From positions 164,593 to 228,592 of the forward strand of contig PLNP01000055.1 in assembly GCA_003142815.1 (NCBI GenBank): DNA of 64,000 nt. The letters run 5' to 3'. Of the stretch, positions 1-64,000 are shown in pieces. Source of the DNA: Rhodanobacteraceae bacterium. Its GTDB lineage: Bacteria; Pseudomonadota; Gammaproteobacteria; Xanthomonadales; Rhodanobacteraceae. Every line of letters starts with the position of its first letter. Within the stretch, counting starts at the first letter, position 1. The notes under the pieces were generated by a model, which searched no databases, was not told where the DNA came from, and saw nothing but the letters and a program-made list of their open reading frames with translations. The translations under genes and the position numbers were made by a program.

Positions 1-16
1 GGAGTTGAGTGCCGCA

Positions 17-922
17 TCAATATGACGCGCGCAGTTTGCGCAAGGCCAATGCAGGCAGCGTAGCGCTGAAGTGCAGCCAGAGGCCCACGCGCACGAGCAG
101 CCGGACGACTCCGTTGCGCGCCGCGGGGTCGAACTTGCAGAAATAGCGCCACATGCCGCGATGCTTGTGGCGCGCAACAAAAACCGGGCGATGCCGGCTC
201 GAGTTGCCGCGCGCATGGATCACGCGCACCGCATGCGCGATCGCGACGCGAAAACCGGCATCGCGAACACGACGGCACAGATCCAGATCTTCGGCGTGCA
301 GAAAATAGCCTTCGTCGAAGCCGCGCAGTTGCTCGAACACATGGCGCGGAAGCACCATGCACGCACCGGAGACCGCCTCGACCGGTTCGATCGACGGCGG
401 TGCGCCGACCCAGGCTGGCATCTCGACACCAGCGAATGCGGGCCACCGCGATTCCAGGCGCGCCAAGCCGGTGAAGCTTGCCAACGCGCGGCGCAAGGTT
501 GGATCGCGACGCCGATTGCCTCGTCCGGGCGTTCCATCCGGCTCGCATACCATCACGCCGAGCAGGCCGATGTCCTCGGCCGCATCGATGCAACTGCGCA
601 CATCGCGTACGAATGTTGGCTGCACCTCGCAATCGGGGTTGAGAATGACCAGCACGTCGCCGCGCGCGATTGCAGCCCCCTTGTTGCAGGCCGGACCGAA
701 ACCGAGATTGACGTCGTTGCGCAGCACGTGCAGGCGCGGATCGTCTGCACGCGCGGACTCGATGCGTTCGAGTTCACCGTCAGCCGACGCATTGTCGACC
801 AGAACGACTTCGACGGATGCAGCCGATGCAAGCACGCTATCCACGCAACGCCGCAGCAGCGGCCCGCTGTCGGCCGCCACGATGATGATGCTGGTCAACC
901 CGGGAACCATGGATGCGGCCAT
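17..922 (-). CDS. Glycosyltransferase family 2
   Basis: ORF with GT2 hallmarks (TSIIIVAADSGPLLRRCVDSVLAS, VVLVDNASADG, NLGFGPACNKG, ILNPDCEV, GFDEGYFLHAEDLDLCRR). Start taken at MAASMVPGLTS rather than the upstream ATG that overlaps the neighbour. Confidence 0.85.
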   Translation of the reverse strand: MAASMVPGLTSIIIVAADSGPLLRRCVDSVLASAASVEVVLVDNASADGELERIESARADDPRLHVLRNDVNLGFGPACNKGAAIARGDVLVILNPDCEVQPTFVRDVRSCIDAAEDIGLLGVMVCEPDGTPGRGNRRRDPTLRRALASFTGLARLESRWPAFAGVEMPAWVGAPPSIEPVEAVSGACMVLPRHVFEQLRGFDEGYFLHAEDLDLCRRVRDAGFRVAIAHAVRVIHARGNSSRHRPVFVARHKHRGMWRYFCKFDPAARNGVVRLLVRVGLWLHFSATLPALALRKLRASY

Positions 923-938
923 CACACCGAGGACCGGG

Positions 939-2804
939 TCAGATCGCACCGAGCAGCCGTTCGCCCTGCTCGCGCGCATACGCCCACAACGCCGGCCAAG
1001 AGTCGTAGCTTGCCGCAAGCTGCGCGGTTTCGTCGCGCAACAGCTTGGCGCAGCTCGCGTTGTCGGCCGCTTCCGGCCAGTCGCCGAGGCGCGGCGGCGC
1101 CTTGTCGATCAGTGCGCGGCCGTTCGCCTCGATGATCGAGCGCACATCGGCCTGCCAATAGATCGGCGCGTCCGGTGCGCCGTCATATTGGTGCTGCAGG
1201 CGCTCGATCAGGTCCGCGCGCGCATACGCAAGATATTCCTGCAACTGACGCACACAACCGGTTTCGCTGGCGGCGCCGATGTCGCGCAGATGGGCAGCCA
1301 GGAGGCTGAGGCGCTGCGCCGGATCCTCGGCATTGAATTCCGGCAACTGACGTTGCACGAAATCGCTGACGAAATAATTGAAGCGCGGCGTGTGCGTGCC
1401 GAGCGTGTGCGGCGACCGCTTGCGTTGGCCTTCCTGCACGTGACCGATCGCGACGGGAAGTTCCAGCATCAATGCGCCGGGATGGCACAGCTCGGTCACG
1501 CGCGAGAACAGCGCATCCTCGCCGCGACCGATCGGATTCGTGCACGGCAACAGCACGCTGTTGTCGAGTGCGAACGGCGTGAACGTGGTCGCGCTGGTCG
1601 CGCGCGCTTGGGCGTAGCCATAACCGATGCTTCCGAGTTCGACGTTGCGCAGGTAGCTGCCGCGATCGCGCACGAATTCGGCACGATCCACCGCCGGCAG
1701 CTGGTAGAGCCAGGTTCCCGATTCCGTGCGCGAACTGCCATAGCTGCCCTGTTGGGTCGCGCGAATCGGCGCATCGCCACGCAGATGGTCGAGGCGGCTC
1801 ACCGCCAGGCCACGCAGCGAAGAGCGTTCAATGGCGTAGCGCGCACCGCTCGCCAATGCGCCGAGCGATTGACCGGCCGCTTCAAGGTGCAGATCGAACG
1901 GGTCGCCATCGACCTCTTCACCGGCGGCCAGTGCGTTCTCGATGTTGCGATAGAAATGCGTGTAAGGCGCGGCCGACGGATTGGGATCGAGTCCCGCGCG
2001 CGCCGCTTCCGGCCGACGCAGCGGCAAGCGATGGTCGTCGTCGAGCAGCACAAGGCGTGCGCCGGCAGACAACAGCAACGCCATGTTCCAGGCGCGGCCG
2101 CCACCGAAGCGCGTGTTACCGCCCGCATTGGCGAGCAAATGCGGCAGGATCGCAGCGACCTTGGGGACTGCGCGCGCGAGCTTCTCGATCAGGCGTTCGC
2201 GCTCCGCGCTGCCGAGATAGGTCAGCTTGCAGCCGGTCGCACGCGCGAACTCGCGCAGCAGATCGCGATGGCGATTGGCGGCATCGCGCGACGCCGAATC
2301 GTCCAGCAATACGTAATGACGGTTGGCGCGGAAACGACGTTCGTAGTCGGCCAGCGAATCGAGCAGATGCGCGAGCTGCTCGGGGCGATCGCTGGCGCGG
2401 ATGAAGACCGCGCGCAGCGCTGCCGGCACGCGCGGTGCTGCGGTGGTCACGCGCTGCAGGAACTCATGATCGGACACGAGCAGACCGCGCGAAGTGAGAC
2501 CTTCGAGCACGCGGGCCACGCCTTCGCGTTGCGACTGCAGGCCGGGAATCGTCGCGAGAATGCGCGCGACGTGTTCGTCCAGGGTGCGGAATTCGCGGCT
2601 TTGGTCGAGCGACTGCAAGACCTGGAAGGTCATCACATGCGTTTCGCCGCTGCGCTTGACCTGGAAAATGCATTCGTTGTTCGACAGCGAAGCGACGACG
2701 CCGTCTTCGGACGCATACAAGAGCGCATTCGGGTCCACTCGCGGCTGCGCCGGCGTGGCGCCGAGGCTGCCGTAGTTGATCTCGTAGTCAAGGTCGGTGC
2801 TCAT
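939..2804 (-). CDS. Glycosyltransferase-like protein with an N-terminal PqqD-like region
   Basis: ATG at 2804 (MSTDLDYEINYGSLG). Middle region AVFIRASDRPEQLAHLLDSL...LVLLDDDHRLPLR resembles a GT-A nucleotide-sugar fold; the first ~110 aa resemble PqqD-like domains. Assigned from motifs only. Confidence 0.5.
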   Translation of the reverse strand: MSTDLDYEINYGSLGATPAQPRVDPNALLYASEDGVVASLSNNECIFQVKRSGETHVMTFQVLQSLDQSREFRTLDEHVARILATIPGLQSQREGVARVLEGLTSRGLLVSDHEFLQRVTTAAPRVPAALRAVFIRASDRPEQLAHLLDSLADYERRFRANRHYVLLDDSASRDAANRHRDLLREFARATGCKLTYLGSAERERLIEKLARAVPKVAAILPHLLANAGGNTRFGGGRAWNMALLLSAGARLVLLDDDHRLPLRRPEAARAGLDPNPSAAPYTHFYRNIENALAAGEEVDGDPFDLHLEAAGQSLGALASGARYAIERSSLRGLAVSRLDHLRGDAPIRATQQGSYGSSRTESGTWLYQLPAVDRAEFVRDRGSYLRNVELGSIGYGYAQARATSATTFTPFALDNSVLLPCTNPIGRGEDALFSRVTELCHPGALMLELPVAIGHVQEGQRKRSPHTLGTHTPRFNYFVSDFVQRQLPEFNAEDPAQRLSLLAAHLRDIGAASETGCVRQLQEYLAYARADLIERLQHQYDGAPDAPIYWQADVRSIIEANGRALIDKAPPRLGDWPEAADNASCAKLLRDETAQLAASYDSWPALWAYAREQGERLLGAI

Positions 2805-2808
2805 TCGG

Positions 2809-3720
2809 TTACCGGTTGCGGCGCCACCAGCGCCAGTCGCGACGTGGCGCGGGAGCGTGTTTCGCGAGGGACATCGGCGGCTGGCCGCGCAAGCGCTCGA
2901 CTTCGGCTTCGAGTTCGGCGATGCGCGCGCCGGCACCCATGTTCTTGCGAATTTCGTGATTGTAATGCGCGTAGACCGATTCCTCGCGGTCGCCAAACAG
3001 CGACAGCTCCGGCAACGCCTCCGGCAGCGCGCGCTTGGCGCAGAGCGCGATGAAATATATCGGCGCGTAGTCCAGGCCCGCGGCGATCGCGTCACCGCCA
3101 TGCGTCGCGGTACAGACCTCGCTGCGTTCGACGTTTGAATCCAGCGCCCACACGGCGGACTGAAACAACAGCTTCTGCCCGTACAGGCGAACCTCGCCGA
3201 AATACGGCTTCAGCAACGCCAGCAATTCCTCGCGATACAGTTCGCGCACATGGAACTCGTTGCGGCAGCCAGCCAGCTCGCTGTAGGTACGCTTGTCCGG
3301 CGACGAGATCACCAGCACACCGTCGTCGGCGAGGACACGTGAAAACCCGGCGATCAACCGTTCCTGCGCAGCGAGATGCTCCAGGGTCTCGAACGACACG
3401 ACCAGATCGAACGCACCATCCGGAAACTTCAGGCTGGTCGCATCCGCACGCTCATAGCGCAGCCGCGGTTTTGCGGCGTAGCGTGTGCGCGCATGCGCGA
3501 CCGAATCGGCATCGATATCGACACCGACCACGTCCGCGGCCACATCGGCGAGCAGTGCGGAACCATAGCCCTCGCCGCAGGCTGCATCGAGCACCCGCTT
3601 GTTCGCCGCGAGGCGGCGCGCGAAGACGTAGCGATGCCAGTGTTCGTACCAGATTTCGCGCACGCATTCGGGCGTAAAGCGTTCGCCGGTGAACGGGAGC
3701 GCCGCGTCGGTTCCAGTCAT
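2809..3720 (-). CDS. Class I SAM-dependent methyltransferase
   Basis: VLDAACGEGYGSALLADVAADVVGVDIDADSV, FDLVVSFETLEHL motifs; sits in the O-antigen export cluster. Confidence 0.85.
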   Translation of the reverse strand: MTGTDAALPFTGERFTPECVREIWYEHWHRYVFARRLAANKRVLDAACGEGYGSALLADVAADVVGVDIDADSVAHARTRYAAKPRLRYERADATSLKFPDGAFDLVVSFETLEHLAAQERLIAGFSRVLADDGVLVISSPDKRTYSELAGCRNEFHVRELYREELLALLKPYFGEVRLYGQKLLFQSAVWALDSNVERSEVCTATHGGDAIAAGLDYAPIYFIALCAKRALPEALPELSLFGDREESVYAHYNHEIRKNMGAGARIAELEAEVERLRGQPPMSLAKHAPAPRRDWRWWRRNR

Positions 3721-4922
3721 GGCGCGGTGTCCCCGGAAGGCGCGTGGTTCCAGCGGTGCGCAAGCCGAACCATGCCGAGTTCGCGCGAGGCGCCGCGTAT
3801 GGTCAGACCGCGTTCCCTCGTGTCGAATACGCGTACGCCTTCGCTATCGAGCGGGTGCACGCGCACGCTGTAGTTGCCGGGCAACAGGGCCAGATCGCTG
3901 AATTGGAGTTCGCAGAGATATTCGTCCGCGCCAATGCGTTGCGGCATGCAGCCGTCCATCTCGGTGCTGACCCCGTACACCGGCGTCCCATCGGCGCGAA
4001 CGATTCCGATCGCGAGACATGGCACGCGCCCGTCGCGCGAATGCACACGCGCGCGCACGTTCAAGGCGGCGCCCATATCGAGCAGCAAGGGGCGTTCGGA
4101 CTCTTCATCGTTGAGGGCAATACTGACGACGCTGAACTCCACGTTGCCGCGCGCAGCCAGCTGCGGGTTCCGCTTCGGCGCGAATTTCTGCTCGTGATAC
4201 GCAAGATAGGCCTGGGTCACGTCGAACACGTCGCCCGACATGGCCACCTCGCCACCACGCAACCAGCACGCGTGTCGGCACAGCTTCTGGATATGGTACA
4301 TGCTGTGCGAAACAAGGATCAGGGTGCCGCCACCGGCGAGATAATCCTGCATCCATTGCACGCATTTCTTCTGGAACGACTCGTCGCCGACCGCCAGCAC
4401 TTCGTCGGTCACTAGCAGGTCGGGCTTCAACGACGCGATCACCGCGAAACCGAGCCGCACGACCATGCCGGACGAATAGTGCTTGACCGGTTCGTCGATG
4501 TAGCGGCCGATGTCGGCGAACGCGATAATCTCGGGCAGACGCTTGCGCAGTTCGGTGCCATCGAGTCCATGCAGCGCGGCCGACATCGCGATGTTGTCGC
4601 GCCCGCTGTATTCGGGATGAAATCCGGCGCCGAGTTCGAGCAACGCCCCGATCTCGCCGTTGACCTCGACGCTGCCCGTCGTCGGCGTCAGCACGCCGGT
4701 GATCAGTTTCAGCAGGGTTGACTTGCCCGCGCCGTTCTCGCCGATCAGGCCGAGCGATTCGCCGCGGCGGATTTCCAGATTCACGTCGCGCAGCACGCTG
4801 ATGCGGTCGGGGTCCTCGCCGGTGAACAGCAGCCGCCCGAGGGCGCGCAGGCGATCGCTGTTGCGATGGACCTTCGGATACGATTTGCCGAGCCCCTGCG
4901 CGACGATCAACGGCGCGTTCAC
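3717..4922 (-). CDS. ABC transporter ATP-binding protein, polysaccharide/O-antigen export (Wzt-like, with C-terminal domain)
   Basis: Walker A GENGAGKSTLLKLITG, signature YSSGMVVRLGFAV, Walker B DLLVTDEVLAVGD; long C-terminal extension like Wzt carbohydrate-binding domains. ATGA-type overlap with neighbours. Confidence 0.9.
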   Translation of the reverse strand: MNAPLIVAQGLGKSYPKVHRNSDRLRALGRLLFTGEDPDRISVLRDVNLEIRRGESLGLIGENGAGKSTLLKLITGVLTPTTGSVEVNGEIGALLELGAGFHPEYSGRDNIAMSAALHGLDGTELRKRLPEIIAFADIGRYIDEPVKHYSSGMVVRLGFAVIASLKPDLLVTDEVLAVGDESFQKKCVQWMQDYLAGGGTLILVSHSMYHIQKLCRHACWLRGGEVAMSGDVFDVTQAYLAYHEQKFAPKRNPQLAARGNVEFSVVSIALNDEESERPLLLDMGAALNVRARVHSRDGRVPCLAIGIVRADGTPVYGVSTEMDGCMPQRIGADEYLCELQFSDLALLPGNYSVRVHPLDSEGVRVFDTRERGLTIRGASRELGMVRLAHRWNHAPSGDTAP

Positions 4923-5689
4923 AGAAAATCCTCGAAGTGCGGATCGAGCCGGTGAAACAGCCAGCGACCGATCAACAGCGTGATCGCTGCACCCAGAAGC
5001 GCGACGCCGAGATGTCGAAAGCTGAAGACCCCGTAGTCGAGCAGCAATGCGCGAAACGACTCCGCATAGAACGTGAACGGATTGAAATCAAGCAGCCAGC
5101 GAAAGCGTTCGGGCAGCTGCGCGCGATCGTAGTAAACCGGCGCGCCGAACATCAGCAGCGGCAGCAATTGCCCGAGCGCCTGCACCAGATCGCGCACGAA
5201 GACCTGGATCGCCGCGCAGATCAGCGCAAGCCCAAGCGCGAGCGCGAGCAACGGCACATAGAGCAAGAGCGCGGGCAGCAAGTGCTGCCAATGAATGCCG
5301 TGGCCCATCACCGCCAGCACCAGCATGATCGCGATGAAACCCACGATATGGATCGCAAAGCTGGTACCGACGCTTGCCAACACGAGAATCTCGCGCGGCA
5401 ACGCGACCTTGCCGATCAGCGCCGCGTTGTCCTGGATTGCGGTGGTCGAACGCAAGACCGCCTCGGCGAACGCGACCCACGGCCACAGCGCCGTCGCCAG
5501 GAATGGCACGTACTCCGGCGCATCGATGCCGGGCACGCGCGCCTTGAATACGTACACGAACACGGCGCTGGTGACCGCAAGCTGCAGCAGCGGCTGGAAC
5601 AGCGCCCACAAACCGCCGGAAAAGCTGCCCGCAAAGCGGTTGTTCAGATCGCGACGAGCGAAGCGCAGGGTCAGTGCGGCGGCGGACAT
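4919..5689 (-). CDS. ABC-2 type permease, polysaccharide export (Wzm-like)
   Basis: Hydrophobic membrane protein; overlaps the Wzt-like gene start; LALICAAIQVFVRDLVQALGQLLPLLMFGAPVYY is typical of Wzm/TagG permeases. Confidence 0.85.
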   Translation of the reverse strand: MSAAALTLRFARRDLNNRFAGSFSGGLWALFQPLLQLAVTSAVFVYVFKARVPGIDAPEYVPFLATALWPWVAFAEAVLRSTTAIQDNAALIGKVALPREILVLASVGTSFAIHIVGFIAIMLVLAVMGHGIHWQHLLPALLLYVPLLALALGLALICAAIQVFVRDLVQALGQLLPLLMFGAPVYYDRAQLPERFRWLLDFNPFTFYAESFRALLLDYGVFSFRHLGVALLGAAITLLIGRWLFHRLDPHFEDFL

Positions 5690-5767
5690 GGGAGCGATTT
5701 CGCCCTTTGTTCAGTCTTCACGAACCGTTCGATATCGAAGCTGTCGCCGTCGGTCGACGCCGGAAAC

Positions 5768-6727
5768 CTAGTGCGCTTTCTTCTTGGCCGATGCGGCCGC
5801 CGGATCGGGCAGCGGCTGCTTTTCGGTATAACGCGTGCGAAGCGAAGCCACGAGTTCCGCATTCGCATCGATCGGCTTGTTGCGCAACGTGTCGGTGTGG
5901 TTCCTCACAGCGCGTTGCACATAGTCTTTTTTCAGCGTCTCCAGGATCTGCGGACGGACTTCGTCGAACGTCTTTCGCTGCGCGGGCGCTTTTGCGACCA
6001 ATTTCAGAACATGGAAACCGAATTCGGTGTTGATTACCGGCGAGATGTCGCCGGGTTTCGCCAGCGCCTTCGCTGCATCGGCGAATGCCTGCGAAGGAAC
6101 GTTGCCGGCGTGCCTGACCAGTCCGTGGTTCGCGGACTTGCCCGCATCGTCGGAATACTTCTCCACCAGCGCCTCGAATTGCGCCGGATCCTTGCGTGCT
6201 TCCGCCTCGACCTTGTCGGCAAGCGCCTTCGCCTCGGCCTCGCTGCGCGAGTTCGTCGATATCAGGACCTGTTCCACATCCAGCGCGGCCGGGACCGAAT
6301 ATTTGTCCGGCTGCGCAACGTATTCCTCGCGGGTGAGTTCGTCGAGGTCGGGCACCACGAGCGCTTCCTTGAAGCGTTTTGTCTCCGCCATCGCCAAGCG
6401 TTCGTCCGCCGTCAGGCCGCCTGGCGCGTTGATCGCGGGATCCTTGTCCAATCCCTCGGAACGCGCCAGCGCCGCGAGCTGCTTCTGCACCAGCAGATCG
6501 CTGATCAGCGTCTCGATGCGCTGCGGGCTGTCGAAGAACGGTGCTCGGCGCTCGGCGGGAATCCGCTCGGCGAACGTGTCGATATCGGCCAGCGTCACGT
6601 TCGCGCCGCCCTGGCTGGCGACGACCGATGACGCGTCGGACGCGGCGGCCCAGGCGCTCGCACTGACGGCGGCGGCGCCCAGCAGGACGCTCCAGCTCAG
6701 AAGGTTACGACCCTTCGCGTAAACCAT
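5768..6727 (-). CDS. Parvulin-type peptidyl-prolyl cis-trans isomerase (SurA/PpiC-like)
   Basis: ATG at 6727 with signal peptide (SWSVLLGAAAVSASAWA); rotamase signature VEKYSDDAGKSANHGLVRHAGNVP...GDISPVINTEFGFHVLKLV. Confidence 0.85.
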   Translation of the reverse strand: MVYAKGRNLLSWSVLLGAAAVSASAWAAASDASSVVASQGGANVTLADIDTFAERIPAERRAPFFDSPQRIETLISDLLVQKQLAALARSEGLDKDPAINAPGGLTADERLAMAETKRFKEALVVPDLDELTREEYVAQPDKYSVPAALDVEQVLISTNSRSEAEAKALADKVEAEARKDPAQFEALVEKYSDDAGKSANHGLVRHAGNVPSQAFADAAKALAKPGDISPVINTEFGFHVLKLVAKAPAQRKTFDEVRPQILETLKKDYVQRAVRNHTDTLRNKPIDANAELVASLRTRYTEKQPLPDPAAASAKKKAH

Positions 6728-6801
6728 GTCGACTCCATAAGCATGCGCTGCCTCGCCCGCGAACCGATGTTCGCGACCGCCATGTGGATTGAATGGACGA
6801 A

Positions 6802-6831
6802 ACCGGCCGCGGCGAGGATGCCGCGGCCGGT
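6802..6831 (-). terminator. Candidate transcription terminator, 12-bp perfect stem
   Basis: accggccgcggc-gaggat-gccgcggccggt, downstream of the secreted-protein gene on the minus strand; weak T tract. Confidence 0.5.
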
Positions 6832-6876
6832 CTATCGAGCCTGCGCGGTCGCCGCTCGCAGCGGCGGCGCCTTGGC

Positions 6877-7938
6877 TCAGGGGGTGAAATTGTTCTGGAC
6901 CGTAGTCTTGCAAATGTTGCCGGAGCAGTCCGGACTGGTCTGCCCCGGGTTATACGCCCTGATGTTCACGAAGTAGGTCTGGCCGGGATCCAATGGGCAC
7001 GCAACCACTTGCCCCGGCGGGATCGCCGAATTCTTGTACTTGGTGAGGGCGCTGCCGCCGTTGATGTTGTCGCGCTGGCAGATCGTACCGCTCAGACTGA
7101 AGTCGCCACAGGTCGGGCTGATCGACATCGTCAGATTCGGGCCCGGGAGTGTTTCGCCATGGAAGAACATACCGGCCAGGGTCGGAGAAAGGCCGGCCGC
7201 GGGCACCGTGAACTTCGTGGCGATGTATCCTGTCTTGTCGAAATTCTTGACGATCGCGTAGCCGTTGGCTCCGGGGAACGGAAGTGGGTTGTCGGTCGGC
7301 TGACCACGGCCCCAGATGTTTTCGAACCTCGTGATATCGGTACTCAGCGCGCAACTGGTTCCTAAGTTGTAGCTGTAGCAGATGTCCGCAACCGCCTGGC
7401 GACCCGCCGGGCAGTTGTCACTGATTCCCCCGCTCACCACAACGATTGCGGGCAGACTGGTCACGCTGCCGACCGCATTCGAGCAGGTCAGGCCCAACGT
7501 ATAGGTGCCAGCCAAGGTAGCCGTGACCTGTCGCGGCGAGGTCGCGGAGGTGCCATTGGTCCAGCCGCTGAGGCTGATCGAACTGCCGTTCAAGGATGCC
7601 GAGCCCGTGCACGCGGTCGCCCCGGTCACCGTCCAGCTGACTGGGAAGGAAAGGCCGAGGCTCGCGGTGGCTGGCGCATTCAACGCGAAATTGTCCGGCG
7701 AGGGCGGCGGGGGCGGTGTGCCCGTGCCGCAGCCTGTGCCGGTCAGAGTCGCACCGGTGGCGCGGAGGTCCGTGCCGCCGGGCACGAGGGTCAAACCCTG
7801 TGCATCCGTCGTCACATCGCAATTACCTCCTTGCACGGTCGTAAAATGCACGGTTACCTGCGCGTTTGCTGCAGGCATTGCAGCAAGGGTGACAGCGCCG
7901 AGAAGGAAAGAATGGACAATCGAGCGGAAAGCGGACAT
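6877..7938 (-). CDS. Secreted protein of unknown function, Cys-rich with Pro-rich linker
   Basis: Signal peptide MSAFRSIVHSFLLGAVTLAAMPAANA; PPPPPSP linker; Ig-like segment (PVSWTVTGATACTGSASLNG...GTYTLGLTCSNAVGS). Confidence 0.65.
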   Translation of the reverse strand: MSAFRSIVHSFLLGAVTLAAMPAANAQVTVHFTTVQGGNCDVTTDAQGLTLVPGGTDLRATGATLTGTGCGTGTPPPPPSPDNFALNAPATASLGLSFPVSWTVTGATACTGSASLNGSSISLSGWTNGTSATSPRQVTATLAGTYTLGLTCSNAVGSVTSLPAIVVVSGGISDNCPAGRQAVADICYSYNLGTSCALSTDITRFENIWGRGQPTDNPLPFPGANGYAIVKNFDKTGYIATKFTVPAAGLSPTLAGMFFHGETLPGPNLTMSISPTCGDFSLSGTICQRDNINGGSALTKYKNSAIPPGQVVACPLDPGQTYFVNIRAYNPGQTSPDCSGNICKTTVQNNFTP

Positions 7939-8043
7939 TGCGATATTCCAGGACTGCGGCGGAAGTAACGACGCATTCTAGCCTCCAAACGCGTACATAT
8001 TCCAGTTCAGCGCAGGATTCTTTGCAAAAGTGCAGACGAGGCG

Positions 8044-8077
8044 ACAAAAAAAGAGAGGGGGCCGAAGCCCCCTCTCT
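8044..8077 (-). terminator. Rho-independent terminator
   Basis: On the minus strand gagagggggc-ttcg-gccccctctc followed by a run of T; directly after the stop of the 8096-9568 gene. Confidence 0.9.
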
Positions 8078-8095
8078 CGATACTACAGGAACAAC

Positions 8096-9568
8096 TTACG
8101 AGCAAGCCGGGACAGCACCGTCAGTCGTGCACGAACGGCTCGCACGATGACGGAACAGACCACCGTAGTTCGCCAGCAGACCGGGCTGCGCATTGGCGTT
8201 GATGACGTTGTAGCCCTCATAGCCAGTGACCGGCAGGCCGTTCAGAACATCGCCATTATTCGCGGCCGGACGCATCGCGTGACCACCGTCGCCGGAAGCC
8301 ATGTCGAGGCGCATCCAGCCGCGATCGCCGTACGGCGGGATGTTCGACACGAGCGTCGAACCGAAAACGCCCGACGTGATGCCAGCGTTCGCGTCGGTCG
8401 ACGCGAGGAAGCTGATCACGTTGACTTCGTACGGCAGCGAGGACGGGTGACCGACGCCCGGCGGCGAGAAGTCTTCCGGCTGCGTGGTGTAGCCTTCTTC
8501 CTGATCGTACAGGTTGATGCCGACCTGGACATTCGACTGGCCCGCATTGCTGGCGCCGAAATTCTCGGCGAACGGCGGGATGACCGTGCCGCCGTTGTAG
8601 AACGTGTCGACGTAGAAGCGCTTGGTCGGGAACATGACAATCCAGTCGGTCGCTGCGCCGTCGCCGAGGACGGTAAAGTACTCGTTGTAGATCGCATCCG
8701 CAGCGAATACGGCGCTGACCGCGTCGATGCCGTCGGCGTAGTCGAGCGTCAGCAGCGCGCCATTGTTGAAGACATAGGCGATGGCGCCACCGACCGTGGA
8801 CGTGGCCGTGTTGGCCTGCTGCAGCGACGGGGTCAGGCCGCCGGAGCCGGACCACAGCGGAATGCTGGTGAATCCGTCGACCGCTTCGGCGTTGTAGCCG
8901 AAGAACGTGCCCACGCCGACATTGACGATCGTGCCGGCGCCGAACAGGCCACCGGTCGGAGCGACGAGGTACGGCTGCGGCGCGTTGCCGCTGATCGCGG
9001 ATGCCGAGCACGGCGGGGTACCCGCGTTCGGAACGCCGGTCTGGATGTGCGTCGTCGCATCAGCGAGCGGGCTGCCCGGGATGATGTCGCCCATCGAGAT
9101 CAGCTCGAGATAGCCTTCACGCGTACGCGTGATGCTGGTCGGGCCGCCATCGGGCGGGAACACGCTGCCACCGGCATACGCGGCGGCGCGGAAATCCTGA
9201 CCGCCAACCGGGATCACCGGCCATGTGCAACTGTGATCCCTCGTGAAGACCGCCGCGCCACCCACGTCGGAACGCTGCGAAACGTAGGCTGTCCACACGT
9301 CATTCGGGGACAGGAACAGGTTGAAATCGAGCACTTCGCGGCTGTTGTAGCCTTCGAGGAAGCGCACCTTCACAGCCTTGCCGTTGACCGAATCGGTGTT
9401 GACCACGGAGAACAGCGTGTCCTGACTCTTGTTGACCGTGTAGTACGGATAGATAAGAACCTGGCCGAGACCGTCCGGATTAAGGTCAACGGCAGTCGCC
9501 AGGCCCGCGAAGCCAGCGACGCCGGCGATAGCGGCGACGACGGCAGTCGTCAAGTTGTTTCTTTTCAT
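8096..9568 (-). CDS. Secreted/surface protein of unknown function
   Basis: ATG at 9568 preceded by AGGAG; signal peptide MKRNNLTTAVVAAIAGVAGFAGLATA; followed by a strong terminator. Confidence 0.75.
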   Translation of the reverse strand: MKRNNLTTAVVAAIAGVAGFAGLATAVDLNPDGLGQVLIYPYYTVNKSQDTLFSVVNTDSVNGKAVKVRFLEGYNSREVLDFNLFLSPNDVWTAYVSQRSDVGGAAVFTRDHSCTWPVIPVGGQDFRAAAYAGGSVFPPDGGPTSITRTREGYLELISMGDIIPGSPLADATTHIQTGVPNAGTPPCSASAISGNAPQPYLVAPTGGLFGAGTIVNVGVGTFFGYNAEAVDGFTSIPLWSGSGGLTPSLQQANTATSTVGGAIAYVFNNGALLTLDYADGIDAVSAVFAADAIYNEYFTVLGDGAATDWIVMFPTKRFYVDTFYNGGTVIPPFAENFGASNAGQSNVQVGINLYDQEEGYTTQPEDFSPPGVGHPSSLPYEVNVISFLASTDANAGITSGVFGSTLVSNIPPYGDRGWMRLDMASGDGGHAMRPAANNGDVLNGLPVTGYEGYNVINANAQPGLLANYGGLFRHRASRSCTTDGAVPACS

Positions 9569-9742
9569 CGCAACACTCCTAAATTTGAACACAGGGCTTT
9601 TTGCTTTACCGCCGACCTCGCTTCGATAACCAGCATGCCCGAATGGGCAGGGCAAGGCCAGACAACAGCGCTGCCATGTTAAGGCAAAGGAAACAGTCGC
9701 GCAATCCCTTTTACGCCAAGCTGTTTTCGGCAGCGAATTCAA

Positions 9743-10153
9743 TCACATCGGCAAGAAATACCAGCCGCCTTTGACGAGTATCCAAGTTTCGCTCTGGCTG
9801 CTCGTCGCCTCCATCGGTTTGCCGAGACCGGGCAACTTGATCGAGTACGTCACATCGACATGGACCTTGCAGCGATCCGCGTCACACTCCTTGCTGTTGA
9901 ACTTTACGCTCTTCCACTGAACCGGACGAGTGTTCATCGCGCTTGCGTAAGCGTCACGCGACTGCGTGGCGCGGACACCCGGCGTGAGGTAATCGTAGGC
10001 TTTTTCCGCCTGGTGCGCGATCAGGTAGTTCCAGCGCTCGACCGAGCGTCGATCGACGTTGTCCGGGTTGGCGTTGTCGGCACAGCCGGCGACAACGAGG
10101 AGTAGCGCGGCCAGCGCGAACGCGGCGGTCGACTTCAGCGGTTCAATGGTCAC
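9743..10153 (-). CDS. Small lipoprotein coupled to the T2SS secretin gene
   Basis: GTG start at 10153 overlaps the gspD stop (10143-10145); lipobox LLVVAGC; mature protein has two further Cys (CDADRC). Confidence 0.7.
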   Translation of the reverse strand: MTIEPLKSTAAFALAALLLVVAGCADNANPDNVDRRSVERWNYLIAHQAEKAYDYLTPGVRATQSRDAYASAMNTRPVQWKSVKFNSKECDADRCKVHVDVTYSIKLPGLGKPMEATSSQSETWILVKGGWYFLPM

Positions 10154-12530
10154 GCGGCAGTTCCTCAGTCGGTTTCGCGGGGTCGGGAATCGGATAAGTT
10201 TGCACGGGCTGCGCCGGCGCCGGCAACGTTGGCGGATTGACTGTTTGACCTTGCGCACGCAGCGGGGCGAGAGATTCGAACTGGCGGCTGTAGTCCTCGG
10301 TCGCCTGGCGGCCCTCGTCCACGTTGCTGATCACCCGCGGCGTGATCAGCACGATGAGTTCGGTGCGATCCTTGTGTTTTACGGTGGTGCCAAAAAGATT
10401 GCGCAGGAACGGCACCTTGCTGATCAGCGGCAATCCGGTATTGCCGTCGGTACGATTGTCTTGAATCAAACCACCGAGCATCAGGGTCTCGCCGCTTTGT
10501 ACGGCGACCTGGGTCTCGATCCGGCGCTGGTTGATCGGCGGATTCCCGCTGGCGCTGGTGGTCGGGCCGGGGTTGCTGACTTCCTGCTGGATCTCGAGAT
10601 AGACCAGACCACCGGGATTGACGCGTGGCCTCACGTCGAGGGTGACGCCGGTATTGATATATTGCACTGAACCCGTGTTGCCACCGAACGTGTTGCTCGT
10701 GCCATTCGTTGCGTTGACGGATCCGACAGAACCGAGACCGTTGTAGAACGTCTGCACCACGGGAATCTGCGTGCCGACGTTGATCTGCGCTTCCTGATTG
10801 TTCATGACCAGCAGGGATGGCGCGGCCAGCGACTTGGCTTGCCCGGACGTTTCGAGCGCATTGATCGCAACCTCGAAATTCTTGCTCAGGAACGAATAGA
10901 ACAAGCCACCCTTGCCCAAGGCCGGCGATACATCGCCAGTCGCGCCCAGAGCCAGCCGATGCCGACTCCAGCGATTTCCGGAAAAGCCGATCGGATATTG
11001 ACCGTTAGCCTGCGCCGAGCCGGTCGCCGTGCCCATCAATCCGTTGAGGTACCATTGCACGCCGAAATTAAGATCGCCGGTCAGGCTGACTTCGAGAACG
11101 CGCGCCTCGATCTGCACCTGCAGCGGCACAACGTCGAGTTTCTTGATCGCCGATTCGATGCGATCCCATTCGACCGGCATCGCCTGGATCATCAGCTGGT
11201 TGTTTTCCTCGATCGCCGAGATGCGGATGTCGGATTCCTTGTGCGCGCCGGCCGCGCCCGCCGCTGGCGGCGTCGCCGTCGGCGCGGATCTTTCCTGCGT
11301 CGATTGCGGGCGCAACGAGTTCTGATAACTCATGCCGCCCATGCCACCCGCTCCACCGGCGCCGCCCATACCACCGCCACCGCCGAGCGTGGTCGGTCGC
11401 AAGCCTGGCGCGACGCTACCCGAGGTGCTGCTGCGATGCGACGTGCCGCTGGTACCGAGGAAAATCTGGCTGAGATAGTCGGCTATGTCGACCGCTTTGA
11501 GATTCTTCACGTTGTAGACGTACAACTGCGTCGCATTCTCCGCGCCACCGCGATCGAGGCGGTACAACCATTCCTCGGCCTCCTTCAGGTATTCCTTCTG
11601 CGGCGTGATCACGACGATCGCGTTGGTCTGCTCGATCGGCATGAAACGGAACATGCCGGCGAGCGGCGATTCGCCCTCGGTGCCGAAGATCTTGAGCAGA
11701 TCCGGCAGCAGCTTGGTGACCTCCACATGCTGCATCGTGTACACACCGATCGACATGCCTTTGAGCCAGTCGACGTCGAAGGTGTCGATCGTGCGCTGGT
11801 AGTTGTCGAGTTCGGACGGGTTGCCGGCGAGCACGATCAGGCTGCGATTCGGGTCGATGCTGACGAACGCATCCGCTTTCGCATACGGCTTCAGCAGTTT
11901 CACCATTTCGCTTGCCGACACATAGCGCAGCGGATAGATGCGTAGCGCGTAGCCGGGCTGCTGGCTTGCGCCGACGCGCGGGGTCAGCTTGCCGGCAATC
12001 GCATCCTTGGCTTGCAGTACGGTGTAGCGGCCGCCTTCACGCACCAGCGCATTGCCGGTCCACGACAGCAGCATCTCCAGCACGGGCATCGCGTCTTCGC
12101 GGCGAATCGGACGCGCCGTCGAATAGGTGACATTGCCGCCGACGCTCGGCGCGATCGTGTAGTTTTCCTGCAGCATGTCGCCAAGGATCGCCTTGACCAC
12201 CGCCTGGATCGGCTGGTTCTCGAAATTGAACGTGACCTGGCCTTCGCCGCTGCTGTTTTTCGCGACAGGCTGCACTGTGAAGAACTTGCCGGTGCCGACT
12301 TCGATCTCGGGTTTCGGCGGCGGTCGGTTTACGTTCTTGTCGGGCGAAAGCGATATGCCGCTCGTATCGCTCGGTATAGTTGCCGGCGCGGGTTTGAGAA
12401 TCGTATCCGGGGTCAGGATGTCGGGATTCGCGGGTTGTTTCCTGGCCGCGGGCGTAGTCGCGCAACCGGTCAGCAGCGCGATGCCGCAAACCATCAGCAG
12501 GGTGATCAATCTGGATCGCACGTGGCTCAC
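10143..12530 (-). CDS. gspD: Type II secretion system secretin GspD
   Basis: Signal/lipobox LLMVCGIALLTGC; N-domain repeats; secretin core VPFLRNLFGTTVKHKDRTELIVLITPRVI. GTG start at 12530 (or 12521). Confidence 0.92.
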   Translation of the reverse strand: MSHVRSRLITLLMVCGIALLTGCATTPAARKQPANPDILTPDTILKPAPATIPSDTSGISLSPDKNVNRPPPKPEIEVGTGKFFTVQPVAKNSSGEGQVTFNFENQPIQAVVKAILGDMLQENYTIAPSVGGNVTYSTARPIRREDAMPVLEMLLSWTGNALVREGGRYTVLQAKDAIAGKLTPRVGASQQPGYALRIYPLRYVSASEMVKLLKPYAKADAFVSIDPNRSLIVLAGNPSELDNYQRTIDTFDVDWLKGMSIGVYTMQHVEVTKLLPDLLKIFGTEGESPLAGMFRFMPIEQTNAIVVITPQKEYLKEAEEWLYRLDRGGAENATQLYVYNVKNLKAVDIADYLSQIFLGTSGTSHRSSTSGSVAPGLRPTTLGGGGGMGGAGGAGGMGGMSYQNSLRPQSTQERSAPTATPPAAGAAGAHKESDIRISAIEENNQLMIQAMPVEWDRIESAIKKLDVVPLQVQIEARVLEVSLTGDLNFGVQWYLNGLMGTATGSAQANGQYPIGFSGNRWSRHRLALGATGDVSPALGKGGLFYSFLSKNFEVAINALETSGQAKSLAAPSLLVMNNQEAQINVGTQIPVVQTFYNGLGSVGSVNATNGTSNTFGGNTGSVQYINTGVTLDVRPRVNPGGLVYLEIQQEVSNPGPTTSASGNPPINQRRIETQVAVQSGETLMLGGLIQDNRTDGNTGLPLISKVPFLRNLFGTTVKHKDRTELIVLITPRVISNVDEGRQATEDYSRQFESLAPLRAQGQTVNPPTLPAPAQPVQTYPIPDPAKPTEELPRDH

Positions 12531-12534
12531 TCCA

Positions 12535-13254
12535 TCACTTGTTTGGTTGCGCGGGTTTTCCGCCCGTGCGCAGACGTTCGGCATCTTCGCGCATTTGCTT
12601 GCGCCGTTCCTCGATGCGGCGGGCGAGATCGGCGTTGGTATTGGCGCTTTTCGCATCCGCGCCTGCGTTCGGGCTGCCTTTCACCGGGGGCTGGTTGTTC
12701 GGACGCAGCGGCTGGATTGGCGGTCGGCCGGAAGCGGGCGCGGCTGCAGCCGCCGTCTCCAGTTCCACTGCGGTGGTTTCGTTCGCGGCGTTCTTGAAGA
12801 CGACGCCACGCGGTTTGACCTCGACCAGCGTCCAGCTCGCCTGATCGCCTTCCAACGGCATTCCGACCTTCAACGCGATCGCTTGGTTCCGCGTCTTGTC
12901 CTGCAGCATCGCGATGCGCACATGGTTTTTCTCGTCGAGGATCACGCCGGTCAGGGCGATATTCAACGGAGACGGCGCCGCCGCCGTGCCATCGGCAGCA
13001 TCGAGCGGGGTTGGTTTGCGATCCTCGTTGAACAGGGGGTGCGCGTCGATGTCCGCGAATGCGCTCGCCGGTGGCAGTTTCAACGGTTTGCTGTCGATCG
13101 TGCCGAGCGGCGCATGCACGGCGTCGCCTTCGCTCTCTGCCGCCCAGCGATAGCCGCGACCAAGGCCTGCATACTGCGCGATGACGAGCAGCAGCAGTGC
13201 GCCGCCTACGCCGACGAGCGCCTTCGTTGTGAGTCGCGCCGCACGGACGTTCAT
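12535..13254 (-). CDS. Type II secretion system protein N (GspC/XpsN-like)
   Basis: N-terminal TM and HPLFNEDRKP...LTGVILDEKNHVRIAMLQDKTRNQAIALKVGMPLEG homology region; sits between gspM and gspD. Confidence 0.75.
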   Translation of the reverse strand: MNVRAARLTTKALVGVGGALLLLVIAQYAGLGRGYRWAAESEGDAVHAPLGTIDSKPLKLPPASAFADIDAHPLFNEDRKPTPLDAADGTAAAPSPLNIALTGVILDEKNHVRIAMLQDKTRNQAIALKVGMPLEGDQASWTLVEVKPRGVVFKNAANETTAVELETAAAAAPASGRPPIQPLRPNNQPPVKGSPNAGADAKSANTNADLARRIEERRKQMREDAERLRTGGKPAQPNK

Positions 13255-13859
13255 TTCACCTTGCCCGGCTGACGCAGATAGCCCGACACGTTGAAGCGCA
13301 CGTCGAGCGGAACCGGCGCGACCTTCGCGCCAGGCGGTGTGTAGCTCTGCTGGCGGTAGATCATCACCTGGTCGATGAACAGATAGGGCTTGCCGTTTTC
13401 GAGATCATAGAGCACCGCGGCCAGCGGTTCGAGATCGCAACGCAGGCGCGCCTGCACGGTCACCCGTTTGTAGAGTTCCTCTTCGCCGCCGTTGAAGCTC
13501 CCTATACTCACGGTCTGGCAGCGCTTTTCGTCTTTGGCGTGATCGCTCATCGCCTGTTTGATGCGCTGGATCAGCGCCGCCGAAGCCGCGTTGGCGTCCG
13601 TTTCGGACAGGAACGCCTGATTGCCCTGTTCGTAGGCCTTGACCTCGGCCAGGCGCTTCTCGATCGCGGGCTTCTCCGCGGTGATCTGGCGAAAACGCAT
13701 TTGCTGCTCGCGCAGGTCCCGCATGCCGGCGCGGAATTGCATCTGCGGCGCGACGAACCACCAGTGCACGCCGATCAGGTAGATCAGCATGAGCACGATC
13801 AGGATCAGCACAACCGCGAGGAAACGGCCGTCCTTGGGCTGGAACCTACTTGCCGCCAT
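13251..13859 (-). CDS. gspM: Type II secretion system protein M
   Basis: Single N-terminal TM, coiled-coil, C-terminal ferredoxin-like region; position after gspL; ATG at 13859. Confidence 0.75.
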   Translation of the reverse strand: MAASRFQPKDGRFLAVVLILIVLMLIYLIGVHWWFVAPQMQFRAGMRDLREQQMRFRQITAEKPAIEKRLAEVKAYEQGNQAFLSETDANAASAALIQRIKQAMSDHAKDEKRCQTVSIGSFNGGEEELYKRVTVQARLRCDLEPLAAVLYDLENGKPYLFIDQVMIYRQQSYTPPGAKVAPVPLDVRFNVSGYLRQPGKVK

Positions 13860-15117
13860 GGCTGGCTCCGGCTTTCGTTTTCGGCGCCTTGGGCGCGGGC
13901 GCGACCGGCGCTGCTGCCGGTTTCGACGGCGCTGGAGTGCCCGCGTTCGGGGCTGCCACCGGAGCGGCCGGAGCGGCGGCCTTGGCATCCTCGAACGGTG
14001 CGCATTCCTTGAGATCGGCATTGATCTGGAAACGCTCCTTGCCGGTGCGCGGATCAGGTTGCACCTGGCCCTGGAAACCGGGGTTGCCGAGACACGGCGA
14101 CGCGCCGAGCAGCGCGATCAGCTTGGCCGCTTCCTGCGCCTGGCCCTGCAACTGCACTTGCTTGTTCTCGATCTGCAAGCGTTCCAGATAGGTGTCCTGT
14201 GGCAGGCGCCGGCTGATGTCGTTGATCAGTGCCACGGTCAGCGGACCCTTGCGCTTGCGGTCGGCCAGGAAGTTCGCGCCGCCGATCGAATCGGCGAGCG
14301 TTTTCTTGAGCGCCGCGACCTGTTTCGCCTCGGTATTGGCTTGGGCGACTTCCGCACGCATCGATTCGACGGCGGCGGCGCGATTGGTCAGCGACTCGTT
14401 CATGTTGATCACGAGCAGGACCAGCGCGGCGCCGGCCAAGCCCAGATTCAGCGGCGTGCGCAGATTGCGTCGGCGCGCGCGGCGCTCGGGCGGCAGCAGA
14501 TTGGTGCGGCGACGACCGGCACCGGGCACGCTGCGCCAGCTGTCAACGCCATCGAGATCGGCTGCGCCGGAGGGCAGTGCGCCCAGTTCCTGATCGAGCC
14601 GGCCACGCGGAATCAGCACCAGTTCTACTTGCACGTTGCGGCCACTGGCATCGTGACCGAGCACGCGGCTGTCGAAATAGACCTGGTCAGCCTTGAACGG
14701 GGTCTGCCGGTCCATCTCGAACGACAGCACCTGGCGCAGATTGTCCTCCGCGGCGGACGGCAGGTTGAGCGCGCGGGTCAGCACGCGGTCGGCCGGAATG
14801 CAGAACACCGTGCGCACCGCCGGATCGCCGATCGTGCTGCGCAGGTGCTGGAATTCGGCGCTCTGCGCGTCGCTCGGCAGGTCGCGCCGGATCCTGGCGT
14901 ATTCGCTCATCGCATCGCCGCGTTCGCGCCAGACCACGATCTCCTCGGCGCGCAGGTCCAGCAGCAGCGATTCGGAGCGTTCGGACAAGAGGCTCCGCCA
15001 GCGTGCCGGCAGACAGGCCAAAAGCTGGTCGCGCCACCATGCAAGAAAGCCTGGCAGCGGGGTCTTGGCAAGACGCGTCCGCAGACGCGCAAGTTGTCTG
15101 TCGAGAGTTGGGTTCAC
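13846..15117 (-). CDS. gspL: Type II secretion system protein L
   Basis: PilM/N-type N-terminal cytoplasmic region, mid TM (LGLAGAALVLLVINMNES), position between gspK and gspM. Confidence 0.8.
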   Translation of the reverse strand: MNPTLDRQLARLRTRLAKTPLPGFLAWWRDQLLACLPARWRSLLSERSESLLLDLRAEEIVVWRERGDAMSEYARIRRDLPSDAQSAEFQHLRSTIGDPAVRTVFCIPADRVLTRALNLPSAAEDNLRQVLSFEMDRQTPFKADQVYFDSRVLGHDASGRNVQVELVLIPRGRLDQELGALPSGAADLDGVDSWRSVPGAGRRRTNLLPPERRARRRNLRTPLNLGLAGAALVLLVINMNESLTNRAAAVESMRAEVAQANTEAKQVAALKKTLADSIGGANFLADRKRKGPLTVALINDISRRLPQDTYLERLQIENKQVQLQGQAQEAAKLIALLGASPCLGNPGFQGQVQPDPRTGKERFQINADLKECAPFEDAKAAAPAAPVAAPNAGTPAPSKPAAAPVAPAPKAPKTKAGASHGGK

Positions 15118-15120
15118 GGA

Positions 15121-16077
15121 TTAAGAGGTTTCCCCATCGCGCCAGCGCAGAATCACGAAGGGCCGGCCGCCCGCACTGATTCCGCCCATGCGAATGGTCG
15201 CATCCAAGGTCGCGCTCGCGCCATTGGGCAGCTTCGCACGCGACTTCACACTATACGTGAGCCCTCCGCCACCCGCCATGAGCGGGGTTGTACCGTCGCA
15301 CTGGGTCAAGCCCGCGGTCGCCAAGTCGCCCGGCGCCAACGCTTGGCGCTGCTCGATCAGTTGCATCGCCTGTTCCTTCGTGCACCCCATCGCCTCGAGC
15401 GCCTCTGGCGTCGCAAAAGCCGCGCTCGGCTTGGCGGTTCCGGAATAAATCGTCAGCGCCGGCTCCAGTTTCTCGTACAGCGCATAGTTCATGCCGAGTA
15501 CCTGTTGCAACTCCGAGATGGTATTGAACGGCGCGTTCGCCGGCCCGTAGGAAAGGGCGGCGCCTTTGTAGTCGGCAATCTCGGCGCCATTGGGGCGTTT
15601 GTCGTCGTCCGGATCGCGCCAGTCGAGGATCGCGTCGGACAATGCCTGCGCCTGGTCCAGCGCTACGCCGCGCGCGACGAACATGCCGGTCAACAGATCA
15701 CCGTTGGCGGCATTGATGTCGATCTTGCCGGAGTCGTCGGTGATGCGCACTTCGATCTCGGCGTCGCCGTAGCCGAAATCGTATGGGCGCCCGTCCGCGA
15801 CCCAACGCTGGAGCGGGTCGGCCTTGCGCAGGCCGAACACCGCGAGATTGAGCCCGGCTTCTGCGGCGTAACGCGCCTGGGTGGTGTCGAACAAATGCCG
15901 CGACTGCAGGTTCTCGGTGCGCGCGACCAGCGCGAAGCTGCCGAGCATGATCGACAGCATCGCGATGACCCAGAGCACGAGCACGAAGGCGACTCCGCAC
16001 GCGCGGGTGCGCGGATGCGCCAGCACGCGCTGGCGACAGCGTCGCAGGTGCATACGCGCGCTTGCCGGCGTCGTCAT
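15121..16077 (-). CDS. gspK: Type II secretion minor pseudopilin GspK
   Basis: GVAFVLVLWVIAMLSIMLGSFALVARTE N-terminus and SAM-like KIDINAANGDLLTGM motif. Confidence 0.85.
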   Translation of the reverse strand: MTTPASARMHLRRCRQRVLAHPRTRACGVAFVLVLWVIAMLSIMLGSFALVARTENLQSRHLFDTTQARYAAEAGLNLAVFGLRKADPLQRWVADGRPYDFGYGDAEIEVRITDDSGKIDINAANGDLLTGMFVARGVALDQAQALSDAILDWRDPDDDKRPNGAEIADYKGAALSYGPANAPFNTISELQQVLGMNYALYEKLEPALTIYSGTAKPSAAFATPEALEAMGCTKEQAMQLIEQRQALAPGDLATAGLTQCDGTTPLMAGGGGLTYSVKSRAKLPNGASATLDATIRMGGISAGGRPFVILRWRDGETS

Positions 16078-16907
16078 CGCTTGCCGCCCTGGATCGCGCG
16101 CGCGCCGTTCTGCATCGCACCGCCAAGCATCGACTGACCCGGTGGCGCCATGCGCCGCATCGCACCGACATCGAGCAGCAACGGTATCTCCATGGTCGGA
16201 AATTCAACACGCGCTTCCGGGAGCATGCTCACCTCGATCCGCACCATCACTGGGGTGACCCCAGGATCGTCCCATTGGTCCGACCAATCGGTCAGCTGGC
16301 CGTTCTCGTCGAGGGTGCGGTATTCAAAACGGCCATCCTGGATCTGGTCGAGCAGGATCGAAGGTTGCGTATCGGTTTCCTTCTTGTCGAGATCGAAGCC
16401 GTTGAGCATCGCGTCGGTGAACAGCAACTGTTTGCCGCCGCGGCGGTTGCCCGCGAACGCAAGCGTCTGCACATACGGACCGCCTTTGGACAGATAGCCC
16501 GGCATCGGCGCGACGAAGCGCATTAAATCGCCCTTCCCCTCGAACACGAAATTCGTGTTCGTGCTCTGGTCGCGTCCGAATGCAAGCGGCATGATCCGGC
16601 TGACCTGGCGGCGCATGAACTCCTCGGCAACGCGCAGGCGATTGGTGCGGTCGATCGCCGCTTCGCCCGAATGCATCGAGCGCACCGCGGTGCGGATCGC
16701 GCCATAGGTGCCGGCCAGCAGCAGCGCGAGCAGCATGGTCGCGAGCATGACTTCGAGCAGGGTGAAACCGGCTGAGAAGCGGGGAATCGGGATTCGGGAT
16801 TCGGGAATCGTCAACGCAGACGCAGACACGCCACGGCTCGCGCGTGCTGGTCGCTGCTCGCTCCCAAATCCCGAATCCCCAATCCCGAATCCCGGCTTCA
16901 TCATCAC
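16074..16907 (-). CDS. gspJ: Type II secretion pseudopilin GspJ (start codon uncertain)
   Basis: Prepilin motif AGFTLLEVMLATMLLALLL. N-terminal 45 aa of the ORF is repeat-derived; an in-frame TTG at 16814 is an alternative start. Confidence 0.8.
   Translation of the reverse strand: MMMKPGFGIGDSGFGSEQRPARASRGVSASALTIPESRIPIPRFSAGFTLLEVMLATMLLALLLAGTYGAIRTAVRSMHSGEAAIDRTNRLRVAEEFMRRQVSRIMPLAFGRDQSTNTNFVFEGKGDLMRFVAPMPGYLSKGGPYVQTLAFAGNRRGGKQLLFTDAMLNGFDLDKKETDTQPSILLDQIQDGRFEYRTLDENGQLTDWSDQWDDPGVTPVMVRIEVSMLPEARVEFPTMEIPLLLDVGAMRRMAPPGQSMLGGAMQNGARAIQGGKR
16781..16895. repeat. Inverted heptamer-array element between gspI and gspJ
   Basis: Left arm ggggaatcgggattcgggattcgggaatcg; right arm ctcccaaatcccgaatccccaatcccgaatccc; ~50 bp spacer. 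Confidence 0.9.
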
Positions 16908-17482
16908 TGCCCGCCTCCGCCAAACCGCGGCGGCTTATTCGGGCCGCCCGGCATGCCGATGCCATTGTTCGGCTCCGGGTTCGACGCGCGCAGGGTGCCG
17001 AAATGCGCCATGTGCGCATGTGCACCGAAGCCGCTGCCCCAGATGACGGTGAGATCGACCTGATACAAATCGAACGGCGACACCTCGATGCCGCCGCCTT
17101 GGCCCGCGTTGGCGACCGACGTCTGCGGCTTCGGCGCGGGTGCAGCGGCGTTGCCGGCCATCGCGGTTTGCTGCTGCGGCTGTTCGACGCTGGCTGGGTC
17201 GACCTGCTCGATATCGAGCTCCCAACTGTAGTTGTCGTCGAAACGGCCACTGCTGCGACCGGCCTCGATCGGTTCGCCGACGCCGACCGTGTCGAGCTTG
17301 GACTGCGCCCACAGCGCCGCCATCGTGTATTGCGACGATTGCCGCGCGCTGTGCATCGAGGTCGCCAGGATCTGCATCAACACGCCGATGCCGATCGCGA
17401 AGACGAGAAACGCCGCAACCATCTCGATCAGGGTGAAGCCGCGCAGGCGGCGCCGGTTGGCGGGTTGGCGACGATGTTTCAT
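16904..17482 (-). CDS. gspI: Type II secretion pseudopilin GspI
   Basis: MKHRRQPANRRRLRG-FTLIEMVAAFLVFAIGIGVLMQI prepilin leader; ATG at 17482. Confidence 0.85.
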   Translation of the reverse strand: MKHRRQPANRRRLRGFTLIEMVAAFLVFAIGIGVLMQILATSMHSARQSSQYTMAALWAQSKLDTVGVGEPIEAGRSSGRFDDNYSWELDIEQVDPASVEQPQQQTAMAGNAAAPAPKPQTSVANAGQGGGIEVSPFDLYQVDLTVIWGSGFGAHAHMAHFGTLRASNPEPNNGIGMPGGPNKPPRFGGGGQ

Positions 17483-17558
17483 CGGGAAGTTGACCGCGGA
17501 ACCCGCAGCGAGTTCGCAAGACCGCGGCGGTCGCTGCCCGCACGCATGCGGCGCGGCA

Positions 17559-18128
17559 CTACTCGGGTTTGTCATCGAGCGCGATATCGCCAGTCAGCCA
17601 CGCGACGTTGATGCGCCATTCGCGCTGGCCCTGCAACACCGAAATATGGCCGCCGGTCGAGCTGCCGTCCGCGAAAAAACGGATGCCGCCGGCATTGGCC
17701 CCGGTCTGTTCCTGCTCGGCGGTGGTCAGACGCAAGGTCATGTCCTTGGGCAGCTTGACCGCGCCTTTGCCGGGCGCGGTATAGGAGTTGTTGTCGAGGT
17801 CGAGCACGAGCACTTCCTGTTCGCCCTTCACGATCGCCTGGCCGCGCGTGTAGCGCAGCGCAGCGACGAGATCGCGACTGGCACCGCGAATGCGCGCACT
17901 CTGCAGACTCTTGGAGAATGAGATCGTGACCACTGTCATGACGATCGCAAGCAGCACGATCACCGCGATCATCTCGATCAGGGTGAAGCCGTGCGCGCGC
18001 AAGCGCGCGCGAGATTCGGGAATCGGGATTAGGGATTGGGTGAAATGCAGGCGCAGGTATTGTTGCGCCCCCGCCTGCTTTCCCGAATCCCAAATCCCGA
18101 ATTCCGAATCTCGATTCGTCACTGCCAA
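17559..18128 (-). CDS. gspH: Type II secretion pseudopilin GspH (start codon uncertain)
   Basis: Prepilin motif HG-FTLIEMIAVIVLLAIVMTV. The N-terminal part of the ORF is repeat-derived; an in-frame TTG at 18002 would give a short leader MRAHG. Confidence 0.8.
   Translation of the reverse strand: MAVTNRDSEFGIWDSGKQAGAQQYLRLHFTQSLIPIPESRARLRAHGFTLIEMIAVIVLLAIVMTVVTISFSKSLQSARIRGASRDLVAALRYTRGQAIVKGEQEVLVLDLDNNSYTAPGKGAVKLPKDMTLRLTTAEQEQTGANAGGIRFFADGSSTGGHISVLQGQREWRINVAWLTGDIALDDKPE
18011..18114. repeat. Inverted heptamer-array element between gspG and gspH
   Basis: gagattcgggaatcgggattagggattggg ... ttcccgaatcccaaatcccgaattccgaatctc, with a second complementary pair (gcaggcg/cgcctgc) in the spacer. 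Confidence 0.9.
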
Positions 18129-18553
18129 TTTCCATAATCGGCATTCACACCATCGCCACCGGCTTGGCCGTCCTTGCCGAAGAACGTGATGTCGAAGTCA
18201 CCATGCTCGCCGGGCGCCTTGTACTGGAATGCGTGGCCGAACGGATCCTTGAGATCCGATTCCTTTGCGTACGGGCCCTGCCAATTCGACGAGTTGCCGG
18301 GCTTGGTGAGCAGGTCTTCAAGGCGCGGCGGCGGCGAGCCGTTGTCGAGCGCGTAGCCCTCGATCTTGCCGGCCAGCATCTGCACCTGCGCCTTGCCTGC
18401 ACCGTATTTGCCCTTGTCGACGTTCTTGCCGATCGCCTGCACGACGATGCCGGCGACGATGCCGATCAGCACGATCACGGCCAGCATTTCGATCAAGGTG
18501 AAACCCGCTGCGCGCGACAGACGGGAATGGTTGCGTTGCGAATGAGTTTTCAT
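18119..18553 (-). CDS. gspG: Type II secretion major pseudopilin GspG
   Basis: AAG-FTLIEMLAVIVLIGIVAGIVV; C-terminal DPFGHAFQYKAPGEHGDFDI...GKDGQAGGDG typical of GspG. Confidence 0.93.
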   Translation of the reverse strand: MKTHSQRNHSRLSRAAGFTLIEMLAVIVLIGIVAGIVVQAIGKNVDKGKYGAGKAQVQMLAGKIEGYALDNGSPPPRLEDLLTKPGNSSNWQGPYAKESDLKDPFGHAFQYKAPGEHGDFDITFFGKDGQAGGDGVNADYGNWQ

Positions 18554-18572
18554 GCGTTTGTCTTTCCTCTTT

Positions 18573-18606
18573 TCCGAATCCCGAATCCCGATTCCCGAAT
18601 CCCGGC
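18573..18606. repeat. Single-arm heptamer array between gspF and gspG
   Basis: ttccgaatcccgaatcccgattcccgaatcccgg; no inverted partner arm seen locally. Confidence 0.85.
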
Positions 18607-18608
18607 TC

Positions 18609-19826
18609 TCAATGCACCGCGCCGGCGATGTTCATGATCGGCAGGACAATCGCCAGCATGATCGTCGCGACGATAATGGTCATCACGATCGTGGTCGCCG
18701 GCACCAATGCCGCCAGCAACCGGTCCAGCGTGTTCTTCACCTCGATGTCGAAAGTGTCGGCGACCTTCATCAACATGCTGGCAAGCTCGCCCGATTCCTC
18801 ACCGACGCTGATCATTTGAATCGCCAGCTTGGGAAAACTCTTCGATTGGGCCAGCGAGTAGCCGAGGCCGCCACCGGACTTCACTTCGTCGGTCGCATGT
18901 TCGAGCGCTTCGGCGAGCACGGTATTGTTCATCACGTTGCGCGCGACCGTCAGCCCGGACAGCAACGGCACGCCGTTCTTGAGCAGCGTGCCGAGGGTGC
19001 GCGCGAGACGCGCGGTCTCGACCTTGCGGATCACGTCGCCGACGACGCGTGTTTTCAGAAAACGCGCATCGATCTTCAGGCGCGCCGGAGGGTCGGCCAT
19101 CTGCCGGCGAAACCAGCCGATGCCGAACACGATCAACGCGATGATCAACCACCAGAAACTCTGCAGCGTCTCGCCGACCGCGAGCACGATCTTCGTGATC
19201 AGCGGCATCTCCACGCCCATGTCCGTGAACATCGGGGCAAATTGCGGCACCACATAGACCAGCAGCACCATCAGCGACACCATCACCATGCCGACCAGGA
19301 ACGCCGGATAGATCATCGCATTGATGACGCTGCCCTTGAGATTCGCGCTGCGCTCGAGATAGTCCGCGAGACGGGCCAGCGTCTCGTCCATCGAACCACC
19401 GGCCTCGCCCGCGCGCACCATGTTCACATACAACTTCGAGAAGCTGCCGTGCTCGGCTTCGAGTGCGTCAGACAGCGGCGTGCCGCCGCGCACCTGATCG
19501 CGCACGCGTTCGAGCAGACGCTTCGCCTTCTCGCTTTCGGGCAGGTCGAGCAGGATCTGCAATGCGCGATCGAGCGGCTGGCCGGCGCCGAGCAAAGTCG
19601 AAAGCTGCTGGGTGAACTGCACGACCTGCGCATCGGTCAAGGTTTTGCGCTTGAACAACGCCGCGAACAGGCCCGCCGAATCGCCGCTGTCGGCCTCGCG
19701 CACTTCGAGCGGGATATTGCCGGCGTCCTGCAGTTTGCCGATCACATCATCGGGGTTGGCGACGTCGAGCTGGCCTTCCAGCGTTTCGCCGGCCAGGGTG
19801 ACGGCCTTGTAGTAGTACAGAGTCAT
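18609..19826 (-). CDS. gspF: Type II secretion inner membrane protein GspF
   Basis: MTLYYYKAVTLAGETLEGQ start; T2SSF repeats (FTQQLSTLLGAGQPLDRAL, RLARTLGTLLKNGVPLLSGL). Confidence 0.93.
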   Translation of the reverse strand: MTLYYYKAVTLAGETLEGQLDVANPDDVIGKLQDAGNIPLEVREADSGDSAGLFAALFKRKTLTDAQVVQFTQQLSTLLGAGQPLDRALQILLDLPESEKAKRLLERVRDQVRGGTPLSDALEAEHGSFSKLYVNMVRAGEAGGSMDETLARLADYLERSANLKGSVINAMIYPAFLVGMVMVSLMVLLVYVVPQFAPMFTDMGVEMPLITKIVLAVGETLQSFWWLIIALIVFGIGWFRRQMADPPARLKIDARFLKTRVVGDVIRKVETARLARTLGTLLKNGVPLLSGLTVARNVMNNTVLAEALEHATDEVKSGGGLGYSLAQSKSFPKLAIQMISVGEESGELASMLMKVADTFDIEVKNTLDRLLAALVPATTIVMTIIVATIMLAIVLPIMNIAGAVH

Positions 19827-19838
19827 GGGGTGAAAGGC

Positions 19839-19948
19839 CGGGATTCGGGATTCGGGATTCGGGATTTGAAGAAACCAACGCAATCGCAAGCGTCGGACAG
19901 CGCGTTTCGCTTTTGCCCGAATCCCGAATCCCGAATTTCCAATCCCGT
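19839..19948. repeat. Inverted heptamer-array element between gspE and gspF
   Basis: ccgggattcgggattcgggattcgggattt ... cccgaatcccgaatcccgaatttccaatccc. Confidence 0.9.
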
Positions 19949-19953
19949 ATCCA

Positions 19954-21696
19954 TCAGCTTTCCTGTGTCACGCGCAGCACTTCCTCGATAGTCGTTTGTC
20001 CCTGCATCGCCTTGACCAGGCCATCCTCATACATCGTGCGCATGCCTTCCGTGCGCGCTTGCTGTTCGATGTCGCCCATGCCGGCGTGTTGCATGATCTG
20101 GCGACGGATCGCATCGGACATGACCAGGAACTCCATGATCGTCGTACGTCCGTAGTATCCGGTCGGATTGGCCACGCTCGATCCGGGTTTGTAGAGCTTG
20201 ATCGGGCGCTCGTCGGTGAAGCTATCAAGATGGAACTCCTTCACGACCTCCGGCAGCGGTTCGTAGGTTTGCGCGACCGAGCGGTCGAGGCGACGCACCA
20301 GGCGCTGCGCGAGGATGCCGTTCACGGTCGAGGTGAGCAGGTAATCCTCGACGCCCATGTCGAGCATGCGGGTGATGCCGCCAGCCGCATTGTTCGTATG
20401 CAACGTGGACAAGACCAGGTGCCCGGTCAGCGCGGACTGGATCGCGATGCGCGCGGTTTCAAGATCGCGCATTTCACCGATCATGATGATGTCCGGGTCC
20501 TGGCGCACGATCGAGCGCAGTGCATGGCTGAAGTCGAGGCCGATCTGCGGCTTGGCCTGGATCTGGTTGATACCTTCGATCTGGTATTCGATCGGATCCT
20601 CGACCGTGATGATCTTGACGTCCGGCGTGTTGAGCTTGGCAAGCGCCGTGTACAGCGTCGTCGTCTTGCCCGAACCGGTCGGGCCGGTGACCAGCAGGAT
20701 GCCGTGCGGCAGTTCCAGCACGTTGATGAATTTCTGCAGGAACTGGTCGGTGAAGCCGAGCGAGTGGAAGTCGAACACGATCGCTTCGCGGTCGAGGATA
20801 CGCATGACCACCGACTCGCCGTGCGCGGTCGGCACGGTGGAAACGCGCAGATCCAGTTCCTTGCCCTGCACGCGGATCATGATGCGGCCGTCCTGCGGCA
20901 GGCGGCGCTCCGCAATGTTGAGCTTGGCCATGATCTTGACGCGCGAGATCACCGCCGCGGTCGACGCGGCCGGCGGCGACTCGACCTCATGCAGCACGCC
21001 GTCGACGCGGTAGCGCACTTTCAGGCGGCTCTCGAACGGTTCGATGTGGATGTCCGACGCACGCTGCTCGACTGCGCGCTGGATGACCAGATTGACGAGG
21101 CGGATCACAGGCGCTTCCGAGGCGAGATCGCGCAGGTGCTCGATGTCGTCCTCGCTACGATTGTTGTCGTCGGTCAGGTTCTCGACGATCGTGCCCATTG
21201 CGGAACGACCGGTACCGTAATAGCGTTCGATCAGATCGTCGATTTCGCTGCGCAGGCCGATAGTGAGTTTGACCTCACGACCGGTCGCAAGATGGAGCGC
21301 CTGCAGCGGAAACGTGTCGGCCGGATCGGCGACTAACAGAGTCACGTCGATGTCGCTTTCGCCGATCGGGCACACATGGTGATGCTTCAGGAACCGCACC
21401 GATGTTTGTACGTTTGCTGGCGGCGTTTCCGGGAATTCCTTGGCCGAGAGCAGCGGCAGCTTCAGCAATTCTGAAACCGCCTCGGCCATTTCGCGCTCGG
21501 AAACGAGGCCGAGTCGGGTCAGCAGCGAAACCAGGCTGCTCGAGGCCGGGTCCTCCTCGTGCAGGCGCCGGCCGCTCGCGAGATCGGCTTCTTTCAAGCG
21601 GCCGCGCGCGACCAGAAAATGGCAAATGCGGTCGTCGAGGCTTGCTTCGGCAGCGGCCTCGGTGTCGGCATGTTCGATCGGTGCGACAGCAACCAT
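19954..21696 (-). CDS. gspE: Type II secretion ATPase GspE
   Basis: Walker A GPTGSGKTTTLY, Asp box/Walker B (VEDPIEYQIEG, DPDIIMIGEMRDLETA), His box LVLSTLHTNNAAG. Confidence 0.92.
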   Translation of the reverse strand: MVAVAPIEHADTEAAAEASLDDRICHFLVARGRLKEADLASGRRLHEEDPASSSLVSLLTRLGLVSEREMAEAVSELLKLPLLSAKEFPETPPANVQTSVRFLKHHHVCPIGESDIDVTLLVADPADTFPLQALHLATGREVKLTIGLRSEIDDLIERYYGTGRSAMGTIVENLTDDNNRSEDDIEHLRDLASEAPVIRLVNLVIQRAVEQRASDIHIEPFESRLKVRYRVDGVLHEVESPPAASTAAVISRVKIMAKLNIAERRLPQDGRIMIRVQGKELDLRVSTVPTAHGESVVMRILDREAIVFDFHSLGFTDQFLQKFINVLELPHGILLVTGPTGSGKTTTLYTALAKLNTPDVKIITVEDPIEYQIEGINQIQAKPQIGLDFSHALRSIVRQDPDIIMIGEMRDLETARIAIQSALTGHLVLSTLHTNNAAGGITRMLDMGVEDYLLTSTVNGILAQRLVRRLDRSVAQTYEPLPEVVKEFHLDSFTDERPIKLYKPGSSVANPTGYYGRTTIMEFLVMSDAIRRQIMQHAGMGDIEQQARTEGMRTMYEDGLVKAMQGQTTIEEVLRVTQES

Positions 21697-21936
21697 GAAT
21701 CCCCTACCCGCAAGAAGTCATTCCGAAAGGCGGTATTGTTCCACATTGACCGTTGAGCAGCGTCTTGCCCGTCCATTCCGGCAAAGGCCGCATCGTGTTT
21801 GCCGAGGCACACGCGAAAGTCGAAGCTGGGCCTGCGGCCGCGCCGCCGGATGCGGCACGTCATCCCGTGTCTTCCGCGCATTGCACAGGCGCTGCGCCCC
21901 GGCGTTTACCAAGGCGAGCGCGTGTATGGACGTTCC

Positions 21937-22614
21937 CTAGGTGCCGCTTTGACCTTCATCCTTGCCAACAGGTTCCCCAACCGGCCGGATCAGCATTTCG
22001 ATGAAACCGCGGTTCAACCCGATCCACAACGCAACCGGCACGACCGCAGGCAGGATCAGATAGCCGAACTGGTAGGCCAGCGCGATCACGTTCGGCGCGA
22101 GACCCGCGCGCGCGATCGCGGCGGCGCCGCTGTCGCCAGCATCGAATGCGAGCGTCTTCAAGCTCTCGGCGACGATGCCAAATGCCTGGCTCATCCAGAT
22201 CACCACGAGCGCAATCGCGAACTGCACGATGCGTCGTCGCGTTGACACCGGCGTCGCCATCGCGAGCCCGCTGAACAGCGGCAGCGAATACGCATAGATC
22301 ATCGGGTTGATCGTCGGCTCCAGCACACCGACGCCGCCCGGACCATCGGGGCCCGCCGGCACCGTGACCATGACCTGCGTGGTCAGACTGACCAGATATC
22401 CGGCACGCGCGACGACATGGCCGGCTGCATCGAGCAGCTCGCCGCCCTGCGCGACCCCGGTGAACAGATCGCCCCAGACGCCGAGCAGCACATGTTTGGC
22501 GATCTGCACCGCCGGCAAAACCCAGAGTGGCGCGAGCCAGAACCAGATCACGAAACTCAGCGGCAGCCACAACAGCGCCTTCAGCGCGAATTCGCGGATC
22601 GGCGAGAGTTTCAT
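21937..22614 (-). CDS. Integral membrane protein, possibly of the exosortase H-associated family
   Basis: MKLSPIREFALKALLWLPLSFVIWFWLAPLWVLPAVQIAKHVL; several TM segments; family call from memory only. Confidence 0.35.
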   Translation of the reverse strand: MKLSPIREFALKALLWLPLSFVIWFWLAPLWVLPAVQIAKHVLLGVWGDLFTGVAQGGELLDAAGHVVARAGYLVSLTTQVMVTVPAGPDGPGGVGVLEPTINPMIYAYSLPLFSGLAMATPVSTRRRIVQFAIALVVIWMSQAFGIVAESLKTLAFDAGDSGAAAIARAGLAPNVIALAYQFGYLILPAVVPVALWIGLNRGFIEMLIRPVGEPVGKDEGQSGT

Positions 22615-22743
22615 TGGGGTCTTCTGCAGGAGCGCTGCAAGCGCGAACGCAGCGATGGATGCTTCGTCGGCCACCCGGGTCGCGGCTGCGCCGCGCCTGC
22701 AACGGCGTGGGTGCAATGAGGTTTTGCAGGGCCGAACCGCATG

Positions 22744-25700
22744 CTAACCGACCCACACGCGCGCATTGCGGAACATGCGCATCCACGGCGAATCCTCGCC
22801 CCACTCACGCGGTCGCCAGCTCATCTGCACGCTGCGGAACACACGCTCGGGATGCGGCATCAGGATCGTCACGCGCCCGTCCGCCGCGGTGAAACCCGCG
22901 TTGCCGTGCTGCGAGCCGTTCGAGTTGAGCGGAAACCGCTCGGTCGCCTTGCCGGCGTTGTCGACGAAACGCGCGCAGGCGAGCGCGCGTTTGGCGTCGG
23001 CGGCATCGGCGAATACGGTGCGCCCTTCGCCATGCGCGACCGCGACCGGAATTCGCGAACCGGCCATCCCGGCGAAGAAGATCGACGGCGAATCGAGCAA
23101 TTCCAACGTGACCAGGCGTGCCTCGTATTGTTCGCTCGCGTTGCGCACGAACTGTGGCCAATAGCCGGCGCCCGGAATGATCGCCTTCATGTTCGCAAGC
23201 ATCTGGCAGCCGTTGCAGACGCCGAGCACGAACTTCGAGGAATCGGCGAAGAACGCAGCGAACTCGTCACGCAAACGATCGTTGTAGAGGATCGACGCGG
23301 CCCAGCCGCGACCGGCGCCGAGCACATCGCCGTAGCTGAAGCCGCCGCACGCGGCGAAGCCCGAGAAGTCCGACAGTTTGCGTCGCCCGCTCGCCAGATC
23401 GCTCATGTGCACGTCGATTGCGTCGAAACCCGCGCGCGTGAATGCGGCCGCCATCTCGACCTGGCCGTTGACGCCCTGATCGCGCAGGATCGCGATGCGC
23501 GGCCGCGCGCCCTTGGCGATATACGGCGCCGCGATGTCCTCGGCCGGGCCGAAGCCGATGTGTGGCGTGATGCCGCGGTCGCCCTCGTCGCAACGCCATT
23601 CGTTTTCGACATCGGCGCTCGCCGGATTGTCGCGCCGGCGCTGCATCGCGTGGCTGGTTTCCGACCACGCGCGCATCAAATCCGTCCACTTCCACTTGGC
23701 CAGTGTCTCGTCTTCCAACACGAGCTTGACGCGCATGCGTTCGCTCGGCCGGGCGACGACGTGCGCCAGCGCGTTGATATCGTGCGCGGCGAGGATCGCC
23801 GCAAAGGCGTCGCGATCGCCGGCGCGAACCTGCATGAGTGCACCAAGCTCTTCGCTGAACAGCGCGGCCATCGTGTTCTCGCCCCAACCCGCCAATTGGA
23901 TATCGAGTCCGCAGTGGCCGGCCAACGCCATTTCGATCAGCGCGACGATCGCGCCGCCGTCACTGCGATCGTGATACGCGAGCAGCAGGCCTTGCGAATT
24001 CGCGGCCTGGACCGCAGCGAAGAACCGACCGAAAACCGCCGCATCATCGAGATCCGGCGGCGCGCCGCCGCTGCGCTCGAATGTGTGCAGCAACGCGCTG
24101 CCACCGAGCCGATTCTTGCCGCGGCCGAGATCAAGCAGCCAGATCTCGCTGTCGCCCTGGCGCTGCACGAGTTGCGGGGTCAGCGCCAGGCGCGCGTCGA
24201 GGGTGCGCGCGAATGCGGTCACGATCAGCGAAACCGGAGAGACGGTGCGCTGCTCGCCGGACGCATCCTGCCAGCGCGTCTGCATCGACAGCGAATCCTT
24301 GCCGACCGGAATCGACACGCCGAGCGCGGGGCACAGCTCCATGCCGACCGCCTGCACCGCGTCATACAGCGCGGCGTCCTCGCCGTCGTGGCCGACTGCG
24401 GCCATCCAGTTCGCGGACAGGCGCACTTCGTCGAGCAAGACCTGCGCCGCGGCGAGGTTCGTCAACGCCTCGCCGACCGCCATGCGCGCGCTCGCGGCGG
24501 CATCGAGCACGGCGAGCGGCGTGCGCTCGCCAATCGCCATCGCTTCGCCGGCGTAGCCATCGAAATCGGTGAGCGTGACCGCACAATCGGCAACCGGGAT
24601 CTGCCACGGACCGACCATCTGGTCGCGCGAACACAAGCCGCCGACCGTGCGATCACCGATCGTGACCAGGAACGACTTGCTGCCGACTGCAGGAAAGCGC
24701 AGCACGCGATCGATCGCCTGGTTCAGCGAAATGCTTTCGATATCAGGCACCAGATCCATGCGTGCCACGCGACGGCGCGCATCGCGTTGCATGCGCGGCG
24801 GTTTGCCGAACAGTACATCGAGCGGCAGGTCGATGACCCGGGATTCGGGATTCGGGATTCGGGATTCGGCGGCGTCGACAGCGCCATGCAGCGAATCGGA
24901 AACGACCAGGCGACGCTCGGCGGTGGCCAAGCCGACGACTGCGAACGGGCAGCGTTCGCGCGCGCACAACGCCTCGAACAGCGGCAAGTCATCCTGATCC
25001 ACGCCGAGCACGTAACGTTCCTGCGATTCGTTGCACCAGATCTGCATCGGCGAAAGATGCGGGTCGTCACTTGGAATCCTGCGCAGGTCGATGCGACCGC
25101 CGACGCCGGAAGCGTTCAGGAGTTCCGGAATCGCGTTCGACAAACCACCGGCGCCGACGTCGTGGATCGACACGATCGGATTGTCCATGCCGTGGGCCCA
25201 GCAAGCGTCGATGACTTCCTGGCAGCGCCGCTCCATTTCCGGGTTGTCGCGCTGCACCGAGGCGAAGTCGAGCTGCTGCGAACTCGCGCCGGCCGCCATC
25301 GATGAGGCCGCGCCGCCGCCGAGGCCGATCAGCATCGCCGGGCCACCGAGCACGATGACGGCATCGCCGTCGCGCAGCCGGCCTTTCTCCACGTCGGGCG
25401 CGCGCATCGCCGCGAGACCGCCAGCGATCATGATCGGTTTGTCGTAACCGCTGCGCACGCCGGGCACCGGGCCATTCTGCTCGAACGTGCGGAAGTAGCC
25501 GCCGAGGCATGGCCGGCCGAATTCGTTGTTGAACGCGGCGCCGCCGAGCGGCCCGTCGCGCATGATCTCGAATGCGCTGGCGAAACGCGGTGGCAGCGGC
25601 CGCACGCTTTCCCACGGTCGCGGCAGGCCGGGAATGCGCAGGTCCGACACCGTAAAGCCGACCAGACCGGCCTTCGGCTTGCCGCCGCGGCCGGTTGCCC

Positions 25701-26640
25701 CTTCGTCACGGATTTCGCCGCCCGAGCCGGTTGCCGCTCCCGGATACGGCGAAATAGCGGTCGGATGGTTGTGCGTCTCGACCTTTATCGCATACGGCAC
25801 GGCTTCGTTGTGCGCGCGGAATGTGCCGTCGGCAGGATCGGCGAAGAAGCGTGCGGCGGCATTGCCCGCGATGACCGCGGCGTTGTCGTGATACGCGGAC
25901 AACGTATGCGCTGGCGATGCCTCATGAGTGTGCTTGATCATCGCGAACAGCGAGCGCGCTTGCGCGACGCCATCGATGGTGAACGACGCGTTGAACACCT
26001 TGTGCCGGCAATGCTCCGAGTTCGCCTGCGCGAACATCATGAGTTCGGCATCGCTCGGATCACGTCGGAGTTCGCCGTAGCGCTCGGCGAGATACGCGAT
26101 CTCGTCCGCCGCCAGGGCAAGGCCCAGGCGGGCGTTCGCCGCATCGAGCGCGGCGATCGCATCGGTGCCGAGTGCGATGCGATCCAGCGGTGCCGGGACG
26201 CCCACGTCAAACAAGTGCGCGCCTTGCGCCAGCGAGGCGACCACCGATTGCGTCATCGGATCGTGCAGTACGCGGGTGACGTTGGCCCAGGCCTCGCTGC
26301 CGGATTCGGGCATGCGCTCGAGATCGAACGCGATACCGCGCTCGATGCGCCGCACCACGAATCCGCAGCCGACCAGGATATCGGTCGCCTTGCTCGACCA
26401 CGGCGAACGCGTGCCGAGCCGCGGCACGGTCCAGAACGTCGCCGCACGCGCAGCGCCAACTTGCGCTTCGATCACATCGCACAGGCGTGCGAGATCAAGC
26501 AGCGCGTCGGCATCCGCATCGACGAAATAGACATATCGCGCCGCACGCAACCGCGCACCCGGAGCATGTCGCGCGATTTCCGCGTTGATGCGGTCGATGC
26601 GGAATGGGGAAAGTGCAGGCAGGCCGTCAAGGGCGATCAT
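22744..26640 (-). CDS. purL: Phosphoribosylformylglycinamidine synthase
   Basis: ~1298 aa; [48 protein letters not shown]-terminal GATase [12 protein letters not shown] and ANGEGR-like AHGEGRTVF. Confidence 0.97.
24839..24868. repeat. Heptamer array inside purL, read in frame
   Basis: cgggattcgggattcgggattcgggattcg encodes [10 protein letters not shown] in PurL. Confidence 0.9.
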
Positions 26641-26707
26641 GGCGCGGGCGGCGTTGAAGAGCAGCCCCTAATGATAGCCGATCCTGATTAGCATCGAGTC
26701 TCAGCTA

Positions 26708-26790
26708 CCGTTCGCCCTGAGCGTAGCGCAGCGAAGTCGAAGGGCTGCCCTTCGACTTCGGCCCTTCGTGCCTGCGCTCAGGGCGAACGG
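26708..26790. repeat. Nested inverted repeat (REP-like)
   Basis: Outer 16-bp arms ccgttcgccctgagcg/cgctcagggcgaacgg enclosing cgaagtcgaagggc-tg-cccttcgacttcg. Confidence 0.9.
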
Positions 26791-26928
26791 ATTGGAAATA
26801 CCGTGTCTTGTGCTGAAACTCAGCGCTAATCAAGTAGCCGATAGCGTCGATGGCGTTGTGCGCACACGTGCCGTACGCGGCGATCCCCGCAGCGCGGTCG
26901 CACAAAGTGCCTGCGTTCGCTCCACAAA

Positions 26929-26965
26929 CGACAACGCCCGACAGGGAGTCTGCTGGGCGTTGTCG
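26929..26965 (-). terminator. Candidate terminator after dsbC
   Basis: cgacaacgccc ... gggcgttgtcg perfect 11-bp stem just downstream of the dsbC stop. Confidence 0.6.
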
Positions 26966-26986
26966 CGGGATTGCAGGATTTGGCGA

Positions 26987-27730
26987 TCAGTTGCCGGCGA
27001 AGCTTGGCGCGCCGAGCGCCTGCAGTTTGGCCAGCATCTGGTCCGGCGAGAGATAGCCGCCGAGCTTGGTGCCGTCCGGCCCGAAGATCGTCGGCGTGCC
27101 ATCGACGCCAACCTGGGTGCCGAGGTTGAATTGCTCGGCGACCGGATTGTCGCACTTCAGTGGCGTGGGATTCGCGCCAGCCTTGGCTGCGGTAAAGGCC
27201 GCCTTGCGGTCTTTCGCACACCAGACCGACACCGCCTTGTCGTAGGAAGGCGAGCCGATGCCGGTGCGTGGGAAGAACAGGTAGTCCACCTCGATGCCGC
27301 GCTTGTTGTAGTCGGCGATCTGCGAGTGCAGCTTGCGGCAGTAGCCACAATCGATGTCGGTGAACACCGTGATCTTGTACTTCGGCTTGGCTGAGGGCGC
27401 GAACACGATGCGCTTGGCGAGCGGTACCGCATCGACCTTCTGCTTGTTTTCGACGGCGAGCCGCGCCGCGGTCAGGTCGCGCTTGGTCCGGGTGTCGTAC
27501 AGCGAGCCCTGCAGCAGATATTTGCCGTCGTCGCTGACATAGACCATCTGGCCACCGACGATGACCTGGCGAAAGCCCGGCAACGGCGCCTGTTCGACCT
27601 TGTCGATCCTGGCCTGCGGGACGAGGTCATGCAGCGCGTTGCGTGCGGCGGCGTCGGAGGCGGGTTCGGCGGCCTGCGCGAGCGGAACGAGCGCGACCAG
27701 CGCGAATGGAACGAGTTGGCGGTAATTCAT
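26987..27730 (-). CDS. dsbC: Thiol:disulfide interchange protein DsbC (copy 1, CGYC active site)
   Basis: Signal peptide; DsbC_N domain; TVFTDIDCGYCRKLHSQI; ATG at 27730. Confidence 0.88.
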   Translation of the reverse strand: MNYRQLVPFALVALVPLAQAAEPASDAAARNALHDLVPQARIDKVEQAPLPGFRQVIVGGQMVYVSDDGKYLLQGSLYDTRTKRDLTAARLAVENKQKVDAVPLAKRIVFAPSAKPKYKITVFTDIDCGYCRKLHSQIADYNKRGIEVDYLFFPRTGIGSPSYDKAVSVWCAKDRKAAFTAAKAGANPTPLKCDNPVAEQFNLGTQVGVDGTPTIFGPDGTKLGGYLSPDQMLAKLQALGAPSFAGN

Positions 27731-27740
27731 CGTGACGTCC

Positions 27741-28481
27741 TCAATTCTTGGCCGCGTTGGCCTGGGCCAGACGGTCAAGCTCGGCGGCGAATTGATCCGG
27801 CGATGCCGCGATCTGCACTGAAATCATGGAACCGTCATCAGCAAGGATCGTCGGCGTACCGCCGATACCCAGCGATTGCGCGAAACGGGTCAGCTCCGAT
27901 ATCGGGTTCGGGCAGGTCGCGTTGCCAGGATCGACGCCCGACATCGCCGCGGTGAACGCATTCGCGCGATCCTTCGAGCACCAGACCGCTTCGGCTTTCT
28001 TGTCCGCGCCCGGATGGATCGACAGCGGGAAGAACAGGTAGTCCACCGCGATGCCCTCCGCGTTGTACGCGGCGATCTGCTGGTGGAAGCGGCGGCAGAA
28101 CGGGCAGTCAACATCGGTGAACACCGTCACCGTATGCTTTGTCGCGATCGGCGCCTTCGGCGCGAACACGATGCGCTTGTCGGGGCCGACCTTGCCGAGG
28201 GCGATCTTGCGCGCGTTCGCCCGCGAACTCGCGGTCAGGTCGCGCTTGTTGGCGACGTCGTAAGCGCTGCCGTCGATCACATAGCGGCCATCCTTGCTGA
28301 CATAAACAAATTCGCCGCCGGCGATCGCCTCGTAGAAACCCGGGACGACCGACTCCTGCACCGCGTCGATCTTGACGTTCGGCGCGAGCGTCGCCATCGC
28401 CTGACGCACGGTTTCCTCGGGCGTTGCGGCGAACACGTTGGCGGCCAGCAACAGACCGATGACGAACAGGGGAAGGCGCAT
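27741..28481 (-). CDS. DsbC-family protein (copy 2, CPFC active site)
   Basis: MRLPLFVIGLLLAANVFA signal; TVFTDVDCPFCRRFHQQIAAYN; paralogous along its length to copy 1. Confidence 0.85.
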   Translation of the reverse strand: MRLPLFVIGLLLAANVFAATPEETVRQAMATLAPNVKIDAVQESVVPGFYEAIAGGEFVYVSKDGRYVIDGSAYDVANKRDLTASSRANARKIALGKVGPDKRIVFAPKAPIATKHTVTVFTDVDCPFCRRFHQQIAAYNAEGIAVDYLFFPLSIHPGADKKAEAVWCSKDRANAFTAAMSGVDPGNATCPNPISELTRFAQSLGIGGTPTILADDGSMISVQIAASPDQFAAELDRLAQANAAKN

Positions 28482-28721
28482 GACAACCTCTAAACAGGAG
28501 AATCGGGATAACGAGCAGTCACGGACGACAAACCTTGCGCTTGCGCGCCCAGCGTGCGTCGGGCCTTTGACGGCAGATGGCGGCGATTGTTCCCAGAATG
28601 GCCTGTAATTCTCGCATGCGGCGCCACTACGCGAAAGTGAAGCCGGTCGCGAAGCGTGAGTCGTTGTTGCATGCAAGGAGGTGCACCCCGTCGCCGTTGT
28701 AGGAAGGGGCTTCAGCCCCGG

Positions 28722-28795
28722 CCCGGCCCTGCGCATCCTGCGGCGGGCGTTCAGCCGCGCACGTGATGCCCGTCGGCATCGCGTAAACGCGCGGC
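28722..28795. repeat. 74-bp direct repeat, copy 1
   Basis: cccggccctgcgcatcctgcggcgggcgttcagccgcgcacgtgatgcccgtcggcatcgcgtaaacgcgcggc. Confidence 0.9.
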
Positions 28796-28853
28796 AATCC
28801 TCGCTACGCTCGCAGCTGTTGCTAGGTTCGGCCTTCCAGGCCTCACCAAGCAA

Positions 28854-28927
28854 CCCGGCCCTGCGCATCCTGCGGCGGGCGTTCGGCCGCGCACGCGATG
28901 CCCGTCGGCATCGCGTAAACGCGCGGC
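28854..28927. repeat. 74-bp direct repeat, copy 2 (2 mismatches to copy 1)
   Basis: Same length; differs at two positions; ends next to the xerD stop (28929). Confidence 0.9.
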
Positions 28928-28928
28928 C

Positions 28929-29885
28929 TCACCCTCTTGGGTGATGCTTTTGGTGCAGGCGCTTCAAGCCTTCCTTCGCGACCAACGTGTAGATTTGTGT
29001 CGTCGACAGCGACCTGTGGCCAAGCATCAGCTGCAACGCGCGCAAATCCGCGCCGTGATTGAGCAGGTGGGTCGCAAACGAATGGCGCAAGACGTGCGGT
29101 GAGATGCGCTTCGCCACGATGCCGGCCGTCTGTGCGTGTTTTTTCACCAGGATCCAGAACATCTGCCGCGTCATCGCGGCGCGCCGGTTGCTGACGAACA
29201 GCGCGTCGCTTTGATCGCCCTTGAGCAGCAGGGGGCGCGCTTCGCCGACATAACGCGTGAGCCAGTGCGCGGCTTCATCGCCGAGCGGGACCAAGCGTTC
29301 CTTACCGCCCTTGCCGACCACGCGCAGCACGCCCTGGCGCAGGTTCACCTGCGCCGCGGTAATGCCGACCAGCTCGCTGACACGAAGACCGGTCGCGTAC
29401 ATGAGTTCGAGCATCGCCCGATCGCGCTGGCCGAGCGCGGTGTCGGGCGGCGCGCGCAGCAGGCCTTCTATTTCGTTTTCCGACAACGCCTTGGGCAGGC
29501 TGCGCGGCAGCTTCGGCGCATCCACCAAAAGCGTCGGATCGGCGTCCAGCCGGCCTTCACGCACCAATAGCCGATAGAAATGGCGCAGGGTCGACAACAG
29601 GCGCGCGTTCGATCGCGCTTGGTAGCCCTTGCCACTCGCGCCACCGCGGACGCTGCGTTCGCCGAGATAGCGCTGCAGTGATTCGCGACTGCAGCCGCCA
29701 AGCGAACTGCCACGCCCGCCCAGCCAGCGCGAAAAACCTTCGAGGTCGAGCCGATAACTGGCGAGCGTGTTGTCGGCGAGGCCGAGCTCGGACCATGCGC
29801 GTTCGATGAAGGCGGCGATCGACGCGGCATCCGCTTGTGGAATATCGATGCGTTTCCCGCTTGCCCCTTGTGTGCCTTGCACCAT
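28929..29885 (-). CDS. xerD: Tyrosine recombinase XerD
   Basis: MLELMYATGLRVSELVGI, HVLRHSFATHLLNHGADLRALQLMLGHRSLSTTQIYT; adjacent to dsbC as in other gammaproteobacteria; ATG at 29885. Confidence 0.93.
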   Translation of the reverse strand: MVQGTQGASGKRIDIPQADAASIAAFIERAWSELGLADNTLASYRLDLEGFSRWLGGRGSSLGGCSRESLQRYLGERSVRGGASGKGYQARSNARLLSTLRHFYRLLVREGRLDADPTLLVDAPKLPRSLPKALSENEIEGLLRAPPDTALGQRDRAMLELMYATGLRVSELVGITAAQVNLRQGVLRVVGKGGKERLVPLGDEAAHWLTRYVGEARPLLLKGDQSDALFVSNRRAAMTRQMFWILVKKHAQTAGIVAKRISPHVLRHSFATHLLNHGADLRALQLMLGHRSLSTTQIYTLVAKEGLKRLHQKHHPRG

Positions 29886-30050
29886 GTCTCCTCGCGCGCA
29901 CCTCTCCTTCCGCGCCGGCGCGCCCGTCCCGTTCTCCCCGCGCGGGTCGGGACGACCTGGCGTGCGCCCAACCTTCGGTGCTTCAGACGAACCCTGCATG
30001 AGGGGGAGACATCCACGACCACTACGCGCTTGCACGAACGAGCCTAAACC

Positions 30051-30515
30051 GTGACGCTAACTGCTGTCACCGACTTTCGGCCGCCGATGCCGCCCTCGAA
30101 CCCTGCTTCACTCTGGTTGCGCGTCGCCGCCGCCCTCTACGACCTGTTCCCGCTGATCGCGCTATGGATGTTGACCGCGGGGCTGATGTTGCTGGCGGTG
30201 CATGGCAACGTCGACGTCGCCCATCCGCCGCTGGCCTACCGGGTAGCGCTGCGTCTCGCGCTGCTTGCGGTCAGCGCCGCCTATTTCGTCGTTTCGTGGA
30301 GCCGGGGTGGCCAGACCATCGGCATGCGCGCATGGCGGCTGCGCGTGGTTGCCACCGATGGCGGCCGCTTGCCGTGGCCGCGCGCACTGCTGCGCTTTGT
30401 GGTCGCTGTCGCCTCGCTGGCCGCACTTGGCCTCGGTTTCATCTGGTGCCTGTTCGATCGCGAAAGGCGTGGCTGGCACGACATCGCGACGCAGAGCTGC
30501 CTGGTGCGATTGTGA
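30051..30515 (+). CDS. RDD family membrane protein
   Basis: WLRVAAALYDLFPLIALWM...GQTIGMRAWRLRVV...FDRERRGWHDIATQSCLV. Confidence 0.85.
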   Translation: MTLTAVTDFRPPMPPSNPASLWLRVAAALYDLFPLIALWMLTAGLMLLAVHGNVDVAHPPLAYRVALRLALLAVSAAYFVVSWSRGGQTIGMRAWRLRVVATDGGRLPWPRALLRFVVAVASLAALGLGFIWCLFDRERRGWHDIATQSCLVRL

Positions 30516-30640
30516 TAGCGCTTCCCGCCCGAGCCGGCGGCGCAGGAAAGATGTGGTCAGCCGCGATGTCGGTTGCAACAGATTCGGTTTCGGGCCAACG
30601 TCGCGCAACGGGCGTTGGCGCCCGACTCGCGCAGGGCGTC

Positions 30641-31105
30641 TTACGCCGCCAATGCGCGCGCCACCATGTCCTCGATCACGTCGAGGTCGGGGATGATCGC
30701 GCGATCGTCGCGAACCAGCACTTCGGCGCGGATGCTGGGCGCGTGCTGGTGCTCGTCGGAGGTCGGAATCAACGAGTCTTGGGTGATTGTGGTCAAGCGC
30801 GGGAAGCCCTGCGCGAGCAGCGCGATGAACGGCATGGCGGCGTTGCCGCCGAGCGCCTTGAGCACGGCGACGCGTGCATTGGTGCGACTTTCGTCGTCGA
30901 GTCGACCGATCAGCATCGGGAACGAGAATAACGGCAAGCGCCAGCCACGCCAGGAAAGTCGACCGAGCAACCACGCCGGAGCGTTGGCGATCTGTTCGGG
31001 CTGCGTGTAGCTGATGACCTCGGCAACCGTCGCGTTCGGCAACAACACGCGCCCATCAGTCACGGGGACCATGACACCTCGGATTTCGCGCGGTAGTTCG
31101 ATCAT
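30641..31105 (-). CDS. CheW-like protein (ChpC-like)
   Basis: CheW-type fold motifs; ATG at 31105; next to the cheB/chpA genes. Confidence 0.75.
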   Translation of the reverse strand: MIELPREIRGVMVPVTDGRVLLPNATVAEVISYTQPEQIANAPAWLLGRLSWRGWRLPLFSFPMLIGRLDDESRTNARVAVLKALGGNAAMPFIALLAQGFPRLTTITQDSLIPTSDEHQHAPSIRAEVLVRDDRAIIPDLDVIEDMVARALAA

Positions 31106-31202
31106 CGTTGTGCTCTTTTTGTCGATTGCCTGCGATGCAACCGCGCTGCACCGATGTTCCCATTCTGATCCTGCGCTAGGCGCGGGAGCGTTTTCGTGAC
31201 GT

Positions 31203-33038
31203 TCAGCCTGCCAGCAATTTTTCCGCAAGTTCCTGCGGAGAACCGAGGAAACTCACAACACCCGCCTCGCAGACTCCATCGATCATCGTGCTGACCACAC
31301 TGGTGTCCTGCCGCTGCGCGTAGACCAGGCCGCCCTTCGCGGCGAGATAGCGGCAGCCTTCGACCGCGTCGTCGGTCATGCCCGAGAAAATGATCGCGCC
31401 GGCATGGCTGCCGAAGCGATCGGCGGCGTCGTGCAGCACGCGATCGATGGATGGGCTGAATGCAGCCTCCTCGGTATCACGTTCCAGCACGACGACGCCT
31501 TGTGCATCGACCAGCAGACGCTTCGCATTCGGCACGACGACGACCTCGCCGTGGCCGACGCGCGCGCCGTGGATCGGCAGGCGCACGGTCAGCGCCGTGG
31601 CCTGGGCGAGTTGTTTGGCCATCATGTCGACGAATTCATCGCCAAGGTGCTGCGCGAGCAGAAACAGCGCGGGGTAGTCGCGCGGCAGCGCGGCGAGGAA
31701 TTCGCGCACGGCTTCGGGGCCTCCAATCGAGGCTCCGAGCACCCAGACGTGACGCACCTTCGGCTGCACCGCGTCCGGATCAAGCCAATTCTCGCGGCTC
31801 GCCACTTCCACCGACGTCGGCGCGACGGCTTCTTCGAGCGGGATCAGTTCGAGCGAAAGGCCTTGCGGCACCTCGAACGGATGCGCCGCATTGGCGTCCA
31901 CGTCCGGCGCGAGGAATTCTTCGGCACGCAATTTCTCGATGCCGAACGCCGGCAAGCCCTCAGGCACAGGCGGCAGCGCCGTGACGTCGTCAATCACATC
32001 TTCGAGTGTCCACTCGTTGCTCGCGAACGCGACGCCCAGCACCGCCATATCCGCTGCCGTGCTGATCGGCGCTGCGGCCGGCGCCTCGGCCGGGCTCGCC
32101 GCGTCGCTGAGATCGAGATCAAGATGCAGATCGGTGCCACCTTCGAAATCGAAGGCGGATGCGTCCGTACTGGCGGCGATCGAATCGAAATCGAGCACAT
32201 CAACGTCGAGATCGGGTTCCGCGAAATGGTCCGCAGCCGCGGGCAACGGCGGCGGCGTAAAGCTGTTGGACGCGTCGTCATCGAAATCGAGCGCGAACCC
32301 GTCGAAGTCGGAAAGCTCCACGGCATCGATCGCGTGGTTTTCTGTATTTGGCGCGTCGTCGCGCGTGGCCAGCGTCGCCAGATCGTCGAGCGCGCTCCAT
32401 GGCGGCGCGGCCGACAACAGATGCGGCCCGTCGATCAGTGCATCGAGATCGCTCATATCGACCGGGGCGCCCGCAAGCTCCGCTGGCGACGCGGCGAATG
32501 ACGAACCCGTGTCGCCACCCGCGGCCAGATGTGCGGCGCCCGCGCCGGTGCCGGCGTCGACTGCGACCGCAGCGATTGCGGCCAACTCCGCGCCAGTCTC
32601 CGCGGACTGGGCATCGTCGTGTGGCGCAGGCGATGCGGTGTTCGCCGCGATCGGTGTGGGGACAGCTTGCGCGCCCGCCGGACGCGGCGGATCGGTATCG
32701 CTGTCACCGAGGATCTTTGCGGCGAGGTGGCGCATCCAGCGCGCCTGGTCCCAGCCGGTCAATCCGCCGGAGACTTCGTCGTCGTTGAAGACGACGCGAT
32801 AGCGTGCGTCGTCGAGCAGGCTGTAGACCTCGTCAAGGTCCGCATCGTTCTGCGCATCGAGGTTGACCACCACGACGTTCGCGTGAGAGCGCGCGAGCGC
32901 GTCACAATCGAGCGCATGTAGCGTCGCCTCATACACGATCGGCGTGCCGAGCGAGGCCATCGATTCGCGCAGTCGGTCGCCGAACTCGCCCTCGCCGCAG
33001 AGCAGCGCAACGGCAATGCCTGAATCAGGACTAGCCAC
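31203..33038 (-). CDS. CheB-type methylesterase with long acidic linker (ChpB-like)
   Basis: GTG at 33038 overlapping the chpA stop; C-terminal CheB domain VWVLGASIGGPEAVREFLAALPRDYPALFLLAQHLGDEF...IIFSGMTDDAVEG. Confidence 0.85.
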   Translation of the reverse strand: MASPDSGIAVALLCGEGEFGDRLRESMASLGTPIVYEATLHALDCDALARSHANVVVVNLDAQNDADLDEVYSLLDDARYRVVFNDDEVSGGLTGWDQARWMRHLAAKILGDSDTDPPRPAGAQAVPTPIAANTASPAPHDDAQSAETGAELAAIAAVAVDAGTGAGAAHLAAGGDTGSSFAASPAELAGAPVDMSDLDALIDGPHLLSAAPPWSALDDLATLATRDDAPNTENHAIDAVELSDFDGFALDFDDDASNSFTPPPLPAAADHFAEPDLDVDVLDFDSIAASTDASAFDFEGGTDLHLDLDLSDAASPAEAPAAAPISTAADMAVLGVAFASNEWTLEDVIDDVTALPPVPEGLPAFGIEKLRAEEFLAPDVDANAAHPFEVPQGLSLELIPLEEAVAPTSVEVASRENWLDPDAVQPKVRHVWVLGASIGGPEAVREFLAALPRDYPALFLLAQHLGDEFVDMMAKQLAQATALTVRLPIHGARVGHGEVVVVPNAKRLLVDAQGVVVLERDTEEAAFSPSIDRVLHDAADRFGSHAGAIIFSGMTDDAVEGCRYLAAKGGLVYAQRQDTSVVSTMIDGVCEAGVVSFLGSPQELAEKLLAG

Positions 33039-36000
33039 GCTCGCGCCCCAGTACTTCCTGGATTTGCCGCAACAGGTCTTCTTCCTGATAGGGCTTGCCG
33101 AGGTAGCGTTCGACGCCGATTTCAAGCGCGCGCTGGCGATGTTTCTCGCCGGTGCGGGAAGTGATCATGATGATCGGCACATGGCGCATGCGCGAATCGT
33201 TGCGCATGTAGGTGGCCAGTTCGTAGCCGTCCATGCGCGGCATTTCGATGTCGAGCAACATCAGGTCGGGCACGTTGTCCTGGAGTTTTTCCAGCGCGTC
33301 GAGACCGTCCTTCGCGGTGATCACCCCGAAATCGGCGCGTTCGAGCACGCGCGTGGTGACCTTGCGCATCGTGATCGAGTCGTCGACGACCATGACCAGC
33401 GGCTTCAGCCGGACTTTCGGCGCATGGTCGACTTCCGCCGCCATGTATGCCGGCATTTGCTCGTCGGCGCCGGCGTCAATGCGCGCACGCATGGCGAGCA
33501 GCCGGCGCGCCAGCGGCGCGAAGTCGAGAATGATCACAACCGAGCCGTCGCCCATGATCGTCGCACCGAAGATGCCCGGCACCGAACTCACCTGTGGCCC
33601 GACCGACTTGACCACGATTTCGCGTGAACCGACGACACCGTCGATACGCACTGCGGCGCGCTGGTCGCCGCTACGCGTCATCAGCAGAGGTACTTGCGTG
33701 TCATCGCTGGTGCGCGCGCGCTGGACCCCGAGCAGTTGCGCGAGATCGTAGATATTGAATTCTTCGCCGGCGTAGCTGTGTTTCGGATTACCTGCGGCAA
33801 AGCGGCGCTCAAGGTCGTCGCTTGCGATACGGGCGACGCCCTGCACGGAGGACATCGGAATCGCGTAGCTGTTTTCGCCAAGCTTGACCAGGATCGCCTG
33901 GGTCACCGCGAGCGTGAACGGCAGGCGGATCGTGAAGACCGCGCCCTTGCCCGGCGTCGAATCGATGACCAGCGAGCCGCCGAGCTGCTTGATCTCGTTG
34001 TGGACGACGTCCATGCCCACGCCGCGGCCAGCGAGCTGGGTCAACTGCTCGGCGGTCGAAAAACCGGTTTCGAGAACGAAACCGTAGAGGTCGCGATCGG
34101 AAAGCTGGACATCGGGTTTGAGCAGGCCGCGTTCGATCGCCTGGCGACGGATCGCTTCGCGATCCATGCCGCGGCCGTCGTCGGAGACACGCAACACGAC
34201 TTCCGTCGCTTCGCGGCTGACCACGATATTGACCGTGCCTTCGGCCGGTTTGCCAGCCGCAACGCGGTCTGCGGGCTTCTCGATGCCGTGCGCAAGCGCG
34301 TTGCGCAACATATGTTCGAACGGCGCCTTCATGCGTTCGAGCAGGTTGCGATCCATTTCGCCGTGCGCGCCATCGACCTTGAGCTGGGCGCGTTTGCCCA
34401 GTTCCTGTGCGGCTTGGCGCAGCGTGCGGCGCAGGTTCGGAACCAATGAATCGAAGGGCACCATGCGCGTACGCATGAGGCCTTCCTGCAGATCGGAATT
34501 GACCCGTTGCTGTTGCAACAACAGCGTCTCGGACTGACGCGTCTGGTCGTCGAGCAAGCTCTGGATCGAGACCAGATCCGAGACCGACTCGCCGAGTGCG
34601 CGCGACAACTGCTGCAATTGCGAGAAGCGGTCGAGTTCGAGTGGATCGAATGCGCCGATGCCGGTGTCGTGCTGCTCACGCTGGTAGCGCGCGATGATCT
34701 GCGCCTCGGTTTCGATTTCGAGCTTGCGCAGCTGGTCGCGCAGGCGGCTGACGGTCTGGTCGAACTCGACGAGGTTGAAGCGGAACGTCGAGATCTGCTG
34801 TTCGAGACGCGAACGATAGATCGAGACCTCACCCGCGTAGTTCACCAGCGAGTCGAGGAGATCCGAACGCACGCGGATCATTTCCTGCGGCGCGTGCGGC
34901 GCTTCCTCCTTGTCCATCGCCGTGAGATGGCGCCGCGGCGGTCGTGGCGCGCTCGGCGCATCCGCCGCTGCAACTGGCGCTGCGCCGGCATCCAACGACA
35001 CTGGCGCTGGCACGATATCGACGGGCTGCACATGCGCAGCCTCTGCGCCGGCAATCTCCTCGCCCGCGACCAGACTTTCGAAGCGCGCAATCGCATGGAC
35101 AGGCATCGCGATCGCGTGCCGGTGTGCGACGCGCTGAACGAGGACATGCAGGCGATCGAAGCCGCGCTCGAGCGATTCGACCGCGACGCGGTTCATCGCG
35201 AGATCGCCGTCACTGATCGCGTCGACCAGCGACTCCATCGCATGGCTGAGGTCGCCGATCGGGGCCAGGTTCGCCATGCGTGCACCGCCCTTGAGCGTAT
35301 GCAAATCGCGCTGCAGGTCGACGATGAACGAACGCTCGTGTGGCGCCTCGCGCAAACTCGCCATGACCGAGTCGGAATGATCGAGGATGTCGGCGCCTTC
35401 CTGCGCGAAGATATCCAGCAGGTCGTCATCGACATCGGCGACTTCGAGCGGGCCGTCCGGTTGCGGATCATCCTGGATCGGCGGCGCTTCCTTGCCACTC
35501 AGCAAGGCCGCCGGCGGCGCAGGCGGCTGTTCGACGATGGTTGCGGTCCGCGCCGCTGCGGCGATTTCGGCGTGCGACTCGACTTCGCTTGAAACCGGAG
35601 CGAGGGGTTCCGGTTGTGTTGGTTCGACCAGCTTGCGCGAAGCCGCGTCGGCTGCGCGGGCGTGTTCGTCGGTCGCTCCGAACAGGTTCTTCCAGGAATC
35701 GGCCTCCGCGGCCGGCACGATCTCATGATCGGAATCCATCACGGCCGGTTCGTCGGCATGCGCGGCATCGACGTGGTCGAGCGTTTCGCGCACCGTTTCG
35801 TCGAGTGACGGAGCGCCGTGCATCGCCTCGGACGTGCTGTCTTGTGCAACTGCCGGCACCTCGTCGGGCTGGCTCGGCGCCCATGTCGCCGATTTGTCGA
35901 ACGCGGCGAGCGACGCGGCCAAATCCTCTGGAATCGGCGCATCGGTGTAATGGCCACGCACCGCGTTGGTACCGCCTGCTTCCTGGAGCCATGCGCCGGT

Positions 36001-39000
36001 ATGGTCGGCATCGGTCGGCACGGGTTCGGTCTCTGCGGCAGCCTCGATATCCGTCGGCGTTGCAGGTAGCGGGGACTGGCCCGTCGGCGCGGCGGTCGCG
36101 CTTGTCGATTGCGCATGGGCGTCGCTAGCGGTCGCCGTTGAGGTGACGGGTTTCGCCCCCGCATCCTGTTCCGCGACCGGCTCCAGCACCGGTGCGCTGT
36201 ACAACGGAAACGAAAATTCTGGCTCCGGCAGCGCATCGCGCAGTGCGGTCACGCGCGCTGCGAGTGCGGAGGAATCTGGCAACTCGGGTGTGCGCGCTTC
36301 CAGGCGACGCATCACTTCTCGGGTGAGCGCGGCGGTTTCGCGCAACGCATTTATCCCGGCGGCATCCGGCGCGGCGGCTACGCCACGCAGACGCTTGACG
36401 TAACTTTCGAGCGGTGCGAGCACATGGCCGATGACCGGAATGTCGACCATCGCGATCGCGCCGTGCAACGTGTGCGCGGCGCGCAACAAGGCTTCGCTGG
36501 CGACGACCGGCGTCGGTTCGCAGCGCGTGAGATAGTCGTCGATGACGCTGAGGTGAGCAGCGACTTCACTTTGCAGGATGTCGAACAGAACCGGGTCGAT
36601 GTTCGGCAACGGCCCGGCGACGAGTTCCCGTGGCAATGTGCCGAAATCGGCGTCGCCAACCAGGTTGTATGCATTGCGAATGTCACCGCTGAAGGCGGGG
36701 ATTTGGCGCGCGGCGGCCGGCACGCGGCGGCGCACCGTGCGCCGCACAGTGCGCGTGGCTGCGCTGCGCTCGGGTACCCGGGCTTCCTCGCCAGCCGCAA
36801 GACGATCGGCGGTATCCGTCATGCCGTCCAGGTTGGCGTCCGCCACCTTCTCACCGCGCAATGCGCCGAGCAGGGCCGGAATCGCGGCAACCGCGTGATC
36901 GACCAGTGCGACAACTGCGTTGCTCGGCTGGACGCTGCGATCGAGCACCCGATTGAGCAGGCTTTCGATCTTCCAGCTGAATTCACCGAGTACCAGCGCA
37001 CCGACCAGTCGCCCCGAGCCTTTCAGGGTGTGGAACGAACGCCGGATCGCCTTGAGTTCGTCGAGATTTTCAACATCGCGCTTCCAGACCGGCAATTGAT
37101 TGCGCAGGTTCGCGATCTCGTCTTCGACTTCCTCGATGAAGACATCGCGGATGTCGTCGTCGATCTCGTCGCCGCCCGATTGCTGGAAACCCGCGAGCAG
37201 GTGTCCCTCGGACGCGACCGGCTCTTCGACTTCCTCCTCGACTTCGATCCAGTCGGCGTCATCCGCGCTACTGGTTTCGGCAAGGTTCAATCCGGTTAGA
37301 TCGTGACCGACCGGTTCCGACGTGCGCGTTTCGCCGACGATCAGGTCGTTGAGATCGTGACCGGGCAGGACTTCGATCGTCGGCAGACCGTGATCCAATG
37401 CATCGCCATGCGCGGCCGCGTGGACGTCGGCGTGCTGCGGCGGCGCGTGCTCCATCGCAGGCACGTGCGCCGCTGCATCCGCGTCGTGGCTGGTAAGAAC
37501 GAGAGCGCTGGCCGCGGCGTCGAATGCATGTGCAGGAGCGGGCGACTCCGTGGACCCCGCATGCGGCGCGGACGTGATTGCTGGTGTCGAAGCCGCCGCG
37601 TCGAGCGGCTCGGCAATCGCTTTCGGCGGCAAAGGCCAATAGCCGAGCCCGGCGAGACTCTCGCGCGCGATATCGAGAATCTTTTCGCGATTGCGGCGTT
37701 GCTCGCGCGTCGCTTCGAGGTAGTACTCGATCGCGGCGAGCGCATCGGCGAGCTGGTCCATCTGTTCGGCGGTCGGCACACGGTGATGCACGATTAATTC
37801 AACTTCGACGAAACGCACGATCGCGGTCATCAACTCGGCGGCATCAGCCAGCCCGAGTACGCGCAGCGCACCCGCGATTTCCTCGAGCAGGCGTGGTATC
37901 TGCACGACGCGACCGTGGTCCCACGGCGACTCGATGAACGCGATGACGTCCTGCTTGGCCTGCTGGATATTGACCGCGGCCTCGCGCATCAACGCGTCGA
38001 GAATCTTGCGCACCTCTGCCTGCGGAAGTTCGAGCGCACCACTGGTTTGTGCTTCGCTTTCGTTGCTCGCGCCAAGGCGTTCGATATGATCGTCGAGCGA
38101 CGCTTCGACATACAGCAATGCACCGGCGACATCGAGCAGCGCGCCCTCATCGAACGGGCGCTGCCGCCGTGCCATTTCGTCGATGACGATGCGTTGCTCG
38201 CCGACGACCCGGCGCGGCACGCCGAGACCGAGCATGCCGAGCGTATCGCCGACGCGATCGAGCACCTCGGCCTGGCCTGCCAGTTCGGCCGGGTCGGCAT
38301 TGGTGCCACGCAGAAAAATATCAAGCGATTCCTTGACGCGCAGCAAGTCGTCCTTGATCGCGGCCGACACGGTGTCGAGCAGGTTCTTGTTGCGCCCCGT
38401 CATGGAACCCTGTGCGTGCTGCAGTTCGTTCGCGGTCGGCAGCAGTGTATCGAGCTGATACGCGCTGCGGATTGCGCTGCTGCGCGCCCCGTGATCGGAC
38501 GAATGGGCGACGTAATAAAGGAGATTCTTGGTCAGCTCGCGTGACGGTGTGGTACTGAAAGCCGCTTCTCCGCTGGTCGCAAAACGATGGATTTCGCGAT
38601 CGACGCGGCCAAACAGAAGCTTCACCGCGACACTGGCGTCGAGGCCACCGTTCTCCACCGCATTGATCACGCCCGCCGCGATCCACCACAGGCGACGCGT
38701 GGTGGCGTCATGCGAAATCGCGCGCAGGCGGTCAAGTACATCGATCAGGCGGCGTAGATGCTCGGCGGCGCCCTCGTCACGAAACCATTTCAGCAACGCC
38801 GCCTGGTAACCCAGGCGCAGGCGCAACGCCCGAGCGCGCAGATCACCGGCGGCAAGCGGCGCGGCACTGCCCGCGGCATCCGGCGGCAGCGGAAGTTCAA
38901 GATCGGGGGCGAACAGCGCCGATTCGGTCAGCAGGTTCTCGCCGCGGCACGCGCGCAAATCGTTGAGCAGCGGCAGCAGAACGATCGGGATGTCCTTGTG

Positions 39001-39333
39001 CCCGCTCTGCAGTCGCTCCAGGTAGTCGGGCAGCTGGACCATGCCGCGCATGAGCACGGAATAGCCCTCGTCGCGTTGGCGGATCGTGTCGTCGACCAGG
39101 CCGTTGGCCAGTCGCTCCATGTTTTCCACGACCATCGCCGCGCCGTAGAGCTCAACCATGCGCAAGGTGCCCTGCACCTGATGCAGATGGGCGACGCAAT
39201 CGCGCATCGGCGCGAGATTGCCCGGATCCTCGACATAGGCTTCCAGCGAGCCGCGCGCCTGCGCGAGCGTCGCGTCGAGCGCCGGCTTGACCCAGTTGAG
39301 GGCGGTGAAATCGCCGTCGTCGTGCAGTTTCAT
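33031..39333 (-). CDS. chpA: Chemotaxis hybrid histidine kinase ChpA/PilL with several Hpt domains and a C-terminal receiver
   Basis: 2100 aa; Hpt-like HLHQVQGTLRMVE, SFHTLKGSGRLVG, AAHTLHGAIAMVD, DLHTLKGGARMAN; CheA HATPase (GMDREAIRRQA, GRGVGMDVV); CheW; REC VMVVDDSITMRKVTTRVLE. Confidence 0.95.
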   Translation of the reverse strand: MKLHDDGDFTALNWVKPALDATLAQARGSLEAYVEDPGNLAPMRDCVAHLHQVQGTLRMVELYGAAMVVENMERLANGLVDDTIRQRDEGYSVLMRGMVQLPDYLERLQSGHKDIPIVLLPLLNDLRACRGENLLTESALFAPDLELPLPPDAAGSAAPLAAGDLRARALRLRLGYQAALLKWFRDEGAAEHLRRLIDVLDRLRAISHDATTRRLWWIAAGVINAVENGGLDASVAVKLLFGRVDREIHRFATSGEAAFSTTPSRELTKNLLYYVAHSSDHGARSSAIRSAYQLDTLLPTANELQHAQGSMTGRNKNLLDTVSAAIKDDLLRVKESLDIFLRGTNADPAELAGQAEVLDRVGDTLGMLGLGVPRRVVGEQRIVIDEMARRQRPFDEGALLDVAGALLYVEASLDDHIERLGASNESEAQTSGALELPQAEVRKILDALMREAAVNIQQAKQDVIAFIESPWDHGRVVQIPRLLEEIAGALRVLGLADAAELMTAIVRFVEVELIVHHRVPTAEQMDQLADALAAIEYYLEATREQRRNREKILDIARESLAGLGYWPLPPKAIAEPLDAAASTPAITSAPHAGSTESPAPAHAFDAAASALVLTSHDADAAAHVPAMEHAPPQHADVHAAAHGDALDHGLPTIEVLPGHDLNDLIVGETRTSEPVGHDLTGLNLAETSSADDADWIEVEEEVEEPVASEGHLLAGFQQSGGDEIDDDIRDVFIEEVEDEIANLRNQLPVWKRDVENLDELKAIRRSFHTLKGSGRLVGALVLGEFSWKIESLLNRVLDRSVQPSNAVVALVDHAVAAIPALLGALRGEKVADANLDGMTDTADRLAAGEEARVPERSAATRTVRRTVRRRVPAAARQIPAFSGDIRNAYNLVGDADFGTLPRELVAGPLPNIDPVLFDILQSEVAAHLSVIDDYLTRCEPTPVVASEALLRAAHTLHGAIAMVDIPVIGHVLAPLESYVKRLRGVAAAPDAAGINALRETAALTREVMRRLEARTPELPDSSALAARVTALRDALPEPEFSFPLYSAPVLEPVAEQDAGAKPVTSTATASDAHAQSTSATAAPTGQSPLPATPTDIEAAAETEPVPTDADHTGAWLQEAGGTNAVRGHYTDAPIPEDLAASLAAFDKSATWAPSQPDEVPAVAQDSTSEAMHGAPSLDETVRETLDHVDAAHADEPAVMDSDHEIVPAAEADSWKNLFGATDEHARAADAASRKLVEPTQPEPLAPVSSEVESHAEIAAAARTATIVEQPPAPPAALLSGKEAPPIQDDPQPDGPLEVADVDDDLLDIFAQEGADILDHSDSVMASLREAPHERSFIVDLQRDLHTLKGGARMANLAPIGDLSHAMESLVDAISDGDLAMNRVAVESLERGFDRLHVLVQRVAHRHAIAMPVHAIARFESLVAGEEIAGAEAAHVQPVDIVPAPVSLDAGAAPVAAADAPSAPRPPRRHLTAMDKEEAPHAPQEMIRVRSDLLDSLVNYAGEVSIYRSRLEQQISTFRFNLVEFDQTVSRLRDQLRKLEIETEAQIIARYQREQHDTGIGAFDPLELDRFSQLQQLSRALGESVSDLVSIQSLLDDQTRQSETLLLQQQRVNSDLQEGLMRTRMVPFDSLVPNLRRTLRQAAQELGKRAQLKVDGAHGEMDRNLLERMKAPFEHMLRNALAHGIEKPADRVAAGKPAEGTVNIVVSREATEVVLRVSDDGRGMDREAIRRQAIERGLLKPDVQLSDRDLYGFVLETGFSTAEQLTQLAGRGVGMDVVHNEIKQLGGSLVIDSTPGKGAVFTIRLPFTLAVTQAILVKLGENSYAIPMSSVQGVARIASDDLERRFAAGNPKHSYAGEEFNIYDLAQLLGVQRARTSDDTQVPLLMTRSGDQRAAVRIDGVVGSREIVVKSVGPQVSSVPGIFGATIMGDGSVVIILDFAPLARRLLAMRARIDAGADEQMPAYMAAEVDHAPKVRLKPLVMVVDDSITMRKVTTRVLERADFGVITAKDGLDALEKLQDNVPDLMLLDIEMPRMDGYELATYMRNDSRMRHVPIIMITSRTGEKHRQRALEIGVERYLGKPYQEEDLLRQIQEVLGRERG

Positions 39334-39440
39334 GCGACTAACCTCGACTCAGACGGCCGGCGGGGTCCGCGCGGTCGACGCGATGCGCGGCCACGCCGGA
39401 AGCATTCATGGTTTGCGGACAACGCTTCATGCGCGTCGTT

Positions 39441-41480
39441 TCATCCGGGCAGTTTGAAGTCCGCGACCGAACGTCGCAGATCCGATGCGAGCTGGGCGAG
39501 GTCGCCGATCGATTCAGCGGTCTGACTCGCGCCGACCGAAGTCTGCGAGGTGATCTCCTGGATCACGTTCATCGTGCTGGAAATATTCGTCGCGGCCGCC
39601 GACTGCTGGCGCGCCGACGTGGAGATGCCCTGAATCAGGCCGGCGAGATTGTTCGACACGGTTTCGATCTCGCCGAGTGCGTGACCCGCATCCTCGGCGA
39701 GGCGCGCACCGGACACGACTTCCGCTGTCGTCTGTTCCATCGAGCTGACCGCCTCGTTGGTATCGGACTGAATCGTCTGCACCAGGGTTTCGATACGCTT
39801 GGTCGCACCGGAAGCGCGTTCCGCGAGGCGCTGCACTTCGTCGGCGACGACGGCGAAGCCGCGGCCCGCCTCGCCGGCGGATGCGGCCTGGATCGCCGCG
39901 TTCAGCGCGAGGATGTTGGTCTGCTCGGCAATGTCGTTGATGAGTTCGACGATGGTGCCGATTTCCTGCGAGGATTCGCCGAGGCGCTTGATGCGCTTGG
40001 AGGTTTCCTGGATCTGGTCGCGGATGTTGTCCATGCCCTGGATCGTCTGGCGCACGACCTGCGCGCCGTTCGCGGCGATCTGCACCGAGCGTTGCGCGAC
40101 CTCGGCGCTGTCGGTCGAATTCTTCGACACATTGTCGATCGAGGTGGCCATGTCCTTGATTGCAGCCGATGCCGAGGTGATCTGGCGCGCCTGATGCCGG
40201 GCGGCCTCGGCCAGATGCGTGGCGGTGCCCTGCGTTTCCTGCGCAGCGGCGGACAGCTGCACGGCGGTTTCATTGATCGTGGTCACCAGGCTGCGCAGCG
40301 CCTCGACCGCGAAGTTGATCGAGTCTGCGATCGCGCCGGTGATATCCTCGGTGACAGTCGCCTTCACGGTCAGGTCGCCTTCTGCGAGCGATCCCATTTC
40401 GTCGAGCAGGCGCAGAATCGCGTCCTGGTTGCGTTGGTTGAGCGCGGTGGTCTGGTGGTAGCGGCGCTGCTGGTCGCGGAACAGGTTGACACCGAGGAAG
40501 AGCAGCAGGAGCAGTGCACCGGCCGCCGCAGCGGCGCCCCAGATCGGGTTCGGGAACACGCGTTTTTTCGGCAGCTCATCGACGCGCTGTGCGACGTTGA
40601 CCGCGCGCAGCAGCACGCCCTGGCTGTCGGTGAAGGTCGCGTCGGCCGCGTCTTTGACTTCCTGCAGGTTGGTCGACGAATCGAGAATGCCCTTGAGTGG
40701 CGCAGCGACCGTTTCCCACTGTGATGCGACGTCGGTGATGATCGGCTTCGCGTTGGGATTTTTGATTTCCGTGGCGCCTTCGAGAAAGCCCGAGAGCGTC
40801 TTTTCATACAGTGTTTTGTCGCGCTGCAGGCCGTCAGCCGATGCCTGGGTATCGGCGCCGCCGACGAGAATCTTGGCGACCCGGCCACCCATGCGGTCGG
40901 CAAGCTGCATCTGGCGCGAGGCGGTCTGGACCTGCGACGCGCTCGCGTTCTTGTCGGTCAGGATGTTGACGACCTCCTCCATGCGCGAATTCAACGCTGA
41001 AAGCTTGTCGGTGAAGTCCTTCGCGCTGGTGTTCGCGTTGAGGACGACGTCCTTGTTGTCGAGGATCTTCTGCGCGTCGCCTTTCAACGAGCTCCAAGAC
41101 TTGGTCAACGCATCCAGTTCGGGCTTCACACTGGCGTATTGCGTGTAGGACGGCATGCCGGTCTTGTCGCCAGCATTGAGGCTGTCGACATAGGTGTTGA
41201 TGTTCGCGTTTGTGCTGGCGAGCTCCTGAAAGGCGAGCTCGTTGCCGCCAGCCGCCTCAGCAGCGTATTTGGCGAGCTGCTGCGAAAGCACCTGGATCTT
41301 GGTCGTGTAGCCAACCGCCATACGATCCTGCGATCCCTGGACGTACAGGTAGACGAAATCGACAGCCGCGAAGAGAAACAGAAACCCGAGTAGCGCAAAC
41401 AGCACGGTATTGGCGCTGCCACTGCGCTCGCGACCAACTGCACCCGATGTAGTACTCACGTTTGACCCCCTGTTGCCCAT
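39441..41480 (-). CDS. pilJ: Methyl-accepting chemotaxis protein PilJ
   Basis: PilJ-type sensory region, HAMP, signalling hairpin [34 protein letters not shown]. Confidence 0.93.
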
Positions 41481-41517
41481 TTCCGCCGCATGCCGAGACT
41501 GATTCGCCGAGATGATC

Positions 41518-42066
41518 TCATGCCGCGGCCTGCTGAAATTCCGCGCTGCGGACCAGTTCAGCCATGCTGAACAGACCCCAGAGCACTTCGCCTAATTGAA
41601 CGTTCTCGCCGACGAAACGGTCGTATTTCTCGTCGACTTCGCCAACCGTGGCAGCCAATTGTTCCTCGGAAAAACTACGTTGGCCGAGCACTTCGTCGAT
41701 CAGCAATCCGGCGTTGCCGCCATGCTGGCGCACGACGAGTACGCGCGTGGTTTCGCTGGTCGCGCTGCGGCCGCCACCGACGAAGTCGCGCAGGTCAATG
41801 ACCGGCACCAGATTGCCGCGCACGTTGGCAATCCCGAGTAGCCAGCTGCGCGCTCCGGGTACGACGGTAAGCTGCGGCAAGGTCAGGATTTCGTTGACTT
41901 CGGCGATGCTGCTGACGAAGTAGCGGTCGCCGATGCGAAACCCGATTCCGCGCCAGAGTCCGGCCTCGATCTGCTCGGGTGCGCCGGCCGCATGCGCAAG
42001 GCTGCGTCGCTCGTATTCGGCGAGGACCTCGAAAGGAGTGGCGTTGACGTCGATTGCGTTGGCCAT
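41518..42066 (-). CDS. pilI: CheW-like protein PilI
   Basis: CheW signature [24 protein letters not shown]; adjacent to pilJ. Confidence 0.9.
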
Positions 42067-42226
42067 GTCGATCAGCGAATTGTTCGCGCCAACATGAAGA
42101 CATGTCGGGCAGGCACGACGGTATCAAGAAGGGCGTTGTCGCCGCGGCGCGATGCCCCGCGTAACGCGCCGATATTGCAATGTGCTGCCATCTCCCCGCC
42201 CATCCGTCGAATGACAATCTTCGTTG

Positions 42227-42625
42227 TCACGCGCGGTCCACGTAGCGCCGAATCGCGCCGAGCAGTTCCTCGCGCGTAAACGGTTTGGTCAGGTATTGCT
42301 CGGAGCCGACGATTCGTCCGCGCGCCTTGTCGAACAAGCCATCCTTCGCCGACAGCATGATCACGGGCGTGTTCTTGAACATCTGGTTGTTCTTGATCAG
42401 CGCGCAGGTCTGATAGCCATCGAGCCGCGGCATCATGATGTCCACGAAGATGATCTGCGGCTGCTGGTCGGAAATCTTCGACAGCGCCTCGAAACCATCG
42501 GTCGCAGTAACGACGTCACAGCCCTCCTTGCGCAGCAAGGTCTCGGCCGTGCGGCGGATGGTCTTCGAGTCATCGATGACCATCACCTTGACGCCTTTCA
42601 GGCCTGCCTCTTTCGTGTCGTCCAC
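42227..42625 (-). CDS. pilG: Twitching motility response regulator PilG
   Basis: VKVMVIDDSKTIRRTAETLL, FVDIMMPRLDGYQTCALIK, MLSAKDGLFDKARGRIVGSEQYLTKPF. Confidence 0.93.
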   Translation of the reverse strand: MDDTKEAGLKGVKVMVIDDSKTIRRTAETLLRKEGCDVVTATDGFEALSKISDQQPQIIFVDIMMPRLDGYQTCALIKNNQMFKNTPVIMLSAKDGLFDKARGRIVGSEQYLTKPFTREELLGAIRRYVDRA

Positions 42626-43019
42626 CTATCCCCCGTGCCACTCAAACTCAGTGCCCGCGAACGAGCCTGTTGCCGTTGCATGCAAACCGCGTGCCGGGTC
42701 GCCGATCATCGGCAAACCACGATTTGCACGGTCGCGCGACCAAAATGTCTTATCCGATATAGTTAGGTAAGCTGTCAAGTTGTTGCCGCAACCATGTGAA
42801 TTGCCGAGACTCCGCGGACCTGCAAGCGCGCTATAACGCTGCCGAGTGTAGTATGCGCGCCCGCTGCACGGTTGCGACGTGCGTCGCGCTGGCGAGAGAA
42901 GTCGGGTTGTTCCAAGAAACGCCGGAATATGACGCAGGTAGGGTTGTCGTGGCGTGGTTCGCAACCACACACCGGCGTTCACCGTTATCCTGCGCCCACG
43001 CGATGTCCAGACCAAACGC

Positions 43020-43973
43020 ATGACCCGAACGCTCGCCGTATTGATGGATCCGATCGCCGCGATCCATCCAGAAAAGGACACGACGCTGGCGATGCTGCTT
43101 GAAGCGCAGCGGCGCGGCTATCGGCTGTTCTACATGACCCAGGGTGATCTCGCGCTGCGCGACGGCAACGCGTGGGCACGGCTCGCGCCGCTCGCCGTGC
43201 GCGACGATGCGCGTGATTGGTTCACGCTCGACGCGGCGGTGTGGCGCACACTCGCCAACATCGGCTTCGTGTTCGCGCGCAAGGATCCGCCGGTCGACGC
43301 GCAGTTCATCTACGACACGATGGTGCTCGAACTCGCCCAACGCGACGGCGTCACCGTCATCAACGATCCACGTGGCCTGCGCGACGCCAACGAGAAGCTG
43401 TTCTCGCTGCATTTCCCGCAGTGCTGTCCGCCGACCGCGATCGCGCGCGACGCGGCCGAAATCAAGCGCTTCGTCGCCGAACACGGCGAGGTCGTGCTGA
43501 AGCCGCTCGACGGCATGGGCGGGCGCAGCATCTTCCGCTCGCGCCACGGCGATCCGAACCTCAACGTCATCCTGGAGACCCTGACCGGCAACGGCCGCGG
43601 CTTCGCCATCGCGCAGAAGTTCATCCCCGAGATCAGCGCCGGCGACAAGCGCATCCTGATGATCGACGGCGAGCCGGTGCCGTATGCGCTGGCGCGGATT
43701 CCGCAGGGCGACGACTTCCGCGGCAACCTTGCCGCCGGCGGCAAGGGCGTCGGCGTGCCACTGTCGGACCGCGATCGCTGGATCGCGGCACAGGTCGGCC
43801 CGGAGCTGGTGCGCCGCGGCATGCGCTTCGTCGGTCTCGACGTGATCGGCGACTGGTTGACCGAAATCAATGTGACCTCGCCGACCTGCGTACGCGAACT
43901 CGATGCGCAGTTTGGCCTCAACATCGCCGGCCAGTTGTTTGATCGCCTCGAAGCAACCGCGTCCGCGCGATGA
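43020..43973 (+). CDS. gshB: Glutathione synthetase
   Basis: LAVLMDPIAAIHPEKDTTLAMLLEAQRRGY, KPLDGMGGRSIFR, GLDVIGDWLTEINVTSPTCVREL. Confidence 0.96.
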   Translation: MTRTLAVLMDPIAAIHPEKDTTLAMLLEAQRRGYRLFYMTQGDLALRDGNAWARLAPLAVRDDARDWFTLDAAVWRTLANIGFVFARKDPPVDAQFIYDTMVLELAQRDGVTVINDPRGLRDANEKLFSLHFPQCCPPTAIARDAAEIKRFVAEHGEVVLKPLDGMGGRSIFRSRHGDPNLNVILETLTGNGRGFAIAQKFIPEISAGDKRILMIDGEPVPYALARIPQGDDFRGNLAAGGKGVGVPLSDRDRWIAAQVGPELVRRGMRFVGLDVIGDWLTEINVTSPTCVRELDAQFGLNIAGQLFDRLEATASAR

Positions 43974-44827
43974 CCGATTCCGTTTCCGGCGGCATGGACC
44001 GCCTCGGCGTCACTTTGTTGTTCTCCGTCGTCGCACACGCGGTGCTCGCGCTCGGACTCACCTTCCAATTCGAGAAAGCGGCGCCGCAGCTGCCCTCGCT
44101 CGATGTGATCCTGGTGCAATCGGCGAACAGCGAAAAGCCCGACAAGGCCGATTTCATCGCGCAGGCGAACAACAGCGGCGGCGGCGAGGCCAACAAGGCG
44201 CACCGGCCGTCGCAGCCAACCTCCAGCCCGCTACCGAAGGCGCTGGCAGGCAAAGCGCCGGTACCGCTCGAAGACGGCGCACCGCGGCCGACTCCGCCGA
44301 GCCCGACCGAGTTGCTGACCCAGAAACAATCCAGTTTCAGCGTGGCGACCGACACCCAGGCGCCGCAGTCGGACCTGCCCGCCGAGCATGAGCGCGAAAC
44401 CGCACCGCGCAAAGTGGAGATGGCGAAGCTCACCCAGGAAATCCGGCGCGAATCCGAGCAGTACGCGAAGCGGCCGAAACGCAAGTACATCTCCGCCAAT
44501 ACCCAGGAATATCAATTCGCGGCGTACCTGCGCGCCTGGGCCGCACGCGTCGAGCGGATCGGCAATCTCAATTATCCGGACGAGGCGCGCCGCCAACAGC
44601 TGCACGGGCAGCTCGTGCTCACGGTCGGCCTCGACCTGAAGGGCCGGGTCAAGAGCATCGACGTGATCGAATCGAGTGGCCACAAGGTGCTTGATGACGC
44701 CGCGATGCGCATCGTGCGCCTCGCCGAACCCTTCCCGGCGCTGCCCGAAAGCAAGGAAAAGATCGACGAGCTGTATATCTCGCGGACGTGGATTTTCTTG
44801 CCGGGCGATATTCTGCGAAATCGGTAG
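43970..44827 (+). CDS. tonB: Energy transducer TonB
   Basis: N-terminal TM, Pro-rich region, C-terminal YPDEARRQQLHGQLVLTVGLDLKGRVKSIDVIESSGHKVLDDAAMRIV; ATGA overlap with gshB. Confidence 0.9.
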   Translation: MTDSVSGGMDRLGVTLLFSVVAHAVLALGLTFQFEKAAPQLPSLDVILVQSANSEKPDKADFIAQANNSGGGEANKAHRPSQPTSSPLPKALAGKAPVPLEDGAPRPTPPSPTELLTQKQSSFSVATDTQAPQSDLPAEHERETAPRKVEMAKLTQEIRRESEQYAKRPKRKYISANTQEYQFAAYLRAWAARVERIGNLNYPDEARRQQLHGQLVLTVGLDLKGRVKSIDVIESSGHKVLDDAAMRIVRLAEPFPALPESKEKIDELYISRTWIFLPGDILRNR

Positions 44828-44899
44828 CCGGTAGCCGGCCAAGCATACCGACATCGAGATCCTTAGCTTTCCGGCTCCCGGTTACCGGTTACCGAACCG
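44819..44899. repeat. Inverted heptamer arrays between tonB and yqgE
   Basis: cggtagccggtagccgg ... ccggctcccggttaccggttaccg; begins at the tonB stop codon. Confidence 0.8.
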
Positions 44900-44935
44900 T
44901 CAGCCGCCGGAAACGGCGTCCAGTACAATGACGTC

Positions 44936-45499
44936 ATGGCCGAGCCGACTCCGCTGACCAACCAGCTTCTGATCGCGATGCCCGCATTGCGCGATCCGAA
45001 CTTCGCGCGTGGCGTGGCCTTCCTGTGCCAGCATGGCGAGGATGGCGCGATGGGATTGATGATCAACCGCCTGTCCGAATATCGCCTCGGCGACGTGCTC
45101 GCACAGATGAACATGCGCTCGGAATTTGCCGAGGTCATCGATGCCCCCGTTCTGATCGGCGGCCCGGTACAACCGGAACGCGGGTTCGTGCTGCACGCGC
45201 CGGCCGGCAACTGGGAATCATCGTTCCGCATTTCCGACCAGATCAGCGTGACCACGTCGCGCGACATCCTCGTCGCGATCGCAGCCGGCAGCGGGCCGCG
45301 CCACGCGGTGGTCGCGCTCGGCTATTCGGGCTGGAGTCCCGGCCAACTCGAACAGGAACTTTGCGACAACCACTGGCTGACGGGACCCGCATCCGAACAG
45401 GTACTGTTCGAGACTCCACTCGAGGATCGCTGGGAAGCCGCCGCCGGACTCGTCGGCGTCAACATGATCCAGTTGGCCAGCTATGCCGGCCACGCCTGA
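44936..45499 (+). CDS. yqgE: YqgE/AlgH family protein
   Basis: TNQLLIAMPALRDPNFARGVAFLCQHGEDGAMGLMINR; GYSGWSPGQLEQEL. Confidence 0.95.
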   Translation: MAEPTPLTNQLLIAMPALRDPNFARGVAFLCQHGEDGAMGLMINRLSEYRLGDVLAQMNMRSEFAEVIDAPVLIGGPVQPERGFVLHAPAGNWESSFRISDQISVTTSRDILVAIAAGSGPRHAVVALGYSGWSPGQLEQELCDNHWLTGPASEQVLFETPLEDRWEAAAGLVGVNMIQLASYAGHA

Positions 45500-45944
45500 G
45501 AAGCCAGCCGCCGAGTTCAATCCAGGCAGCGCCCTCGCGTTCGATTACGGCACGCGCCTCATCGGCATCGCGGTCGGCAACCGCATCGCCGCCAGCGCAC
45601 GCGCGCTGACGACGATCGCGAACGGCGACTGGGCAGGGCTCGATGCGGTGGTTGCCGACTGGCGCCCCGAACATCTCGTCGTCGGTTTGCCGCTCGCGCT
45701 CGACGGGGGCGAGCAAGCGATGACGCGCGCGGCGCGCGAGTTCGCGGTCGCGCTGGAACGACGCTACCGGCGCACGGCGCACCTCGTCGACGAACGCTAT
45801 ACCTCAGGCGAAGCGGCGCGGCGTTTTGCCGATCGTCGCGCGCGCGGCGCAGCGAAACGCAAGGACGCCGCAGCGATCGACGCGCTCGCAGCGCAAATCA
45901 TTCTTGAGGCCTGGCTTGCCGAGGCCGGCACGCCGATGTCGTGA
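45483..45944 (+). CDS. ruvX: Holliday junction resolvase RuvX (YqgF)
   Basis: LAFDYGTRLIGIAVGNR; VVGLPLALDGGEQAMTRAAREFA; VDERYTSGEA; KDAAAIDALAAQIILEAWL. Confidence 0.95.
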   Translation: MPATPEKPAAEFNPGSALAFDYGTRLIGIAVGNRIAASARALTTIANGDWAGLDAVVADWRPEHLVVGLPLALDGGEQAMTRAAREFAVALERRYRRTAHLVDERYTSGEAARRFADRRARGAAKRKDAAAIDALAAQIILEAWLAEAGTPMS

Positions 45945-45988
45945 AGACGCGTCACCCCCTTTTTGAGAACTCGTGGAAGTGCCATCCC

Positions 45989-46933
45989 ATGACCGACCTG
46001 CAAATCGACACGAACGGCCGTCTGCGCCACCTGCTGACCCTGGATGGCCTCGGCCGAGAACGCATCAACGCCCTGCTCGACCGTGCCGCGCAGCTGCGCG
46101 CCGGGTTTCGTGGCGGCGCGTCCTCGCCACGGTTGCTGGAAGGCCGCACGGTCGTCAATCTGTTCTTCGAGTCCTCGACGCGCACGCGCACGAGTTTCGA
46201 GCTTGCCGCGCGCCGACTCGGCGCGATCGTCGTCAATTTCGATATCGCCAATTCATCGACCAGCAAGGGCGAAAGCCTCGAAGACACGCTGGCCACACTC
46301 GAGGCGATGGACAGCGACGCATTCATCGTGCGCCACAAGGAAAACGGCACGCCTGCGCGACTCGCCGCGCACGCGCGCAAGGCGGCGATTCTGAACGCCG
46401 GAGACGGCAATCACGCGCATCCGACGCAAGGATTGCTCGATCTGTTGACGATTCGCGATCACAAGAATCGCATCGACGGCCTCAAGGTCGTGATCTGCGG
46501 CGACATCAAGCATTCACGCGTCGCGCGTTCGGACATCCACGGCCTCAGCGCGCTCGGCGTCGGCGAGATCCACCTGTGCGGGCCGGCGGCCCTGCTCCCT
46601 GCGGCGAACGAATTTCCACACTGCCAAGTCGACGAGGATTTCGATGCCGCGCTGAGCGCCGCCGATGTGGTCATCATGCTGCGCCTGCAAAAGGAGCGCA
46701 TGGAGAGCTTGTCAGGCATCCGCGAAACCGATTATTTCGCGCGCTACGGCCTGTCGCACACGCGCCTCGCGCGTGCGCGCAGCGATGCGCTCGTCATGCA
46801 TCCGGGGCCGATGAACCGTGGCATCGAGATCGCGCCGGACGTTGCCGACGGCCCGCAGTCGGTGATTCTCGACCAGGTCGCGAACGGCATCTTCGTGCGC
46901 ATGGCCGTGCTGGCGGAGCTGCTTGGCCGCTGA
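45989..46933 (+). CDS. pyrB: Aspartate carbamoyltransferase catalytic subunit
   Basis: VVNLFFESSTRTRTSFELAARRLGA; GDGNHAHPTQGLLDLLTI; MHPGPMNRGIEI. Confidence 0.97.
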   Translation: MTDLQIDTNGRLRHLLTLDGLGRERINALLDRAAQLRAGFRGGASSPRLLEGRTVVNLFFESSTRTRTSFELAARRLGAIVVNFDIANSSTSKGESLEDTLATLEAMDSDAFIVRHKENGTPARLAAHARKAAILNAGDGNHAHPTQGLLDLLTIRDHKNRIDGLKVVICGDIKHSRVARSDIHGLSALGVGEIHLCGPAALLPAANEFPHCQVDEDFDAALSAADVVIMLRLQKERMESLSGIRETDYFARYGLSHTRLARARSDALVMHPGPMNRGIEIAPDVADGPQSVILDQVANGIFVRMAVLAELLGR

Positions 46934-46973
46934 GTGCGCGGTAGAAAAGCGGCGAAGTCAGGTGCCTCGCGTA

Positions 46974-47192
46974 TTAATCCGCAACGAAATGACCGTGGAC
47001 GCTTTCGTATGTCGAAAGCGTCGCGTTTTCATTCTTGCCCTGCTGCCAGCGCTTCTTGAACATGCGCCATCGGTAATTGGGTGCAAGCGGGCGATCACCG
47101 TAGTCCAGATACAGCCGACATCCGAAGTGGTGTTGCAGCAGGTTCCGGAACGTCGTGCCCGCGGACTTGGGGATATGCACCGAAATCAACAT
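46974..47192 (-). pseudogene. Truncated sulfotransferase-family fragment
   Basis: 72 aa beginning ISVHIPKSAGTTFRNLLQHHFG (PAPS-loop-like) and ending VHGHFVAD-stop, far short of a full sulfotransferase. Confidence 0.7.
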
Positions 47193-47194
47193 GA

Positions 47195-47456
47195 CTCTGC
47201 CTGATCCTCTGCATGACCGCTGATCGGACGATCATCGCTGTCCGCGCGGCAGCGATCATGCTGGCCGAAACGTCGATGCCGATGACGTGCCCGAAATGCG
47301 TGGCGAGCGCGCGCGACAATCGCCCGGCACCGCCGCGCTTGCCCGTGTGCGAGAGCACCGCCACAACGAATCGTCGCGCCCAGCATCTGCCAGATGCGGC
47401 GCAGGCGTTCGAGTTCAGGATCGTTCGCCTTGGTCGTCGCGGTACCACCAGCTGCG
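47195..47456 (-). pseudogene. Frameshifted, internally deleted SAM methyltransferase fragment
   Basis: KANDPELERLRRIWQMLGAT in one frame, VAVLSHTGKRGG then GAGRLSRALATHFGHVIGIDVSASMIAAAR in another; the usual segment between KRGG and the SAM motif is missing. Confidence 0.7.
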
Positions 47457-48584
47457 TCAGGTCTCGGCGAGCTCGACGCCGTCCAACCCTTGGCTCAGCG
47501 TATGCGCATCGCCGCCCTGGGCAAGCTTGATCTTCAGGCGCACCTCGTTCGCCGAGTCGGCGTGGCGCAGCGCATCCTCGTAGTTGATCTCGCCGGCCTG
47601 ATACAGCTCGAACAGACTCTGGTCGAACGTGCGCATGCCGAGGTTGGTCGACTCCTTCATCACATCCTTGAGCTTGTGGATCTCGCCTTGGCGGATGTAG
47701 TCCTGCACCAACGGTGTGCCGAGCATGACCTCCATCGCGACGCGGCGCGCCTTGCCGTCAAGGGTCGGGATCAACTGCTGCGCGACCACGCCCTTGAGGT
47801 TCAACGAGAGATCCATGAACACCTGCTCGCGGCGATCCGAACCGAAGAAATGGATGATGCGGTCCAGCGCCTGGTTCGCATTGTTCGCATGCAGGGTGCA
47901 CAGGCACAGATGGCCGGTTTCCGAGAAGTTGATCGCGTGCTCCATGGTCTCGCGCGTGCGCACCTCGCCGATCATGATCACGTCCGGCGCCTGGCGCAGC
48001 GTGTTCTTCAGCGCGTTCTCCCAGCTATCGGTGTCGATGCCGAGTTCGCGCTGGGTGATGATGCAGCCCTCGTGCTTGTGTACGTATTCGATCGGGTCCT
48101 CGATCGTGATGATGTGGCCAGTCGAGTTCTGGTTGCGGTAGCCGATCATCGCCGCCAGCGAAGTCGATTTACCGGTACCGGTCGCACCGACGAAGATGAT
48201 GATGCCGCGTTTGGTCATCGCCAGCGACTTGACGATCGCCGGCAGGTTGAGTTCATCGATGGTCGGGATGCGCGTCTCGATGCGGCGCAGCACCATGCCG
48301 ACACAGTTGCGCTGGTAGAAGCACGACACGCGGAAGCGGCCGACGCCGGTCACGCTGATCGCGAACTGGCATTCGTGCGTTTTCTCGAACTCCTCGCGCT
48401 GCGAGGGCGTCATCACGTTCAGCACCATGTCGCGCGATTGCTGCGGGGTCAGCGCGTTCTGGGTGATCGGCGCGATGCGTCCGTTGACCTTCATCGACGG
48501 CGCGACGCCAGTGGTGATGAACAGATCCGACGCCTTCTTGTGCGTCATCAACTTGAGATACGAGGTGAAATCGACGCTGCTCAT
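47457..48584 (-). CDS. pilU: Type IV pilus retraction ATPase PilU
   Basis: KASDLFITTGVAPSMKVNGRIAPIT; VGATGTGKSTSLAAMIGYRNQNSTGHIITIEDPIEY; long C-terminal tail as in PilU. Confidence 0.92.
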   Translation of the reverse strand: MSSVDFTSYLKLMTHKKASDLFITTGVAPSMKVNGRIAPITQNALTPQQSRDMVLNVMTPSQREEFEKTHECQFAISVTGVGRFRVSCFYQRNCVGMVLRRIETRIPTIDELNLPAIVKSLAMTKRGIIIFVGATGTGKSTSLAAMIGYRNQNSTGHIITIEDPIEYVHKHEGCIITQRELGIDTDSWENALKNTLRQAPDVIMIGEVRTRETMEHAINFSETGHLCLCTLHANNANQALDRIIHFFGSDRREQVFMDLSLNLKGVVAQQLIPTLDGKARRVAMEVMLGTPLVQDYIRQGEIHKLKDVMKESTNLGMRTFDQSLFELYQAGEINYEDALRHADSANEVRLKIKLAQGGDAHTLSQGLDGVELAET

Positions 48585-48688
48585 GGCCACTCCCCGAGCC
48601 GGTCCTGTCGGCACCGCCGCATCTTACACCAGCGCCCTGCCGCGCAATGCGACGCGGCGCACGCGCATCGCGCTCGGCTATCGCGACG

Positions 48689-49783
48689 TCATGCGTGCCT
48701 GCGGAAATACGCGACTGCCGCGACCACCAGCAACAGCGGCGCAATCAGATTCGCCGCCGCCGGATGCAGTGCGTAGACCGCGCCGAGGCTGACGATCGCG
48801 CGCTGCAGGAAGTAGAAGCCGAGGGCGAGCACGATACCGATGAACAGGCGCTTGGACAGGCCGCCACTGCGCAGCGCGCCGAACGAGAATGGCACCGCGC
48901 AAAACACCAGGATCAGCACATTCAGCGGAAAGAACACGCGCGCCCAATATGCGTCGCGGAAACTCGATGCGTCCTGACGGTTGCGATCGAGTGATGCGAT
49001 GTTCTGGCCGAGATCGCGCAAGGTCATGTATTGCGGCTGGATGATGCTGCTCGCGAGCAGGCGCGGATCGAGGCTGGATTGCCAGCGCATGGCCGGGGCT
49101 TGCGTGCTGGTTGCGTTGTCGGCGCCAAATTGCGTGCGCCGCACATTGCGCAAGGTCCAGTCGCCTTGCGTGTGCACGGCATGGTCCGCGAGCGACAGTG
49201 ACAACAGGCGACCGTCCTTGTCAAACTCGAACACACGCACGCCGTCGAGATCGATTTCGCCCTTGCTGCCATGGGTGCGGCCATGGCGCGTGCCGATCAC
49301 GGTTTCGCCGTCACGCGCCCACAACGCACCGCCCTTCGCGAGCGCAACTTCTTTCGATTTCGCGGCCAGTTGCAACGTCTGGGCCTTGCGTTCCCCATAC
49401 GGACCGACCGTTTCGCCGAGCACGGCGACCGCCAGGGTCAGGATACCGAGGCCGAGCGCAACCGACGCGCAGATACGCAGTTTCGACAGGCCCGCGGCAC
49501 GCAACGCGGTCAATTCGCCGCTGGCGGCAAGACCGCCAAGTCCGAGCAGGCTGCCGATCAAGGCCGCATAGCCGAACATTTCGTAGAACCGTCGCGGCAC
49601 GGTCAGCAGGACATACACCGCCGCCTTGGCCAGCGTGTACTGGCCTTGGCCGACGTCGTTCAATTCCCCGATGAAGATCCGGAATGCATCGAGACTGACG
49701 ATCGTGATCCAGGTGATCGCGACGGTGGTCAACACCGCCATCGCAACCAGTCGGTCGACGCGTTTGAAGATTGGCCAGCGCAT
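48689..49783 (-). CDS. lptG: LPS export permease LptG
   Basis: DRLVAMAVLTTVAITWITIVSLDAFRIFIGELNDVGQGQYTLAKA; overlaps the lptF stop (ATGA). Confidence 0.93.
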   Translation of the reverse strand: MRWPIFKRVDRLVAMAVLTTVAITWITIVSLDAFRIFIGELNDVGQGQYTLAKAAVYVLLTVPRRFYEMFGYAALIGSLLGLGGLAASGELTALRAAGLSKLRICASVALGLGILTLAVAVLGETVGPYGERKAQTLQLAAKSKEVALAKGGALWARDGETVIGTRHGRTHGSKGEIDLDGVRVFEFDKDGRLLSLSLADHAVHTQGDWTLRNVRRTQFGADNATSTQAPAMRWQSSLDPRLLASSIIQPQYMTLRDLGQNIASLDRNRQDASSFRDAYWARVFFPLNVLILVFCAVPFSFGALRSGGLSKRLFIGIVLALGFYFLQRAIVSLGAVYALHPAAANLIAPLLLVVAAVAYFRRHA

Positions 49784-50958
49784 CAAACGGTCCTCGCCGC
49801 CGCACGCGGGCGTTTCAGACGTTGGCTGCCCCACAGCAGCCACGCCGCGAGCGCGAGCGCCGGCACATAGACCCACCACAGGCCGAACTCCGGCGCGAGC
49901 TTGCCCTGGCTGATCCACGAGCGCCCGAGCAGCAATGCGTTGTAATAGATGAGCCAGACCAGCAGCGCGATCAGCAGGCGCGCATAGCGCGGCTCGCGCG
50001 GACTCGATTTCGACAACGGCAGCGCGAGCAGGGTCAGCACCAGTACCGACAGCGGCGCGGCCAGACGCCAGTGCAATTCCGCGCGCATGACCAGATCGTC
50101 GCGCGCGCGCAGCAGCACGCTGGTCGGCGCCGATCGCTTGTCCGCTACCGCGTTGTCGTCGCTGGCGCTGTCGGGCAGCTTGATGTCGTTGCGCGCGAAA
50201 CGCATCAGCCGGAAATCGTCCTCACCAAGCTTGCCTTCGACGCGGAAGCCGTCTTGCAGCGCAATGTAGCGGCCGGCCCCATCGGCGTCGTGGTAAAGGA
50301 ACCCGTGCGTCGCGGTGATCACATCGATGCGGGTCTTGCCGGCCTGCTTGTCGGCGCGTTCGCTCTCGATGAACATGCGCTTGAACTGGGTGCCGTCGGC
50401 GGACATCTCGCCGACGTAGATCACGCCGTCCCGGCCCGGCAGGTCCACGAACTTGCCCGGCTCCAGCCCAGCCACGATCAACGAGCGGCTCGCCTCCTGC
50501 ATGAGCTGCTGCGCCAGCCGGTCCGAGGCCGGGCCGAGCCAGAACGAGATCAGGCCGATCGCGGCCATCGTCGGCAACGCGAACAGCAACAGCGGGCGCA
50601 GCAGGCCACGCAGATCGAGGCCCGATGATTGCAGCACCGCCATTTCGCTGTCGCGCCACAGGCGACCATACGCGAGCAGCACGCCGAGCAAGACCGCCAG
50701 CGGCATCAGGATCGTCAGCGTGCCGACCGCACGCAGGCCGATCAGGGTGAACAGGAGATCGGCCGGAATGCGCCCACGCGCAATCTTCGAAAGGAGATCC
50801 GCGACCGCACCGCCGACCATGACCAGCAACAGGATCGCGGTCGCCGCCAGGAAGCTGATCGCGACTTCGCGCAGCAGGTAACGGTCGATGATGCGCGGAC
50901 GCAAGGTATCGAGCGTCCGCTTGGCGACGGGGCTTTGCCTTAGAATGGATGGCTTCAT
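49783..50958 (-). CDS. lptF: LPS export permease LptF
   Basis: IIDRYLLREVAISFLAATAILLLVMVGGAVADLLSKIARGRIP; divergent from pepA. Confidence 0.93.
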   Translation of the reverse strand: MKPSILRQSPVAKRTLDTLRPRIIDRYLLREVAISFLAATAILLLVMVGGAVADLLSKIARGRIPADLLFTLIGLRAVGTLTILMPLAVLLGVLLAYGRLWRDSEMAVLQSSGLDLRGLLRPLLLFALPTMAAIGLISFWLGPASDRLAQQLMQEASRSLIVAGLEPGKFVDLPGRDGVIYVGEMSADGTQFKRMFIESERADKQAGKTRIDVITATHGFLYHDADGAGRYIALQDGFRVEGKLGEDDFRLMRFARNDIKLPDSASDDNAVADKRSAPTSVLLRARDDLVMRAELHWRLAAPLSVLVLTLLALPLSKSSPREPRYARLLIALLVWLIYYNALLLGRSWISQGKLAPEFGLWWVYVPALALAAWLLWGSQRLKRPRAAARTV

Positions 50959-51114
50959 GCGCGTGCTGGTGGTGGCTTCGCCGGTCGTGTTCACCTTGGG
51001 CGATCGACCCGCGGCGGCGTCCTCCCCGGATCGATCCGGGCGGTGACGACCGACAATCGAGCGAAGTGTAACCGCGGGCGCAGCCGAATCATCCAGAAAC
51101 TGCCGGGACTATCG

Positions 51115-52608
51115 ATGACTCTCAAGTTCGCCACCACTGCCGACGCACCGGAAAGCGCGGCCACGCCTTGCATCATTGTCGGCCTGTATGAAGGCCGCGA
51201 GTTGACCCGCGCCGCGGCGCGCGTCGACGAGCGCTCCGGCGGCGCGATCAAGCGCCTGATCGAAAGCGGCGACGCGACCGGCAAGCCCGGCAGCAGCACG
51301 CTGCTGTTCGGTCTGGCCAATATCGCCGCGCCGCGTGTGCTCGTGGTCGGACTCGGCGAGCAGAAGAAGTTCGACAGCACCGCGTTCCATCGCGCCGCGA
51401 ACGACACGGGACGCGCGCTGAAGAATCTTCCGATCGAGGCAGCGGTTTCGTATCTGACCGAGATCGACGTGCCGGGTCGCGACAACGCCTGGAAACTGCG
51501 TGCGGCTGCGCTCGCTGCCGACCAGCAGGCGTATCGCTACACGGCGACGTTCAAGCCGAAGGAAGCGGCGCAGCCGCCGCAGCTCGGAAGCATCGCATTC
51601 GCCGCCCCCGCGAATGAGGCCAAGGCTGCACGCGCGCTGGCTGAAGCGGCCGCGATCGCCAAGGGCGTCCGCTTCGCGCGTGAACTCGGCAACCTGCCGC
51701 CGAACATCTGCAACCCGGCCTGGATCGCGGCACAGGCCAAGCAGATAGCCGACGAACATGCCGGCGTCATCCTCGAAGTCCTCGAACGCGAAGACATGCA
51801 GAAGCTCGGCATGGGTTCACTGCTCGGCGTCGCCCAGGGTTCGGCGCATCCGCCGAAGCTCGTCGTGCTGCGTTGGCAGGGCAAGGACGACAAGGCCAAA
51901 CCCTATGCGCTGGTCGGCAAGGGCATCACGTTCGATAGCGGCGGCATCTCGCTGAAGCCCGGCGCCGGCATGGAGGAAATGAAGTTCGATATGTGCGGGG
52001 GCGCCGGCATGCTCGGCACCTTCCTCGCCGCGGTCGAATTGAAATTGCCGCTGAACCTCGTCTGCGTCGTACCGGTGGTCGAAAACATGCCCGACGGCAA
52101 TTCGTACCGACCGAGCGACATCCTGACCAGCATGTCCGGCATCACGATCGAAGTGCTGAATACCGACGCCGAAGGACGCCTGATCCTCTGCGACGCGCTG
52201 ACCTACGTGCAGAAATTCGACCCGGAAGTCATCATCGACGCGGCGACCCTGACCGGCGCCTGCGTGGTCGCGCTCGGCAAGCACGCCTCCGGCCTGATGA
52301 CCCAGGATGACGAACTCGCCGAGCAGCTGCTTGCCGCCGGCAATACCGCCCATGACCGCGCCTGGCGCCTGCCGCTGTGGGACGAGTACCAGAGCCAGCT
52401 CGACTCCGCTTTCGCGGACGTCGCCAACATCGGCGGCAAGTACGGTGGCGCGATCATGGCCGGATGTTTTCTGTCGCGCTTCACCAGCGGCCGCCGCTGG
52501 GCCCACCTCGACATCGCCGGCACCGCCTGGGATGAAGGCCGCAAGGGCCTCGCGACCGGTCGTCCGGTGTCGCTGCTGACCCAATACCTGATCGATCGCA
52601 GCGCGTGA
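51115..52608 (+). CDS. pepA: Leucyl aminopeptidase (cytosol aminopeptidase)
   Basis: VGKGITFDSGGISLKPGAGMEEMKFDMCGGAG; NTDAEGRLILCDALTY. Confidence 0.96.
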   Translation: MTLKFATTADAPESAATPCIIVGLYEGRELTRAAARVDERSGGAIKRLIESGDATGKPGSSTLLFGLANIAAPRVLVVGLGEQKKFDSTAFHRAANDTGRALKNLPIEAAVSYLTEIDVPGRDNAWKLRAAALAADQQAYRYTATFKPKEAAQPPQLGSIAFAAPANEAKAARALAEAAAIAKGVRFARELGNLPPNICNPAWIAAQAKQIADEHAGVILEVLEREDMQKLGMGSLLGVAQGSAHPPKLVVLRWQGKDDKAKPYALVGKGITFDSGGISLKPGAGMEEMKFDMCGGAGMLGTFLAAVELKLPLNLVCVVPVVENMPDGNSYRPSDILTSMSGITIEVLNTDAEGRLILCDALTYVQKFDPEVIIDAATLTGACVVALGKHASGLMTQDDELAEQLLAAGNTAHDRAWRLPLWDEYQSQLDSAFADVANIGGKYGGAIMAGCFLSRFTSGRRWAHLDIAGTAWDEGRKGLATGRPVSLLTQYLIDRSA

Positions 52609-53018
52609 ATTCACCGGCGCCGGACACGCGCAGGCAGAAGCACACCGCGCTGATCGCATTGGTTGGCGCGGCGGTCGTGCTCGGCATTGTCGACACCGCG
52701 CTCGGCCTGCCGTCGACCGACAGCACTGGGCGCCTCGCATTCACATTCGGCGGCAACATCGCGCTGCTGCTGATCGGCTTCCGCTGGCTGCAGATCGACG
52801 CGGCCGAACTCGCTATCCGGCGGCCGACCTGGCTCAACGTCGGCATCATCCTGCTCGCGGCGGTGTTCGTGCCGTACTACCTTTACAAGACGCGGCCGGC
52901 CGACCATCGCCTGCCGGCGATCGCCGGGTTCTTCGGCCTGATCTTCGCGTGCATGATTGGCTCCGCGATCGGTGCGTTGCTGATGACTTCGATATCGGGC
53001 ACACCGGCGGTACAGTGA
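52605..53018 (+). CDS. Small membrane protein of unknown function
   Basis: GTG start overlapping the pepA stop; three to four predicted TM segments; lies between pepA and holC. Confidence 0.7.
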   Translation: MNSPAPDTRRQKHTALIALVGAAVVLGIVDTALGLPSTDSTGRLAFTFGGNIALLLIGFRWLQIDAAELAIRRPTWLNVGIILLAAVFVPYYLYKTRPADHRLPAIAGFFGLIFACMIGSAIGALLMTSISGTPAVQ

Positions 53019-53023
53019 ATCGC

Positions 53024-53446
53024 ATGCCACGCGCCGACTTCTACCTGATCGACAAACCGCGCTTTCGCGAGGACCCACTGCTGCTGGTCTGCAAACTCGC
53101 CAAACGCGCGTTCGCGAGCGAACAGCCGACGTTGATCCTCGCGCGCTCGCCGACCCAAGCCGAGGCGCTCGACGAGAAGCTCTGGGAGTTCGACGACAAT
53201 GCATTCATTCCGCACCAGATCGCCGGCGACGACGACGATGCAATCTGTGCGGTGCTGATCGCTCTGCCGGATGTCACGACCGCTGACCGCGCGCTGGTCA
53301 TCAACCTGCGCGACGAATGCGCGCCGGGGCTGTTCGAGCGCGTGCTCGAGATCGTGCCGGCCGACGAGGCCGAGCGGCTCGGTTCGCGTGAGCGCTGGAA
53401 AACCTACAAGCAGGCCGGATTCGAGGTCGCCAAGCACGATGTGTAG
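53024..53446 (+). CDS. holC: DNA polymerase III chi subunit
   Basis: RADFYLIDKPRFREDPLLLVCKLAKRAFASEQPTLILARSPTQAEALDEKLWEFDDNAFIPHQ; pepA-holC-valS synteny. Confidence 0.93.
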   Translation: MPRADFYLIDKPRFREDPLLLVCKLAKRAFASEQPTLILARSPTQAEALDEKLWEFDDNAFIPHQIAGDDDDAICAVLIALPDVTTADRALVINLRDECAPGLFERVLEIVPADEAERLGSRERWKTYKQAGFEVAKHDV

Positions 53447-53473
53447 TGGCGGTGTGCAGCCCGCCCTTATGTA

Positions 53474-53578
53474 GGAGCGGCGCAGCCGCGACTGCTTTGA
53501 AGCCCTCCCCTTCAAGGGGAGGGTTGGGTGGGGATGGTGTTCACTCCGTGATGACGTCTGTCGCGGCTGCGCCGCTCC
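53474..53578. repeat. Nested inverted repeat element upstream of valS
   Basis: Outer perfect 18-bp arms ggagcggcgcagccgcga/tcgcggctgcgccgctcc; inner palindrome ccctccccttcaaggggaggg at 53503-53523. Confidence 0.95.
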
Positions 53579-53660
53579 TCCAAAGGACCGCCGTTACAAT
53601 CCCGACAATTGAGTTTCCCAACCAAGACCCGCGCTCGCGCGGACGCAGGTGCCCTCGCCC

Positions 53661-56600
53661 ATGGAAAAGAGCTACGAACCCGGCCAGATCGAATCGAAGT
53701 GGTACGCCGAATGGGAGGCGAAGGGCCTGTTCGCGCCCGCCGCCAGCGGCGAGCCGTACTGCATCCTGCTGCCGCCGCCGAACGTGACCGGCACCCTGCA
53801 CATGGGCCATGCGTTCCAGCAGACGATCATGGACGCGTTGACGCGCTATCACCGCATGCGCGGATTCAGAACGCTGTGGCAGGGCGGCACCGACCACGCC
53901 GGCATCGCGACGCAGAAGATCGTCGAGAACCAGCTGGCCGCTGAAGGCAAGTCACGGCACGAACTTGGAGCAACTCCGACTGCAGCGCGCAAAGCGTTCG
54001 AGAAGCTCGTCTGGGCGTGGAAAGAAGAATCCGGCTCGACGATCACTAACCAGATGCGCCGCCTCGGTGCGTCGGTCGACTGGTCGCGCGAACGCTTCAC
54101 GATGGACGAGGGCCTGTCCGCCGCGGTCCGGCGCGTGTTCGTGACCTGGTATCGCGATGGATTGATCTACCGCGGCAAGCGCCTCGTGCACTGGGACCCG
54201 GTGCTGATGACCGCGGTTTCCGACCTCGAGGTCAACAACGAGGAGAAGGACGGTTCGCTGTGGTCGATCCGTTATCCCGCGAGCGATGGTGGCGAAGGTC
54301 TGGTCGTCGCGACGACGCGCCCGGAGACGATGCTCGGCGACGTCGCGGTCGCGGTGCATCCGGACGACAAGCGTTACCAGGCGCTGATCGGAAAATCACT
54401 TAAGCTGCCGCTGACCGACCGCGAGATTCCGGTCATCGCCGACGACTATGTCGACCGCGAGTTCGGCACCGGCTGCGTGAAGATCACCCCGGCACACGAC
54501 TTCAACGATTATCAAGTTTGGCTTCGCAACGAACAAAGTATCCGCGCGGGAATTACTTCAGCGAACAATTGGCCGACTAATTGGGCGCTCTTCAGCATTC
54601 TTTCCTTGGATGGAAAGATTGTCAGCGCGACAAACAATGTCGCCCTCTCCGAATCTCATCACCATGGAAAGCAGGTCGGGGTAGGCGACTGGCCTGGCGT
54701 TTTCATCGACCAAGTAGTGCCATCGAAATATCAAGGCCTCGACCGATTCGCCGCGCGCAAGGCGGTACTCGCCGATCTCGAAACGCTAGGCCTGCTGGTC
54801 GAGACCAAGAAGCACAAGTCGCAGGTGCCGATCAGCCAGCGCTCCGACGCGGTCATCGAGCCGATGCTGACCGATCAGTGGTTCCTGGACCTCACCCGCG
54901 ACGTGTTGACGGACGGACGTCCAGGCGGCCGCAAGGCGATCACCGAACCCGCACTGGCCGCGGTGCGCGATGGCGCGATCAAGTTCGTGCCGGAGAACTG
55001 GGCTACGACCTACAACCAGTGGCTGGAGAACATCCAGGACTGGTGCGTCAGCCGCCAGCTCTGGTGGGGCCACCAGATTCCGGCCTGGTACGACGAGGCC
55101 GGCAACATCTTCGTCGGCGAGGACGAGGGCGACGCGCGCGCGCATGCGAGCACACCGCCAATCGGGAGCTTGCGCCAGGACGAGGACGTGCTCGACACCT
55201 GGTTCTCGTCCGCGCTGTGGCCGTTCTCGACCATGGGCTGGCCCGGCGAGACGCCGGAACGCGCGGCCGAATGGGAGCAGTTCAAGGCGTTCGTGCCGAG
55301 CAACGTGCTGGTCACCGGCTTCGACATCATCTTCTTCTGGGTCGCGCGCATGGTCATGGCGACCCAGTACTTCACCGGCAAGGTGCCGTTCCGCGAGGTC
55401 TACATCAACGCGATCGTGCGCGACGCCGAAGGCCAGAAGATGTCGAAGTCCAAGGGCAACACGATCGACCCGCTCGACGTGATCGACGGCATCGAACTCG
55501 ACGCGCTGGTCAGGAAATCGACCGCGTCACTGCTGATCCCGCAGGTCCGCGAGAAAGTAGAGAAGCGCATCCGCAAGGACTATCCGGACGGCATCCCCGC
55601 TGTCGGCGCCGACGCGCTGCGCTTCACGTTCGCCGCGCTCGCCACCTACGGCCGAACGATCAACTTCGACTTGAAGCGCGCCGATGGTTACCGGAATTTC
55701 TGCAACAAGCTGTGGAATGCGGCTTGGTACGTGCTGGATAAGATACCGAAGTCGCCTACGATGGAAGAGGCCGAAGAACGCGGGGACTTGATTGCACCAA
55801 GCACGATCGTCGAAGAGCCAGAAAATTGGCCTCACACCGACGAAGAGCGGTGGCTTATCGGGCGCTTGCAAAGCACGCTAGTCGATATCGAACGCCATTT
55901 CGCAACCTATCGCTTCGACCTCGTCGCACAAGCTCTCTACGAGTTCGTATGGAACGAATTCTGCGACTGGTCCATCGAACTGTCTAAGCCTTACCTCAAT
56001 GTCAAGGTTGCGGGTGGTCTTGCAGGCGAATCGGATCAAACCTCCATCAATATCGAAAAAATCGAATCTGTTCGGTATACGTTGCTGCGAGTCCTCGAGA
56101 TGATGTTGCGCGCGTTGCATCCAATCGTGCCGTTCATAACGGAAGAAATATGGCACACCGTCGCTCCAAAGCTCGGCATCGTGGGCGACACTATTTCCCT
56201 GCAGTCTTACCCACAATCGAGTTCCATTGGCCGCAGAGTTAATTTGGCTACGAGGGAAGAACCTGCAACAGCTACAGTATCGACTTCTTCGATCGCCGAC
56301 TTTTCGGTGATGAGGGAATCCGAGACCGAAATCGAATGGCTGAAGGCCGTGCTCAGCCAGGTCCGCCGCATCCGCAGCGAAATGAGCATCTCGCCCGGCA
56401 AGGCGATTCCATTGCTGTTCGCGAACGGCAACGCGAGCGATCGCGCGCGCACCGCGAAATTCGCGGCGCAGATCGGATTCCTCGCACGCACCGAATCGCA
56501 GCGCTGGCTCAAAACGGGCGAGACCGAACCACCCGCCGCAGCCGCGATCGTCGGCGAGCTGAAACTGCTGATCCCGCTGGCCGGGCTGATCGACCTTGGC

Positions 56601-56798
56601 GCCGAGAAGGTGCGTCTGGACAAGGAGATCAAGCGCATCGCGGCCGAGATGGCGAAGTGCAACGGCAAGCTAGGCACCGAAACCTTCGTCGCCAACGCGC
56701 CGGCCGCAGTCGTCGCGCAGGAGAAACAGCGCCTAGCCGAGTTCACCTCGACGCTCGCCGGCCTGCGCGAGCAGGCAGCGCGCCTCGCGGCTATGTAA
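53661..56798 (+). CDS. valS: Valyl-tRNA synthetase
   Basis: [29 protein letters not shown] (HIGH), [14 protein letters not shown] (KMSKS), [18 protein letters not shown]-terminal coiled coil. Confidence 0.96.
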
Positions 56799-56851
56799 GC
56801 GGGTAGGAGCGGCGCAGCCACAACCGCAGCGATGCAAGGCTTGCTGAGGCT

Positions 56852-57454
56852 TTGCGGAGATGCGCATGGACCGTTCGACGCTCGTCAACATCGATGGATC
56901 GCGGGCGCTCGCAGCAGATTGGCGACTGGCTGCAGTTCATCGCGCAACCGGACACCGCCGCGCTGATCCTGCGCGGCCACGCCGGCGACCCGGCACTTAC
57001 CGCCGTGGAGTTCCATCGCTATCTCTGGAGCATGTATCCGCTGTTCCTGCATTTCGAGGACAGCTACTACCAGCATCAGGGCGACATGATCGGCGACGGC
57101 CAATACGCATCGATCCTGGGGCACCTCAAATCACAAAGTTCGACGCCGGGATTCCATGCACTGTGGTGGCACATCCGCGACACGTTCCCGCCGGTTTCAC
57201 CCGCGTTTGTCGACGACGTGATGCGCGATGTGCAGGTCAGCGGCGCCGAGATCGCCGATTGGACGGCCGCATGGAAATCGTGCGCGACCGGCGAGAATCC
57301 AAAGGCTGGCACATCCGACGCATCGGCGCTTGGCCAAAGTCCTCCGGCCGCTTCCCGTAATCGAAATGGGACGTCCGGCAATACGTCCTTCGATACCTCA
57401 GGGCCTGCCCCGGACCTGATCCGGGGGCGAACGGCCCGTCGGGACGACATCTAG
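56852..57454 (+). CDS. Hypothetical protein, probably a truncated gene remnant
   Basis: Plausible core GDWLQFIAQPDTAALILRG...FLHFEDSYYQHQGDMI...GFHALWWHIRDTFPPVSPAFVDDVM but both ends run into repeat sequence. Confidence 0.4.
   Translation: MRRCAWTVRRSSTSMDRGRSQQIGDWLQFIAQPDTAALILRGHAGDPALTAVEFHRYLWSMYPLFLHFEDSYYQHQGDMIGDGQYASILGHLKSQSSTPGFHALWWHIRDTFPPVSPAFVDDVMRDVQVSGAEIADWTAAWKSCATGENPKAGTSDASALGQSPPAASRNRNGTSGNTSFDTSGPAPDLIRGRTARRDDI
57406..57427. repeat. Palindrome within the 3' end of the hypothetical ORF
   Basis: gccccggacctgatccggggg; encoded as GPAPDLIRG. Confidence 0.8.
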
Positions 57455-57930
57455 CCCGCGGGATCGAGCAACTCCATCGCCATCACCAGCGCATCCTCGC
57501 GGCCGCGCTTGGCCGGGTAGTAGTTCGGGCGGCGACCGAATTCGTTGAAACCGATCGATTCGTAGAGCGCGATCGCATGCGCGTTCGACGGGCGCACTTC
57601 GAGAAACACGCGTTCGCTGCGCTGCCAACGCGCGAGGTCGAGCAACCGTTTGACGAGGCGCCGGCCGTGGCCGTTGCCGCGTTCGGCCGGTGTGACGCAG
57701 ACGTTGAGGATATGCGATTCATTCGCGCCGCTCGATAGCACGGCGTAACCGATGATTTCGTTTGCGTGCGCGAGAACACAGCATTCGTAGCCTGCGCGCA
57801 GGCAGTCGGCGAAGATCGTGCGGCTCCATGGGAATTCGTAGGCCACGGCCTCGATCGCGGCGACGCGATCGAGATCGCCCGACTGCATTCGGCGGAATTC
57901 AGGCAATGCGTGCTTGAGGATCGCGACCAC
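57451..57930 (-). CDS. rimI: Ribosomal protein S18 alanine N-acetyltransferase
   Basis: GNAT fold: FRRMQSGDLDRVAAIEAVAYEFPWSRTIFADCL, NVCVTPAERGNGHGRRLVKRLL, LEVRPSNAHAIALYESIGFNEFGRRPNYY. Confidence 0.93.
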   Translation of the reverse strand: MVAILKHALPEFRRMQSGDLDRVAAIEAVAYEFPWSRTIFADCLRAGYECCVLAHANEIIGYAVLSSGANESHILNVCVTPAERGNGHGRRLVKRLLDLARWQRSERVFLEVRPSNAHAIALYESIGFNEFGRRPNYYPAKRGREDALVMAMELLDPAG

Positions 57931-58077
57931 GTCTGTCTCGTTGCTGCGCTGGTGACCGGAACGAATTCAGATTCAAATCGACCGAATCAATGCCCCCACC
58001 GTTGCCCTCCCCCGCGGCGCAAGGGAGGGAAGGCGGAGAGCACTCAATACTTGAATGCCGGATCGATATTGGTGCCG

Positions 58078-58593
58078 CTATCGTCGCGCCGGGTCGGTGT
58101 GCGCCGCAAGCTCGCGCATCATCCGCTTCAGTTCGCTCCAGAGTGCGCGCTTGGCTGGCACGTCGCCAGCAAGCGCCGGCAGTTCGGCGCTGACGACCCA
58201 GCCGATCTCGCGCTGGCGCTGCGCTGACAATAGCGCGCCTGCCGTGCGCGCCTGCCGACCGCCAAACATGACCAAGGCAGACGCCGCCGCAAGCGCCGCT
58301 TCGTCGTGCGCGGCGCCCTGCGCGCATGCAATACGCGCGAACTTCAGCGTCTGCACCACGTCCGTGACCAGCGCATTCGCGCTCGCCGACGCGGTATCGG
58401 CAAGCAGGACGACCGCAGCCTGCTCGGTCGGTGCCACTGCAACCGGTGCATCCGCATGCGCCCGTGATATGGGCTGCGCGGACGACGGCGCGGCTGCCGG
58501 TGCGGCCTGCGCTGCGCGCGCCGCGGCGACGCGCGGCACATACACGTCGATGCCCATCTCGGCCAATCGACGCAGATTCGCTTCATCCAGCAT
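58078..58593 (-). CDS. holD: Probable DNA polymerase III psi subunit (divergent HolD)
   Basis: Immediately upstream of rimI; N-terminal LRRLAEMGIDVYVPR and C-terminal SAELPALAGDVPAKRALWSELKR resemble E. coli HolD (QLQQLGITQWSLR; SPALTDLRANPTARAALWQQI). Confidence 0.65.
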   Translation of the reverse strand: MLDEANLRRLAEMGIDVYVPRVAAARAAQAAPAAAPSSAQPISRAHADAPVAVAPTEQAAVVLLADTASASANALVTDVVQTLKFARIACAQGAAHDEAALAAASALVMFGGRQARTAGALLSAQRQREIGWVVSAELPALAGDVPAKRALWSELKRMMRELAAHTDPARR

Positions 58594-59197
58594 TCGCGTT
58601 CGTCCCCCGTTTGCGCAGGTCGGCGTAGAACTGCGCGAAGATCGTGTCGAGTGCGGCGCCGTACGCATCGACCGTCGCTTTCAGGTCGGTGCCGCCGGCC
58701 GCAACTTCGGCGTGGTAATAGTCATCGAGCAGGAGCGTGCCGTCATGACGGTCGGCACGGAGTTTCAACGCGACGACCGCGTTGAAACCGCCCGCTCCAG
58801 TCGGCACCCGATCGAAGCGCAGGATGATGCCGCTGATCCGGATCGCGGACTGACTTGCCGGCAATTCGTCGGTGACCTCGGCCGAAGCGAGCGCCTCGCG
58901 CAACTGCGCGATCAAGCGTCGTTGCAGGATGCGGGTCGGCGGATCGGTCCATAGCTGATAGTGGTATTGGCGCAACTGCTGCGCGCCCGGATCGAGCGCG
59001 TAGATCAGGGGTTGGTCGCCATACAGACCATCTGCACCGAACGCGTCGACGACGATCGGATCGCGGAACAGCGGTGTCGCTGCCTGTTCCAGCGATTGCG
59101 CGCGCGGCAAGCGGAAATACGTGAAATCCGGAACAGTCGGCGCCCCGCAACCCGCGAACGCCGTCAACGCGATCAGGAGAATCCAGCGCAGGCTCAT
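58583..59197 (-). CDS. ABC-type transport auxiliary lipoprotein (PqiC-like)
   Basis: Lipobox LIALTAFAGC; ATG at 59197 overlapping the mlaD-like stop; GAPTVPDFTYFRLP... pattern. Confidence 0.8.
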   Translation of the reverse strand: MSLRWILLIALTAFAGCGAPTVPDFTYFRLPRAQSLEQAATPLFRDPIVVDAFGADGLYGDQPLIYALDPGAQQLRQYHYQLWTDPPTRILQRRLIAQLREALASAEVTDELPASQSAIRISGIILRFDRVPTGAGGFNAVVALKLRADRHDGTLLLDDYYHAEVAAGGTDLKATVDAYGAALDTIFAQFYADLRKRGTNANAG

Positions 59198-60120
59198 TGC
59201 GGTTCGTCCTCCAGTTTGTCGGCCTTCGGCGCGATGATCAGCCGGTTCGGGCTCTTGCGGATCTCGCGGCTGAACTCGTCGAGATTGAGGCTCGACGATT
59301 CGAGGTGATGCGTGATCACGTCCATGCGGCTCGACAGCGCTTCGAGCACACTGCTGAGATCCTGCGCCGAGCGGCGCACATCGGGCCGGTTCTCCTTCGC
59401 GATGCCGGCGAGGTCGGCGAGTGCTTGATCCAGTGTCTCGCGCGTCTTGCGCAGTTCCGTGCTGAGACCCTTCACCTGCCCCAGAATCGCGCCGACCGCA
59501 GCGCGGTTTTGTGGTTTCAGCACGTCGTTGAGCGCGTCCGACGCGCGATTCATGCGGTCGAGCAGGGCCCGCGTCTGGTCCATGATCAGCGGCGCGGACT
59601 TGTCGAGCGTGCCGGTGATCGAATCGACGCGCTGCGACAAGGTCTGGATCAATGGCGAGATCTGCGTGCGCGTGAGTTCGCTGACCTGGCTGGCCAGCTC
59701 GTTCATCGCGGCGAAGATATCGGCGCCTTCCTCGCCCTTGAGCTCGCCGCCAGGCTTCAGCATCTCGTGGCTCGCGCCCTCGCGGATGCCGATCGAGACA
59801 TCTGCGAGCAGCCCGCTCGACTGCAGCCGTGCCGGGCTGTCCTGCGGGATCGGCCAGTCGCGACGGATCGCGAGCGTGACCCTGTAGCGCGTGCCCTCGG
59901 CATTGCGCTCCGGCGTCACCTTGCCGACCTGGCCGATGCGATAACCTTGGTAAAACACCGGCGCGCCATAGCGCAGGCCCGTCACGTTGCGATAACGCAC
60001 GACATAATCGTCGCTCGCGACGCCGCGCCCGGTGATCAGCGCGAGCCCGATCAGCAGCAGCGCGAGCGCAGCGACGACGACGGCGCCGACCAGGACATAG
60101 TTGGTGGTATCGCGTTTCAA
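59194..60120 (-). CDS. mlaD: MCE/MlaD family substrate-binding protein
   Basis: N-terminal TM; MCE domain VRYRNVTGLRYGAPVFYQGYRIGQVGKVTPE; coiled-coil tail. Confidence 0.9.
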   Translation of the reverse strand: MKRDTTNYVLVGAVVVAALALLLIGLALITGRGVASDDYVVRYRNVTGLRYGAPVFYQGYRIGQVGKVTPERNAEGTRYRVTLAIRRDWPIPQDSPARLQSSGLLADVSIGIREGASHEMLKPGGELKGEEGADIFAAMNELASQVSELTRTQISPLIQTLSQRVDSITGTLDKSAPLIMDQTRALLDRMNRASDALNDVLKPQNRAAVGAILGQVKGLSTELRKTRETLDQALADLAGIAKENRPDVRRSAQDLSSVLEALSSRMDVITHHLESSSLNLDEFSREIRKSPNRLIIAPKADKLEDEPQ

Positions 60121-60152
60121 TGCATGCCCCTACGAGCCGCCAAACGTCAATT

Positions 60153-60231
60153 TCGTCGTTCCGGCGAAAGCCGGAACCCAGTGCCTCTCGCGACCAAGGC
60201 ACTCGGTCCCGGCTTTCGCCGGGACGACGAT
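60153..60231. repeat. Long inverted repeat between the mlaF-like and mlaD-like genes
   Basis: tcgtcgttccggcgaaagccggaacccagtgcc ... ggcactcggtcccggctttcgccgggacgacga. Confidence 0.95.
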
Positions 60232-60257
60232 ATATTCGAGTGTTTCATTAAACTCTA

Positions 60258-61058
60258 TCAGGCTTCTTCTTCGGTGAGTCGTTTGAGGTAAGCATCCGCA
60301 TCGACCAGCACCTCACGTGGACGGCGATTCAGCAGGTCCTGAATGCGCTGGTTATCGCTCGCGCGCACCGCCGCGACGGAACCCGTCATCAGGATCTCGC
60401 CCTGGTCGAGCACGGTGATGGTGTCGGCGATCTTGAACGCGCTCTCCAGTTCATGCGTAACCACGACGATGGTCATGCGCAGCGCGTCGCGCAGGCGCAG
60501 GATCAACTCGTCGAGCTCCGCGGACACGACCGGATCGAGCCCGGCCGAGGGTTCGTCGAAGAACAGCAGGCGCGGGTCCATCACGATGGCTCTTGCCAAC
60601 GCCGCGCGCTTGACCATGCCCCCGGAGAGCTGGCTCGGCATCAGGTCCTGGAAGCCGCCGAGGTTGACCACTTCGAGCTTGAGCCGGCTCATGATGCGGA
60701 TCGTCGACTCGTCCAAGGTCGTGTGTTCGCGCAACGGCAGCGCGACATTCTCGCCGACCGTCAGCGAGGTCAGCAGCGCGCCGCCCTGGAACGACACGCC
60801 GATGCGCTTGCGCACACCGAGCAGCTCGCGCTCGCTGGCGTTGGCAAGATCGATGCCGAACAGTTTGACGCTGCCACTGACCGGCCGCTGCAGGCCGAGC
60901 AGGTGACGAAAAAGTGTACTTTTCCCGGAGCCCGAGCCACCCATGATCACGCGGATCTCGCCGGGCTGCACCGAGAAATCGATCCCATGCAGCACACGCC
61001 GGCGGCCGTACCAGGCTTCGAGGTTTTCGACTTCGATCAGGGGCGCGGCGATATTCAT
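60258..61058 (-). CDS. mlaF: MlaF-like ABC transporter ATP-binding protein
   Basis: Walker A GGSGSGKSTLFRH, signature LSGGMVKRAALARAIV, Walker B LLFFDEPSAGLDP; ATG at 61058. Confidence 0.92.
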   Translation of the reverse strand: MNIAAPLIEVENLEAWYGRRRVLHGIDFSVQPGEIRVIMGGSGSGKSTLFRHLLGLQRPVSGSVKLFGIDLANASERELLGVRKRIGVSFQGGALLTSLTVGENVALPLREHTTLDESTIRIMSRLKLEVVNLGGFQDLMPSQLSGGMVKRAALARAIVMDPRLLFFDEPSAGLDPVVSAELDELILRLRDALRMTIVVVTHELESAFKIADTITVLDQGEILMTGSVAAVRASDNQRIQDLLNRRPREVLVDADAYLKRLTEEEA

Positions 61059-61077
61059 GGCCCAGCTCGATGGTCCT

Positions 61078-61161
61078 TCGTCGTCCCGGCGAAAGCCGGA
61101 ACCCAGCGTCTTTTCTCTCCGCAAGACAGGAACTGGGTCCCGGCTTTCGCCGGGATGACGA
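61078..61161. repeat. Long inverted repeat between the mlaE-like and mlaF-like genes
   Basis: tcgtcgtcccggcgaaagccggaacccag ... ctgggtcccggctttcgccgggatgacga; same family as 60153-60231. Confidence 0.95.
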
Positions 61162-61185
61162 GCAAGAAAGATGCAAGGGCTGGAT

Positions 61186-61983
61186 TCATCGGTTGAGGAA
61201 AAAGCTGAAAATCATGTCGACTACGATGATCCAGCAGATCGACAGCACCACCGAGCGCGTGGTCGCACGGCCGACGCCTTCCGCGCCACCGGTGACCGAG
61301 AAACCGGTGCTGACGCCGATCAGCGTGATCAGCAACGCGAACACGACGCTCTTGGCGAGACCCTGCCAGACGTCGCCCGGCGACAGCAGCGACAACGTCT
61401 GCAGCAGGTAGGCGGTCGGCGTCACGTTCAGCGCCGGCGCGCTGTACAACGCGGCGCCGAAGATCGCGACCGCGTTCGCGAAGATCGTCAGTGCCGGCAG
61501 CATGACCAGCATCGCGATCAAGGCCGGCGCGACGAGGTAGCGCACCGGATCGATGCCGATCACCGCGAGCGCGTCGACTTCCTGCGAGACACTCATCGAG
61601 CCGATCCGCGCGGCGAGCGCGGAGCCGGACCGGCCGGCGACGAGGATCGCGGTGATCAGCGCGCCGAATTCGCGGGTGACCGATTTCGCGACCGCGATCA
61701 CAACCTGCGATTGCGCGCCGAACTCGCTCAATGAGGCGATGAACTGGATGCCGAGCATCAGACCGACCGTGAAGCCGAGCAGCGCGACGATCGGCAACGC
61801 GTCCGCACCGATCTCACGCATCTGGCGGACCACCGCGGCGAGCCGCACGGGTTGGCCCACACGCCAACCGGCGACCGCGAAGTACGCAGCTTCGAACAGC
61901 AGCATCGCCGCGTAGCCGATGCCGCCGAGCGCGTCGATCGTCGCGTGGCCGACGCTCGCGAGCGGGCGCGCCAGCGCGTTCAT
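61186..61983 (-). CDS. mlaE: MlaE-like ABC transporter permease
   Basis: ALPIVALLGFTVGLMLGIQFIASLSEFGAQSQVVIAVAKSVTREFGALITAILVAGRSGSALAARIGSMSVSQEVDALAVIGIDPVRYLV. Confidence 0.93.
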   Translation of the reverse strand: MNALARPLASVGHATIDALGGIGYAAMLLFEAAYFAVAGWRVGQPVRLAAVVRQMREIGADALPIVALLGFTVGLMLGIQFIASLSEFGAQSQVVIAVAKSVTREFGALITAILVAGRSGSALAARIGSMSVSQEVDALAVIGIDPVRYLVAPALIAMLVMLPALTIFANAVAIFGAALYSAPALNVTPTAYLLQTLSLLSPGDVWQGLAKSVVFALLITLIGVSTGFSVTGGAEGVGRATTRSVVLSICWIIVVDMIFSFFLNR

Positions 61984-62324
61984 GCGACCGTGACAATCGC
62001 TTCGGGGGTGGCGACCAGCAGGAACACGCGGTCAAGTCGCGCGAGTTCAAGCACTGCGCGCACCGCGTCGCTGACCGCGACCAGCGCGAAGCGGCTGCCG
62101 CGTGTGCGCGCGCGCTGGAACCCTTCGACCAGGGCGGCGATACCGGACGAATCGATATAACTGACCTCGGACAGGTCGACGCCCACCGCGGTGTCGTGAT
62201 CGAGCGCGTCGAGCACGGCAAGACGCACGGCTTGCGACCATGAAAGATCCACTTCGCCGCTGAGGCGGACCAGTACATAGCCGTCGCGGATTTCGCTGGC
62301 CACGTCGTTTGCGTTGGCGTTCAT
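61980..62324 (-). CDS. STAS-domain protein (anti-sigma-factor-antagonist type)
   Basis: VRLSGEVDLSWSQAVR...GVDLSEVSYIDSSGIAALVEGFQRA; ATGA overlaps with both neighbours. Confidence 0.9.
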   Translation of the reverse strand: MNANANDVASEIRDGYVLVRLSGEVDLSWSQAVRLAVLDALDHDTAVGVDLSEVSYIDSSGIAALVEGFQRARTRGSRFALVAVSDAVRAVLELARLDRVFLLVATPEAIVTVA

Positions 62325-64000
62325 GCTTCGCTTGCCTCTTCGCTGCCGATGCCATCAATACGTTTGCGCAAAATGAGTAGGTTGCCCTGGCCGCCCTGCG
62401 CGGGTTGGATGCGCCAGTCGTCCATGACCTCGTCGATCAGTGCGATGCCGAAACCGCCGGAACGGCACTCGCCGAGCGGTTTTGGGCGGATGCTGGCTGG
62501 ATCGACGCAAGGCGCGGCGTCGGTCAGTTCGAAACTCAACACCGGGCCGTCGCGCAGGATGCGCAAGCCGATGTCGCCTTCGTGATGCGGGCCGTAACCG
62601 TGGCGGATGATGTTCGCACAGGCCTCGTCGACCGCAAGCACGAGGCGGTCGCGCAATTCAGGTTCGACGGCGAGGATGTCCAGCGCCTGCCGGATCGCGC
62701 TGCGCACGCTGCGCAGTTCCGCGGCTTGCGCAGCGAAGCGGCGCTCGAGCAGCACCTCGGGCATCTGTGCACGCGGCGCTTCGACGATCAGCAAGGTGGT
62801 GTCGTCGACGAGGCGCAGGCGCTTCAAATCCGTGAGCAGGCCGCGCAGGCGCGCGTCTGGCGACGCGGCCGCATGGCGCACGATCAGTTTGCGCACACCG
62901 GCGTTGTCGATCGGCCTGCCGGCGCCGTCGCGTACGTCGGTGGCGCCATCGGAGAACGCGTACAGCGTGCCGCCGTCGAGCGCGATGTCGACTTCATCGA
63001 ACACGATGCCGGCGAGGATGCCAAGCGGCGGCCCGCCGGACGCGTAATCGGTGAACTCGCCGGCACGCTGCACGATGACCGGCGGAAAACCAGCGCCGGC
63101 GAACTGCACGCGCTGCGCGGCGTGATCGCAGTAGCCGACAATCGCGCAGACGAAGCGGCCATCCTGGGTCGTTTCGCAGAGCTCGTCATTCGCGCGCGCA
63201 AGCCACGCGGCCGGCGCGACGCCGTCCTTGCCGGCCCAGCGCAAGAGGCTCGCCGCGCGCACCATCAGCAGCGCCGCGTCGAGACCCTTGCCGGAAATAT
63301 CACCGACGACGAAGCCGATGCGGCCGTCGGCGAGGTCGAAGTAATCGTAGAAGTCGCCGGAGATCTCGTGCGCCGGGTGGTTCACGGCGACGATCGGGAA
63401 ATGGTCGCGGCGGCGTTTCGGCAGCAGCGACTTCTGCAGCCGCCGCGCGAGGTCGAGCTCGCGCTTCAAACGCTGCTGTTCGAGCAGGTCGCCGGCCATG
63501 CGCGCATTGTTGATCGCGAGTGCGGCCGGCGCCGCGATGAGGCGCAACCGTTCCGCATCGGCCGCCGTGAACGGTGCGCCGTCGCGGCGGTTGATGATCT
63601 CGATCGCGCCGATGGGACCTTCCGCTGTCGCGAGCGGTGCGCAGACGAGGCTCCTCGTGACGAAGCCGGACTCGTCATCGGCGGCACGCCAGATGCGGGA
63701 GTCGTTGGCCGCATCGACCACGATCTGGGCCCTGTTCTCGGCGACCGCGGTGCCAACCACGCCCTGCCCTACGCCAAGTCGCGTACCGGTGATGTCGGCC
63801 GGGCCGACGCAGATCCGACATTCGAGCACCTGCGTCGCCGGGTCGAGCAGGAATAGCGAGGCCGCTTCGACCTGCATGAAGTCGGCGACGCGGTTGACGG
63901 TTTCCGACAGGGTCTGGCCGAGGTCCAGCGAGACCGCGAGTGCCTGCGAAAGATCGGCAAAAAATGCGAGCGTTGCCGCCTCACGTGTTCGCCGCGGCGC
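62321..64000 (-). CDS. GAF + PP2C/SpoIIE phosphatase + RsbW-like HATPase protein (5' end beyond window)
   Basis: GAF-like N-region; SpoIIE motifs HEISGDFYDYFDLADGRIGFVVGDISGKGLDAALLM; C-terminal ATPase LAVDEACANIIRHGYG and GGFGIALIDEVMD. Frame stays open to the window edge upstream of the in-window ATG at 63877. Confidence 0.88.
   Translation of the reverse strand, partial: APRRTREAATLAFFADLSQALAVSLDLGQTLSETVNRVADFMQVEAASLFLLDPATQVLECRICVGPADITGTRLGVGQGVVGTAVAENRAQIVVDAANDSRIWRAADDESGFVTRSLVCAPLATAEGPIGAIEIINRRDGAPFTAADAERLRLIAAPAALAINNARMAGDLLEQQRLKRELDLARRLQKSLLPKRRRDHFPIVAVNHPAHEISGDFYDYFDLADGRIGFVVGDISGKGLDAALLMVRAASLLRWAGKDGVAPAAWLARANDELCETTQDGRFVCAIVGYCDHAAQRVQFAGAGFPPVIVQRAGEFTDYASGGPPLGILAGIVFDEVDIALDGGTLYAFSDGATDVRDGAGRPIDNAGVRKLIVRHAAASPDARLRGLLTDLKRLRLVDDTTLLIVEAPRAQMPEVLLERRFAAQAAELRSVRSAIRQALDILAVEPELRDRLVLAVDEACANIIRHGYGPHHEGDIGLRILRDGPVLSFELTDAAPCVDPASIRPKPLGECRSGGFGIALIDEVMDDWRIQPAQGGQGNLLILRKRIDGIGSEEASEA

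Follow-up and report, generated by a model that had tools for sequence, protein, structure and literature searches.

We propose that an operon in a Rhodanobacteraceae bacterium encodes a partner-switching module whose output is probably an ABC lipid transporter and not a sigma factor, with phosphorylation of a STAS protein gating the transporter ATPase, MlaF. This proposal builds on the gene content of the operon, its conserved linkage across genomes, intact catalytic and acceptor residues, and a conserved docking motif in MlaF. The operon lies on the minus strand of the window (the whole 64,000-nucleotide stretch analysed here) and consists of a GAF/SpoIIE-PP2C/RsbW-type gene followed by genes for a STAS protein, MlaE, MlaF, a long MlaD and a PqiC-like lipoprotein, with pssA overlapping on the upstream side (Table 1).

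Pfam and NCBIfam confirmed this set of domains, which had been recognized in an earlier sequence-only reading. GAF (4.6e-13), SpoIIE PP2C (1.9e-36) and HATPase_c_2 (2.2e-23) matches fall within one protein, and the following genes match STAS (2.7e-18), MlaE (3.7e-70), MlaD/MCE (1.5e-12) and ABC_trans_aux lipoprotein (1.6e-12) models; the ABC ATPase is MlaF-like by NCBIfam, and its PDB matches include MlaF chains. The ATGA overlaps reported at the phosphatase–STAS, STAS–MlaE and MlaD–lipoprotein junctions are present. The interval previously assigned to the module (59194–64000) holds for gene content but not for its limits: the lipoprotein gene ends at 58583, and the phosphatase/kinase gene has its start codon at 64069 (window numbering), 69 bases past the window edge, where pssA (64066–64866) overlaps it by another ATGA. 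Translation of mlaF most likely starts at the ATG at 61058 and not at 61124, because the N-terminal excess from 61124 reads through a palindromic repeat.

Table 1 Features of the operon, in window coordinates
Feature	Coordinates	Strand	Details and basis
GAF-PP2C(SpoIIE)-HATPase(RsbW-like) protein	62321..64000 in window	-	582 aa; Pfam and full gene sequence
GAF domain, putative sensor	63512..63925	-	Pfam residues 26-163; predicted model; GAF structures among best PDB fold matches
47-residue helix joining GAF to PP2C	63425..63565	-	Predicted helix 146-192; putative signalling linker
SpoIIE/RsbU-type PP2C phosphatase domain	62780..63328	-	Pfam, motif conservation, fold
RsbW-type HATPase (serine kinase) domain	62363..62737	-	Pfam, motif conservation
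STAS protein, SpoIIAA/RsbV type	61980..62324	-	114 aa; Pfam, NCBIfam, sequence and fold comparison
DSSGI of STAS	62139..62153	-	Ser59 (62148-62150) is the predicted phospho-acceptor; counterpart of E. coli MlaB Thr52 in alignment
MlaE-family permease	61186..61983	-	265 aa, without fused STAS domain; Pfam
MlaF-family ATPase	60258..61058	-	266 aa, subfamily co-occurring with module STAS; NCBIfam, profile searches
MlaF C-terminal extension motif Y257-x3-L261	60276..60290	-	Equivalent of E. coli MlaF Tyr261/Leu265
MlaD/MCE protein	59194..60120	-	308 aa, TTG start, long C-terminal part; ORF and Pfam
PqiC-like (ABC_trans_aux) lipoprotein	58583..59197	-	204 aa; Pfam

Judged by sequence, the catalytic motifs of both the kinase and the phosphatase appear intact. 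The PP2C metal-binding Asp motifs are invariant (64/64), and the HATPase N-box (E..N...H), G1 box (D-x-A, where D-x-G is expected) and G2 box (GG-[LF]-G) are conserved in 57/57; in a larger set, N-box changes occur in a small number of kinases (3 of 98 do not fit a strict pattern). The genome contains one strong RsbW-type ATPase. The sequences hold the GHKL kinase boxes, PP2C Asp residues and STAS acceptor Ser/Thr of a partner switch, and SpoIIAB/SpoIIAA/SpoIIE and RsbW/RsbV/RsbU likewise pair a GHKL kinase and a PP2C phosphatase with a STAS substrate that carries a DS[S/T]G acceptor. By contrast with those systems, the genomic partner here is an ABC transporter ATPase, and no sigma factor was seen in the loci. 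PP2C and RsbW-like domains share one STAS-controlling protein in SypE (PMC3610818), HsbR (PMC6482189) and Rv1364c (PDB 3ke6), and the fold of the window protein matches Rv1364c best; where the window protein has GAF, these proteins have receiver or PAS domains, and they feed into biofilm regulation, sigma factors or a diguanylate cyclase. In SiaABCD, a phosphatase/kinase pair balances the STAS-like SiaC, but the system has no transporter, and the output of this biofilm-controlling partner switch is the diguanylate cyclase SiaD (PMC7647112). Given these precedents, and because other families often encode the kinase in a gene of its own (while keeping the kinase–STAS–MlaF pairing), the fused polypeptide, which the sequence-only reading took as a potential compact switch, is ruled out as the essential novelty. 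The GAF domain is similarly ruled out as the general sensor of the module, because HDOD takes its place in other families. In the window protein, the nearest GAF match by fold is a GAF domain with cAMP bound.

To describe the distribution of the module, we searched 185 Gammaproteobacteria, chosen independently of it, with profiles of the STAS and MlaF subfamilies. The STAS subfamily was present in 31 genomes from 27 families, all of them among the 33 with the module-type MlaF subfamily, and was absent from all 152 genomes in which these searches found no such MlaF (Fisher p 3e-33, a nominal figure that shared ancestry inflates); one genome (G066) has the MlaF and lacks the STAS subfamily. The suggestion that the module is tied to lipid transport thus gains support as a dedicated functional link (31/33 versus 0/152 genomes). 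A neighbourhood survey, which the sequence-only reading had named as a way to refute that suggestion, found the association conserved, with mlaE or mlaF directly after the STAS gene in 28/31 genomes (25 families) and a kinase gene or domain, fused or split, directly upstream wherever visible. The genes after STAS run E-F-D-lipoprotein, F-E-D, F alone with mlaE-D-A-C elsewhere, or E-D-A-C with F nearby, and in L084 and similar relatives the module sits beside genes read as mlaE-D-A-C. Of the 65 loci that a search with the STAS protein retrieved, nearly all have the gene order of the window locus; because this order recurs there and across Gammaproteobacteria, chance is excluded. The module also occurs in two Rhodospirillales contigs and in further genomes outside Gammaproteobacteria. 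A phylum-wide STAS search gave mainly one family (f194), whose weaker STAS/HATPase pairs mostly lacked nearby transporter genes and were not counted as members.

These data bear on an alternative that we consider unlikely, namely that the module works as a conventional partner switch on some sigma factor, cyclase or other regulator outside the operon and has only a promoter in common with the transporter. The STAS protein is indeed of the anti-sigma-antagonist type: it is closer to sigma-pathway antagonists than to MlaB in sequence as well as in fold (TM-score 0.81–0.84 against SpoIIAA/RsbV and 0.56–0.64 against MlaB), and it scores 29.7 bits on the NCBIfam mlaB_1 equivalog model, below the cut-off of 90. 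Moreover, module and transporter are unlinked in three genomes from two families (G043, G184 and G119). Against an outside target, the STAS subfamily never occurs without module-type MlaF across the 27 families of the draw, and its adjacency to the transporter outlasts changes in gene order and locus. A model search found no SigB/F/G-type sigma factor over the cut-off in the genome, so the cognate sigma factor of a SigB/SigF-type switch is missing from its results; none was seen in the operon, nor in the module loci examined, which were inspected without a sigma-factor model.

The presumed acceptor site is strongly conserved. DSSG with its acceptor Ser was found in 66/66 proteins of a first STAS set, in keeping with the reading of DSSGI as a SpoIIAA/RsbV phospho-acceptor context, and in 98/100 of a larger set, the remaining two looking like pattern misplacements. 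In sequence alignment, Ser59 of the window protein, the only PF01740 STAS protein of the genome, matches E. coli MlaB Thr52, which lies at the MlaF interface; a T52E mutant binds MlaF poorly (PMC7367683), whereas T52A retains MlaF binding but abolishes ATPase activity (PMC5016091). Conservation of this Ser by itself was rejected as proof of phosphorylation, because MlaE-fused STAS domains commonly have Ser/Thr at the same site. Such retention, together with the effect of T52A in a protein with no known phosphorylation there, would fit a STAS protein that serves constitutively as a structural subunit, as MlaB does, with Ser59 structural or catalytic and unregulated, and with the kinase/phosphatase acting elsewhere or only tuning assembly. 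We regard this as improbable, because in nearly all loci STAS is immediately preceded by kinase and phosphatase genes whose active sites are conserved, and because Ser occupies the site in essentially every module STAS protein, compared with a mixture of Ser, Thr, Ala and Phe in the fused domains. A switch that acts on lipid synthesis, through phosphatidylserine synthase (pssA) as the STAS target, is very improbable: pssA overlaps the phosphatase/kinase gene in the window genome, precedes that gene in nearly every Lysobacterales locus whose upstream sequence reaches far enough and adjoins the kinase gene in G005, but beside the module it was undetected in both Rhodospirillales loci and in the majority of other families, whereas mlaE/mlaF are present there.

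Consistent with MlaF as the target, the ATPase carries a candidate docking site. In E. coli, MlaF Tyr261 and Leu265 contact MlaB (PMC7367683), and this C-terminal Tyr-x3-Leu is shared by the window MlaF, which is ~40% identical to the E. coli protein. The motif is present in 90/90 complete module-linked MlaFs and 7/9 canonical MlaFs, but in only 1/19 MlaFs adjoining STAS-fused permeases (18/19 lack it). Like E. coli MlaFEDB, the locus combines MlaE, MlaF, an MCE protein and a free STAS subunit (PMC7367683, PMC5016091). Unlike MlaB, however, its STAS protein is SpoIIAA-type, with a fifth strand and a C-terminal helix, and has a dedicated kinase/phosphatase; and although permease and ATPase are of the MlaE and MlaF types of canonical Mla, the operon has no MlaC or MlaA, and a long MlaD (308 aa) with a PqiC-like lipoprotein in place of a short MlaD. 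In these features it resembles Brucella Mpc (Mla-Pqi chimeric), which has MlaE/MlaF-like subunits, a long MlaD (331 aa), a PqiC-like lipoprotein as the last gene and no MlaC; Mpc differs in being a four-gene operon with STAS fused to the permease, whereas the STAS gene here is separate, with kinase/phosphatase upstream (PMC12436622). A fused locus of the Brucella kind is present elsewhere in the source genome, on contig C12 (L093).

In the mechanism that we infer, which extends to phosphorylation, STAS–MlaF binding, switch direction, lipid cargo and signal, the STAS protein would serve the MlaF dimer as a separate subunit equivalent to MlaB. In its unphosphorylated state it would bind the helical subdomain and C-terminal extension of MlaF, allowing ATPase activity and lipid transport; phosphorylation of Ser59 by the RsbW-type domain would make it leave MlaF, and transport would stop. 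The PP2C domain would reverse this under the control of the sensor domain, GAF here and HDOD elsewhere, with the helical linker passing on the signal; linkers of this kind control PPM phosphatases (PMC12143880). The transporter itself would be Mpc-like, comprising MlaE, MlaF, a long MlaD needle and a PqiC-type outer-membrane lipoprotein. Activation on dephosphorylation appears the likelier of the two directions. A plain binding switch may be too simple, because MlaB T52A binds MlaF yet kills ATPase activity.

Recurrence of the module–transporter pairing in at least 25 bacterial families suggests that the movement of membrane lipids has a built-in on/off switch. On balance, we favour the view that these loci represent a widespread, undescribed class of MCE/Mla-type ABC transporter in which a dedicated partner-switching kinase/phosphatase gates transport through an MlaB-equivalent STAS protein, and which is found in Gammaproteobacteria and in one or more further proteobacterial classes; in two genomes with a single MlaF and a single STAS protein but two permeases (G036 and G099), the switch may also split the ATPase between two lipid pathways. 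No prior description of the module was found in the searchable Mla, MCE, STAS and partner-switching literature, preprints and most subscription papers being outside its reach. Phosphoregulation of MlaB has been proposed, with no phosphorylation shown or kinase named (PMC5016091, PMC7367683), and the second of these papers calls the control of active MlaB an open question. Because kinase, phosphatase and predicted substrate adjoin the transporter in many lineages, MlaB phosphoregulation becomes testable in a purified system and in a tractable host. If our proposal is true, partner switching, known from transcription and c-di-GMP enzymes, would reach an ABC transporter as well, and inter-membrane lipid traffic would be switchable post-translationally by a cytoplasmic signal.

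The link between the switch genes and the lipid transporter, proposed in the sequence-only reading, was found to be conserved in a neighbourhood survey. Using the STAS protein as a query against 84,980 species genomes, we obtained 65 loci, mostly from Lysobacterales but including two Rhodospirillales contigs. All share STAS followed by mlaE, and most repeat the order pssA–GPH–STAS–mlaE–mlaF–mlaD–lipoprotein gene (GPH being the GAF/SpoIIE-type PP2C/RsbW-type HATPase protein). Because this set was chosen through the STAS protein, we made a separate test free of that selection, on a single draw of 185 Gammaproteobacteria with most families represented once. The MlaF-subfamily profile matched 33 of the 185 genomes (337–493 bits; canonical MlaFs reach 208–264 bits against a narrower model of that subfamily), and a STAS-subfamily profile matched 31, all inside those 33 and none among the other 152. 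The nominal Fisher p of 3e-33 for this co-occurrence is only indicative, because the genomes have common ancestry and the draw itself supplied some of the seed sequences. In 28 of the 31 genomes, from 25 families, mlaE or mlaF is the next gene after STAS. Wherever the region is visible on the contig, the kinase immediately precedes STAS, and the phosphatase precedes the kinase in nearly all cases (on the opposite strand in genome G093), except in G005 and G164. In these two genomes, kinase–STAS–mlaEFD operons (L172 and L190) have no PP2C gene in the stretch read; their phosphatase may be encoded elsewhere in the genome. Four Lysobacterales contigs (L024, L027, L040 and L049) carry pssA–GPH–STAS–mlaE, with neither mlaF nor mlaD detected downstream. 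At locus L160 (G392), a weaker STAS/HATPase pair belonging to a different family (f194) has matches around 1.2 kb away that are MlaE-like (57 bits) and MlaD-like (25 bits), and is possibly an independent instance of the link.

The module (kinase/phosphatase plus STAS genes) and its transporter also stay linked through changes of gene order. E–F–D–lipoprotein most commonly follows STAS, and F–E–D does so in L086, L159 and L174. In L150/L151, F alone adjoins the module and mlaE-D-A-C occupies a separate locus (L088/L089); L084 (and partly L085) has E–D–A–C with F nearby on the opposite strand. The STAS profile detected no MlaB-like gene beside mlaC in the mlaE-D-A-C-type loci L084–L086 and L088–L092 (mlaA and mlaC being assigned by reading ORFs, without a profile), but did detect one in three canonical loci (L095, L098 and L101); the module STAS may therefore take the place of MlaB there. 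In L087 (G036) and L181 (G099), module–mlaE–F–D–lipoprotein is followed by a second mlaE–mlaD pair; the two permeases may share a single MlaF and a single STAS.

The window (G000:C26:164593-228592) comes from a 3.22-Mb, 99.99% complete genome, the nearest named relatives of which are Dokdonella and other Rhodanobacteraceae. Pfam confirmed every domain previously named for the operon proteins.

Operon genes and intergenic repeats (window numbering)
Feature	Position	Strand	Remark
pssA	64066-64866 (8659-9459 in locus L004)	minus	first gene of operon; just outside window
GAF/PP2C/HATPase gene (GPH)	62321-64069	minus	
STAS gene	61980-62324	minus	
mlaE	61186-61983	minus	
mlaF	60258-61058	minus	
mlaD	59194-60120	minus	
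PqiC-like lipoprotein gene	58583-59197	minus	
palindromic repeat CCCGGCGAAAGCCGGG (up to 1 mismatch)	60208-60223, 61085-61100, 61139-61154		mlaE/mlaF and mlaF/mlaD gaps

ATGA overlaps occur at four junctions, including pssA/GPH past the window edge. The only two real gaps both carry copies of the palindrome, which looks REP-like and within the window is confined to them. The phosphatidylserine synthase gene pssA stands ahead of the module in nearly all Lysobacterales loci, and this recurrence, with the overlap, connects the operon with a gene of phospholipid synthesis. As the target of the switch, pssA would fit only Lysobacterales and G005. Little scope is left for an external sigma target, because the genome encodes a single PF01740 STAS protein, one strong RsbW-type ATPase and no SigB/F/G sigma factor over the cut-off.

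The genome holds two further MCE systems: a canonical mla locus on contig C8 (L094), with a second, STAS_2 (MlaB-type) protein, and L093 on C12, with STAS-fused MlaE, MlaF, MlaD and a PqiC-like lipoprotein, which is of the Brucella Mpc (Mla–Pqi chimeric) type. A second strong SpoIIE phosphatase match in the genome (G000:C20:10334-10897) contains an in-frame TAG.

In GPH, the metal-binding motifs of PP2C are invariant in 64 of 64 relatives, as are the N, G1 and G2 boxes of the HATPase in 57 of 57. At seven Lysobacterales loci the HATPase fails to align within the PP2C ORF; in the two inspected (L012 and L048) it has an overlapping gene of its own, as in most families outside Lysobacterales. The sensor is GAF in the window protein versus HDOD in all eight phosphatases checked from other families, as would be expected from the exchange of sensors as modules through helical linkers on PPM phosphatases (PMC12143880). 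In the predicted model of the window protein, a helix of 47 residues separates GAF from PP2C, and the top fold match is the RsbU–RsbW part of Rv1364c; with 16 sequences, pLDDT 82.5 and pTM 0.49, the model's domain arrangement is not reliable.

DSSG is invariant in module STAS proteins. Conserved residues, seen also in independently found relatives, fall mostly in helices 1–3 and around the acceptor, in part as expected from the scan patterns used. The AlphaFold model (pLDDT 90) is nearest SpoIIAA and RsbV, and it retains two elements absent from MlaB (PMC7367683), a fifth strand and a terminal helix. Ser59, the predicted acceptor, aligns with E. coli MlaB Thr52, a residue at the contact with MlaF. 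There a T52E substitution makes MlaF binding weaker (PMC7367683), and with T52A binding persists but ATPase activity is lost (PMC5016091). As a control, Ser or Thr also occupies this site in most MlaE-fused STAS domains, which limits the argument from Ser59 conservation.

Tyr261, Leu265 and Leu266 of the E. coli MlaF C-terminal extension pack between MlaB and MlaF (PMC7367683). Scored by pattern (in the automatic alignment, the E. coli Tyr is shifted by one column), a Tyr-x3-hydrophobic motif occurs near the C terminus of all 90 complete module-linked MlaFs and 7 of 9 from canonical loci without the module, versus just 1 of 19 adjoining STAS-fused permeases (p 1e-19 and 2e-4); in G066, which has this MlaF subfamily but no module STAS, Phe replaces the Tyr. 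The motif thus tracks a free-standing STAS subunit, a pattern confounded by the fused systems forming a separate clade.

The transporter resembles Mpc (PMC12436622) in composition, but its STAS gene is separate; judged by the MlaB equivalog and by MlaC/MlaA, it is not canonical Mla. The switch has the parts of partner-switching systems apart from the sigma factor, and bifunctional kinase-phosphatases are already known (SypE, HsbR and Rv1364c). Our search of the open-licence PMC literature found no prior description of a kinase-phosphatase attached to an MCE transporter. Both halves, switch and transporter, are known and, as far as we could see in that literature, their coupling is new.
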